Below are positions 1 to 64,000 of a DNA stretch of 64,000 bases, in pieces. The stretch comes from Sipunculus nudus (lineage: Eukaryota; Annelida; Sipuncula; Golfingiida; Sipunculidae): NCBI GenBank assembly GCA_026874595.1, contig CM049316.1, forward strand, positions 53,515,676-53,579,675. Reading direction: 5' to 3'. The notes under the pieces were generated by a model. That model saw only the letters and a list, made by a program, of their open reading frames with translations. It was not told the origin of the DNA and did no database searches. Made by a program: the position numbers and the translations under genes. Positions within the stretch are counted from its first letter, which is position 1, and every line of letters begins with the position of its first letter.

Positions 1-5
1 AATGC

Positions 6-7
<2 letters not shown>

Positions 8-39
<32 letters not shown>
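8..39. repeat. (TA)n microsatellite
   Basis: An uninterrupted run of about 16 TA dinucleotides lies at the left edge of the window. Confidence 0.95.
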
Positions 40-42
<3 letters not shown>

Positions 43-839
43 ATAACTAGCTCAGCTTATTATTAGTCATCTGAGCAATAGCAGCGGTTCTTTGTCTGTC
101 ATCAGTCCATCATGCTGTCCAGCCCCTAAGTTTGTTAACAAGGCACATTTTGAAACCATTGGACCTACAAATCTGAAATTTAACTTGCAAGTTCTCCTGC
201 AAACAAGGTCACTTTGATTTCATTCCTTAAGGAAAAACCTCAATTTTCCATAAAAAATTTTTATACACTTCCTTTTATCAAAATCACAAAAGCTGTTTTT
301 TTTCTCTATGGCATGCTTATTCCTTTATGTGTTTCCTATATACATGCTAAAAATTCCTTCAGTATTGTGTAATTTCTTGAAGTTATGGCCCTGAACATAA
401 TGCAGTTTAGTATAAAAATCAGGAAAGATATTAACTCACTTAACATGATAATTGATGAAGCTAGAGACTTTTTTTTCAGGCATATAACTTATATAATCAG
501 AATTCAATTATATACACAAAATAAGATATGGATTTGTAAATTTTTTAATATTAGTATAAATTATAAATTTGGTACCTTAAAATTTGCCCAACATTGACCA
601 TGGCACATCTTTTTCATGTAAGCTACTGTTTCACTTTTTAATTTTCACAGCATGTAATTTTATTTAATCTCTTTAAATCTTAAATTAAGGAAAAACTAAA
701 ACATTAGGCTAGTTATTGAATTTGTTTGGGAGCCTGTGTTGTATTCACTTGCATTGTCAAGCTGCAGGCAGCCCACTTCTGGTCACTGGAAGTTAGCTAT
801 GCCAGCGTATCTAATTTGTAATAGGTCACTTTGTAGCAG

Positions 840-2400
840 GGGTCACAGGTGTACAGCTATTCTCACTTCTCGCATCACCACCCTCCCCCACTCCCCCCCC
901 CCCCCCCAACCAAGTGTAATGCAACATTTGTTGTTGTTTGAAATGCATTTTCTTAATTTTAAAGCTATTTCCACTCCATTATACAACACTTTTCTAATTC
1001 AAGAGTAATCCAGAAGATGCCATGTTGTGGTAATGTAGAATTTTTAAAGGTAATAATTATCTTTTAAATAATTTTAACAAATTATGATCAAACCCATTAG
1101 TATGCATAATTTGATAATTATTTTATGAGCTCAGTTATGGCTAAATACTGAAGGTGCAATTTAAAATTGTGAATTCTGAATCAATTCATACTTTCAGACA
1201 TTTATTGTTTGCACATTTATAAAATATACATATTTTTAGGGGGAAAATAAATACATCTCTATGCATATGCAAACACAGCTGTTCAGTTATTCTCTGATAT
1301 AACCCCCACCCCCTACCCGTCAAGTGTAATGCAGTAATTGTTATTGTTTGAAATTCATTTCCTTAATTGTAATGCTGTTTCCACTCCAATATTCTAAACT
1401 TTTCATGAAATAATAATTCAAGGAGTAATCCAGAAGATGCCATGCTGTGGTAATGGAGCATTTCTAAAGAAATCAATTTTCTGTAAAATAATTTTAACTT
1501 ATTATAATATAGTTAAACCAATCAGTATGCATAAATTGATAATATATGAGCCAAATTATGGATAAATAAAGGCACAATTGAGAATAAGAATATCTTAATC
1601 AAGTTTTATTTTCAGATATTTATTGTTTTGTTATGAAATATATTTCTTTGGAAAAAAAATAAATAAAAACATTTGTATGCATAACATTGTGTTATCTGAC
1701 AAAATTAGGGTTGTGTGATGATGCAATTTAGAATTGTGAATTAACTTATATTTTCAGATATATGTTATATTTGAAATGTATAAAAATTATAAACTTTTAA
1801 AAAAAATATGATGTAATGAAAAAATTTTCCTGCCTCAGCATAATGGGAAATAAGCAATCAGCTTATCAGTTCTGTATGTATATGCAGCGGTGTTTTAACT
1901 CCCACCATTCCCCCACCCCCTGCCATTTTGCCCTTGTTACTGTGCACTGGGAATATAAGTTTTACTGCAAATGTATAAAATGTTTTAAATTTAACAAAAT
2001 TAGTATAAGAAAAAAATTAAGTTCTTATTGAAATATATATTCTTGCCTCAAGAGAATCAGACATAAAGTGATCAGCTCTGTCTGTCCATCATCTCTCTGT
2101 GTATGATTTAAAATATTTTATTATGAACTTTTATCCTATAAGCACTGTTGAAATAACTTTCACATGCTTTTTAGCTATGTATATGGATTTAAGCTATTAA
2201 TGTCTGAAATTTGAAAGCAGCTTATATATTCAGATGTGTAATATTTAAAATGTATACAATTCATATACTTGAAAACAATATGATATAATATATAAAAGAG
2301 GATCTAATGCAATCATTTGTTTATTATTTTCCTGCCCAGCAGCACAGGAGATAAAGTGATCAGCTATGTTTGTGTACCTGTCAGTTTGTCAATTTTTAAA
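840..2400 (+). repeat. About 410-bp degenerate tandem repeats with C-rich tracts inside family F
   Basis: A block running from a C-rich stretch (886-908) through AAGTGTAATGCA and ATCCAGAAGATGCCATG recurs about 410 bp later (C-rich 1301-1316, AAGTGTAATGCA near 1321). Weaker matches follow near 1890-2030 and, beyond the family A insertion, at 3500-3600. The frames here are short and show no protein features. Confidence 0.6.
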
Positions 2401-2427
2401 TATTCAGCAATTGCAAATTGACTTTTT

Positions 2428-3465
2428 AGCCCTCAGCCCTTAGGCTGATGGGCTATTGTCGTCACCCAAGCTGTCCGTCCGTCCGTCCGTCCGTCCGGCG
2501 TCCGTTAACTTTTACCTTGTGAGCGTGATATCTTGAAAAGGATTCACTGTCAGAATTTTATTTCCTCGGTAAAGATGTATATCGACAAAATCTCAGTCAA
2601 GTTCGAAGATGGGTGACCTTGACCTATTTTTCTACATTTTAGAGCTGATTATAGAAAAACACTTAGATGCTTATTACTCAGGAACCATTTGGTGGATTTT
2701 CACAAAACTTACTATGATTATTGGGACTGATAGTCTGTACCTGCTATACAAGTTTGGTGGCGCCACCTACAATTTCTGATTTTTAATGAATTTTTATCGT
2801 ATTTTTCAACTTTGGGCTTGTGAGCGGGATATCTCGAAAAGGATTCACCGTAAGAATTTTATTTTTTTGGTGATGATTGTATATTGACAAAATCTCAGTC
2901 AATTCGAAGATGGGTGACCTTGACCTATTTTTCTATGTTTAAGAGCTGATTATAGAAAAAATGTTTAGAAGCTTATTTCTCAGGAACCATTGGATGGATT
3001 TTCACAATACTTACTATGATAATAGGGACTGATGGTCTGTAACTGCTGCGCAAGTTTGGGGGTGCCACCTGCAATTTCAGATTTTATATTGAATTTTTCT
3101 TGGATTTTTCAACTTTGGCCTTGTGAGCGGGATATCTCTAAAAGGATTCACAATAGGAATTTTATTTCTTTGGTGAAGATGTATATCAACAAAAATCTCA
3201 TTCATGTTTGAAGATGGGTGACCTTGACCTACTTTTCAAGGTCACAGAGCTTATAATAGAATAAAACTTAGAAGTTTATTTTTCAGGAAGCATTTGGTGG
3301 ATTGTTATGAATCATGGTACATACCTCTCCATTTTAAATTTATAACTGAGACATGTACAGATATACATCCATGTGAGAACAGATATTTAGTACTTGTTAC
3401 TGTTACCATCTCTAAACACTGTTCTTTTGGCTGAGGGCTTTTGTCAGCTTCTGCTGATATTCTAG
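2428..3465 (+). mobile_element. Family A HINE-like transposon, copy 1 (complete)
   Basis: This is a complete non-autonomous element of about 1.04 kb. It starts with AGCCCTCAGCC after a T-run. A (GTCC)n microsatellite follows (about 2472-2497), then three tandem core units of about 301-303 bp, each beginning GTGAGCG-GATATC (2519, 2820, 3123). Near the 3' end comes the inverted copy GGCTGAGGGCT (3429-3439), then a hairpin TCAGC-TTCT-GCTGA (3444-3457) and a terminal CTAG before TT. Subterminal inverted repeat, GTCY-type microsatellite, tandem core, 3' hairpin and T/T insertion are the hallmarks of Helentron-associated elements such as bivalve pearl/CvA. It is nearly identical in architecture to the copy at 45182-46217. 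No coding capacity. Confidence 0.8.
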
Positions 3466-3539
3466 TTTTACTTGTATGCACTGATGAATTAAATTTCATA
3501 TCTTGTATATGCAGAGATGCTGTAACTCCCACAATTCGA

Positions 3540-3558
3540 CCCCCCCCCCCCCCCCCCC
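3540..3558 (+). repeat. Poly-C tract (about 19 C)
   Basis: A pure C homopolymer, one of many long C/G runs here (also about 20255-20269, 30024-30039, 37251-37271, 53818-53831, 62805-62823, 63130-63141 and 63193-63208). Confidence 0.9.
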
Positions 3559-3787
3559 ATCAAGTCTGTGCACCTGTGCACTGGGGTTTTCATTTAGTTG
3601 ACATTGCAACTGTTAACATTTAATAAATTTGAACAAAAAAATTCATAATCATCAATACAAACCTAGCATGTTAATCATCCCTGGCCAATATTACCTTTTC
3701 CTCTCAGACATTATCTCCATTTGTTATTATTTCAGATTTTTACCTTCAAGGTCAACTTCAGCTGAGCAGTGACCCATGGGTCCCTTG

Positions 3788-4305
3788 TTTTTGTAACAGA
3801 GATTTTGTAGCAGGTTAATGTTATTAAACTTGACTATTCCACTTGGTAGAGACATTCAGTTTTAACCTTTCAGGAGATGTAACTTTTAACTGCAGTGATG
3901 TATTTGATGTAATTGCTTGACCCAGAAAAAGGACCATTATTTTTTTAGTCATGCGACGGGAGATTTGCATCATTTACACCAGACTTGAAACATTTGCAGC
4001 AAATTTGTTCTTGATTTCTAATGTGTGAACAGTCAGCAGCATAGATTATAGAATATGGCAATTTAGCAGCTGATTTGCAGTCACATACTGGGGTCTTTAA
4101 CTGTCTTGGCTGCTGAACCAGAAGCTCACACAGAAGTTGGTCCTTCCTCCATATATGTACTAGAAATATTATCAATGATATATATGTAGTGTGTTAGCTT
4201 ACATACTGTAAGATCACTATAGCTGTACTCATGACTTTGCATACTGATTTCATCTTTTCTGCAGGAAGGTTAAAGGGAGGCAGCAACCAGACATGGGGTC
4301 AATTA
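3788..4305. other. No feature recognised
   Basis: AT-rich sequence. A minus-strand open frame at 3945-4175 (76 codons) contains several cysteines, but I see no domain and no splice or polyA support, so I treat it as chance. Confidence 0.5.
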
Positions 4306-4450
4306 CAGTTGTTCTTTTACTATTGCTATTACTATTCTTTTCAATTTCTGATATTACTATTACTATTACCACATTTTACTATCTATTAATATTACTATTA
4401 CTTTTGCTTGGGCATCTATTACTTTTAATGTTACTATTAATATAACTTAT
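4306..4450 (+). repeat. (TATTAC/TACTAT)n degenerate microsatellite
   Basis: Irregular repetition of ATTACTATTACT-type words over about 140 bp. The same motif family recurs at 7728-7850, just before the 23-bp satellite. Confidence 0.8.
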
Positions 4451-5770
4451 GCTGATTGGAGGATTCCAGACCTTACACAGTCATCAGTGCTATAAACTAG
4501 TATTACAGTCCCAAGTATAAACTTATATTACAAGCACCTATATCACCAAGTTTTAAACACAATTTTCCTATATTCTTAAAGTTAAACTGTGACTTTAAAG
4601 GCTAAATGATACTGGGGACCGTATTTTTTTCATTCTTTCATTATTTAATTCTGTTCATTTATATATTAAAACCTAAATGATCAATGTTTTCCTTACATTG
4701 GTTTATTGATATGTTTATGTACATTTTTCATATAAATTACTAGACAAAGCAATTTCCTTGCAAAGGGATTTGTAAGTATATCTTATCATTCAGGGTTAGT
4801 ATTCATTATATTTAAGCATTTATTTACCATACCAATTCTAAATAAAAATATAGCACTTAAAGGTAATTCGTTGCATATTCATAAGTGTGACATATTGTCA
4901 TATTACATAATGAAGTTAAGGTTTTATGGCTAACTTTTTAATCATCACAGTATTTCCTCTTGGTTTTCTTCTGGTGATGAATTAATATAGGGTTATGCCC
5001 TGTTTCCCAATCCTTATTGACATATTCAAGAAAAATACTGTTTACATCAACATTCTGGACAGAACCATGCAAACTGGAGACAAGACTACCCTAGCTTTGG
5101 GGTGTATATCTCCATTTTGATATGATGCCATATTATATTCCATTGCCTGGACACCTTGTGTGTGGACAAAGAGGAGGTAACTTTACAATATTGGTAGCAT
5201 GCGTGACCTGTTTTCCTCAGGCATGTCCTTTTTCACTACAATAATCTATTTTACCATTTCCCATTCTTCAGATGTGAGAAATGTTCCTAGTTTGTCAATA
5301 TCCAAATTTCCTGTGTCAAAACGGGCATAATAATATTGTTAAAATTTAAATTTTCAAAATATAAATTAACATAATTAAAGATGCTGATAGGAGGTCTGCA
5401 AAATTAGTACTGTAAAAAACAGATTAAGTATTAAGAATAAAAGAATAATTTTAAAAGAATATGTACATACAAGTTTACTAGATAATAAATGTGCTAGTAA
5501 TATGAGTTTATTCAAGTGATTGTAGTACTTTTGTGAGTTTATAGCATTGTAGGCTTCACAAGTTCTAGAATGCCAAAAGTCTAGGCAGCTGGCAATGTTT
5601 GACACAGATTATATGAGTCTGCGCAGCAGGCTGCCTAAACCTGTCCTTAATAAAATGGAAAGATTGAAAATTTTAACTAGTTTATTTAATACCTAAATGT
5701 ATAACTTAATATACTTTTTTGGTAGTGAAAACACCATTGGCTTATCAACATTATCCGGTTAAATATTATA
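4451..5770. other. AT-rich intergenic or intronic DNA, no gene seen
   Basis: No exon-like frame with splice sites, no RNA gene and no repeat boundary could be recognised. The minus frame at 5375-5605 is low-complexity and hydrophobic, and looks like chance. Confidence 0.5.
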
Positions 5771-5773
5771 ATT

Positions 5774-6792
5774 AGGGCCCTGCTTGTCAAGCCCTGCCCT
5801 ATAGTGATCACCGTGTCAGTCTGTCCTTCCGTACTTCCGTTCTTCCGTCAGTGACACTTTCTTTCACGCATGATGACTCAACAACAACATACTGCAGCTT
5901 TCCCACATTCGCAGGGGTGATTGGTACCTATGAGGCCTCCAGACCTATCAAATTACAGACTTGTTGGAATTCCAAAATGGCCACCACAGCCCAATTACAG
6001 ATATTCTTTCGCGCGCGATAATTCAACAACAACATACTGTAGCTTTCCCAAATTCACAGGGATGATTAATATCTATTAGGGCTCCAGACCTATCAAATTA
6101 CAGACTTGTGGGAATTCCAATATGGCCACTACAGCTCAATTGCTGATTTTCTTTCGTCCCTGATAACTCAACAACAACATACTGCAGCTTTCCCAAATAC
6201 ACAGGGATGATTGATACCTATGAGGGCTCCAGACCTATTGAAAAACAGACCTGTTGGAATTCCAATATGGCCTCCACAGCCCAATTGCTGATTTTCTTTT
6301 GTGCACGATATCTCAACAACAACAAACTGCAGTTTTTCCACATTCACAGGGATGATTGGTACCTATAAGGGATCCAGACCTATTGAAAAAAAGACCTGTT
6401 GGAATTCCAATATGGCCGCCACAGCCTAATCGCTGATTTTCTTTCGTGCGCAATAACTTAACAACAACCTACTGCAGCTGTCCCAATTTTACAGGGATCA
6501 TTGGTGCCTATGAGCCTGAGGGCTCCAGACCTATTGGATAACAGACTGGCTCAAAATCAAATATGGCTAACAGATTACATTCGGTGATTTTCTATTGCAC
6601 ACATTATTTCAGACATATCTTCTTTAATATCATTTGATCCAGTAGGATTTTTTCCCTCATGCATATGGATAAAAACCTGTTTCTGTTTGTCATATTTTTC
6701 AAATTTAACTCAATTTTTCACCCATATGGAAACTAGTCCAGCACTCTCAGAAACGCAGGGCCCTCTGCGGACCGTTGTCCAACAACATATAG
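5774..6792 (+). mobile_element. Family C HINE-like transposon (complete)
   Basis: This 1.02-kb non-autonomous element opens with AGGGCCCTGC (5774-5783), whose exact reverse complement GCAGGGCCCT lies at 6755-6764. A CTGTCC/TTCCGT microsatellite-like stretch (about 5820-5850) leads into about five tandem units of roughly 145 bp. Each unit has CAACAACAACATACTGCAG and GGAATTCCAATATGGCC. Ten bases after the right inverted repeat comes a hairpin GTTGT-CCA-ACAAC (6774-6786), then ATATAG and a T-run. The blueprint is that of family A, but the primary sequence is unrelated. No open frame of note. Confidence 0.75.
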
Positions 6793-6810
6793 TTTTTTCT
6801 TGTGTGTGTC

Positions 6811-7300
6811 TACGCTCCCGAAGCAGCAGAAATCTTGCGCTTCAAAAGAAGCAACTGATTTTCACGCTGCCAGCTTTGACGTTTTATGATATATTTAGAC
6901 ACCAGATGGCGGTTCGTTGTCCGCTGATAAAAACGTGCGTATGATGTGACAAGCAGCCAATCAGATGCCAATAAACAAACACTCGACAGGCATCCTGGCT
7001 CCGCCCATTGCTGCACTTCAAGCGCCGCTGGATGAGTTTCCGGTCTAATTAAAATTGCTCCCTCTGCATTCTCGCATCATCGACCGATTTGATCATGATT
7101 ATGTCACTCAAAACGAAATAAACATGATTGGCTCCGTTTAATCCTCGCTTGGCTTTGTCTTCCAGCACAAGGTCTCATCTGATTGGACAAAAATACAGTG
7201 CTCTCGTCTGGTGTAGCAATTCAGGATACGAGGTCATAACAAACAGCGCCTTACGATATAGGTAGTGGCCCTATAGGTAAAGCGCTGTGTAAAGAGCATA
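6811..7300 (+). mobile_element. Family H MITE, copy 1 (internally deleted)
   Basis: This non-autonomous DNA transposon is bounded by TACGCTC and GAGCATA. A 9-bp direct repeat GTGTGTGTC flanks it on both sides (6802-6810 and 7301-7309). At 490 bp it is about 209 bp shorter than the copies at 27851 and 46428, missing an internal block. Superfamily is not assignable from sequence alone. An 8-9 bp duplication fits Mutator-like, Merlin or hAT-type transposases. The minus frame at 6810-7016 is a shadow of the repeat and recurs as a similar frame in copy 2. Confidence 0.8.
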
Positions 7301-7309
7301 GTGTGTGTC

Positions 7310-7727
7310 ATTTTGATCTGCATCATGAAAAGCTAACTAGCTGGTGAAAACAAGTCTAGGTGCATTTCTGAGTATGTATATGGATTCATTTTTGTGAGAT
7401 AAGTGGTACATTTCACAATTATAATCAACAATTTATCTGGCTCTTAACAGCAAACATGCCTCTATATCCATGTTTAAGTAATCAGAAGTTAGATGGTGCT
7501 AGGGAACTTATTTGGCTGAGATCTGCTCTGTCCAGTAGTACTCTTATGTAACTAGCACCAGTGGTCACTATGCACCTGCATAACAGCTGGCCCCTGCTTG
7601 CCTTTACAACAGGCAGATCCTGGCCAGTCACTGGACAGGACTGAGTCTGTTCAGTATTATTTGCTGATATGCTTCATGACCGAATAGGTCATAGGAAATA
7701 ATAGAAAGTAATATGTATTACTCTAAT
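7310..7727. other. No feature recognised
   Basis: Non-repetitive-looking sequence between MITE H and the microsatellite that precedes the satellite. No frame or RNA gene seen. Confidence 0.5.
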
Positions 7728-7850
7728 ACTTTGCCTTCTGTTTCTTTTAATATTACCATTACAGCTCAATTTTTTTAGTTTATTACTGTTACTATAACTA
7801 TTACATGAAAAAAGCTGTAATAGTCTATTACTATTTCTATTACTATAACC
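7728..7850 (+). repeat. (TATTAC)n-like degenerate microsatellite abutting the satellite
   Basis: Repeated ATTACTATTAC words run straight into the first satellite unit (ACTATAACCCTGCTC). Confidence 0.7.
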
Positions 7851-10800
7851 CTGCTCTGTGCTTAAATAATATCCTATTCTATGCTTACATATAACCCTGC
7901 TCTGTGCTTATATATAACCCTGCTCTGTGCTTATATATAACCCTGCTCTGTACTTATATATAACCCTGCTCTGTTCTTATATATAACCCTGCTCTGTACT
8001 CACATATAACCCTGCTCTGTGGTTATATATAACCCTGCTCTGTACTTACATATAACCCCACTCTGTGCTTATATATAACCTTGCTCTGTGCTTAAATATT
8101 ATCCTATTCTGTGCTTACATATAACCCTACTCTGTGCTTATATATAACCCTGCTTTGTACTTACATATAACCACACTCTATGCTTATATATAACCCTGCT
8201 CTGTACTTATATATAACCCTGTTCTGTACTTATAAATAACCACACTCTGTGCTTATATATAACCCTGCTCTGTACTTATATATAACCCTGCTCTGTTCTT
8301 ATATATAACCCTGCTCTGTACTCACATATAACCCTGCTCTGTGGTTATATATAACCCTGCTCTGTACTTACATATAACCCCACTCTGTGCTTATATATAA
8401 CCTTGCTCTGTGCTTAAATATTATCCTATTCTGTGCTTACATATAACCCTACTCTGTGCTTATATATAACCCTGCTTTGTACTTACATATAACCACACTA
8501 TGCTTATATATAACCCTGCTCTGTTCTTATATATAACCCTGCTCTGTACTCACATATAACCCTGCTCTGTGCTCATATATAACCCTGCTCTATACTTACA
8601 TATAACCCCACTCTGTGCTTATATATAACCTTGCTCTGTGCTTAAATATTATCCTATTCTGTGCTTACATATAACCCTACTCTGTGCTTATATATAACCC
8701 TGCTTTGTACTTACATATAACCACACTCTATGCTTATATATAACCCTGCTCTGTTCTTATATATAACCCTGCTCTGTACTCACATATAACCCTGCTCTGT
8801 GCTTATATATAACCCTGCTCTGTACTTACATATGACCACACTCTGTGCTTATATATAACCCTGCTCTGTACTTACATATAACCACAATCTGTGCTTATTT
8901 ATAATCCTGCTCTGTACTTACATATAACCCCACTCTGTGCTTATATATAACCCTACTCTGTGCTTATATATAACCATGCTCTGTACTTACATATGACCAC
9001 ACTCTGTGCTTATATTTAACCCTACTCTGTACTTACATATAACAACACTCTGTGCTTATATATAACCCTGTTCTGTACTTATATATAACCACACTCTGTG
9101 CTTATATATAACCCTGCTTTGTACTTACATATAACCACACTCTATGCTTATATATAACCCTGCTCTGTTCTTATATATAACCCTGCTCTGTACTCACATA
9201 TAACCCTGCTCTGTGCTTATATATAACCCTGCTCTGTACTTACATATGACCACAATCTGTGCTTATTTATAATCCTGCTCTGTACTTACATATAACCCCA
9301 CACTGTGCTTATATATAACCCTACTCTGTGCTTATATATAACCATGCTCTGTACTTACATATGACCACACTCTGTGCTTATATTTAACCCTACTCTGTAC
9401 TTACATATAACCACACTCTGTGCTTATATATAACCCTGTTCTGTACTTATATATAACCAGACTCTGTGCTCATATATAACCCTGCTCTGTACTCACATAT
9501 AACCCTGCTCTGTGCTTATATATAACCCTGCTCTGTACTTACATATGACCACACTCTGTGCTTATATATAACCCTACTCTGTACTTACATATAACCACAC
9601 TCTGTGCTTATATATAACCCTGTTCTGTACTTATATATAACCAGACTCTGTGCTCATATATAAGCCTGCTCTGTACTTACATATAACCACACTCTGTGCT
9701 TATTTATAATTCTGCTCTGTACTTACATATAACCACACTCTGTGCTTATATATAACCCTGTTCTGTACTTATATATAACCAGACTCTGTGCTCATATATA
9801 AGCCTGCTCTGTACTTACATATAACCACACTCTGTGCTTATTTATAATCCTGCTCTGTACTTACATATAACCACACTCTGTGCTTATATATAACCCTGTT
9901 CTGTACTTATATATAACCAGACTCTGTGCTCATATATAAGCCTGCTCTGTACTTACATATAACCACACTCTGTGCTTATTTATAATCCTGCTCTGTACTT
10001 ACATATGACCACACTCTGTGCTTATATATAACCCTGCTCTGTACTTACATATAACCACAATCTGTGCTTATTTATAATCCTGCTCTGTACTTACATATAA
10101 CCCCACACTGTGCTTATATATAACCCTACTCTGTGCTTATATATAACCATGCTCTGTACTTACATATGACCACACTCTGTGCTTATATTTAACCCTACTC
10201 TGTACTTACATATAACCACACTCTGTGCTTATATATAACCCTGTTCTGTACTTATATATAACCAGACTCTGTGCTCATATATAAGCCTGCTCTGTACTTA
10301 CATATAACCACACTCTGTGCTTATTTATAATCCTGCTCTGTACTTACATATAACCACACTCTGTGCTTATATATAACCCTGTTCTGTACTTATATATAAC
10401 CAGACTCTGTGCTTATATATAACCCTGCTCTGTACTTATATATAACCCTGCTCTGTACTCACATATAACCCTGCTCTGTGATTATATAAAACCCTGCTCT
10501 GTACTTACATATGACCACACTCTGTGCTTATATATAACCCTGCTCTGTACTTACATATAACCACACTCTGTGCTTATTTATAATCCTGCTCTGTATTTAC
10601 ATATAACCCCACTCTGTGCTTATATATAACCCTACTCTGTGCTTGTATATAACCCTGCTCTGTACTTACATATAACCACACTCTGTGCTTATATATAACC
10701 CTGTTCTGTACTTATATATAACCAGACTCTGTGCTTATATATAAGCCTGCTCTGTACTTACATATAACCACACTCTGTGCTTATATATAACCCTGTTCTG

Positions 10801-13800
10801 TACTTATATATAACCAGACTCTGTGCTTATATATAAGCCTGCTCTGTACTTACATATAACCACACTCTGTGCTTATTTATAATCCTGCTCTGTACTTACA
10901 TATAACCACACTCTGTGCTTATATATAACCCTGTTCTGTACTTATATATAACCAGACTCTGTGCTTATATATAACCCTACTCTGTACTTATATATAACCA
11001 GACTCTGTGCTTATATATAACCCTACTCTGTACTCACATATAACCCTGCTCTGTGATTATATATAACCCTACTCTGTGCTTGTATTTAACCCTGCTCTGT
11101 ACTTATATATAACCAGACTCTGTGCTTATATATAAGCCTGCTCTGTACTTACATATAACCACACTCTGTGCTTATATATAATCCTGCTCTGTACTTACAT
11201 ATAACCCCCTCTGTGCTTATATATAACCCTACTCTGTGCTTGTATTTAACCCTGCTCTGTACTTATATATAACCAGACTCTGTGCTTATATATAAGCCTG
11301 CTCTGTACTTACATATAACCACACTCTGTGCTTATATATAATCCTGCTCTGTACTTACATATAACCCCACTCTGTGCTTACATATAACCACACTCTGTGC
11401 TTATATATAACCCTGCTCTGTACTTACATATAACCACACTCTGTGCTTATTTATAATCCTGCTCTGTACTTACATATAACCCCACTCTGTGCTTATATAT
11501 AACCCTACTCTGTGCTTGTATATAACCCTGCTCTGTACTTACATATAAGCACACTCTGTGCTTATATATAACCCTACTCTGTGCTTGTATATAACCCTGC
11601 TCTGTACTTACATATAAGCACACTCTGTGCTTATATATAACCCTGTTCTGTACTTATATATAACCAGACTCTGTGCTTATATATAATCCTGCTCTGTACT
11701 TACATATAACCCCACTCTGTGCTTATATATAACCCTACTCTGTGCTTGTATATAACCCTGCTCTGTACTTACATATAACCACACTCTGTGCTTATATATA
11801 ACCCTGTTCTGTACTTATATATAACCAGACTCTGTGCTTATATATAAACCTACTCTGTACTCACATATAACCCTGCTCTGTGATTATATATAACCCTGCT
11901 CTGTACTTACATATGACCACACTCTTTGCTTATATATAACCCTGCTCTGTACTATCATATAACCACACTCTGTGCTTATATATAATCCTGCTCTGTACTT
12001 ACATATAACCCCACTCTGTGCTTATATATAACTCTACTCTGTGCTTGTATATAACCCTGCTCTGTACTTACATATAACCACACTCTGTGCTTATATATAA
12101 CCCTGTTCTGTACTTATATATAACCAGACTCTGTGCTTATATATAAGCCTGCTCTGTGCTTATATATAACCAAACTCTGTGCTTATATATAACCCTGCTT
12201 TATACTTACATATAACCCCACTCTGTGCTTACATATAACCCTACTCTGTGCTTGTATATAACCCTGCTCTGAACTTACATATAAGCACACTGTGCTTATA
12301 TATAACCCTCTTCTGTACTTATATATAACCAGACTCTGTGCTTATATATAACCTTGCTCTGTACTTACATATAACCACACTCTGTGCTTATATATAACCC
12401 TGCTCTGTACTTACATATAACCAGACTCTGTGCTTATATATAACCCTGCTCTGTACTTACATATAAGCACACTCTGTGCTTATATATAACCCTGCTCTGT
12501 ACTTACATATAACCAGACTCTGTGCTTATATATAACCCTGCTCTGTACTTACATATAACCACACTCTGTGCTTATATATAATCCTGCTCTGTACTTACAT
12601 ATAACCCCACTCTGTGCTTATATATAACCCTACTCTGTGCTTGTATATAACCCTGCTCTGTACTTACATATAACCACACTCTGTGCTTATATATAACCCT
12701 GTTCTGTACTTATATATAACCAGACTCTGTGCTTATATATAACCCTGCTCTGTACTTACATATAACCACACTCTGTGCTTATATATAATCCTGCTCTGTA
12801 CTTACATATAACCCCTCTCTGTGCTTATATATAACCCTACTCTGTGCTTGTATATAACCCTGCTCTGTACTTACATATAAGCACACTCTGTGCTTATATA
12901 TAACCCTGTTCTGTACTTATATATAACCAGACTCTGTGCTTATATATAAGCCTGCTCTGTACTTACATATAAGCACACTCTGTGCTTATATATAATTCTG
13001 CTCTGTACTTACATATAACCACACTCTGTGCTTATATATAACCCTGTTCTGTACTTATATATAACCAGACTCTGTGCTTATATATAACCCTGCTCTGTAC
13101 TTACATATAACCACACTCTGTGCTTATATATAATCCTGCTCTGTGCTTGTATATAACCCTGCTCTGTACTTACATATAAGCACACTCTGTGCTTATATAT
13201 AACCCTGTTCTGTACTTATATATAACCAGACTCTGTGCTTATTTATAATCCTGCTCTGTACTTACATATAACCCCCTCTGTGCTTATATATAACCCTACT
13301 CTGTGCTTATATATAACCCTGTTCTGTACTTACATATAACCACACTCTGTGCTTATATATAATCCTGCTCTGTACTTACATATAACCCCACTCTGTGCTT
13401 ACATATAACCACACTCTGTGCTTATATATAACCCTGCTCTGTACTTACATATAACCACACTCTGTGCTTATTTATAATCCTGCTCTGTACTTACATATAA
13501 CCCCACTCTGTGCTTATATATAACCCTACTCTGTGCTTGTATATAACCCTGCTCTGTACTTACATATAAGCACACTCTGTGCTTATATATAACCCTGTTC
13601 TGTACTTATATATAACCAGACTCTGTGCTTATATATAATCCTGCTCTGTACTTACATATAACCCCACTCTGTGCTTATATATAACCCCACTCTGTGCTTG
13701 TATATAACCCTGCTCTGTACTTACATATAACCACACTCTGTGCTTATATATAACCCTCTTCTGTACTTATATATAACCAGACTCTGTGCTTATATATAAC

Positions 13801-14060
13801 CCTGCTCTGTACTTACATATAACCCCACTCTGTGCTTATATATAACCCTGCTCTGTACTTATATATAACCCCACTCTGTGCTTATATATAACCCCACTCT
13901 GTGCTTATATATTACCCTACTCTGGGCTTATATATAAACCCACTCTGTACTTATATAACCCTAATCTGTGCTTATAAATAATCCCACTTTGTGCTTATAA
14001 ATAACCCTTCTCTGTACTTACATATAACTGTGCTTTGTGCTTACATTTTACCCTACTTTT
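7849..14060 (+). repeat. 23-bp satellite array, about 270 units, with higher-order repeats
   Basis: The 23-bp monomer reads roughly TATATAACC, a variable CTG/ACA triplet, CTCTGT, then AC or GC and TTA. It fills about 6.2 kb. Two monomer classes (CTGTACTTACATATAA and CTGTGCTTATATATAA) tend to alternate, giving a 46-bp dimer. A 138-bp hexamer repeats exactly at 9618, 9756 and 9894. A decamer repeats at 8293, 8521 and 8751 (228 and 230 bp), and a 14-mer offset (322 bp) links 7971 to 8293. Variation is mostly single-base, with occasional 2-bp losses. Stops are frequent and no coding frame crosses it. Confidence 0.95.
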
Positions 14061-14834
14061 TGCGTAACTCGTGGGGCAAGGTCTTTACCACAAAGGTGTG
14101 CTCTATCACCAAAGGTAGGGGTAAATGGGTTGTAGAAGAAGTGACCCTCTGGCACACATCTGTCATGACAGCTTGGATTGTATGCCTCATGGGGAGCTAA
14201 GAAAAAGATTGAACAGACCCAAAAGACAAGGAAAGGAATGGGGAAAAGATGGATTATTGAGAGTCATGCAGTGAAACCAGACCAAAAACCTTTTATCCTA
14301 CTCTTTAACTGTTACATGAATCTCAATGGAACATGAAATACAAAGCCCAGGTACAAAAGGGTTACATCCATTTATGTCTGGTATCCAGGACCCTGTTTTT
14401 CCATGTTAGGAGAACATCTATGAGATCAATGTTCATGTGTGATAGCGTGAGTTAGGTAAGGTCTCCCAGTCATGCAATGATCAATGTTGCAGAATTTTGT
14501 TTGTAGGCAAGTCAGTTCAGTTAGCAAGATGATTCAAAACCTTTGGAATTAATGACAGTCCCATATGGAAGAAGGCTAAGTGTAAATTAACATATAGTCA
14601 GATATACTTTTCTTAAGTGATCCCTTGGTAACTTGTTCCCTCAGAGTTCTTCAAGTATCATGTCATTTATTTCTATCATGGAAAATGTGATACTTTTACT
14701 CTTTTCAAATATATGTTTTATACTTAATAACCAACTGTTTGTTTATAACTAAATTCCTAGCGATTCAGTCATTAAAACATCTTGGAGAATGAACAGAGGG
14801 CTTGAGACATTTAGTAAAATCCTACAATAACCTC
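14061..14834. other. No gene recognised
   Basis: Unique-looking sequence. The + frame at 13991-14200 straddles the satellite edge and has no support as a gene. Confidence 0.5.
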
Positions 14835-15030
14835 TGTTTGATAAAATGTCCATAATATGTAAAGGGGGCAAAATGTCCTTAGTATGCAAACGGGAATGCC
14901 CATGGAAAGGTTCCCCATTATATAAAGGAGGACAAAATGCCAATAATATGAACAGGGGGACAAATGCCCATAGTATTCAATAAAGGACAAAATACCCCCA
15001 GTATTTGTAAAAGAGAACAAAATGCATTTA
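14835..15030 (+). repeat. Degenerate tandem repeat of about 35 bp, 5-6 units
   Basis: Units contain GACAAAATGCCCATAGTAT followed by a purine-rich AAAGGGGG segment. The two overlapping minus-strand frames here (14749-15107) merely read the repeat. Confidence 0.7.
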
Positions 15031-15770
15031 AAAATATGAAAAGTATGTAATGAGTAATAAAAATTAAAGATTTTAGAAATAAATGTTAAGAGATAATGAA
15101 GTAGCATATATAAAATGGCATCTTTCGATTTAGTGAATAATTAACTACAAGATTCTATCAAACTCAGCAATTTTATATCCTTTTCTAAAGGAAAGCGTTT
15201 AAATTGATTGTATTATCAAATACCCATTGTAGAAATTGACTAACACATCTGCCAATGTTGTGTTTGTTGGCAAAGAAAACAGGATTTTATACATAGATAA
15301 TTAATAACATTGAAGATAAAGAAGAAGTGTAACTGAGCAAAACTCAGTCTCTGTATGGTTCCATTTATGGTGTGAATGAGTCTCTGTGGTTTATCCTGAA
15401 AGGTGGTTATTCTGGCTTTTTCTTTTCACTCACTTACTCTGGGAATCTGAATGGGTTCAAGACACGGTGGACCTTGAGGCCTTTCAGGTTTTAAAGACCT
15501 TGAACAGTGCAGATTTTATCTATGTTCAAATTGCCTCTTCACAGACTTGGATTTTGCTTTTTTTCAGTCTGCTGTGACAGACCAATCAGAGTAAGGCAAA
15601 CCTTGACCTATCTTCATGTTTAATTCGTAAAAGTGGTCAAAATGGAAAAGAAAATATGGGAAGATTGATTAAATGAAAGGGTAATGACCAGACAGTGACA
15701 AAAACAAACCCTTGAAATACTCATGATTTTGTGAGGTTCCTGAAATATAATTGTGAGACAAGTATAAATA
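15031..15770. other. No gene recognised
   Basis: AT-rich DNA. The + frame at 15386-15577 (63 codons) lacks an identifiable domain or an acceptor/donor pair. Confidence 0.5.
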
Positions 15771-15776
15771 TTACCG

Positions 15777-16095
15777 GCTTCTGTGGCTCAAGGGTAGAGC
15801 GCAGGACTCAAAGACAGAAGGTCATGAGATTGAATCTCAGCCGAGGCGGTGAGATTTTTCACAGAAGGCCCCCACCCAGGGTGAGTGCTCTGCAGGCTTA
15901 ATGGGAAGGCCGTGCTCAACGGCGATGTTTCACTCACAAAGGAGTGCGCCTTTCGGGGGCTCCTTGGTGGTATGACTCAGCAATGGGGACAATTACACAC
16001 CCAGGGCCCGCAGGTGCAGTAGTCACCAGCCCTGGTTAACGCCAGGATATAAAATGAGAGAAAGCTTATGATACTGCCCTGTCACGTAGTCCAAA
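15777..16095 (+). mobile_element. tRNA-derived SINE candidate
   Basis: The first 71 bases resemble a tRNA. Acceptor strands GCTTCTG (15777-15783) and CCGAGGC (15841-15847) pair at six of seven positions. A good A box (TGGCTCAAGGGTAGAGC from 15784) is followed at the usual distance by a degenerate B box with a TGAG/CTCA T-stem. The anticodon stem is not convincing, so this is a Pol III-type SINE head rather than a working tRNA. A GC-richer body of about 250 bp follows, with CCCAGGG and CCCTGG words. The 3' end is approximate. Confidence 0.65.
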
Positions 16096-17033
16096 ACCGG
16101 AATGGAATTCTGCAGATATACATATATGTAACTAAGTAAGCATTAAAAAATGGAGGCGGTTACCTCCACCAATTAAAAAAAAAAGGTTAAATATAACCCA
16201 ATCATTTCTGAGAACCCTACACATTTCTAATCCAGAATGAGGTGGTGTGAACGTTCCAAGATCCTTTAGATGACTTGTTTACATCCATGGCAAGGTCATT
16301 CACTATGTTCATGTCACAGCAGCTAACGTATGGAGCATCATAGCTGAGATGTTAAACGATGTTAATTAAAACACAAGATAGAAGTGGTTAAAGACAGAAG
16401 TTACTCTAAGAACAGGATAACAATTCAATCAGTAACCAAACCACAGGATAAAGGATGAAGATTAATTTGTTCCTGAGAATCAATGAAGATCAAAGGGAAA
16501 AGGATAAACTAGGTTCATTGGCCGGCCTTACTTGACTGTTATAATATTGTAAGTTAATTTACAACAGTGATTAATTGTGGTGTCAGTAACCTGGTAATAG
16601 CAATTAATGAACTGGTAACCATGATCAAGAGTCGGTGACTTGAACCAATTTGTGCCTGTATTATTATTGGTGAATCATCAACTTTTTACTCTCCCAGTAA
16701 TTTCTTGGTTATGATTAAACATTGTCTTGTGGATACATGTATGCCCTGTATATAATGATAAAAGGTCTGAAGGGTTTCATAATGGCATGGTGACAGCCAT
16801 GGTCCTTCCCTTTCAATTTAAAATATCAAAAATGGAGATACCTTTGAATGAATAAAGTGTAAACTAATCAACTTTACAAAATGAGTTCAAACATTTTACA
16901 TACATATAATTTATTTGTGTGAAAGATAATCTTTGAAATTGTAGAATTTAAATTAAAACAAAAAAATCATGTTAATTAATCTATTCAAATTTTAGTTCAA
17001 AAATTGATAGCAATTCATAAACTGTTAAATTCT
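16096..17033. other. AT-rich DNA, no gene seen
   Basis: No recognised coding exon, repeat array or RNA gene. Confidence 0.5.
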
Positions 17034-17059
17034 TACCCTTACCGAAAATTTTTATAACT

Positions 17060-17450
17060 GCCATATATGTGAAAGTTATATGGCACATATAAGGCACATA
17101 TATGTGCCATATATGTCCCTTATATCCAACCTTATAACTCCCATATATGTCACATATATGTCTGGTATATGGATTTTATATGCAAATTAGGTAGGAGCCT
17201 TATATGTCACATATATGGGCCTTATATGTCACTTATAAGGCTTTCACATATAGGTCCCCTATAACTCCCATATATCCCATATATGTCCCTTATAACTCCC
17301 ATATATGTCCCATATATGTGCCTTATAACTCCCATATATGTGCCTTATAACTCCCATATATGTGACATATATGTGACATATATGGGACTTATAAGTGCCA
17401 TATATGTCCCTTATAAATGACATATAACTCACATACAAGTCCAGTGTATG
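17060..17450. repeat. CATATATG / CTTATAACTCC array, left
   Basis: About 390 bp of alternating 10-11-bp words (CCATATATGTCC, CTTATAACTCC, CATATATGTGAC). The words are near-palindromic and spaced close to one helical turn. The 64-codon minus frame at 17259-17453 is a by-product of the repeat. Confidence 0.85.
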
Positions 17451-17723
17451 CACCTTCTGTGCTGTTTGTCAATAGCTCAGTTACTATCTGTTGTATGTTC
17501 TGTTTTGAAAGGTGTTTACTCTTTTCTTTATTCCACAAGCAATTACGTTAGATGATAGAAATTAAGCTTTGTGTGTGTGTGTGTGGTGAGCTTCCTGCAC
17601 TGTGCAATTCCTTGAAATCAATGCTGGCCTGCAGTCACACTGGGGGTCATCAACTTCACACAGTCACATGGACGCAAACACATGAAACATAAAAGTAAGA
17701 AAATATAATAGCCAAAATTAATG

Positions 17724-17729
17724 TTTATT
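17724..17729 (-). promoter_or_regulatory. Candidate polyadenylation signal AATAAA
   Basis: TTTATT on the + strand reads AATAAA on the minus strand, about 75 bases past the stop codon of the minus-strand gene candidate. Confidence 0.4.
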
Positions 17730-17802
17730 GTAAACTGAAAATAATATTTTCATAAGATTTTTAAAACTCCCTGGTTCAGTCAGATTTGAGAGTGTTGTCA
17801 TT

Positions 17803-19532
17803 TTAGGGAATGAAGGCTGGAAGGAAATATACAGCCTTGCCACACTCTAAATCCTTTTCTGTCCCCTCCTGTTTGACCTGCAAAAACAAATGTTACCAGT
17901 CTAAGTATACACATATAGTCATTATTGCTCAAATTAAATAATTTATTACATAAGTTTAAAGATAATCTTTTGACATTGATGCTTAGTATTGCTTTTCTTA
18001 ACATTAACATTAGTTTACCTTATCTTGAGGCAACACACAAGTCAAAAAATGAAAAGAATTTATTTCACTGAAAGTACATCTGCTCTCTATATAGGGGTTT
18101 TAAATGTTCTGAAAATATGCCTTGTTTAACATTTAGGATTATAATTTAATACAGTTGGACTTCTCAATTACTAACAGAGGAAGAGTTTTCCAGTTATACA
18201 GAGTATATACAAACATACAGATTATTAAATATACTGGTCAGGGGACAGACACTGTGGCCTAAAGATGCTCATAGGTTCAGAAAGTAGGTTACTCAGTTGA
18301 AACAATTTTAACATGTAAGCAGTTATATTAATATCCCATATGCACAATAAATGTTAACCACCAAATTTGCACTTCAAATATGGTAAGTTCCAGCTATTTG
18401 ATAAAAAAAAACTTACAATTCATAACATTTCCCATTTGCTAAAAGATTAAAATGTTTCTTTATATGATAAACTGAATATGCTTACCAGACAATTCTTGCA
18501 AGGGCTGGAGATATCTGGGCTCTCCTTATACTTTCTGCACCATTTCTTCATACTGGTTATAAGAAAAGTGAAGAAATCATTACAAATCATAGAAACAAAG
18601 GTTGTTGGAAATAAATAATTAAGAACATGGAGTCTTGCATATTTTGACATTTAAGTAGACAAATTATTTAACTGAAAAAGGGCCTCACATCAATTATATT
18701 ACTAAAACAGTACATCAATGATATATTGGTGGTCAGTAATGTTCAAAATGACGTCTTGATCTTTTATGGTGAAATGGCACTAATACATGTACATGTAAAA
18801 AGAAATCATTCAAGGTGGACTAAAAACCCACTCTTGATTAACCTGTAAATTGAACCGGATTTGATTTCTCTTTGGGAATCAAAACAGTACCTAATGAAAG
18901 CATCTGATCCTTAGTGAAACAAATTCCCAAATTATTATGCTTTTTCTTTTGTGATGAAAGTGAATATGTCAGAAAAACTTCAAAGGAAAAGAAAAGTCAG
19001 AGGACCAAGCCCTTTAAAGTTAAAGTGCTCATGACCTTTATAAAGAGTGTTCTTGATCTTCTGATGTCAAATTCAGATTAAATTCATACATATGGTTATG
19101 AATGGTTTATGGGTTGTTATGAAACATAGTGTGTTATGTGTCAAATTGTTAATTAACTGGTGTTTACAGTATATGTAAATGACATGTAGAAAGGCATATT
19201 ACCAAATTAAAGCTTAATTTAGGAGCATTTGTGTGATAGACTCCAATAGTAAAAAAATATTTGATTAGTTGATATGTTTTGGTTGAGTACAGCAAACCTC
19301 TCTTCATTTTTATAAAAAAAGCATTCATCAAAATTGAGACAGTGGCTGTAAATTCAGCAATGATCAACAGTGTTAATGTTTACTTTGCCTGAAAAAAAAC
19401 TTATAAATATTGTATAATTAAACATTTTTAATCATATTTTAACTTTTGGGCACTCTAGCAAGACAGAAAAATTCAAGTCAATTTGGAAAATGGAAAGGAA
19501 CATAATTACCTTGTAGCAGCTTTTCTTTTCAT
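17803..19532 (-). CDS. Predicted spliced gene for a 54-residue four-cysteine protein
   Basis: I do not recognise this protein. Three exon segments join in one frame on the minus strand: 19532-19510 (from ATG), 18552-18486 and 17877-17803 (stop TAA). Each junction is clean: donors AAG|GTAATT and CTG|GTAAGC, acceptors TAACCAG| and TTTTTGCAG|. The product starts MKRKAATSMKKW, is lysine-rich, and has Cys13, Cys26, Cys29 and Cys42, a symmetrical C-x12-C-x2-C-x12-C spacing that could bind a metal. An in-frame TAG lies upstream in the preceding exon, so the ATG at 19532 is a plausible start. A polyA signal follows the stop, and a CRE-type site and a strong first donor lie upstream. It could instead be a lncRNA or the tail of a larger gene. 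Support comes only from splice and frame consistency. Confidence 0.4.
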
Positions 19533-19546
19533 GACCCAGAGTTCAG
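19510..19546 (-). other. Exon 2 of the minus-strand gene candidate
   Basis: This 37-nt exon runs from acceptor TTATTTAG| to donor |GTAATT. Its first 14 bases would be 5' UTR and the last two begin the serine codon completed in the next exon. Confidence 0.4.
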
Positions 19547-20000
19547 CTAAATAATAACATGGTCAATAGCCATGTATAGGTTCAACAAATAAAATGGTAG
19601 TATGTGGTACTCATAGCATTTGTGTGCCGATTAAGCTTTATGTAGGTTAACTGATCAACCCTTCACAGGTAGGGGACATTCAGAAATTAAATCAATATGT
19701 AACTTTGGGGCCTGCTGCTGACTCTTGATTTTTCAAAACCCTATTGCAAATAGCACCACTCAAAAGAATATGTTCTTAGCTTCCTGTTGGTGCATAGAAC
19801 ATGCACATTGTCACTATATAGGGGTAACAGCATCAGCTTTTTGTAGAAAATGTGGTATTTTGTAAAAATGGGCCACCAAATAAGAAATGTTATCTTGAAA
19901 CACACAAATTCTGTTTTTGCAGGGCAAACCAAGATAGGTGAAGTCATCTTTATGCAGTCACTGGTTTACTATGCAAAAATAACTTAAATAATGCAAGATT

Positions 20001-20170
20001 ACTTACCAGTGAGACATTTTTTCAGCTATACATTCCCCTTCTGCTTGAGCAGCTTGACAAAGAACTTCTCTTCAAAGTGTGTACTCCCTTAACGGTTACC
20101 GGATGTTATCACACAGATGTAAACTGACTCTGCATGCCTTAGTTGTGCACAGCCTGTACAGTATTCATGT
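20001..20170 (-). other. Putative 5' untranslated exon 1 of the minus-strand gene candidate
   Basis: The exon ends at 20007 with the strong donor CTG|GTAAGT. In the frame that would join exon 2 there is an in-frame TAG shortly before the donor, so this exon is predicted non-coding for the 54-residue product. It holds two very short upstream ATG frames. The transcription start is not determined; 20170 is only an outer limit. Confidence 0.35.
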
Positions 20171-20177
20171 GACGTCA
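20170..20177. promoter_or_regulatory. CRE palindrome TGACGTCA
   Basis: A perfect CREB/ATF consensus palindrome about 160 bp upstream of the exon 1 donor, where a promoter of the minus-strand gene would be expected. By itself an 8-mer proves little. Confidence 0.4.
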
Positions 20178-20254
20178 CCACTATTCCAGGGCAGGGTACA
20201 GTAAGGTCAATGGCCCATTGCAGAGAGTGCTTGTACAGCAAGCTTGTCTGCTGG

Positions 20255-20269
20255 GGGGGGGGGGGGGTA
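20255..20269 (+). repeat. Poly-G tract
   Basis: A run of about 15 G. Confidence 0.85.
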
Positions 20270-20949
20270 GTTACATATACTAGTGAAATTTACTTATTAG
20301 AATGCTGGTTATTGTCACAATAAGAATGCAGATACTTATTCTTTTTAAGTACCTCTGCTTTTATCAATGCTGTTGATTTTCAGTGGCAATATTTTACTGC
20401 TAAAATGTATGGGTGCTGAGCTGTTTCTAAAACCAATATGATATTAGGTTAACCTATGTATTCCCATAATTGGTCAGTGGCACACTACATCAGTACCCTT
20501 TGTTCTGTATTTATGAAGTAGTTATCAATTGCAATTAGATGCTGAAGTACTTGTATATACACTACATTCCAAAAGAATTATTATTTCTTATAATTATCAA
20601 GGGCACAAATTATAACCAATGTGAAATATAGTCAAATTATTTTTTTGTATTGTGTTTTGTGTAAATGATGTTTTACTGCATGCATGATTACTATATTTTA
20701 CACTTCTTAATGAATAAGTCAGATGAAAAAAAAATTATTTATAGTATTATTTTTCTAATATACATAAAGTTCTGAGGAAGCTGGTTATTTTGATACCCAT
20801 TTTAACATACTTCTTCAGTATTTATTATTCAATTATAATTCATTTTCTTAAAACCATAATGGAGCTGGGACTTAGAAGTTTCTGCAGCATTTGTGTTCCC
20901 TTGGAAAATGTCTAAGTCCTATCTTATAGAACAGTAAGCTCACAGTATA

Positions 20950-21240
20950 TAAACTTATAACTGACATATAACTGACATATACAGAACCCCTTCACGTTCA
21001 CCTCCCTTATATCTCCCATACAAGTCACATATAAATGAAATGTACAGAATGGCCTCATGTGCAACTCCCTTATAACTGACATATAACAAACATACAACTC
21101 CCTTATAACTCACATATAACAATGCCTGACTAAACATATAGCTGCAATATACATATAACTCACATACACAGCACTTATATGGGAAATATAAGGGACATAT
21201 AAGGCCCTTATAAGGGGCATATAAGGCACATATATGTGAG
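20950..21240. repeat. CATATA / CTTATAACTC array, right
   Basis: The same word family as the left array, more diverged and ending in CACATATATGTGAG just inside the right inverted repeat. The minus frame at 20955-21137 reads the repeat. Confidence 0.8.
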
Positions 21241-21263
21241 TACTTTCCATTTTCGTAAGGGTA

Positions 21264-22695
21264 GTGTTACCAGATTTTGCTTAAGAACAACAAATGTCAA
21301 TAATGTTTTCATCTTAGATTTTCATTTTTTTTAATGAAAGATTGTATGAGACCATGAATTCAATGGACACCTTATTCCCTGTATTAAAATTGCTACATGT
21401 TGGGTAATAAGAGGTTTCCTTGATTTATTACAGTTTGTATATGAAACATACCTGTTTGTTAAATAAATGTTGAAGCTGTTGTGATTTAAAATTTCTGCAA
21501 TGTCTCCATCTCATTCCTGGAATACTTATAAAGGTTTGACGGTAAAGTGTTTATGTGAACAATGCAATGCCAAGGCTGCAATCTCTGGCAAATTCTAAAT
21601 GAAAGATTTGCCCTTAAACCCTTTCAATTTTAGGTTACCATATGGGTGGTAAAAAAAAGAGCCGTAGATATATCTTTGAGAAGAGACAAATGGACTAATG
21701 GCAGGGAATTCCTTAATCTCTCTGGCTTGTGCTTTTCACATTTATTGCAGGAGACGCCTGAGCTGGGTTTTTATCTGTAAGTAATCATGTGTCAACAAGG
21801 TCGGCCAAACCGTTTGTCTTAGGGCATGCATTTGATCACCTGCTGTCTAAAGCTGCTTTCCAAGCTACGGCCCCTTTTGTGAATGTAAATTAACTCTTTA
21901 ACCAATCAGCCACATGTCAGCTCCTAATGGCAGCAACTGCAGCTCCAGAAAGCAGTCGGAAGGAGCAGGTTCCTGGAAAGCCATCTGCAATTAAGGGACT
22001 TCTAATTCAAGGGTTGTCTGGTTTTATACAGTCAGCTGTAAAGGAGTCTGTTGAACAAAAAAAGTGTATTTTAAATCACCTTTGATACAGAAGTCTGCAT
22101 ACTAGAGGTTGGAATTAAATTACATGAACATGCACTTTGGTTTTCCCTTGTACTCTATTGATAAAGTCAGTTGAGCTGTGATAATCATCCTCTGACATCT
22201 CTTGGCAAAGAAGATTTTGTAATTGTTATCAATATTATAATTGATGGTGGCACTTGATTAATTATGCTCTGTTGTCACCCTTGTCTTTTAACTCCTCTGT
22301 ATCCATGTCTGAGACATGTCAATTTTTGTTATCATGTCAGGAATGACGCCAAGTGAATTATAAACATCATCTCAGCATTTTCCTGCAACTCCTGATAAAT
22401 TTGACATTATTTGAGATGGGACTTATTTCATGATGGGTCTATCACAAGCTCATCTATCAGAAACTATGACGGTTAACTTGGCCCATCTGAACTTGGTCCA
22501 TGGAAAACCTTGAGCAATTATGTTCCAGTGAATAAAAAGATAATATGCAAATAAAGATAAACCTTTAAGTTGTATAAGGGATTTAACAATTAAGTACATA
22601 ATGTTCTTTAACACTAAGAATTGTTTTGCCCCATTAAACCAAATCCAGATATTAAAACCTGGTCCATGTTATATACCTTCTGTTGCTGAATGCTT
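21264..22695. other. No gene recognised
   Basis: AT-rich, apparently single-copy sequence with no supported exon or RNA gene. Confidence 0.5.
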
Positions 22696-22700
22696 CTAGT

Positions 22701-23884
22701 TTTTATGCCCCCGCCACATGCCCCCGCCACAAAGTGGCCGGGGCATATAGTTTTACCCATGTCCGTCATTCCGTCATTCCGAAATCAAACAGTTGTACGG
22801 ACTTTTTTTCGCAATGCCTGCAGATATTGGCCTGATTTTTGGTGTGTGGGCAGATAATGACCAGTTACAGATCGAGTTCGCGTTTCGTCCTGGTTGACTA
22901 ATTTTTGACCGTTTTACGGCTCCTAAACTTGGAAAATTTCACAAAAAATAGAAATTTTCATGACAAATTCACATGTACGGACTTTTTTTCGCAATGCCTG
23001 CAGGTATTGGCCTGATTTTTGGTGTGTGGGCAGATAATGACCAGTTACAGATCAAGTTCGCATTTCGTCCTGGTTGACCTACTTTTGACCGTTTTACGGC
23101 TCCTAAACTTAGAAAATTTCATGAAAAATAGAAATTTTCATGACAAATACACATGTATGGACTTTTTTTCGCAATGCCTGCAGATATTGGCCTGATTTTT
23201 GGTGTGTGGACAGACAATGACCAGTTATAGATCAAATTTCACGTTTTGTCCCGGTTGACCTACTTTTGACCGTTTTACGGCTCCTAAACTTAGAAAATTT
23301 CATGAAAAATAGAAATTTTCATGACAAATACACATGTACGGACTTTTTTTCGCAATGCCTGCAGATATTGGCCTGATTTTTGGTGTGTGGGCAGATAATG
23401 ACCAGTTACAGATCGAGTTCGCGTTTCGTCCCGGTTGACTTACTTTTGACAGTTTTACGGCTCCTAAACTTGGAAAATTTCATGAAAAATAGAAATTTTC
23501 ATGACAAATTCACATGTACGGACTTTTTTTCGCAATGCCTGCAGGTATTGGCCTGATTTTTGGTGTGTAGGCAGACAATGACCAGTTACAGATCAAATTT
23601 CACGTTTCGTCCCGGTTGACCTACTTTTGACCGTTTTACGGCTCCTAAACTTAAAAAATTTCATGAAAAATAGAAATTTTCATGACAAATACACATGTAC
23701 GGACTTTTTTTCGCAGTGCCTGCAGATATTGGCCTGATTTTTGGTGTGTGGGCAGATAATGACCAGTTACAGATGGAAATTGTGTTTTGTCCCGGTTGAC
23801 CTACTTTTGACCGTTTTACGGCTCCTAAACTTAGAAAAATTCATGAAAAATAGAAATTTTCATGACAAATACACATGAACAGCC
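22701..23884 (+). mobile_element. Family B HINE-like element, 3' end missing
   Basis: It starts after CTAG and a T-run with ATGCCCCCGCCAC, which can pair with GTGGCCGGGGCAT nearby to make a 5' hairpin. A GTCCGTCATTCC stretch follows, then six tandem units of 180-181 bp (starts 22794, 22974, 23154, 23335, 23515, 23696), each with TTCGCAATGCCTGCAG and CCGTTTTACGGCTCC. The seventh unit is cut off where family A begins. Layout matches families A and C but the sequence is distinct. No coding frame. Confidence 0.7.
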
Positions 23885-23890
23885 ATTTTT

Positions 23891-24231
23891 AGCCCTCAGC
23901 TCATAGGCTGATGGCCTATTGTAGTCACCCAAGCTGTCCGGCTGTCCATCTGTCTGTCCGATGTCTGTCCATCCGTCCGTCCGTTCCGCGTCTGTTGATT
24001 TTTACCTTGTGAGCGGGATATCTCTAAAAGGATTCACCATTGGAATTTTATTTCATCAGTGAAGATGTATATCGATAAAATCTCGGTCAAGTTCGAAGAT
24101 GGGTGACCTTGACCCATTTTTCTACATTTTAGAGCTGATTATAGAAAAACACTCAGAAGTTTATATCTCAGGAACCATTGTGTGGATTTTCACAAAACTT
24201 ACTATGATCATTGGGACTGATGGTCTGTACA
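23891..24231 (+). mobile_element. Family A HINE-like transposon, copy 3 (3'-truncated)
   Basis: This copy begins AGCCCTCAGC and has the GTCC-type microsatellite and one core unit matching 2519-2750. It breaks off after GGTCTGTAC, where copies 1 and 2 continue into GGTGGCGCCACC. The + frame at 24099-24368 runs across this junction and is not a gene. Confidence 0.75.
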
Positions 24232-24629
24232 TTGTGTACATTTTAGTGTATCAATGTACTGATATGTTTAATGATATAATATTCATTTGCTTCCAAAATA
24301 TTGGGATTAATTGGGGGTTCATTGGGGGTTTTTGTAAGGAAGCAAACTGTGAAAACAGAATAGAGTGAACCAGTGACCAGAGAACATTGTGTTTTATACA
24401 ACTATGAAATCTACAAAAATATTATAATCATGCACTAATATTAATGCTCATTCTATGAAATGATAAATTCTGTGATGGTGTTATTCATTAAAACTTACTT
24501 TAACAATTTCATATATCAGTCTGAAACATCCTCCCTTGCAAAAAGGCCTGTCTGAAATGTCCTAGTCTGGAATGTCCTAGTGTGGGATGTCCGTGTCTGT
24601 CGGATCGAACTGTCTCGCTAGTGAAGCTT

Positions 24630-24701
24630 GCTTTGTTAGCGAAGGAGTTGGTACGCCGGACTTGTGTGCCACCGTTATGGGTTCGAATCCCGGATCGGCC
24701 C
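24630..24701 (+). repeat. tRNA-like unit 1 (tRNA pseudogene or SINE head)
   Basis: It has an A box of the TAGCGAAGGAGTTGG type, and a consensus B box GGTTCGAATCC at tRNA spacing. The 3' strand GGATCGGCC has no matching 5' acceptor strand next to the A box, so it is not a working tRNA. The surrounding segment (about 24596-24745) is repeated 274 bp downstream. Confidence 0.55.
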
Positions 24702-24903
24702 AATGTTTTCCCTGAGCAATTTGTCTTGGAAACAAAATGGGGGCTCGTCTAACGTGACGGTTAACTTTGTGGCCCAGGGAATAAGCTCACCAAAGTGTGA
24801 CTCCTGGGATAATGAGTCTTGTTCTGACAGCAGAACGTTCTTAAGACGGGGTGTGTTAAGGGGTGACATAAAAGCGGACCGAACTGTCTCGCTAGTGAAG
24901 CTT

Positions 24904-24975
24904 GCTTTGCTAGCAAAGCGGTTGGTACGCCACACTTGTGCACCACTGTTATGGGTTCGAATCCCGGATCGGCCC
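24904..24975 (+). repeat. tRNA-like unit 2 (tRNA pseudogene or SINE head)
   Basis: This second copy has a better A box (TAGCAAAGCGGTTGG) and the same B box and 3' strand. Its 5' part is the perfect 16-bp palindrome GCTTTGCTAGCAAAGC (24904-24919), which replaces the expected acceptor strand. The open frames on both strands from 24509 to 25132 only reflect the tandem duplication. Confidence 0.55.
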
Positions 24976-25015
24976 AGTATTTTCCCCCCCAAATAATTTG
25001 TCTTCGTAACATCCT

Positions 25016-26055
25016 ACAGTCACAAAACTCAGCAAAGGCTATATATCCATCATGGTGAGCCTTTTTAGGGAATGCTAGAGCCACAAACTTCTCATCCAGT
25101 GTTTGTATACCAGTGTACCAGCTATTACCCAACCAAACTGAAAATTAATTTGTGGGAAAATGCAGGCTTCATGAGCTGTTAGGTACAACTAGTTGATATA
25201 CTGTAGTTTATTCTTTCATTTTGTATAATCATAATTATTCTTGTAAGAGGGATATATTTATGCATTTTCATATATGTAATTGTGCTTCAGTTTTGTATTT
25301 AATTATTTAACTGTGTAGAGACGTTTTGTTTCAATGTTTAAGTATGTGTGACCTAGAGAGAAGTATTTTAAGATGGCTTTGAGTCAGCAGAAATTTGTTA
25401 TGATTCTGGTGTTTCATCCAGGTTGTCAGTTTTAGCAAACATAGCCAGGAATTAAGCTTGAAGTGTAAGATTGTTCTTGTAACTTAACAAAGAAACTTTT
25501 TAAGCAAGATTATTCTTGTTTCCTGATAGATAGATATTCCTATCTTCATTTTGTACTTATGCATTTTTATGGGTAAATCTGCAATGACCTTAAAATTCTG
25601 ATGAGCATTTAAGGCTGTAACAATTAAAAATAAATATGCTGGTATACCATTTCATGAACTGTCTGCAGATATACATCTTAATGAAATTTAGTAATTCATT
25701 CAGCTTCCTTGGGTCAGTATATTACACTGGATGATTGCACTGCCTCCTTTTTCATGGCACAGTAGGTATAAGGAATAATTCAGATAATTTGTAATTGACA
25801 TAAATCCAGGTGTCCTTGTTTGGTTAATAACCAGAACTTCTTACTGGAATCCACCAGGTGGGCTTTTCCTTCAGTATATTTAACACTCATACACATTCTG
25901 TTTTTATACTTTTAATCTAAAATGAAACCAGGAGAGAAAATTTGATATAATTTTACAACAGGATAAAAAGACTAGCTATTTTTTTGTTTGATCTGTATAT
26001 CATCAGCTTTGACTTTTATCCACTCAGCTGAGTTCCCTGTCTTACATGTAAAAAT
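25016..26055. other. No gene recognised
   Basis: AT-rich sequence without supported exons, RNA genes or repeat structure. Confidence 0.5.
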
Positions 26056-26220
26056 CTGAAACCACAAAAATCTCATCTGAAATCATAGGAATCCCATCTG
26101 AAATCACAGAAATCCCATCTGCAATAACAGAATTCCCATATGGAATCATAAATTCCCATATGAAATCACAGAATCCCCTTGTGAAATCAAAGAAATCCTT
26201 TATGAAATCACAGAAATACC
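26056..26220 (+). repeat. Tandem repeat of about 23 bp, 7-8 units
   Basis: Degenerate units of GAAATCACAGAAATCCCATCT type. Confidence 0.75.
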
Positions 26221-27840
26221 AATGATAGAAACTATGTCATTTCAGAAGCAGAATAATAGCAGACATGCAGAAAAAGATTGAGACAGATACAAAATTTATT
26301 CAATTTAAATTTGTGATTGATCCAATTGAGCAATAGAAATTGAATTTTGAATTATTTTTAGTGATATTTTTTATTACATAGTAAAGAATATTTACCTTTC
26401 TTTGCGTCTTTCTTTTACAATTTTTTATTCAAACAATAATGCAGTCAACAGGGCCTTTTGTATTTATAGCAAACTGTAGATCGTCCATCATCACATCAGA
26501 AAAAAGCAGTATAGTAACAACTCCAGTGTTCAACAGGTTCCTCTTGGCTAATGGCTGTTAGTAATGTGGAAGATTAATTCGTACCCATACTGAACCCAGG
26601 TTATTGCAATAAGGACTACATGCCACATAAACTAGGAGTTGGCACAACTCTGTCAGAATACTCTGTGTCAGATTGCTCAGAATCCCTCCAGTCATTTCCA
26701 GGACCCAGCTTGAACTTCCCACTTATAAGACTACTCTCTCGATGCACGCAGTCTCCTCTTGACCTTCACTCCAGGGCAACCCAGAAGTTTCAAGTCACCC
26801 TGGCAGTCATACATCGAAAACCAAATCTTCTACAGTAATTACAGTAGCATCTCAATTTTTTCAAACAGCTTTTGGGAAATACAGGGGGGAATTTGAAGTT
26901 TCTTGGCTTCCAGTGCCTCCACTGTTGGGGAAAATGTAGATTTTTTTAAAATTTAGATTTGTGAAGATAAAAACACCAGTTAAACTTGCATAATTGGAAA
27001 CCCCACAGATTGAATCCAGTTTTAATTAGTTATAATTAATATAATTAATATGTTCTTCCAATTCTTAAATCCTGACATGCCCCTAAGTTTATTGTGATAA
27101 ATGAAAACTGCACCTCTAGCTTAATTATGACTTTAGTCAGGTTACAGGTTTAAAGATAACCATACCAGTAGTGTCAGTTTATCAAAAGGAGGTTTCTCTT
27201 CCTCTGTTACCGGGTTTTGGATATCAGTCCGATCTGTAACTTCCAGCACTTGTATTCAGGTTAATATTGCCTATCAGTCAGACCAGATGGATTTTACAAG
27301 GAGAGTATCACTAAATGTGGGCTTACATGCTTGTATATACCTATCATCTCTAGGGCATTATTACAGTCCAGAGAACATGGTTGAAAATTATGCTGTTTAT
27401 CTGTCAGCCCAGAAAGAGGTGACAAGCGTAGTAACACTTAAACAGAAGAACAGCAGGCTTGCTTTAAGTATGGAGGCAAATAACGAGTTGTATGATTGGG
27501 AGTGATACTACCTGTTTATTATTTTATCAGGTATGTGACAGCCCAGTATCTGTCTCTATTTTTTTTCCCCATTTCTCAGTGACTGTCAGTTTCATATATA
27601 AAGTGTGAAGGTATATTGTTGCCATTATTCCAGGGTTAATAAAGCATACTGATAGTGAATGTAAAACCATGGCACATGGGGACCCATGGAAACATAAATG
27701 CTGATTAAATGTTTCAGACAGTGCCAGAAATAAAAAGTCCATCAACCCAAGTGTCCTCAGGCTAACATTTCAGGACCATTTGCCAGGGCATATTCATAGA
27801 CCTACTTTACTGAACATTTATCATATAAACATGGTGTATA
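26221..27840. other. No gene recognised
   Basis: Open frames at 26620-26838 and 27287-27505 (72 codons each) and a minus frame at 27527-27745 show no known domain and lack paired splice signals. I do not call them genes. Confidence 0.45.
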
Positions 27841-27850
27841 AGTGACAATC

Positions 27851-28549
27851 TACGCTCCCGAGGCAGCGGTTATCTTGTGCTTCTCAAGAAGCAACTGATT
27901 TTCACACTGCCTGCTTTGACCATTTATGATAAATTTAGACACCAGATGGCAGTTTGTTGTCCGCTGATAAAAACGTGGGTATGATGTGACAAGCAGCCAA
28001 CCAGATGCCAAGAAACAAACACTCGACAGGCATCCTGACTCCGCCCATTGCTGCGCTTCAGGCGCCGCTTGATGACATTTTATGGTCAAATTTTAAATGC
28101 TCCCTCTGCATTCTTGCATCATCAACTGATTCCATTATGACATTATGACTCTGTTAGCGTATCCATTTATCTGTTGTCTGCAGAACTGTAACCAGCCAGC
28201 GAGGTGCGCACGCAGCCTTTGTTGTTACGTTTCGTTTAAATTACAGCTCACTGGCTGGGCATCCTATGAGCCCATGCAAGGCCCTAAGCAAACCACATCT
28301 GGGGCCATTCTCTCTGAGCCTGTGGCCTGTACAGACGGTTACTGGGGCAATAAGCTGTCACTCAAAATGAAATGAACAACATTGGCTCCGTGTATTCCTC
28401 ACTTGGCTGTGTCTTCCAGCACAAGGTCTCAGCTGATTAGACAAAAATACAGTGCTCCCTCTGGTGTAGTAATTCATGATACGAGGTCATAACAAACAGC
28501 ACTTAAGATATAGGTAGTAGGCCTGGTAAAGCACTGTGTAAAGAGTGTA
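27851..28549 (+). mobile_element. Family H MITE, copy 2 (full length)
   Basis: This 699-bp copy runs from TACGCTC to GAGTGTA and is flanked by the 9-bp direct repeat GTGACAATC (27842-27850 and 28550-28558). The inner sequence includes a GC-richer block (about 28150-28360) absent from copy 1. The frames at 27850-28089 (-) and 28145-28375 (+) have counterparts in other copies but look like repeat shadows, with no transposase motif. Confidence 0.85.
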
Positions 28550-28607
28550 GTGACAATCTGAAAAATCAGCCTCCTCAGTCTTCATATACATGATCAGAAT
28601 TAAGTAA

Positions 28608-28627
28608 GGTATATATATATATATATA
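28608..28627. repeat. Short (TA)n microsatellite
   Basis: About nine TA dinucleotides. Confidence 0.85.
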
Positions 28628-29014
28628 GGCAATCAGGGTATAAAGGAAATTCAGTTCAAATCAACAGGGCAGAATATGTAGCACATATATACCAACTGGT
28701 AGTTTTGCATTTTTCCCTATATCTGGACAAATATGTTAACAAATCATAGATGTAAATGTCAGTCTAACTGTTTTTAACATGCTGCTCCAAAAGAACCCTA
28801 CTGGTAAAAATAGCTGTACTCCTGAAGGATAATCTACTAACATGAAAGACTTAACATGTGTGATTCATGTCAAGGGTAAAAAAGTCATGAAGTTTTCTTT
28901 ATGAAGGTTTGCAGCTCTTTTTATTCTAAAGATTATATGTAATTGTGAAAATATTGTAGTTGCCACTAGGCCTAGGGTCCATGAAATGTGAATATTCCTT
29001 GTAAATCACATATT

Positions 29015-29130
29015 GCATAAAAATTCCATATATTTGCCATATATTTTAAATATATATGGGAGTTATAAGGGGAGATATAAGGGACTTATAAGGCATATGT
29101 ATTTGCCATGTAACTTTCACATATATGACA
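29015..29130. repeat. CATATATG / CTTATAAG array fragment
   Basis: A third, short patch of the 10-11-bp word repeat seen at 17060-17450 and 20950-21240, without the flanking inverted repeats. Confidence 0.65.
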
Positions 29131-30955
29131 CTTATACAATTGTTTGGTACCTTAAGTTATTTGTTAAAATCTTTGACAAATCATAGGCTACTTTATGCAT
29201 TATTCATCCCTCTTGTAGGTCATATCTGGACTTAAATGTCATGCACTTTTATTCTAATTTTTTTTATGTTTTAGAAATCATGAAAAGTCATAAAATTTTA
29301 ACATTTTGTAAGTGTATGGACACCAACTATATTAATAAGTAATGGCTGAACCATAGCTAGTACTTAATATTACCAGTAACATGTCTACCAAAAGCCATGA
29401 CACCTATCAGGTCTTGGTGCTTCATTTTATTCTACATTTCTGAGAGGACAGTGAATTAAAATACAGCACTAGCTCAGCAAGAAATGTCAGTGACCAGCTG
29501 TTTTCCTCCAGCTATATTTACACATGTATAAGTAAATGCAGGGCAACATATGCCAGGCAGCAGTGCAGGCTGGATTTTATAATGTCTTATTGAGTCAAAG
29601 TCTTTGTTATCTCAAAATCATGCATCAGAAAGCTCTTCTTGTATTGTGACTGTCTGGAAAACAGGAAGACAACCACTCTACCCGGGACATATTGACGCAC
29701 TACCTTGACATTTTGTGTTCATTGTTTGCAGACATGTGTCAGGAAGACCCAGACAAAACAAATCTACTCATCTGTTTATGAGTCATTGTCATATATACAT
29801 ATTTGGTTAAACTCCATAACAACACCAGCCTTTTTTCGTTTATAAGGAGGACATAGATATTGTGAAATGTTTCTTTGAATAATTTTTATACCGAATGATA
29901 TAGATGATTTATTATTACACAATATCCACAACTCAAAATGTAACATCATTTAAGTCATTTCAGACAGTGGACATAAAAAGTTGGAGTTATTCCATGTTCA
30001 TAATGAAGAACCAGTTTATCAGACCCCCCCCCCCCCCCCATCATAAGGAGGGCCGAAGGCATACTAAAATGGTCTGTGTCTATCCGACCAGCCTACCATG
30101 TCCTAGCTGTCCCATTTTTTATCACATATCTCTCAGACCCTTTGCTGCTTTCTTCACCAAATTTTACAGACTTACTCATCATGTGACTAACATGTGATTA
30201 TAACCTGCAGGTGGCACCACCTCAGTTAAGCAACTTTCTCCAAAATTGTCTTTTACACTTTCCTTCAGATGAGGACACTTTATATATCCTTGAAATCAGA
30301 TGCAAGGATTCTTGGAGCTAGGGGAATTCAATGAATAGCAGTATACTTTATTGAATAGAATTATTTTCAAACTGCTGTTTACAAGTTTTTGTTATTTTAC
30401 AAAGATGTTCTTGCCAAGGTTTGGGAAAATTTGGGTATTACTGATGCCACACTTTCCTAATTATAAAAATATGGTGAGGGACTATTTGTACCTCTAGGTA
30501 CTTTAAACCTACCAGTATTTTGTTTTTCAATATCCCCAGATGTCAAGTCAGATATTATTACAAATGTGATAGCTGAACTGGCTAAAATAGTAAAAGTGTA
30601 GATGGTTAAAAAATAATTACTACACTACTACATGGTTTGTCAAAGAGCTTTTCATGAACCCTTAATAACCTAATGATATCCATGTAATTTTAACTGAAAC
30701 TTTGTTTTTTTTTATAATATTCTCAACCATAACTGTCAAGGCCTTAAAACTGTCTACCAATTCCTAAATTAAATCTGTTCAAGGACCCACACAGCTAGGG
30801 CACATGATTTAAATGAAACTTTTCAAGAACTCTTAGTGCATAATAAATGAATTTCAAAAAGTTCAGAGACTGGTGTCAAAACACCCCCATGTAATTGTCA
30901 TACTTCAAACTATTTCTCTGTCAGTTGGTTTTCCTAGAGCAGATGACTGCACATA
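29131..30955. other. No gene recognised; contains a poly-C tract
   Basis: A run of 16 C lies at 30024-30039. The + frame at 29904-30197 simply reads through it (proline run). Confidence 0.5.
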
Positions 30956-31057
30956 GTCAGAAATTATATACCAGGATAAAAGCAAATAAATCACATTTTT
31001 ACATTAGTCAGAAATTATATACCAGGATAAAAACAAATAAATCACATTTTTACTTTC
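30956..31057 (+). repeat. 51-bp tandem duplication
   Basis: GTCAGAAATTATATACCAGG and its continuation occur twice, at 30956 and 31007, with a single-base difference in the next 20 bases. Confidence 0.85.
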
Positions 31058-33185
31058 ATTATGTATTTTACTTGATCCTGAAAGAAAACTGTGAAATACT
31101 AAATAGGTATTTACCTGTATATTTGTTGAATATGAGTAAATGTTTAATTGAGTGAGAAAACATAATTAAAAGCATGGATGAACTAGCCAATTACAGACTG
31201 ATTTTTGCCTCTACTATTTATGAAACTTATGATTCTAGTTTTAATTGGACACACTCAGATGTCTATAAGGTTAATTGGAATTTTAAGGAAAGAGGTCACC
31301 ATAAGGACAGGTTTTCCTTTACTGTTTACTTCTTACAGTTGTTGATTATTTTATTTCTTCATCTTTTTTCGTGATAACATTTGTTATTGTGCTTCTTATT
31401 CGCAAGTTCTGGTTATAATACTGGGATGTTATGACTCCTTCCTTCTGCTCAAATGTCAATGTAAACATTATATAAATGGTTAAAAAGGAGACAGCAAGGA
31501 TGAGGAAGTAGACATCTTGTGATTGACATCCAATGAAAAGAGAAGATGCCATTATTTGGCCATGTGTCATGTTATCAGGAGTTCAGGTAGGAGCAGGGCT
31601 TGTTTTATTGCATGAAGGTGACTCTGTGATTTAATTCTGTGACACGGTGCCGTCAGGGGAGATTCCTCCATCACTTGGTAGATGCATCATCTATGATAGT
31701 TTATGGTGCCAGAGGCAGCGTGGGAACGATTGTGTCAGATGAACCAAAATAATCAACAAGTGTTTGGTGAAGAGGGTATGTAACTGGTATCCGTCAGATT
31801 CACAAGCCCGTCTTTGTCAATAAGGGTCCTCCGGAAACAGACCTTCCACAATAGAAGGTGAGGGGTCTGTGTTGTGGATGGATGACTCTTCACCAGCCCG
31901 GGTCACTGATGTTTCAGAATTAATTCATGTTTATACATAGGTTGGGCAAAATGAACAATTTATCTTGAGTTTTATCTTCTGGATTTCTAAAATTTGAGAT
32001 GTGTGTCAATATTTTTCAAGAGGATTTTTTTTTAGTCCACATGTTTCATTACCAAAGGAGACAACCAGTCTCCCCACTGCAGAGGCCAGTCATTTCTATT
32101 ATCTGATAAAGGCTGATATGGTCAATCACTCATAAGTCATTAAATCACAAAAAAAGTCTGTCTGTTGAAATTTTAAAATCACTTCCAAGTCTATTAATTA
32201 CAATTTTGTCAATTCAAAAGGCTGATTTTACATTTACAGCATGACATTTTTCATAACATGTATTCAAATTGTAAAGGGAGCCATGTAATTAAATCATTTC
32301 TTTACATGAACATGTTATAGAAAGAACATGATGTATATTTTTTTTTATATTTTGTTTATTTCATAAAATGTGACATACCATATATTCAATTTTAAATGTC
32401 CTTGAGCAGATCTGTTTGGTATTTTTTCAATGCTGATCTATTTCAGATAAATTCCTTTTTGTCAATATGAAAGAAGAAAAACATGTTTGATATAACATTA
32501 TAACATATTTGGTTCTATCTGTACAGATCAACACACAGAATGTTGACCTGTGATATTTAAAATATTTCATGGTTTCTTACAGTTAGTGTACACCCATCCT
32601 TTGTGTACCTTCTTGAGTAACAGAACTAAGTCTCTTTGCTTAAATACCTTAATTGGTGTCCTAGCTGGCAGAAACTTGTATACCCAATTGAACAGTCCCT
32701 GTACAGATAGTATATTTATTTTCACTTTCTTTTACATGTATAAGAGACTTCCTTTAGGACCTAAATGATAGGATCTAAAAGATAGGAGATTAAACAGGAT
32801 TCAGTAGTCCACCTGATTGTTGAGCTAATGGTACATGGCTTTCTACAAATCTGTATGACTTTTTGGACTCAACTAGCTGACACTGAAATATGTCAAGTGT
32901 TCCTCATAACTGAATACAGTTACATATGGGATACACCATAGGGAAATCTTCATGCCAGCACCTCAAAGGCATAATGGTTAAGGGATTTGCTCCAAGGTCT
33001 TTATCTGCAAGTTATGACTCCTGATTGCTTCAAAAGCCACAAGCATAGAAACTAATTCCTAACCTCACCAGAATCCTAAATAATAATATGTCTTTATAAT
33101 AATATGGTTGCACGCTTCATCCAGTGCTACCAACTAGCCATTGACCAAACAAAAGTCCAAAGTATTTTGGGGATCCCTGCATTTT
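31058..33185. other. No gene firmly recognised; GC-richer patch at 31590-31920
   Basis: Most is AT-rich. Within 31590-31920 there is an exon-like segment, from acceptor ATCCGTCAG| near 31798 to donor ATAGAAG|GTGAGG near 31858, with one open frame on the + strand. A minus-strand open frame overlaps it. Neither shows homology I recognise. Confidence 0.3.
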
Positions 33186-34458
33186 TATTTTTTAGCTGAC
33201 TATAAGTCATGTGAGCTATAGTTATGGTCCAGTGCCCCTCATCTGTCCATCTGTCAACTAGACTGGCACTTTTTTTAAACCATTCAACCTATGAATCCAA
33301 AATGCGGAATACTGTTAGATGTCCCGAAATCTCCTACCAAACCGAAAACTGGGTCACTAGGATTTTAAATTGTTATGGGCCCAAACATAATGCATTTTTT
33401 TTTAAATCATAAAAGATATAAACTCATTTAACACAAAAAAAATTAGCTAGATAAATAAAGCTAGAGACTTTCCTATGATATAAGTTTATTGAATCAAAAT
33501 TCAATTGTATACTCAAAATTTGATCAGAATCTTGCAAATTTTTTAGTGATTAGCACAAATAAAAAATTAATTCCTTATATTTTGCCTACTTTTACTATAT
33601 GGCACATTTTTTTCTGTAAGCACATTTGATTATATTTTCACAGCATGTACACAGAAGGAGTTGTAAGGCCAAAAAAAAATGAAAGGTATGGTTCTCTGGC
33701 ACTGCCGGCATCAATTTTAACCCACTCATGAAAATTATTATTTTGATTATCATCTTTCAAGAAGATAATATAATACAATTTTGATTCAATTTCCTTTGTT
33801 CTGTAGTTCTTTTACCTGTTTAGCAAAAAAAACCCTTGTTATTTTCATGCTTTTCCCTGATCATATGACATTTTTATTGAAACATACAAAAAAGGTCAAA
33901 AAGTATGATTCACATCAGAGCAAAAGCAGGTAAAGCATGATCTAGAAAAACCCAGCTTGGTATTAATTATACAGATATTTGTGTTAAGTCTTCTCTTTTA
34001 ACCTAATATTATGATTACCAGCTGTATACAGTAGTATTGCAGCCATTGCAGTGAAATTTTCCTTATGACTTGGGTCACAACTCAAAGTAGGCTTTATCAG
34101 TCCAGAAGAAATGCCTATTGATTTGTGTATTCATGGTTTACCTCCACCAGTCTGAGGTTAATGCATTCAGTTCTGTTTGTTAGTTCAGTGGTTTGCATGC
34201 TTGTTAATAACTTGTTAATACATGCTATGGCTAGATATCTGAAACAGTAATATATGATTGTGAAACAAGGCCTACAGGCCTAATGCCAACCTGTGCAATG
34301 AGATTACACCAGTTATAATGCCTCAATGCTGGACCATTACTTTTCAAGAACATGTGTAACATGTATATGAACAATGCAAATACTAAACACTTAGAACAAG
34401 AAACAATTAAACAAACATCACTGCTGAAATTCTAGCATGGGTGCACACAACACAAAAA

Positions 34459-35470
34459 CTAGAATACAGGTAGTCAACAAGTGACTACTTGTATCCACCA
34501 AAATCAGAGTGGAACAGGTGAAGTGAGGCATGGATTGAGTGGCAAGGGTAAATAGAGTGAGGTGTGTTGCATAATAGCCTTGATGTCTGCAGCCGAAATG
34601 TGTATGTAGGTTGCGCCACCTACCAAAAAATGCAGAAAGCTGTCCAAGAAGTAGAAACATGCCCAATTTTAGGCAGACAAGTCAAACCACTACTGAGATA
34701 TGAGTGATTTTAGCCCATGCCAGTCAAACAGACAGACACTGTGCAAAAATGGTGGCAGGTGGCACCACCATTTTTGTGTATGATTAAGAGCTATGTGAGA
34801 TCTATACACATGCCAAATTTCAGGGGTATATATGTCAAACCAGTCCTGAAATATAAGCCTGAATGTCTGCAGTGTATACATAAATGTAGGTGCCACGTGC
34901 CACAAAATCAAGAAAGCTATCCAAGATGTATAAACATGTAAAATTTTAGGCATATAAGTCAAACCATTACTGAGATATGAGTCAATTTAGCCCCAGCAGA
35001 CAATCATACGGACACTGTGCGAAAATGGTGGCGCCACCAATTTTGTGTATGATTAAGAGCTATATGAGATCTATATACACATGCAAAATTTCAGGGGGAT
35101 ATGTCAAACCAGTCCTCAGATATAAGACTGAATATTTTCATCTTTTACATAAATGTAGGTGGCGCCACCTGCAACAAAATCAAGCAAGCTGTCCGTGATG
35201 TATAAACCTGCAAAATTTTAGGCAGATATGTCAAACCACTGCCGAGATATGAGTGATTTTATCCCACAGCAAACAAACAGATGGACACTGTGCAAAAATG
35301 ATTGCAGGAGGCGCCACCAGTTTTGCGTATGATAAAGAGCTATGTGAGATCTATAAACATGCAAAATTGGTCAAATGGTTCCAGATATATGAGCTTGGAT
35401 GTCTGCAGTGTAAATTTGAATGTAGGTGGATGCTGTGAAAAAATCTAAGAAAATGCAGTCAGAAAAAAAA
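34459..35470 (-). mobile_element. Family D HINE-like transposon, copy 1 (minus strand, 5' end unclear)
   Basis: On the minus strand the 3' end reads hairpin GTAGTC-ACTTGTT-GACTAC, then CTGTATTCTAG and a T-run (34459 on the + strand). Inside are tandem units of about 280 bp carrying the palindrome GGTGGCGCCACC or variants (for example near 35028 and 35157). It matches the copy at 52291-53448. The outer 5' end could not be fixed, so it may be truncated. The + and - frames from 34418 to 35438 are repeat shadows. Confidence 0.65.
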
Positions 35471-35504
35471 ATAAACAAATGATGACTGATGACTGATTAT
35501 TTGC

Positions 35505-35790
35505 AAAAAATTTGGTGATGCTCGCTCCTGCCATTTTTGAGATAGGTATGGTTAACTAGAGACGACGCATGACACACTGACGCACAATGGATGATGCAGC
35601 AACATTGCATAAGCTCACAGGTTTGCTAAAAATCCGATGATTTTTTAGATGACAAATTTTTTGGGAACAAAATTGGTGATGCTAGCTCCTGCCCTTTCTG
35701 AGAAAGCTATGATGCACAAAGGACGACGGAAGACGGACGACGCCACACCATTGCATAAGCTCACAGATATGCTAAAAATGCAAACCAAGT
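35505..35790 (+). repeat. Tandem pair of about 170-180-bp units
   Basis: GGTGATGCTCGCTCCTGCC and CATTGCATAAGCTCACAG each occur twice, with GACGACG words between. Probably the core of another transposon fragment. Confidence 0.6.
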
Positions 35791-35929
35791 TTTTTCAAAC
35801 AGCTGAAAGATATAGTTCCAATAATCTGGGAATTCTGCATCTAGACATTGTGTCTAGACATCTAGACACTGTGTCTGTGTCTAGATATGGGCTGTGTTTG
35901 GACCCCCTGAATTAATTCTTATAACCAAA

Positions 35930-36410
35930 ATTATCATCTCAAACCTTCCATCTTTAGTAGTAAGTCACCTACCAACATGGGGAGAACCATAATTATTTTG
36001 AGGTCACAGGGTCAGAGGTCAAGGTTCCACCTTTTTTAAAAGCTTGTGGATGCATTTTAAGCCATACCTTTCTTCCTAAACCTACCATCTTTCACATATG
36101 GCTCACCTGTCAATGGGGGAAGAATGCCGTAGATTTTCACATCACAAGGTCAAAGGCCAAGGTAACAGGACTTGCTTGTTTGAAAAGCTTTTGGACACAT
36201 TTTAAGCCAAACAATGTGACCAAACTCTGCCATTGGTCATATACAGCTCGCCCATAAATAGGGGGAGATTCATATAGATATTCAGGTCACAAGGTAAAAG
36301 GTCAAGGTCACATGACCCTTTTCCCACACCTTCCATCTATGTCAACCAGCTCACCTACCAATAGGGATAGATTTTGAGGTCCCAAGGTCGAAGGTCTAGA
36401 ACACAGTCTC
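35930..36410 (+). repeat. About 120-bp units rich in AGGTCA words
   Basis: Four degenerate units contain AGGTCACAGGGTCAGAGGTC and TCACCTACCAATAGGG-type segments. The AGGTCA and AAGGTCA words equal nuclear-receptor half-sites, although they come from the repeat consensus. Confidence 0.65.
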
Positions 36411-36419
36411 ATTGTTTAC

Positions 36420-38250
36420 TAAAGATTGGTAGTGCCCTCTGTATTTTTTCCTAATTTTTACATATTTTCACTTGCAATTTTGAAACTGCCAAATAACAGC
36501 AGTTGCATCTGTTTCTCAGTTGTGGGTCCATCTGTTGTCTAGAAACCTAATATATTTATTGTGCATGATTAGTTTTATCAGTTCCTACAGACTGGTGGCA
36601 CCAATGACTTTCTATTTTCCGGGCATTTTTTATCCCTAACTTTGGTAATGTCAAATAACAGTAATTGTATCAGTTTCTCAACTGTGGTTTCATCTAGTGT
36701 CCTGAAACATCATATATGATTATTGATCATGACTAGTTTTGTCAGTTCCTGAGGACTTGTGGTGCCATCTGTATTTTTTGTATATTTCCAAGCACACGTA
36801 CATGTGCGTTTAACACTGACAAACTTAAATCAATGGTGTCAGGTCTTTTCGACTGTAATTTAATCCATTGTCCTGAAACATGGTTGCTTTTTGATTTAAA
36901 AAAAATTGTTTCATCAGTTGTTGAATACTGGTGTTACCAGCTGTATTTTTTTCTATTTTCAGTTATTTTTCCTCTATTTTGTAGACCGTCAAATGACAGC
37001 AGTCATATTAGTTTTTCAGCAGTGGATACTTTTTGGTCATGGATGGTTTTGCTAGTTTAAAAAAAGACTGTTGGTGCCACCTGTAGTTCTTTCTCATTTT
37101 AACACATTTCGCTTGTACTAATAATTGTATTTTACTTTCAAATATGTGTTTTAGTGGTAGTTTCCAATGATAATATCGACATTAACACTCCTACACTTAC
37201 AGGGGCAAATAAAATATTTGTGCTGGCAAGTGCACTACTGTTTGAATTTGTCCCCCCCCTCCCCCCCCCCTTGAGTGTTTTATTTTTTCAGGCTTATCCA
37301 AGCATAAAGACAATACAAGAATGATGTATTTTATTAATATCACCTAAATGACACTTCAACAATAACTGTGTGTAGCCTTTATCAGAATTTGTTTTTGTTA
37401 AGAATGTCTTTGCTAGTTTTGGCTTGACTGGCCTTCCAGACAAGTGCTTCTTTTCTGCTAACTTAGTAATGTTGTAATCTGATTGTGCATACACATAGAA
37501 TGTATTATCACACACACACAGAAAGTATAAAATATGTTTGCAGTATATCTATCCATGTGTGATGGTAAAAGTTCCCATCTGCGTCTTACAGATGTCAGAT
37601 TTTTCCAGGGAACAGTGATTAAATGAAGAGAATCAACCTCTTCCAGTCAAATGGATTGGATGATGGACAATATAACAAATCATGTCACTTTGTATCATTA
37701 AAAATATTCCACTCTTACTTACTTGGTCCAATCAAATCTTATATTTAATCATAATGGATGTCAAACTGTGTCACTCCATATTGGGATGTCAAATCATACA
37801 CTATAAGTCATTTAGCAAATTGATGTTTCTGTGTTTAAAGCCGTATGGAAATTTCTATTAAGAATTTGTAACTAGCCACATGATTATTCACAAAAAGCTT
37901 ATTTATCTCATTAGGTCCTTGTTAAAATTTATGATAGACTAATGCATCTAGAGTCCTGAAACCTAGTATATTTATTGATAATGTCCAATTTAAGCAATTC
38001 CTGAAGACTGGTGACTACACCTTTTTTTCTACTCTTCATGCATTCTCCTTTTATCTTTGAAACAACAAATTTCAGCTTTATATCAGTTGATTGAGGGTGA
38101 TTTCATCTAGTGTCCTGAAAGTTTATATGATTTTTGATTATGACTATTTCTATCAGTTACTGAAGACTGATGGCCCTACCTATACTTTTTAGCTCAGCTC
38201 AAAAAAAAATCCTTGCAAATCTTAAATTAGGTCATGGTGATCTATATTCT
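36420..38250 (+). repeat. About 165-175-bp degenerate tandem repeats of family F
   Basis: CATCTAGTGTCCTGAAAC, CAGTTCCTGAAGACTGGTGG and a TATTTTTTCT segment recur at roughly 36530, 36691, 36866, 37943 and 38107, with unrelated or more decayed sequence between 37080 and 37900. Confidence 0.65.
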
Positions 38251-38501
38251 GCAAGCTGTATTCTGGAAACATCAATTTCACTGTTTGAACCAGTAGCAAA
38301 TGTTCAGTCGTGCCTATAGAATCACTATTTTGCCCTAAACCATCAAGTAATGTACTCTATATATGCATACAAATCTTCTGGCCCCTACTGTTAATTTTCA
38401 CAACATTTGCAATAATTTTCTTCTAAATAAGACAACAGTTTTAAAAGTTAGGCCATTATCTCATGCTAATAAGCAGAGCGTCATGACCCATGGGTCACTT
38501 G

Positions 38502-39186
38502 TTTTTAAAACTTTCTACTATTTTTTTCAGTCCTGCTCATAAGTAACATGTGATGAACACCTGACCTACTTGACACAGTTAAATGTAGGGGCTTGCTGAC
38601 CAGAATGTTTTCCTTTAATTCTAAATTGGTACAATGCACCATCCCACCGCTGTTTCATTTTCCTTCCAGTACTAAAAGGATCCTCTCCCAGTCTAAACCA
38701 CTATCAAACTGTAACAAGGACCCTATCAAGGACCATTACCTTTAATAATACATGATTATGAACAATATACTGTCCCATTTAATTTTTTTAGCTTTAAATT
38801 ACACATCATATTCTTGCATGTGTTCATTATTAATGTTTACCATATTAATTGTTATCCCTCCTTGATATACAGCTTACTGACGACGGTTAGTCTTCAAAGT
38901 AATGGTGGTTTTCCTTCATGAATCATGCAGCTGTATTTATCATCTATACAGACAGCCTTTTTTCCTCTATCCACATCTAGGCCTTTAGACTCATCATTTT
39001 TTTCTGTTTGACACCCATAAGTTAGTGTCAGGTCCTTACAGTGAGATTAACAATATCAGTCACGTTATTGATCTTGATCACATTAGCCTAGAGCTAGAAG
39101 CTGGACTCAGCAGTTAAACATAGCACCTGGAGCAAGTCAAATCATGACTGCTTGCCCCTTACACTCAATGAAAAATATATAATTGC
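38502..39186. other. No gene recognised
   Basis: AT-rich DNA between family F and the 40-bp minisatellite. Confidence 0.5.
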
Positions 39187-40280
39187 AGTCATGTGATATG
39201 CTGTACCTATATGAGGGTGAGTGTACAGTCATGTGATACGCTGTACCTATAGGAGGGTGAGTGTACAGTCGTGTGATATGCTGTACCTGTATGAGGGTGA
39301 GTGTATAGTCATGGGATATGCTGTACCTGTATGAGGGTGAGTGTACAGTCATGTGATACACTGTACCTGTATGAGGGTGAGTGTACAGTCATGTGATATG
39401 CTGTACCTGTATGAGGGTGAGTGTACAGTCATGTGATATGCTGTACCTGTATGAGGGTGAGTGTACAGTCATGTGATACACTGTACCTATATGAGGGTGA
39501 GTGTACAGTCATGTGATATGGTGTACCTGTCTGAGGGCGATTGTACAGTCATGTGATACGCTGTACCTGTATGAGGGCGAGTGTACAGTCATGTGATACG
39601 CTGTACCTGTATGAGGGTGAGTGTACAGTCATGTGATACGCTGTACCTGTATGAGGGTGAGTGTACAGTCATGTGATACGCTGTACCTGTATGAGGGTGA
39701 GTGTACAGTCATGTGATATGCTGTACCTGTATGAGGGTGAGTGTACAGTCATGTGATACGCTGTACCTGTATGAGGGTGAGTGTACAGTCATGTGATACG
39801 CTGTACCTGTATGAGGGCAAGTGTACAGTCATGTGATATGCTGTACCTGTATGAGGGTGAGTGTACAGTCATGTGATATGCTGTACCTGTATGAGGGTGA
39901 GTGTACAGTCATGTGATACGCTGTACCTGTATGAGGGTGAGTGTACAGTCATGTGATATGCTGTACCTGTATGAGGGTGAGTGTACAGTCATGTGATACG
40001 CTGTACCTGTATGAGGGCGAGTGTACAGTCATGTGATATGCTGTACCTGTATGAGGGTGAGTGTACAGTCATGTGATACGCTGTACCTGTATGAGGGTGA
40101 GTGTACAGTCATGTGATACGCTGTACCTGTATGAGGGTGAGTGTACAGTCATGTGATATGCTGTACCTGTATGAGGGTGAGTGTACAGTCATGTGATATG
40201 CTGTACCTGTATGAGGGTGAGTGTACAGTCATGTGATACGCTGTACCTGTATGAGGGTGAGTGTACAGTCATGTGATATG
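39187..40280 (+). repeat. 40-bp minisatellite, about 27-28 units
   Basis: Units contain GTACAGTCATGTGATAYG followed by CTGTACCTGTATGAGGGTGA. Each unit holds the inverted pair GTACAG/CTGTAC around a 12-nt loop. The array is very uniform in its middle and right parts. The site after GATA varies between CG, TG and CA. The minus frame 39137-39361 is a reading of the array. Confidence 0.95.
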
Positions 40281-41330
40281 TTCATCACAGACAACCAAAC
40301 ATGATTTTTGTATTTTGATTTTCTATATTTATCATACTGTGTATGTCATTTATATCAGGTATATCTGTCTAATCCATCCCCATACCAGTAATCATTTATC
40401 CACACATATTTGTACAATAAAAGTTAATGACCCTACCTTGAGATTCTGCTGGCGTGTACAGCAGTCCAGCTTGGTCTTTGGCTGGTGTAGTCCAGCATGC
40501 ATAGAGAGGTGATTGTCTAGTGGGTGGTTGGTGTATAGTAATTGAGAATTTGTGACAACTGGACCAGCCAGAGTTTGATCACATTGGGCCACTTAGGGAT
40601 GATTCCAAGATGTGCTTTCACTCTGTGAGACATTCCTCGCACCAGATATGGACTAGTCCTCAGGCCAGATATTTTTTACCCATGGTTGGAAGATGATTTG
40701 ACAGTGGAGCACTCGTTGTCCCTTGCTGATAATATCTTGGCACTTGCAGACCATGAAAATAAGCTGTTTCTTACCCAAGGACCGCCTCGATCCAGCTCCC
40801 GTGGGAGGTATCAGGCATGGGTCAAATCCATACTCCTATCCTGATGCCAGTATTGAAATATATAGTTTCACAAATGTCCCTCCCCTCTGATTCCATGATG
40901 GCGTTACAGTTATGCCATGTGTAATGTTTACAGAAACCATTTGAATATTTGCCAAAAGTAAGCACTTATCTTAGAAGGTAATCATTTCCTGGCAACTGCT
41001 CAAGTGCCCCCGGAGTTTGAACCAACGTGACATCTGATGTTCCTTTTCAAATAAAATTTTCAAAAGAGTTTGTTATTATTGAGTATTAAATCAAACAGTG
41101 CAAAAAATTTGTATGAATGATTTATCAACATATTTGTTTTATATGGACAACCTATAGGTACTTTGTTGTTACTTCATTATTAAACTCCCTTTTCAGCAAA
41201 CCTTTGAGCTTATGTAATTCCTTGACATTGTCAATCATACGTTAATCCACACCATCTCCTGCCAGTTCTGAGATTGTATTCTTAGTATGCTTACTTGCAT
41301 GGCCAAATGGCAAGGTCTATGTATATATTT
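40281..41330. other. No gene firmly recognised; one open frame at 40627-40839
   Basis: A + frame without ATG runs from a TGA near 40626 to a TGA near 40840 (about 70 codons) with a soluble, protein-like composition. No family was recognised and no paired splice sites were confirmed. The ATG frames at 40261-40512 (+) and 40392-40592 (-) look like chance. Confidence 0.3.
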
Positions 41331-41344
41331 ATATCGAAGGTAAT

Positions 41345-41575
41345 TCCACCATAGCAGGCCTGGACAGTTTAGGGGAACAACGCTCAGCTCTCTCCGCTGG
41401 TGACCTTGGTTCGATCGGGTGTAGTTGCCCATCCAAGGCCGGTGGTTTTCTCCAGGTTCTCCGGTTTCCTCCACCTGTACATACTGCTGAATGCCATCAT
41501 CTGAGGCATGGAGAGTGCCGCGATTAGTTTAATAACTATTGGTACAATCTATGTAAAATAAATAAGTTTATATTT
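41345..41575 (+). mobile_element. SINE-like element with a conserved TCTCCGGTTTCCTCCACC-type core
   Basis: A tRNA-like head has an AGCTC A-box remnant and a B box GGTTCGATCGG near 41410. A core GGTTTTCTCCAGGTTCTCCG, then GTTTCCTCCACC, follows. The element ends in an A-rich tail (AAAATAAATAAG). A core of this kind is widely shared among invertebrate SINEs. The minus frame at 41235-41474 is a shadow. Confidence 0.55.
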
Positions 41576-41580
41576 ATATT

Positions 41581-42631
41581 TATAGCTTTAGGGTAACTAG
41601 TGTAACTTCAGTGTGGACCCTCTATTGGTGCTAGCTCTATCACACTCTTGTTTTTTTTCTCAGAGCTAAGCTCACAAGCAAAGATGTAGAAATTAACTTC
41701 ATTTTTTTATGACAAAACTAAGTCATGAAGAAGGGACTCGCCCCTATGATTTTATCATCAAAATGACAGAAACAACAAAACATATTGACTTTTAAACATA
41801 GGACAAGAATCGAAAAATGCAGGTATACCGGCTAACAGAGACTACCAGCTGCTCAGATACTCAGGGTTAACAGGTGCCCCCTGTCTGGCCTGTATTAACA
41901 GGAGGCGTGGTGTGTATCAGAGGTATTTAATGGCCTTGTGTCAGCTGACACATCTTGTAAAAAGGCCATCATCATCAGCAGGTAGAAATAGCATTTCTGG
42001 GTTAAATTCCACTTTAGGGCTTCATCCAGGACAGCACCTATAAATGGAATGAAACCAAGCACACTGAAAACACCTTATAACGGCACCAGTTTTCTTTATG
42101 TGGGCAGCCATTGGTGTTTTTCTTTGCTAACAAGGTATCTTTACAGCACTTTTTCTCAGGCTTTCTTCATTAAAATGTTAAAGGTACTACATGACCATGG
42201 TTACATATTGCTTATGCAGAAGCGGTCTGACAAGAAATATTCTTCCTTTGAAAAAGGGCTAGGAGGGTGTAAGGGTTACTTGAAAAAAAACCTGGAAGAA
42301 AATAAAGTATCTAGTTTTGCCTACTGATTGTTTACAGAATGATGCACAGTTTTATGTTTAGCGTATGGTACCTACAGTTTTAAACCAATTTTTTATATAA
42401 AATTTTCTCACTCCTACTCCAGTATAAAAGAGAATATGAAATACTTTTAGCTTTTTTTGTAACACAAAGGGGTATATCAAAGGTATTCTTTTTATTCTTG
42501 AAGAATGATATACTTTCTGTAAGCATGATATATGAAAGAGTCAATGCAGCCAATTAGACTTGAGTGATAGAGAGCTTTGTTCTCTTTGTAAAAAGAAATT
42601 AGGATTGATAGCTGATCCATTGCTTTGTCAT
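41581..42631. other. No gene recognised
   Basis: The + frame at 42049-42327 (92 codons) is one of the longer ones, but it has no recognisable domain and no splice or promoter support. Confidence 0.45.
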
Positions 42632-42800
42632 AACTTGTGACCCATGGGTCATGATGCTCTTCTAACCCTGAGCAACAAATATTTTACAATGCATCTATTA
42701 AAACTTTTGAAACCTCAGGTTTTTTTACTGCCTGCAAAACTTTTCTGATGTTTTCATTAGCTATAATGTTAACTGTTATTTGAGAACTGTAATAGGCACA
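42632..42800 (-). mobile_element. Family F 3'-end fragment, minus strand
   Basis: The palindrome GACCCATGGGTC (42639-42650) and the adjoining CATGATGCTCTTCTAA match the reverse complement of the family F 3' end at 38470-38501. The inner limit is arbitrary. Confidence 0.45.
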
Positions 42801-45181
42801 ACTTAAATGATTAGGGGTAGTTGTTTATAATTCAGACAATTAATATGTTCTCATGAGTTTTGTTGGAAATCTGTTTTTTTCTGACCTTCCTCAGGTTATT
42901 TAATTAAAATAATTTCACTCAGATATGTTTAATGGACAAAATATAACATAGCTAGGCTTTTAGTTATTGAGTTCTTAATTTTCTAGTAATGACATCTGTC
43001 ATATTTCAAGGTAAAATAATGCATTATGCTGTCGTTATATTCTTTGTAAAGCTTATTTGGTAAGTGAACCACCATGTTATCATAGCTAGAACAGATGATT
43101 TCTGTTCCAGATTACCCTCACATATTGGAATTAAGTAATCCTGACCTATCTTCAAATCCTGCATCTAGAAGGTCTAATAGTACAGACCTACATGACCAGC
43201 AACACATGTTGGCCATCCAGCTGCATGGTTAAGCCCTCCCCACGAAGTTGTTATTAATAGCTTTACAAATGGCCATCGATGGACAGAAACCCTAATGGCA
43301 GCTTGTAATTACCAGTGTGCTGTCAGCAGTTTGGTCTGATTTGCAGACTGATCACAGTATTGTAGGAACACCCCTGTTTCTGTCAGTTCAAATGACTGAG
43401 TTCAGGCTGGGGTCACAGGCACATACAGATTTCTGTGTTTTGGTCACTTTCTGTGAGCCTCAGTGGGATGGGCGGTGCTTCTGTTCCTTTGAAGTTGCAG
43501 TGACCTGGAGTCAGGATGATCCGATCATTACTCAGCAAGCAAAGTGCTGTTAAAGCCAAACAAAAATCTACAATACCTGTGTCAAAGATAATCTCAACCT
43601 TAAACCAGGTCTACACAATGTCATCTGTTATCTCAAGTACAACAGAACATGGTCATTTCAGCATTATGTTACTGACATAAAGGAGTTAGATGGCTCAATG
43701 AGGAGAGCTGCTAGATACATTGGTGTGAAGGTAATAGCAATTTAAAGGGTCTTATGTTTACAACTCAGTCTGCATACATCAATCTGGATGTTAGACTGAG
43801 AATAAGGAAGCATTAAAATGGAAAATAAGCCTCCCACTGGGTGCCAAAGCAGGCAGGGTCAATCAGGGGTGTCGTTTTTGTTTTGATAGGTTGACCTCAC
43901 CTTGATGAGCACCTGGCGCCTGACCACCAAGCACCATACCAGTTAAACTTACTCTGATGCCAGCAGGAGGCAGTGCTAGTCCTCACACTCGTCTGTTGCT
44001 CTTAAATCTCCACATGGTTATGATTGTTGTAACATTAGATTTGTCATGGACAACTATAAAAATATGAAGAAATTATAGGGAAAATAAAGGTTAAAAATAA
44101 AATAATATCTTTCATGAATACAAAGTAATATGATTATTATAATCGGGTGTAACTTTGAAGCAAGTAAAATGTTATACATATACTTGTATAAAACTGATGG
44201 CAATGAGTTTCTTTTTATTATTAATGACAGTTTTAGATTTACAATAGTTAATTTAATCATATTAAAATATTCACTCTGAAATAAACATGATAAAAGATTT
44301 AATTAATGTTATTAAAATTGTAAATTCTTGGAATTGTGACATGGTTGGGTGTCATATTTTATTTAGTCTCAATGATGTCCTTTTGACAGACTTACAGTCT
44401 GAATACAGCAATAGTACTTTGTAGCCCACCTCAGTATCAAATATGCAGGCTCAGTTTTCAATGATTCAAGACAACTGTAAGACACTTTTTGTGTGAAAAT
44501 TAAGTACACAACAAACAAACCTATAGAGAGGTCTCAGGGTCAACACCTGAATCTGGGTGACCCAAGGGTCATTATCATGGTCCCTCAGTCACATTATATA
44601 CAATCAGTTTACCTGTAATGCAACTTTGCAAGATGAGATTAAAATATTGAATCATTTATTTAAACTGTTTTATATGCAGATTTGTCAAATTTAAATAGTG
44701 CATTGAAAAGAAATTGCTAGAGTCTATGGGATAAAAATTTATTTTAGAAGTGCACAAATACATCCACATCATATGCTTGATATTCAGTTTACCAATGTTA
44801 CCTTTAATCTTCAAATGGATTAAATTTAAAAAATTTAAATTTAAATAAAAATTTTAATTCATTTACTTATAATACATTCACAGTTTTGTAGATGAATATC
44901 AAAATAAAGAAAACACAAACAGTATAAATTTGATCACAGACTCTGGGATGGAAAATAAGGGGCCAGTTGCTAATTTTCTTGTAATACAAAGGCGTAGACA
45001 AAATATTGGAATTTTTTTTTAAATTAATTAAGTCCAGTTGGAAGACTATGCTTTGAACAGTCCATGTTTCTCAGCTTTTTAGTGTAGAGCCTGATTCTGA
45101 AGTTTGAGTGTGAATGATTAAAAACGTTGACGATACCCTTTCCACAGCATCATTGGAAGCTACAGTTCTAAGAGCCTTTTT
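42801..45181. other. No gene recognised; possible decayed tRNA-like A box near 43690
   Basis: ATGGCTCAATGAGGAGAGC near 43690 resembles a Pol III A box, but no convincing B box follows. The + frame at 43317-43553 and the minus frame at 44054-44260 have no support as genes. Confidence 0.4.
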
Positions 45182-46217
45182 AGCCCTCAGCCCTTAGGCT
45201 GATGGGCTATTGTCGTCACCCAAGCTGTCCGTCCGTCCGTCCGTCCGTCCGGCATCCGTTAACTTTTACCTTGTGAGTGGGATATCTTGAAAAGGATTCA
45301 CCGTCAGAATTTTATTTCCTCGGTAAAGATGTATATCGACAAAATTTCGGTCAAGTTCGAAGATTGGTGACCTTGACCTATTTTTCTACATTTTAGAGCT
45401 GATTATAGAAAAACACTTAGATGCTAATTACTCAGGAACCATTTGGTGGATTTTCACAAAACTTACTATGATTATTGGGACTGATAATCTGTACCTGCTA
45501 CACAAGTTTGGTGGCGCCACCTACAATATCTGATTTTAAATGAATTTTTATCAGATTTTTCAACTTTGGGCTTGTGAGCGGGATATCTCTAAAAGGATTC
45601 ACCGTAGGAATTTTATTTTTTCGGTGAAGATGTATATTGACAAAATCTCGGTCAAGTTCGAAGATGGGTGACCTTGACCTATTTTTCTATGTTTTAGAGT
45701 TGATTATAGAAAAAACATTTAGAAGCTTATTTCTCAGGAACCATCGGCTGGATTTTCACAATACTTACTATGATCATAGGGAGTGATGATCTGTAACTGC
45801 TGCACAAGTTTGGGGGCGCCACCTGCAATTTCTTATTTTTAATGAATTTTTCTTGGATTTTTCAACTTTGGCCTTGTGCGCAGGATATCTCTAAAAGGAT
45901 TCACAATAGGAATTTTATTTCTTTGGTGAAGCTGTATATCGACAAAATCTCGGTCAAGTTCAAAGATGGGTGACCTTGACATACTTTTCAAGGTCACAGA
46001 GCTGATAATAGAATAAAACTTAGAAGCTTATTTTTCAGGAAGCATTTGGTGGATTTTTATGAATCATGGTACATGCCTCTCCATTTTAAATTTATAACTG
46101 AGACATGTACAGATATACATCCATGTGAGAACAGATATTTAGTACTTGTTACTGTTACCACCTCTAAACACTGTTCTTTTGGCTGAGGGCTTTTGTCAGC
46201 TTCTGCTGATATTCTAG
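45182..46217 (+). mobile_element. Family A HINE-like transposon, copy 2 (complete)
   Basis: AGCCCTCAGCC at 45182-45192, a (GTCC)n tract, three core units with GGTGGCGCCACC, GGCTGAGGGCT at 46181-46191, the hairpin TCAGC-TTCT-GCTGA and terminal CTAG before TT. Length and all landmarks agree with copy 1 to within two bases, which points to a fairly recent shared source. Confidence 0.8.
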
Positions 46218-46221
46218 TTAT

Positions 46222-47335
46222 AGAATTAGGTTGGCAAATTTTTAAATTCTGATTTAAATCAAAATTAATCAGTGTTTTTTACTTCAATTAAAATAATGAA
46301 TTTTAAAATCCCTGATCAATATGGACTGTAGTGGTTTCTGCACTGCTGAAACAACTGCTGCTATGCAAGTATTCATAAAGCACATTGAAATGTGTACGTG
46401 GCTCCAAAGAGAAAATCTTGTCATCTGTACCCTCTTTACACAGCGCTTTACCTATAGGCCTACTACCTAAATTGTAAGCACTGTTTGTTATGACCTCGTA
46501 TCCTGAATTGCTACATCAGAGGGGAGCACTTTATTTTTGTCCAATTAGATGAGACCTTGTGCTGGAAGACACAGCCAAGTGAGGAATACACAGAGCCATT
46601 GTTGTTCATTTCGTTTGAGTGACAGCTCATCACCCCGGTAACTGTCTGAACAGGCCACAGGCTCAGAGAGAATGGCCCCAGACGTAGTTTGCTTAGGGCC
46701 TTGGGCACATAGGATGCCCAGCCGGTGAGCTGTAATTCAAAGAAACATAACAACAAAGGCTGTGTGCACACCTCACTGCTGGTTTCAGATCTGCAGACAA
46801 CAGATACATGGCTATGCTAACACAGTCATAATGTCATTAACGAATCGGTTGATGATGCAAGAATACAGAGGGAGCAATTAAAATTCGACCATAAACTGTC
46901 ATCAGGCGGTGCTTGAAGTGCATCTGTGGGTGGAGCCAGGATGCCTGTTGAGTGTTTGTTTATTGACATCTGTTTGGCTGCTTGTCACATAAAACGCACA
47001 TTTTTTTCAGTAGACAACAAACTGCCATCTGGTGTCTAAATGTATCATAAATGGTCAAAGCAGGCAGCGTGAAAATCAGTTGCTTCTTTAGAAGCGCAAG
47101 ATTTCCCCTGCCTCGGGAGCGTAGTCATCTGTGGGTGAAGCAAATCAGTTATGTATATAAATTAACTTGCCCATTTCAAATACTTGGATGGGAATGTTTG
47201 TCAAACTAAGAATTTTTACATGATTAACATTTGTTCTTTTTTGAACACAAAAAAATAAAAAAATAATGTTTTTTTGCCGCTGATTTTAATAATGATTTTT
47301 ATCAACAATTTAAATGATTTAAATCAACCAGCCCT
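46222..47335. mobile_element. hAT-like MITE with GATTTAAATC ends, split by MITE H
   Basis: The right end reads ATGATTTAAATCAACCAGCCCTG (reverse complement begins CAGGGCTGG, a CAGRG-type hAT terminus). The left side (46228-46275) has TTAGGTTGGCAAATTTTTAA then CTGATTTAAATC in inverted orientation. MITE H copy 3 lies between. The left end is diverged and abuts family A, so its exact terminus is unclear. Confidence 0.45.
46428..47123 (-). mobile_element. Family H MITE, copy 3 (full length, minus strand)
   Basis: Reverse-complement copy of 696 bp, TACCCTC to GAGCGTA on the + strand, flanked by the direct repeat GTCATCTG (46420-46427 and 47124-47131). It retains the internal block missing from copy 1. 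The minus frame 46511-46771 is the counterpart of the frame in copy 2 and is not a transposase. Confidence 0.85.
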
Positions 47336-47868
47336 GAACATGCATCCACATAATGCATGTGCTTGCACATTTATTGTAACAAAAATTAATTTCTCTCCAT
47401 AAGACAAAAAATCTCCTGACTAAATATATTTTTTTGGGAGTCAGCAAGAATTTTTGTCATGCACTTGTCAAGAAAATATTTCTTCTGACAAGATAATATT
47501 GTCTTGAGAATATTAATAGAAATAATCTTGAAGATTTCTTGTCAGACAGAAAAGAAACATTTTTGTTGGCAGTGTTGCTTTCAGTCATTTACATGCCATT
47601 TATTTAGGATTTTAACTAGCAAACATATCAGCACTCTTGGAAGAAAACCTATTTATTCCTTGCCAGAATTCAATCTAGTCTCTTGCCTATTAGCTTATAT
47701 ACCCAATTTGTGTATTTATTAGTAATTTTCTTTTTTTTCAATGTATTCTTTTTAAGCAAACTAAAGTCATGATATACTCTTTATAATGTTTTATTTTTTA
47801 AAATAAAATGTGTTATTGCTAATATTTATATAGCAAAATAGTATCTTAACTTATGTATTTTGTTATAG
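47336..47868 (+). other. Intronic DNA upstream of the LRRCC1 exon
   Basis: AT-rich sequence. The last bases TATTTTGTTATAG form the 3' splice site of the exon at 47869. The + frame at 47504-47722 is not supported as coding. Confidence 0.5.
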
Positions 47869-47968
47869 AGTATGATGAAAGAACTTGAGACAGAGCGTGA
47901 AAGAAGATGGAAAGCGGAACAGGCAGCCAAGAAACTTGTCCAACACATCCAGCAGCTACAGACAAAGA
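47869..47968 (+). CDS. LRRCC1: LRRCC1 (CLERC) internal exon, start of the coiled coil
   Basis: LRRCC1 is a centrosome/centriole protein with N-terminal leucine-rich repeats and a long coiled coil, linked to spindle integrity and cilia. This 100-nt exon lies between acceptor TTTTGTTATAG| and donor |GTATGT and encodes 33 residues plus one base. It includes ELETERERRWKAEQAAKKL, which fits the vertebrate LRRCC1 segment where the coiled coil begins (pattern ER-x-RW-[KR]-AEQA-x2-KL). The leftover A joins GC of the next exon to make a serine codon, giving an uninterrupted frame across both exons. Heptad-like spacing of L/I and absence of Pro/Gly support a coiled coil. The LRR exons were not found upstream. 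The family call rests on recalled alignment, not a search. Confidence 0.75.
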
Positions 47969-50250
47969 GTATGTACATCTATACAATCTCCAGACAAAGA
48001 GTATGTACATCTATACTAATTCCAGACAAAGAGTATGTACATCTATACTAACACCAGACAAAGAGTATGTACATCTATACTAACTGGAGACAAAGAGTAT
48101 GTACATCTATACTAACACCAGAAAAAGAGTATGTACATCTATACTAACTCCAGACAAGGAGTATGTACATCTATACTAACTGGAGACAAAGAGTATGTAC
48201 ATCTATACTAACACCAGACAAAGAGTATGTACATCTATACTAACACCAGACAAAGAGTATGTACATCTATACTAACTCCAGACAAAGAGTATGTACATCT
48301 ATACTAACTGAAGACATAGAGTATGTACATCTATACTAACTCCAGACAAAGAGTATGTACATCTATACTAACTCCAGACAAAGAGTATGTACATCTATAC
48401 TAACACCAGACAAAGAGTATGTACATCTATACTAACTCCAGACAAAGAGTATGTACATCTATACTAACTCCAGACAAAGAGTATGTACATCTATACTAAC
48501 TCCAGACAAAGAGTATGTACATCTATACTAACTCCAGACAAAGAGTATGTACATCTATACTAACTCCAGAGAAAGAGTATGTACATCTATACTAACTCCA
48601 GACAAAGAGTATGTACATCTATACTAACTCCAGACAAAGAGTATGTACATCTATACTAACTCCAGACAAAGAGTATGTACATCTATACTAACTCCAGACA
48701 AAGAGTATGTACATCTATACTAACTGAAGACATAGAGTATGTACATCTATACTAACTCCAGACAAAGAGTATGTACATCTATACTAACACCAGACAAAGA
48801 GTATGTACAACTATACTAACTGAAGACATAGAGTATGTACATCTATACTAACTCCAGACAAAGAGTATGTACATCTATACTAACTCCAGATGAAGAGTAT
48901 GTACATCTATACTAACTGAAGACATAGAGTATGTACATCTATACTTACTGAAGACATAGAGTATGTACATCTATACTAACTCAAGACAAAGAGTATGTAC
49001 ATCTATACTAACTCCAGACAAAGAGTATGTACATCTATACTAACACCAGACAAAGAGTATGTACAACTATACTACCTGAAGACATAGAGTATGTACATCT
49101 ATACTAACTCCAGACAAAGAGTATGTACATCTATACTAACTCCAGACAAAGAGTATTTACATCTATACTAACTCCAGACAAAGAGTATGTACATCTATAC
49201 TAACTCCAGACAAAGAGTATAAGCATCTATACTAACTGAAGACATAGAGTATGTACATCTATACTAACTCCAGACAAAGAGTATGTACATCTATACTAAC
49301 TCCAGACAAAGAGTATGTACATCTATACTAACTCCAGACAAAGAGTATGTACATCTATACTAACTCCAGACAAAGAGTATGTACATCTATACTAACTGAA
49401 GACATAGAGTATGTACATCTATACTAACTCCAGACAAAGAGTATGTACATCTATACTAACACCAGACAAAGAGTATGTACAACTATACTAACTGAAGACA
49501 TAGAGTATGTACATCTATACTAACTCCAGACAAAGAGTATGTACATCTATACTAACTCCAGATGAAGAGTATGTACATCTATACTAACTGAAGACATAGA
49601 GTATGTACATCTATACTTACTGAAGACATAGAGTATGTACATCTATACTAACTCAAGACAAAGAGTATGTACATCTATACTAACTCCAGACAAAGAGTAT
49701 GTACATCTATACTAACACCAGACAAAGAGTATGTACAACTATACTAACTGAAGACATAGAGTATGTACATCTATACTAACTCCAGACAAAGAGTATGTAC
49801 ATCTATACTAACTCCAGACAAAGAGTATGTACATCTATACTAACTGAAGACATAGAGTATGTACATCTATACTTACTGAAGACATAGAGTATGTACATCT
49901 ATACTAACTCCAGACATAGAGTATGTACATCTATACTAACTCCAGACAAAGAGTATGTACATCTATACTAACTCCAGACAAAGAGTATGTACATCTGTAC
50001 ACACTTCAGACAAAGAGTATGTACATCTATACTTACTGAAGACATAGAGTATGTACATCTATACTAACTCCAGACATAGAGTATGTACATCTATACTAAC
50101 TCCAGACATAGAGTATGTACATCTATACTAACTTCAGACAAAGATTATGTACATCTATACTTACTCCAGACAAAGAGTATGTACATCTATACTAACTGGA
50201 GACAAAGAGTATGTACATGTTTACTAACTCCAGAGATAAAGTATGTTTGT
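47959..50250 (+). repeat. 32-bp minisatellite built from the LRRCC1 exon/intron junction, about 71 units
   Basis: The first unit overlaps the last ten exon bases (CAGACAAAGA) and the first intron bases (GTATGTACATCTATAC). The array then continues at a 32-bp period. Nearly every unit therefore repeats a 5' splice site (GTATGT), a TACTAAC branch-point-like word and a CCAG. A common variant has GAAGACATAGAG in place of CCAGACAAAGAG. The unit is not a multiple of three and one frame holds TAA, so the array is non-coding. The + frame at 50083-50301 is a shadow. Confidence 0.95.
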
Positions 50251-51914
50251 CTATTCTCAACAAAAACAAGAAATGTCAGTTCAAATCTTTATCATTATTA
50301 ATTTAACTTTCAAAAGAATCCATTTGTCAGTATGTATGCTCTCCTTCTCTCTATTTATTTATTTATTAGGTTTCCAATATTCAGGAATTTCCTTTGAGAA
50401 ACATTTAAAAGCTGTATCATTTATTATTTCTCTTTCAGTTTGCATTGAAAAAAAATGAATTATAACAAAACTGAATAAAAAAAAGTCATGAAGATAAATG
50501 GTCTGTTTCTGTATGTGTGGTAGACATTTCATCAGCCTGACCATCAGAGCTGCGTACATTTCTCAACTGATTTGGTTATGATCAAATAACTTTGTCTCCT
50601 GGTGCTGGCTTGCTGACTGAACAATCAGGCAGTCTTGACACCTCCTATTGTAAGTTATAGCCACAGTCATCTCAAGCAACACTTCATATCCACTTGAAAC
50701 CAGGTGAAACTCCTGTTCTACCTTGGTCTGTAATTGAACACACACACCTTCCACAATATTGAATCATGCAACCAGACCACACACAGCTTAATCGGTTTGA
50801 CTTGCTGCAGGTTTCCTTTCCGTGTTTCACAGAATGCTAAAGATTTAAACCTTTGATGTCTGGTTTGAGTATGTCAACTCTTTCTGCCATATTCATCTCC
50901 TGACAGACTGATCACTTTGCTGGTACATGTTGTTAGTAGTAGGCCCAGTTATTGATGTATATGTGATATTGACAGCAACTGTCTGCTTATCGTTTGGAGA
51001 TGACATATTAACAGGAAATGTTAGGTTGTTTTGGGGACCATTTCGTCACTTTTCACTACCTACTTCTCTTTCCATTTTCATCATGGTCTTTTTTGTATTA
51101 AAATCCAGGGATTTGATGAGGCTCTTATGCCATGATGCACATTGTGTCTTGATGTATAATATATGGCATTATTGCACGCAACTTAAATTTACACATTAAT
51201 TCCAGTTGATTTCAGATATGCACTGATAAATCAGATCTTTACAGATATTGATTTATCTGAAGCAAGTAAATGGCTTTGGGCAGTAATTGCTCATTTGTGA
51301 GCTAATTACCTTATAATAACTGTATCACATTAGGTTGCACCTGACAAGGTCATTTTGACATGCAGGTCAGTGCTAGATTATAATACTGTATTTAATCGTT
51401 TACTGAGGACAGTATGGCAATGCGACTGGTAATGATGTCCATTGATGATCAGTCTGTCAATCAACTAGGACCATTAGCCCTTTATCTGTTGTCCAGTTAC
51501 TGGCCAGTCATGTGTTAACAAGGCACATTTTGTCAGCCTGCCATTGCATGCATACATAATGATTTAGTCGCCAGCCTTATATACCATAATACTTTCTCAT
51601 CTGTCATGTAAAATTGGTGTAAGATTACTTTTAAGAAGAGATGGCCAAAATTTTAATTTCCTACTGAAATGAGAAAAGCTTTTGGCATAGTTTGACATGA
51701 TTCTTATTTTTGGAACAGTTTCATAAACAGTTTTGAGACTTACATGTAGTACAAATGTGACAGTTTGAGCTCAGTCACACCTTCATCTAAGCCTCATGCC
51801 AAATGTGTCATTTGTTTCTTTTCTTCCCCTTATTTTTTGCCCTTGTCCTCAAGTTGTCTAATCTCAGGAGTTTTTATCTGTGTTATTCCTCTCCAGCCCT
51901 CTAACGGTCTTTCT
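50251..51914 (+). other. LRRCC1 intron interior, no feature recognised
   Basis: AT-rich intronic sequence. Frames at 50243-50458, 50359-50559 (-), 50563-50754 (-) and 50927-51199 show no coding evidence. Confidence 0.5.
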
Positions 51915-52290
51915 GTTGTTCTTTTTTAGCCTGCTAATGGTCACCTTATTTTTTCCATATATTTAGTCTACTTCCAGATCTTTTTATCTTCTTATAATGG
52001 TCACCTTATTTTTTCCTTATATTTAGTCTACTTCCAGATCTTTTCATCTTCTTCTCATGGTCACCTTATTTTTTCCTTATATTAAGTCTACTTCCAGATC
52101 TTTTCATCTTCTTCTAATGGTCACCTTATTTTTTCCTTAAATTTAGTCTAATTTCAGATCTTTTTGTCTTTTTTTGTTGTTCCTTTTTAGCCTGCCAATG
52201 GTCACATTAATTTTTCCTTACATTTAGTCTACTTCCAGATCTTTTCATCTTGTTTGTTGTTCCTCTTCAGCCTTCTGATGGTCACCTTTT
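51915..52290 (+). repeat. 60-bp pyrimidine-rich tandem repeat in the LRRCC1 intron
   Basis: About five to six units contain ATGGTCACCTTATTTTTTCC and ATTTAGTCTACTTCCAGATC. Longer versions carry a 3'-splice-site-like TTGTTCCTTTTTAG or TTCAG followed by CCT (AG at 51928-51929, 52189-52190 and 52269-52270). The array resumes at 53449 after the family D insertion. Confidence 0.9.
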
Positions 52291-53448
52291 TGTATCCACC
52301 AAAACAGAGTTTTGCAGATACTATGTTTTCAGTTACACATCCGCCGCCGTAGCCGCATAGGTTTCCGGAATACTGCTCGGTAATCACTTGGCAGATTTTT
52401 TTTAAATTATGAATTATGAGTGAGTCACTTGTGAATTGCTGGGTCCTGATTTTTGGTTGACCTCTGACCTTTCCTCTCTCCAGTGTGTCCATCTGTTCGT
52501 CTGTTTTGACATGTTAACCCACATATCTTTTGACCAATCAGGAAATATTTTTGCACAAATGTAGCTTTATAACATACATAAAAATTGTGACACCATCTGC
52601 AACCATTTTTGCACAGCTTCCATCTGTTCATCTGCCTTGGGATAAAATCACTCAGATCTCTGCAGTGAATGGACTTATTCACCTGAAATTTTGCATGTGT
52701 ATTCATCCTAGATAGCTTTCTTGATTTTATGACAGGTGGCCCCACCTACATTCACGTTTAGGCTGCAGACATCCAGGCTTATATCTCAGGACTGGTTTGA
52801 GTATCCTCCTGAAATTGTTACATGTGGATAGATCTCACATAGCTCTTTATCATACGTAAAACTGGTGGTGCCACCTGCAACCATTTTTGCACAGCTTCCA
52901 TCTGTTTGTCTGCCATGGGATAAAATCACTCATATCTCAGCAGTGGTTTGACTTATCTCCCTAAAATTTTGCATGTTTAAACATCTTGGATAGCTTTCTT
53001 GATTTCATGGCAGGTGGCGCCATCTACTTTCAAGTTAAGGCTTCAGGCATCCAGGCTTATATCTCAGGACTTGTTTGACTTCCTCTCCTGATATTTTGCA
53101 TGTATATAGATCTCACATAGTTCTTTATCATACGCAAAACTGGTGGTGCCACCTTCAGCTATTTTTGCACAGCATCTCTCTTTTGTTTGTCATGGGATAA
53201 ATCACTCATCTCGGCAGTGGTTTGACTTATCTGCCTGAAATTTTGCAATTGTATACAACTTGGATAACTTTCTGAATTTTGTGGCAAGTGGCGCCACCTA
53301 CACACACATTTGGGCTGCAGACATCCATGCTAATATGCTACACACCTCTCTCTATTTCCCCTTGCCACTCAATCCATGCCTCACTTCACCCGTCCCACTC
53401 TGGTTTCGGCTGATACACATAGTCGCTTGTCTACTACCCGTATTCTAG
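52291..53448 (+). mobile_element. Family D HINE-like transposon, copy 2 (complete)
   Basis: The 5' end GTATCCACCAAAACAGAG (52292-52309) recurs inverted and imperfect as CTCTGGTTTCGGCTGATAC (53398-53416). The 3' end is a weak hairpin, then TATTCTAG and a T-run. The core has about three units of 280-285 bp with the GGTGGCGCCACC-type palindrome. It splits a unit of the 60-bp array within its T-run, and neighbouring units show the empty site. The frames at 52229-52745 and 53260-53448 are shadows. Confidence 0.8.
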
Positions 53449-53530
53449 TTTTTCCTTATATTTAGTCTACTTCCAGATCTTTTCATCTTCTTTGTTGTTC
53501 TTTTTCAGCCTTCTGATGTTCACCTTATTT
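53449..53530 (+). repeat. Terminal unit of the 60-bp array next to the exon
   Basis: TTTTTCCTTATATTTAGTC continues the array after the transposon and runs through another TTCTTTTTCAGCC (AG at 53507-53508) almost to the true acceptor of the exon at 53543. Confidence 0.85.
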
Positions 53531-53542
53531 TAATTTACTTAG

Positions 53543-53661
53543 GCCAAGAGGATCAGGGTGTCCAACAAGTGGCACTGCAAGCAACATCAAGACTCAAACA
53601 AGCACTGACCAATGAAAGAGAAGCAAAACTGAAGCTGCAGGCTGAGCTTGAACTCTCACAG
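53543..53661 (+). CDS. LRRCC1: LRRCC1 (CLERC) internal exon, coiled coil continued
   Basis: This 119-nt exon runs from acceptor TTAATTTACTTAG| to donor CACAG|GTCAGT. Read in the phase set by the upstream exon it encodes SQEDQGVQQVALQATSRLKQ and then ALTNEREAKLKLQAELELSQ, all open and ending in phase 0. The pattern AL-x2-T-x-RLK-x5-ER-x2-K-x2-L fits the LRRCC1 region directly after the ER-x-RW block. Residues are charged and Leu-rich in coiled-coil spacing, and would belong to the centrosomal rod. The longer open frame to 54036 only runs into the intron. No further LRRCC1 exon was found up to the end of the window, so the next intron is probably over 10 kb. The donor-site frame and exon pairing are strong; the family name is a recalled match. 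Confidence 0.75.
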
Positions 53662-53718
53662 GTCAGTACTCATAAGTTTATAAAGAAGGGTACAACTACT
53701 GCATGTTCCATCACAGAA

Positions 53719-53922
53719 GCGGATCTGCATGGGGGGGGGGTCCAGGGGTTCGGATCTCCCCTTTTTCATCCACGGCAACCTTTTTTCAGGGTTTCAGACA
53801 AAATTTTGCAGCCTGGACCCCCCCCCCCCCCTTTGCCAGGACTTGGGACCTTTTTTTTAAGGTTTTCATTAGTCCTCCTGGGTTGGACTCAGCCTTTTCC
53901 TGGATCCTGGATCCGCCCATGC
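53719..53922. mobile_element. Small palindromic MITE-like repeat with G/C-run flanks
   Basis: A left segment GCGGATCTGCATGG, a G-run and GTCCAG are mirrored by CCTGGACC, a C-run and then CCTGGATCCGCCCATGCA. Imperfect inverted ends and poly-G/poly-C runs suggest a short non-autonomous element inserted just downstream of the LRRCC1 exon. Confidence 0.5.
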
Positions 53923-56000
53923 ATCAGTCATTATCTCCTTTATCACAACTGGGAGAACAGGGATGCACAAGATGCACATCTCTGTCTCCTGTTTAATATC
54001 TCTGTCTTTGGATTTCCAAATCTTATATACCAATAAAACTGGTCAATATCTTTTTGATATATAATGAATCTGAATGCTTGCATTAACTTTAATAGAACAA
54101 GTGTGAACATCTCTCAGATTGCCTGTCAGTATACCTTGGGGACTAGCACAAATTTGTGTGAATATCTTAATTAGAACTGTAAATTGACTCTGGCCTAAAT
54201 GTCTCTCTGCCTAAACATTGTTAAGCCTCCATTGAAATGCTAATGGCTGAACAGTTATGTCTATTTCATCTCAGCATCAAAGGTTAATCTTATTGTTTAG
54301 TGACATACTTTAAAAGCATAACCCAAAAATTAAGATAATACAGATCTACCATTGATCAGTATAAGGAGCCTGTCATACCTTTTTCCAGTATTAAAGTTCA
54401 TGCAATGATACTGTGTTATGTACCTGGAAGATGGAGTTAGATCTGGGTATATAGACACAACAAATATATAACAAATAATGTAACATTGCTCCAGGTTGTA
54501 TTCCAAAGACCTGATGAAGTCTTCTGTTACAACCACAAGGGTGAATGCCTGGGTACCAGAGGCTTCTACACAGCTGTAGTCCATTTTGATGATGCAAGTA
54601 CAGAAATTAGGAGTTTTTCAGAGTAATTCAGAAAGGAGAAGGAGATTCTGGTGGAGGTTTTTAGGCTCTGACTGAAGAATCTAGTTTGTTAATGGAATCC
54701 CTGTCACTTAAAAGATGAACTAGTAATATACTTTTAAGTATTTGAATCAATGGGGAATAGAGTGGACCTAGTCATGACCGCAAATTGCACAAATACGTTC
54801 TCTGACCAGTGAGCCTGAAATGCAGGAAAATCCTGATGCACCTCCTGAAAAAACGTGAAATGCCTGGAGGACCTTAAAGCATAAAAGAAATAGGGGGACC
54901 AATTTTGGGAATATTAAAATGATAAATTATGCAGCTTGATAGGGCATAATCCTTCAAAATAAAGCAAACTTGCCCTAGAAGGGCGCACTGCCAAAACTTG
55001 TGCTGAATTTCGAAGGCTAGTTAAATCAGAATGGAAGCAAGTAAACCATTGTCTAGAAAAAAAACAACTGGGTACTTCACCTTGAATTAAAAGTGTGCTG
55101 AACAGGCTTCCAGTTTGTTTGTAAACTTTCAGTCATGAATTGTTGAGTCTGTGCCGTGTATGTTATTAGTCAGGGGTTGGAAATAGAAGTATCTGGAGAC
55201 TATGGGTCAGAGGTCACATATGATGTACAAAGGATTATTTGAGGCACAAGCATTTTCTAGAGTCACTGAAATCAAGTAAGAACAAATGAATGATTTCCTT
55301 TCTGAGATATTTTGACACAGAATCTCTTCCCCTTAGGCTAACTACATCCACAAAATGAAATGCCCAGTTGAGGTGGAAAACGTGATTTATTTCACCTACA
55401 AACCTTAAGAACTTTGGTTAAATATCTTAAAACTTGTCTATTTCCTCGCAAACAAAAACAATTACATTTGATTCTTGATTCTCTGACAGCACTTGCCAGG
55501 GATCCAGGGTTTTATCTGTTTAAAACCAGTGTTTATGTTTTCACTTATGAGGGTTTACAGTTATCCTCCTCCATTAAGCAATCTGAGCAAAGTTTAGCAA
55601 GTGCTGTTTAAATGAAGGTATCCATATGCTGATGGCAGTATTAGTGGTTCTGGCGAGACAGTACCCATTTGATATAGATATCCAGACACTAATCACTTGT
55701 GGAGGTAAAGCTGTGACATCAGACCTCAAGGGTAATCCAGCAATCAGACACAATAATCAAGACCCTAAACCCTGACTCAAAACATAAAATGAAGTGCCCA
55801 AACAACAAACAAGGGCTGTGTCATATTCTCCTACCTATAGATACCTTAAATAGGGTCTCTGGAAGCTACTAAACTCTCAAAGTATTATGATGTAATATTA
55901 CAATCAAAGAGTATAGTTAGTATTACATTTTTACTTTCAACTATATACATACTTCATCTTTACCTACATTCATACTGATTTCACTAATCTGGTTATCATC
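53923..56000. other. Probable LRRCC1 intron, no feature recognised
   Basis: AT-rich sequence. Frames at 54330-54597 (-) and 55414-55611 (+) lack any support. Confidence 0.45.
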
Positions 56001-56067
56001 TCTCTTTCTCTCTCTCTCTCTCCCTCCCTTCTCTCTCTCTCTCTTTCTCTATCTCTTTCTCTCTTTC
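56001..56067 (+). repeat. (CT)n-rich microsatellite
   Basis: TCTCTCTTTCTCTCT with interruptions over about 67 bp. Confidence 0.9.
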
Positions 56068-59000
56068 AAATACACATATTTTGTTCACTTTGAGGCTTTA
56101 ATGTGTGTAATATTCTAACTCTTGGATTTTTTTTCATTTTCCTTTTTCTATCTAAATCTCCCAAATTGATCCCCATGTGAATCATGAAATAATTTAAATG
56201 TCATATAAGTCTGTTATACTCTTTCTTTAACTTTCTATTTGCTACTGAGATAAAATCCTTTCGTAGTGTTTTTCTTGAGGTTTTTATCTCCAACAGCCCC
56301 TCTTTAACCATTTCTGTTTATATCTGACACATCATCTCATCGCCAGAGATTAACTACATCTGCATCTCTGAAATTAATGAGTTTGTTCCTACTCAGATTT
56401 TCTTTCTGCCATGTTTACAGGACTGTTCTTGTAATTTGCATGAGATATATACATTCCCTTGCAGCATAGCATCAGTCAGTACTGATCTTAATTTTGTCAC
56501 CATGTGATCAGATTATTTATTTGCCATGGGTCATACTTGATATTTTATTGGCTCTTATGTATTGCCAAAAGCCTATATACAGGCATACAATAATTTAATT
56601 ATGTTGTCAAAAGCAGATATATTATAGACACATCATGCTTTAAATATAATTATTTTATTTAATTTAATGTTTCATTTTAAAGTAACCAGAAATTAAATGA
56701 AGTTGGAAGATGTGTAAAAGTTTTACCCTGCAGGTAGAATTAGAATTAATTATATTATAATTAATTATAATTGTAGAATTGTTGGAGGAATCAAATAATT
56801 AGAATAAAACAGGAAACCCATGCCAAGGCAGGTATTGCCATACCTGACATGGCTCATCTATATATTTATATAGTCTAGGGAGAATTTAGGCAGACAAGAA
56901 CCTCATTTCTGTACTTTGCAGTGATACTTCACAGAAATGCAGTGAATCCATCTGTAACCATGTAACATGAACCAGCTTTAGTTCTTTAATATAATTTTGT
57001 GCTCCCTTATGATTAATGCATTTTTTTGGACATTGTCTTCATTAATGTTTTGTCAAATGAATATAAAAGTGTATAGCATTTTGCATTCTTAAAATTATGA
57101 CCTTTTATTTCTTTGGAACTTTCACTGTTGTCCAGTTGTTTCTTCAACATATCCTGTGTGTGTATTTTTTTTGGTGTTCCTGTTGACATTACCCTAGGCC
57201 CTTGTGTTCCCTTGTATTTGATCTATCCCCTATTATATGTTCAAATATTATGTGATGGTTGCTATTTTCATTCAGTAAGTTATACCAGAATGTTAAACCT
57301 GTGAGAACCATGGCCTTGCTATTACAAGAGCACATCAAACAATGTTAAACATTCAGAAAAAGGCCCCTTAGCTGTCCCATCTATACAGTGGGAGAGTCAA
57401 TATTCTCAGGGTGTGAGGGACCTCAGACCAAATTAGCACCATTTACCTTTAGACACGGTTATACTGTCTCTGTCTTTGGATGTGCCATCATTGGCCTTCC
57501 CTTTCACCCACCAAGTATATCTGGGTTATACCCAGCTTGCTTACTTTTCCATTTGAAGATATCTTTCTTGTCCAAACAAAGAAACCTTGCCAGGTTCAGG
57601 AATGTTATCGGTTGGATGCTTTTGACTGTGTTCTTGCTTTCTTTTTCTTCCAGCAGCTGTAGCCAAAAATATAGGTATATATGTCTGTCATTGCTAGTCA
57701 CCCTGAAGTGACTTAGAACACAGCAATGGTATTTTGACAAGCTGCTAAGTTTTCAACAATACTTGCTGTAATTGAATAGAAATCTTCCATTCTTTTTTAA
57801 AGAAGTTGCTAAAATTGGTAGGATTTCTGTTTTACTTGTTTTGACTACAGGATTTTCTTTGTAACTTAATTGCTTTGGCAATATGAATTTTTGTAGTAAT
57901 CACTGTTTCTACAGGAATACCATTTTATTTACCATAAAAATCTCACATTAATTTGTTGAATCCACTTTAACAGGCTTAAAAAAGGCACGGTAAATACCTT
58001 CAGTGTGGATCTGTATTATTGATCATGTCACTGAAGGCAGAGATGTGTTCATATCCCCCAGCTTAATGTGAAGAGACCAGTCAAGTGGGCTGGCATATTA
58101 CCCAAGAGGACATAATGCAATGAAGCTTGAAGTACTGAAAAAAAACCTGATCTGTAACTTGACTGAATACTTAATAGTTGGCACTTGGTATTGGCATGTT
58201 GAGACAGGAAAGCTGTTATTAAAGCTCACCAGGGCAACCAGTTGGTAATAATAATCTTTTCACTTTTATTATTTTTTGTAAAGACTTTCAGAGGTGTTAT
58301 TTGGTATAATCATAGTCACTAAGATATAACAGAGTAGAGTTGTTCATAAATACTCTTGAAGAAAGTAGACCAAGAAATGTAGTTGGTACCATAAATATAT
58401 CTGTTCAGTGAAAACATTGCACTGTACACGTCCAAATAAAGTGAAAGACATAAATCTATCTTTAATTAAGGAAATAATTCTTCGGTGTTCTGCCATGCAA
58501 GTGGTATCCCATTACCATGATAATCAGGGATAGTGGTAGCTTAGCAATGGTTGATTTGACCACATCCAGCACACCCTCCAGTGTTTTCCCAAACCCTCAA
58601 GTTGCACACACTTTTCTTTGGCTTGTCATATTCAGACTTTTTTTATGCCATACCAGTGTTGGCTATCAAGTTGTTTATATGCTCCTGAAACCCGAGAAGT
58701 TAAGTACCTTCTGTGGTACTTGAGTGTGTTTGATTTCATCTTCTGTGTAAGTAGTCAATTACATCTTCATTTGTTCTGAGTTTTCTTCATCTTTCTCCTG
58801 ATTCAGACTATAAATATCAACAGGTATTAATGAAATAAGTTTTTGCACTAGTTTATATTCTCAGAAACATCTGTGACGATTCAAGGTTATATGCTGCTCA
58901 CGCAGCAGTTATCTACTGCAATCATCCTAGATCACTTTTGATGTAACCCCTGCTTTGTATAGCAAGTTCTCTGGGTCTGAACACAAAGATGTGCACAGAG

Positions 59001-59431
59001 CAAAGAATTGTAATCAAACCAGTGAGGGCGTGGTATTGCATTTTGCATCCTGCTAAATATTTTAAACATGTGACATGCGCTGTCTGATTGTGTGTCTCGG
59101 TGTATTCAGAACGGTTTGAATGGTAATTTAAAGGCTTTGAAGGTCCTGCAGTTGTAGTCATATTGTCTCTAACCTGGAGTATAACAAACTTGTCAGTGTC
59201 TATAACTGAGACTATATCTATAACATGACTATTCAGTCATATTGTCAGTGTCTACATCCCAGACATAGAGCACACTTCTTAAACAGTTTTAGAGACATGC
59301 GCTCAGCAATAGCCTGAGCTAGTGATGGTGTGATGGAGGCTTTCTGATATTTAACCCAATAACAAAACTACTAATAGACAAAAAAAATAAAGACTTAATT
59401 AAAAAAAACTTGTTCAAGGCATCTAGTAATT

Positions 59432-59433
<2 letters not shown>
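56068..59433. other. No gene recognised
   Basis: Long AT-rich stretch. The longest frame (57388-57711, 107 codons, hydrophobic C-terminal half) has no domain I recognise and no paired splice or promoter signals. Confidence 0.45.

Positions 59434-59484
<51 letters not shown>
59434..59484. repeat. (TA)n microsatellite
   Basis: About 25 TA dinucleotides. Confidence 0.95.
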
Positions 59485-59488
<4 letters not shown>

Positions 59489-60058
59489 TATTTTTATATA
59501 CTAGCATATCAGTCTCTTAATTTACTATTGGTCATACCATGCTCCATGGATACATAATTACATAACTTGATAATTGATAGAATAACTTTGCCTTATGTGC
59601 AGAGCTACAAAAACTGGTAAAGGTTTTCTTTGCCAAATTGTTCACTTGGAAAAAATATATATAGATAATATTGGGCTAGATTTCCTCTGAATCCAGCCAT
59701 TTATTATTGGATTTAAATCATGTAGCCAGGTGATAAACTAATAAGTACACATACACAAGAGTGGTTTGCTTTGCATGTCAATCAACACTGCAAGACATGG
59801 CAATATTAACAATGTTCAAATCCTGGTCAAGGCATTTCTGCTACATGATACTACTGAAGTCACTGAAATATTTATATTGATAAATAGAATCAATGATTCA
59901 CCAGACTGTGCTTACAGAGTTCACCAATCATGCAAAGAACAACCTGGTTTATGGCTGAAATTTAAAACATTATTTTATTTATTTTAAAATTTAAAATATA
60001 TGTGCTTGCAAAACAAATCAGTGGGGGCAATAGGGCAGTCTGCAGTAAAAACTATATT
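59485..60058. other. No gene recognised
   Basis: AT-rich. The frame at 59766-59987 is not supported as coding. Confidence 0.5.
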
Positions 60059-60059
60059 G

Positions 60060-60272
60060 AGGTGGATCTGGTCATAGAGCTGATCAGTCATATGGGAAAA
60101 CTATCCTGGAGGTGGATCTGGTCATAGAGCTGATCAGTCATATGGGAAAACTATCCTGGAGGTGGATCTGGTCATAGAGCTGATCAGTCATATGGGAAAA
60201 CTATCCTGGAGGTGGATCTGGTCATAGAGCTGATCAGTCATATGGGAAGACTATCCTGGAGGTGGATCTGGA
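60060..60272 (+). repeat. 50-bp tandem repeat, 4.2 units
   Basis: GGTGGATCTGGTCATAGAGC and the rest of the unit recur at 60061, 60111, 60161 and 60211 with one mismatch seen. A partial fifth unit starts at 60261. Confidence 0.95.
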
Positions 60273-61214
60273 TTGAGTCATGAATGAAATTATCTGAGGT
60301 GGAGCTGGACTCAAGGTGGATCAAGGAGACTTCTACGGGCAAGGTTTACAGTCGAATAATAACTCTGAATTATTAATAGATTTCATTCTTGAAATTAACT
60401 GATAGATGCAGGTTTGAAATATTACTGGTCTTCAGATTTTTGGATAAAAGTCTTCTGTCATGCCATTGGTTTTTTAATGGTGAGCACCTGATCTGTGTAA
60501 ACGATAAATCTTAACACAGAAAATAAGAAAAGTCACGTAAATGATGCAGTTGCAGTTAGTGGAGAGCTTTAGAATGATTTTTGATGGTATATCTATGTGG
60601 CATTGAAATCAAAGCAATTATTTCTGTATTCCTGAAGAGAAGAATAAGGGGGATGACAGAGAGATTAGGCTTTAGCTGGGTGTAGCATGTCCCCAGGGTG
60701 ATATGAGTAGGACCATAAGTCCCCAAACACCACTCAATCTGGCCTGCTGAACTAATAGCTGGCCTCAGCAGGATAAGGGTCTTATGATAGATCAGATTTC
60801 ATTTCCCATTGGCCTTGATATCATTCAGATATCACTGTTTGCCTATAAATGGTCATAAAGTCAGCTAAGTCTAATTAAAAATAAGTTTTGAACATTCATA
60901 GCTGTTATAGTGTACAGGTGGACAAACGAACAACACCTAAGAAGCATTCTCAGGTTAATTAGTGCTTGCTGGACCACACACAGCAGTGTCACTGACAATA
61001 ATAACAATGAGCCTGTTATGAACAAACACAAAAATGCTCAAGTAACTGTTATCACCTTGTCAATGCAGACTTAACCATTGTACACATACAAAAACAAACA
61101 CATAAAAGGTGGGTGTTATGTATATACATACATCAGCATATATATACTCAAACATATGATAATCAGAAGTACAGTACCCTCACTGTTAAGTGTGTTACAG
61201 GTGCTCTTTTATTG
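60273..61214. other. No gene recognised
   Basis: Unique-looking AT-rich sequence before the LTR candidate. Confidence 0.5.
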
Positions 61215-61893
61215 TGTGACATGGGCGTAACTCGTGTTGTTGTTACATTTTATGTTTAATCCGTACTTGTTGAACTCTCGTTGTCACCTGAGCATTGAGT
61301 TTTCACCCCTGGTCGTGGGTCACGTGATGAGCCTGGTATGTGTAGAGACACGGCTATGTCTTTCTAGTTAATTCCTGAAACGCATGTTGTGCAAGAACTT
61401 ATAGACTCTTCGAGAAGTGGAAAATTCCCGGCTTGGGGTGTGAAGGTATATAAAGGGGCTGTTTTTAGAACCAGGGGGCAGACAGCAGAGCAGATACCAG
61501 CAGACGCAGAAGCGTGTGTCAGATTCTAAGACCTTATCCAAAGAATGCAGGAATTATACATGTTCAAAGATTTTCTCCTGGATTTTATACATTTGGACTT
61601 CAGTTTACTTTCTGTGTTGTTGCAAGAACTTTCCACTGGACTGTCATTCTCTGAGAGTTTACATTCAAAGGACTTATCGTGGTGACGGTGTTGGTATTGA
61701 GGTTCTGTACCATTATCTTTCTGTGTGATTATATTGACTTGTTGCTATAACGCTGTTTTACTGTATAATTGTATTGATTTAGTGTATTGTATTGTTAGGG
61801 TTGTTTTAAGAATAAATTATAGTTATTTGTTAACAAAAAACCACTGACTTCTTTATTCATTCCCCTATACATTTCACGCTGCCTAGTGTTACA
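61215..61893 (+). mobile_element. Solo LTR candidate (LTR retrotransposon)
   Basis: A 679-bp segment starts TGTGACA and ends TGTTACA, with short near-inverted TG...CA ends. Inside, a TATATAAA box (61447-61454) is followed 360 bp later by AATAAA (61811-61816), the usual order of LTR promoter and polyA signal. No second LTR, primer-binding site, polypurine tract or gag/pol frame is seen nearby, and no clear 5-bp target duplication (flanks TATTG and GAATC). The 70-codon frame at 61516-61728 is not a known protein. Confidence 0.5.
61447..61454 (+). promoter_or_regulatory. TATA box in the LTR candidate
   Basis: GGTATATAAAGGGGC is a strong core-promoter TATA match. Confidence 0.55.
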
Positions 61894-64000
61894 GAATCTG
61901 ATTTTTTTTTTATCTCCATTATAAAATTTGTGTTCATCACGCATACGTGATCTGTTTATATTAGGTTCCGTAACAAGTGTTATAATTGTGATATAACTGT
62001 CACACAATAAGTATTAGAATGTTACATAACTGGCTGACATAAGTGCTCAATATAAAACATGACAATATGCCCCCAACCTAAAGTATCTCTATGCCCAACA
62101 TTTAGACAACACCTTTACTAATAGCTAATATCCTGATAACACACCGCAGTATAATGAAGCCAGCTTCAACTATGATATTACATAAGGTGCTGTGGTGACA
62201 AGTATTCAGTAAAATTTGATGTACCATCAGCCTTGGAGCAATCTTGAGGTAACATATCAGAATGACAATAAACCAGTGATATATTGACAAATATGATAAG
62301 AATTAATAGCCATATCAGTTTCTCCACAGACAATATTATGCTGACCAGTTACATCTGCCACTTTTGATATTCATACTGTGTTTGTTTGTGTATTTGGTAA
62401 CCTCGTATATAAGACTACGCTCACTTTTTAGGTCCAAATATTGGTAACAATTATCTGCGAATATCCATGAGGTGGCACCTGCTAAGAATTAGCATGTCCA
62501 GAGTCTTCAGTACAGGGCATTGATACCCTCTTTTTTTAAATTAAAAATGTCAGTCTTCATATACTATATCCCACCACTGTACTGCCACTTTGGTAAACAC
62601 AAGGCCACATGTACGTCTTCACCTAGACACAGAACATGACTGGTCACATAACATATGCTAATAAACAGTTAAAATGTTGAATTAATTTCCCTTGTTACAT
62701 CCTGATACAACATTAAGTACACTTGGATTACACCAAGCATTTCTCCATGGCAAGAATATATCTGTTTCTATCTGCCTCCCCCTTCACTGTGCAAACCTTA
62801 TATCCCCCCCCCCCCCCCCCCCCGCCTCCATTCATTTAAACAAGTGCCAGGTATGGTAATTATTCTTACAGACTAACAGCTGATCAACATATATGGAATG
62901 CTGTGACACTTCCATTAATTAATATAATCTTCAAGTGAACTCTTAAAAAAAAAGTACAGAAATTTACAATCACTGCCATCTTTGTACTTAGCACATAGCT
63001 CACTCCTGAACAATTGAGACCAAAAGCATCCACTTTGAACCACATGATTCTTAGAGTTATACGGAATAAAATGTTTAATATGGGCCTTTCAAAGGAAGAG
63101 AACAGGATTGCCACAAATCCCTCCTCCTGCCCCCCCCCCCCTTTGCCTGAGTTTGGGGTTAACATTTACAAAATCAGGATTGTCATAAATAACCCCCCCC
63201 CCCCCCCCAACTCCTGTCCCCCACCAAAAAGTTTTCCAACAGGTTTTCTAGTGGTCACAGCTCAATTGGATGTAGTGTTTTAACTAGCTTTTTGTATCAC
63301 TGTTGAATTATGACTTTAGCTGAAAATCATGAATATTCATAGTTACATTCCTGTTACTGACCATCCAGGCTAAGCTCATTCTGGTAATGTCCAGCAATGA
63401 AAGCTGATACTGAATAATATGATGAGTTTTATGCATACTCATGACTAAGGTCATAAAGCAAAAGATCTGTTCTCATCCACATCCCAGCCATCATAAAGAT
63501 CAAATCAAAACCAAATCCAGGGAAGCCTATACTTAACAAGTCACCAGACACTGACATGTACTAATGATTCCCAGGGAAAATCCAATGCAGGGCCAGTGTT
63601 CTCAGTGAGCAATTTAGTAATGTTTGAGGAAACTAGTTCTTTCAGAAGTTGCGAGTGTGATTAAGGATCAAATTATCTGAATCAGAACAGGCCAATCAGC
63701 CTTATTAAAATGCATGAAAATCCCACAAGATACTCCCAGAAACAGTATGACACACAGAGGCTGCCATGTCATCTACAAAAAGGATACACTAGTTTGGGCA
63801 ATAAACAAGTTTTTAATTATGCAGCTAATTGGCCAAAAGCATACAAAAAAAACATCTCATTGAATGGCACACCAATGATTGCTATGATTCACTCTTGCGA
63901 TCTCAACATATAGAAACCTACACAGAGTAGAGTTTGGTCATAAGTACACGATGTATTGTATCCCCAGTCTGAGAATTAAGTCAGGGATACTATGGTTTCA
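61894..64000. other. No gene recognised; three poly-C tracts
   Basis: AT-rich DNA with C-runs at about 62805-62823, 63130-63141 and 63193-63208. The latter two are read as proline runs by the frame at 63014-63283, which I do not consider a gene. Confidence 0.45.

Follow-up and report, generated by a model that had tools for sequence, protein, structure and literature searches.

A 32-bp minisatellite of 71 units begins within a coding exon of a gene that appears to be an LRRCC1 orthologue, extends across the 5' splice site of that exon, and repeats this splice site in almost all of its units. We consider that the array is probably a passive, tolerated minisatellite that was born from the exon/intron junction, and that the first copy of the donor is mostly used, with slight leakage to the following copies. 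The array lies in a stretch of 64,000 nucleotides, here called the window. Positions are those of the window, and those called window-scale continue the same count beyond its ends. The main features are as follows.

47869–47968, + strand: exon A of the LRRCC1-like gene, 100 bp, coiled-coil-like, ending in phase 1; open frame SMMKELETERERRWKAEQAAKKLVQHIQQLQTK, acceptor ...TTGTTATAG, donor A/GTATGT.
47959–50230, + strand: 32-bp minisatellite, 71 units in perfect register; consensus CAGACAAAGAGTATGTACATCTATACTAACTC.
47969–47974, + strand: inferred true donor GTATGT (unit 1); U1 pairing score −4.6 kcal/mol.
47991–50230, + strand: the 70 decoy-donor units downstream of unit 1; GTATGT is in register in 68 of the 71 units, unit 1 counted.
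50231–50262, + strand: degenerate 72nd unit with 11 differences from the consensus, GTATGT retained.
53543–53661, + strand: exon B, the next exon, 119 bp; acceptor ...TTTACTTAG, donor CAG/GTCAGT.

The reading frame and the splice edges show that exon A is a real exon. The preliminary description placed the start of the array inside an exon, and this was borne out: exon A ends with CAGACAAAGA, a GT follows at 47969–47970, and the acceptor in front of 53543 is compatible with phase 1. The last 10 bases of the exon are also the first 10 bases of repeat unit 1. When the one codon base left by exon A was joined with the other two from exon B, the product read QTK-S-QEDQG in a frame without a stop. 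Two further coiled-coil exons with visible splice edges are found downstream, beyond the window.

The name LRRCC1, which had also been proposed earlier, agrees with collinear downstream matches. As the query, we used what we take to be a 399-residue C-terminal part of the human protein, and tblastn returned 10 collinear same-strand matches with 44–75% identity at window-scale 101957–138880. Nine of these had E values of 8e-4 or better, and the remaining one had an E value of 0.44 (25.8 bits; the best of 10 shuffled queries reached 25.0). The first match falls in the fifth exon, and the identification as an LRRCC1 orthologue is supported by the matches from that exon onward, not by exons A to D. 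A simple motif screen of the ~98 kb upstream recognised no leucine-rich-repeat exons, and a composition screen upstream of exon A gave no convincing exon. In searches for the identity of the gene, Pfam yielded one sub-threshold match only (E 0.082) and the PDB yielded 0 matches.

We then describe the anatomy of the array. Tandem Repeats Finder reported a period of 32 and 71.5 copies at 47959–50246. When the array was cut in register (47959–50230), all 71 units were exactly 32 bp long and arranged head-to-tail with zero indels, and each differed from the consensus at 0–4 positions. The preliminary description had thus given the correct start, but the in-register part ends at 50230, not at 50250. 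It had also stated that almost every unit carries GTATGT, as the in-register count confirms, and that most units carry a perfect TACTAAC branch-point word. The latter is true of 62 of the 71 units (60 have both words), but the perfect word is missing from the two units nearest exon A, which read TACAATC (unit 1) and TACTAAT (unit 2). The presence of TACTAAC inside a repeat unit is unusual; outside the array, the word was found five times on the + strand of 161.6 kb. CCAGAC occurs 44 times and ACATAGAGTATGT 18 times in 47959–50250. A search for the 18-mer around the donor (≤ 2 mismatches) gave 70 hits, whereas 100 shuffles gave 0.03 on average, so chance is excluded. The array comprises 23 distinct unit types, and the 14-unit block of units 21–34 recurs exactly as units 42–55, which is a sign of block duplication. 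Of the 32 bases just before the array, 13 agree with the consensus.

When a three-unit probe was compared with the 1.43-Gb genome in a search that scored the best candidates, at least 32 matches were obtained, and all 32 of those listed fell inside the array. Because the unit was seen only at its own locus among these matches, the array probably arose in place, and a dispersed satellite or a transposon-borne repeat was rejected within the limits of this search. In the one assembly examined, a second allele or paralogue was similarly rejected: exon A together with its upstream intron matches itself only, and the peptide of A joined to B has no match beyond its own two exons. We infer that the seed spanned 32 bp over the junction between exon A and the intron of the LRRCC1 orthologue, and that it would have been duplicated and would have grown to 71 units through slippage and block duplication. 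Nearly every unit would carry the gene's own donor because the seed lay on the junction.

The donor of exon A is weak. By pairing with the 5' end of U1, it is the weakest of the 13 donors inferred in the gene, the other twelve scoring −5.6 to −12.6 kcal/mol; this comparison is biased toward strong scores because eight of the twelve were chosen as the best-scoring GT near the end of a match. The four donors placed by splice edges (exons B to E) scored −6.6 to −9.4 kcal/mol, and ∼13% of 3,510 background GT sites scored at least as well as the exon A donor. At 66 of the 71 downstream unit positions, the sequence from −3 to +8 is identical to that of the true donor. As the first donor is the weakest of the 13, the decoys may compete better than assumed. 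In the preliminary description, the true donor was said to compete with about 70 near-identical decoys; the anatomical part of this statement stands, in that the array includes the real donor and its near-identical copies, whereas the competition itself is a prediction. The delayed splicing, intron retention and length-dependent isoforms suggested alongside it are likewise predictions.

The outcome of using a decoy can be read from the sequence. A GT is present at 70 of the 71 downstream unit positions and missing at one. When each of these 70 decoys was spliced to exon B in silico, none of the 70 products stayed open to the exon B end; in 68 products, translation ended at one and the same stop, located 80 nt into the intron. 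This stop lies within unit 3, which agrees with the earlier statement that a TAA is met on reading into the intron. Decoy use should therefore only lower the output of the gene, unless truncated proteins matter. Furthermore, the variant ACATAGA would read ACA TAG, a stop, in the frame of unit 1, so its gene conversion into unit 1 would be expected to truncate the protein.

The idea of a splice-site minisatellite is not new, as two human genes have one. The human IFI6 (6-16/G1P3) minisatellite was reportedly described by Turri and colleagues in 1995. Its repeat unit is shorter than the present one, and extra copies can stay in frame, whereas the decoys with a GT described here all lead to a stop. 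In IFI6, two downstream repeat units act as donors and give rise to three mRNA species (PMC4526556). The intron 18 VNTR of human ABCA7 has a 25-bp unit that opens with the GT of the exon 18 donor; it is polymorphic, with 12 to ∼427 units, and its effects have been tested at the RNA level. Retention of one unit causes a frameshift and amounts to 2 ± 1% in the tissues studied, independently of array length, whereas skipping of exon 19 rises with VNTR length (PMC5954066). The present array resembles that of ABCA7 in that it starts at the exon's own donor and in that splicing from the second unit would retain one unit and cause a frameshift; it differs in that its unit is 32 bp long with 10 coding bases and TACTAAC. 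Because it starts across a real exon's donor and repeats that donor in its units, it belongs to the ABCA7/IFI6 kind by anatomy. The features that set it apart from the human cases are its host, taken for an invertebrate, the low strength of its donor, and the presence of both coding bases and TACTAAC within the unit.

Two other cases offer looser likenesses. In human TERT, the intron 6 VNTR is also an intronic tandem repeat and alters splicing by pairing with the pre-mRNA (PMC3948165). The CeRep25B minisatellite of Caenorhabditis elegans is an invertebrate minisatellite linked to alternative splicing; it is enriched close to regions of alternative splicing in many genes, but is not reported there as a copy of one gene's donor (PMC4039745). 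In our literature search, which covered titles and abstract openings and lay mostly outside subscription papers, no account of this locus came to our notice, nor any of an invertebrate minisatellite that spans a donor.

Under the preferred reading of a passive array, the first copy, which adjoins the coding exon and is transcribed first, would serve most transcripts. A few percent or less would use a donor just downstream, with a frameshift and removal by nonsense-mediated decay as the outcome, and longer arrays may reduce output or raise the skipping of exon B. The low one-unit retention of about 2% in ABCA7 (PMC5954066) is consistent with this reading by analogy. The indel-free units with their block duplication, the locus seen nowhere else, the stops reached from the decoys, the similar numbers of variant types per column and the rarity of arrays at exon edges, described below, also agree with it. 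Four observations speak against it: the lower raw counts of variant cells in the donor and TACTAAC columns, the weakness of the first donor, a predicted accessibility that does not single out unit 1, and the scarcity of TACTAAC outside the array. Which donor is used, whether the products decay, and how array length acts are thus expectations that follow from the anatomy. The locus forms a natural experiment, in which one donor is present in 68 in-register copies, with identity from −3 to +8 at the downstream positions counted above, and the copy that is actually used would reveal whether donor choice is decided by the order of synthesis, the exon context or the RNA structure. It also suggests that junction-born minisatellites, known from two human genes, are present in other animals with minisatellite-rich introns.

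A second reading, which we regard as unlikely, is that the array is a length-tuned attenuator. In this case, the ∼70 decoys would compete for U1, a share of the transcripts would be diverted into frameshifted, decaying products or into skipping of exon B, and the length of the array would set the dose of LRRCC1. The identity of the decoys to the true donor, the weakness of that donor and the stop reached from all 70 decoys with a GT are all in keeping with such a role. In ABCA7, moreover, a longer array goes with lower expression and more skipping of the next exon, although the length-independent one-unit retention found there points the other way (PMC5954066). Variant cells are also few in the donor columns (4 of 426), compared with 11 of 497 in TACTAAC, 45 of 710 in the exonic columns and 37 of 639 in the other columns. 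However, the donor does not stand out within the unit: of the 32 circular windows six columns wide, 9 are as invariant or more so (10 if each of the 23 distinct units is counted once), and of the 32 windows seven columns wide, 16 are at least as invariant as TACTAAC. The numbers of distinct variant types per column are also similar, namely 0.67 for the donor (4 types in 6 columns), 0.86 for TACTAAC (6 in 7), 0.80 for the exonic columns and 0.89 for the others, and the excess variation elsewhere is mostly due to a few variants in columns 1, 7, 31, and 32 that were spread by duplication. Selection on the splice motifs is therefore not supported, as they are not exceptionally conserved within the unit, although on the raw counts a weak constraint may act on them. 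A more elaborate version, to which we give little credence, is a length-tunable poison-donor device, in which the weak true donor heads ∼70 mutually masking decoys, and array length together with transcription speed sets the productive splicing of this centriole gene.

Masking on its own seems very unlikely. Here, the 8-nt palindrome ATGTACAT, which occupies unit positions 13–20 and overlaps each donor, would allow units to pair with one another in the pre-mRNA and so hide the decoys, while U1 would catch the first donor before its partner was made. In RNA folding of an idealised tandem consensus, the units were predicted to pair through this palindrome and so to close off the donors; the predicted accessibility of the donor was 0.0010, a value reached by 10 of 1,000 shuffled units that kept GTATGT, and the 51 GTATGT words outside the array had a median of 0.094. 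The start of the array also folds better than its shuffles (z = −1.93; 1 of 100 as good). However, this test was picked after the sequence had been inspected, the duplex between two units has an unremarkable energy, with 23% of shuffles doing as well, and the exon B donor is predicted to be equally buried (0.002). The predicted accessibility of unit 1 (0.009) does not set it apart from the other units (mean 0.007), and an RNA structure that frees the first donor was rejected, as unit 1 ranks 12th or 33rd of 72 depending on the settings.

It is still more doubtful that the number of repeats or the block structure is partly an artefact of assembly. Tandem arrays are prone to collapse and expansion, and a wrong join could account for the exact 14-unit block. 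However, the window contains zero N letters, the array carries different variants at its start, in its middle and at its end, and the overlap of exon and donor is independent of copy number.

The least credible reading, which we consider highly improbable, is that adjacent units act as 7-nt microexons or as a splicing ratchet that yields a series of isoforms: ACAAAGA is flanked by AG and GT, GTATGT and TACTAAC occur together in most units, and in 39 of the 70 units the stretch before the repeat AG has a pyrimidine content of 0.65, the value also seen at the exon A acceptor, but a content of ≥ 0.6 is found at 35% of 3,208 background CAG sites, and a 7-nt insertion shifts the frame. The acceptors of exons B, C, and E have a content of 0.75, above that of the repeat AGs. 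In the consensus, AGs follow the branch A of each TACTAAC at 6, 12, 14 and 38 nt, so the CCAG one unit further on is too close, and the CCAG after it has two nearer AGs in front of it. A 7-nt exon also leaves little room for exon definition. The microexons raised in the preliminary description are thus unlikely on these spacings. A search of 47959–50250 found 0 AGGT, and recursive splice sites or intron gain by AGGT duplication were ruled out on this basis.

Tandem arrays are common around the gene. Those with a period of ≥ 8 cover 51,309 of the 214,000 bp examined. Of the 28 edges of 14 exon intervals, one is touched by an array, namely the donor edge of exon A; the nine intervals after exon E end where the matches end, so these edges are approximate. 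By simple arithmetic, random placement at the same coverage would touch ∼6.7 edges. Arrays are thus frequent but mostly keep clear of exon edges, and one surviving overlap is not surprising.

Besides the main array, two arrays in or near the gene contain donor-like words. In the first, a 40-bp array of 27 copies at 39186–40278, GAGGGTGAGT occurs 23 times with AGG/GTGAGT, which scores −12.0 kcal/mol and is far stronger than the exon A donor; no exon was recognised beside this array. In the second, at window-scale 91196–92672, GCA/GTAAGT occurs 14 times (−7.2 to −7.5 kcal/mol). A 52-bp array of ∼111 copies at window-scale 109799–115557 ends 187 bp before an LRRCC1 exon match, near its acceptor side. 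In addition, a 46-bp array at 7844–14057 consists of ∼135 copies of TATAACCCTACTCTGTGCTTATA pairs. The 302-bp-period arrays at 2507–3303 and 45261–46057 are similar to each other, each is preceded by GTCC repeats, and they probably belong to one dispersed repeat family. Finally, a 36-bp array of ∼134 copies at window-scale −39281 to −34469 has long open stretches that read EIEKVDRDMTVI, and could be either coding or a mere repeat in a multiple of three.
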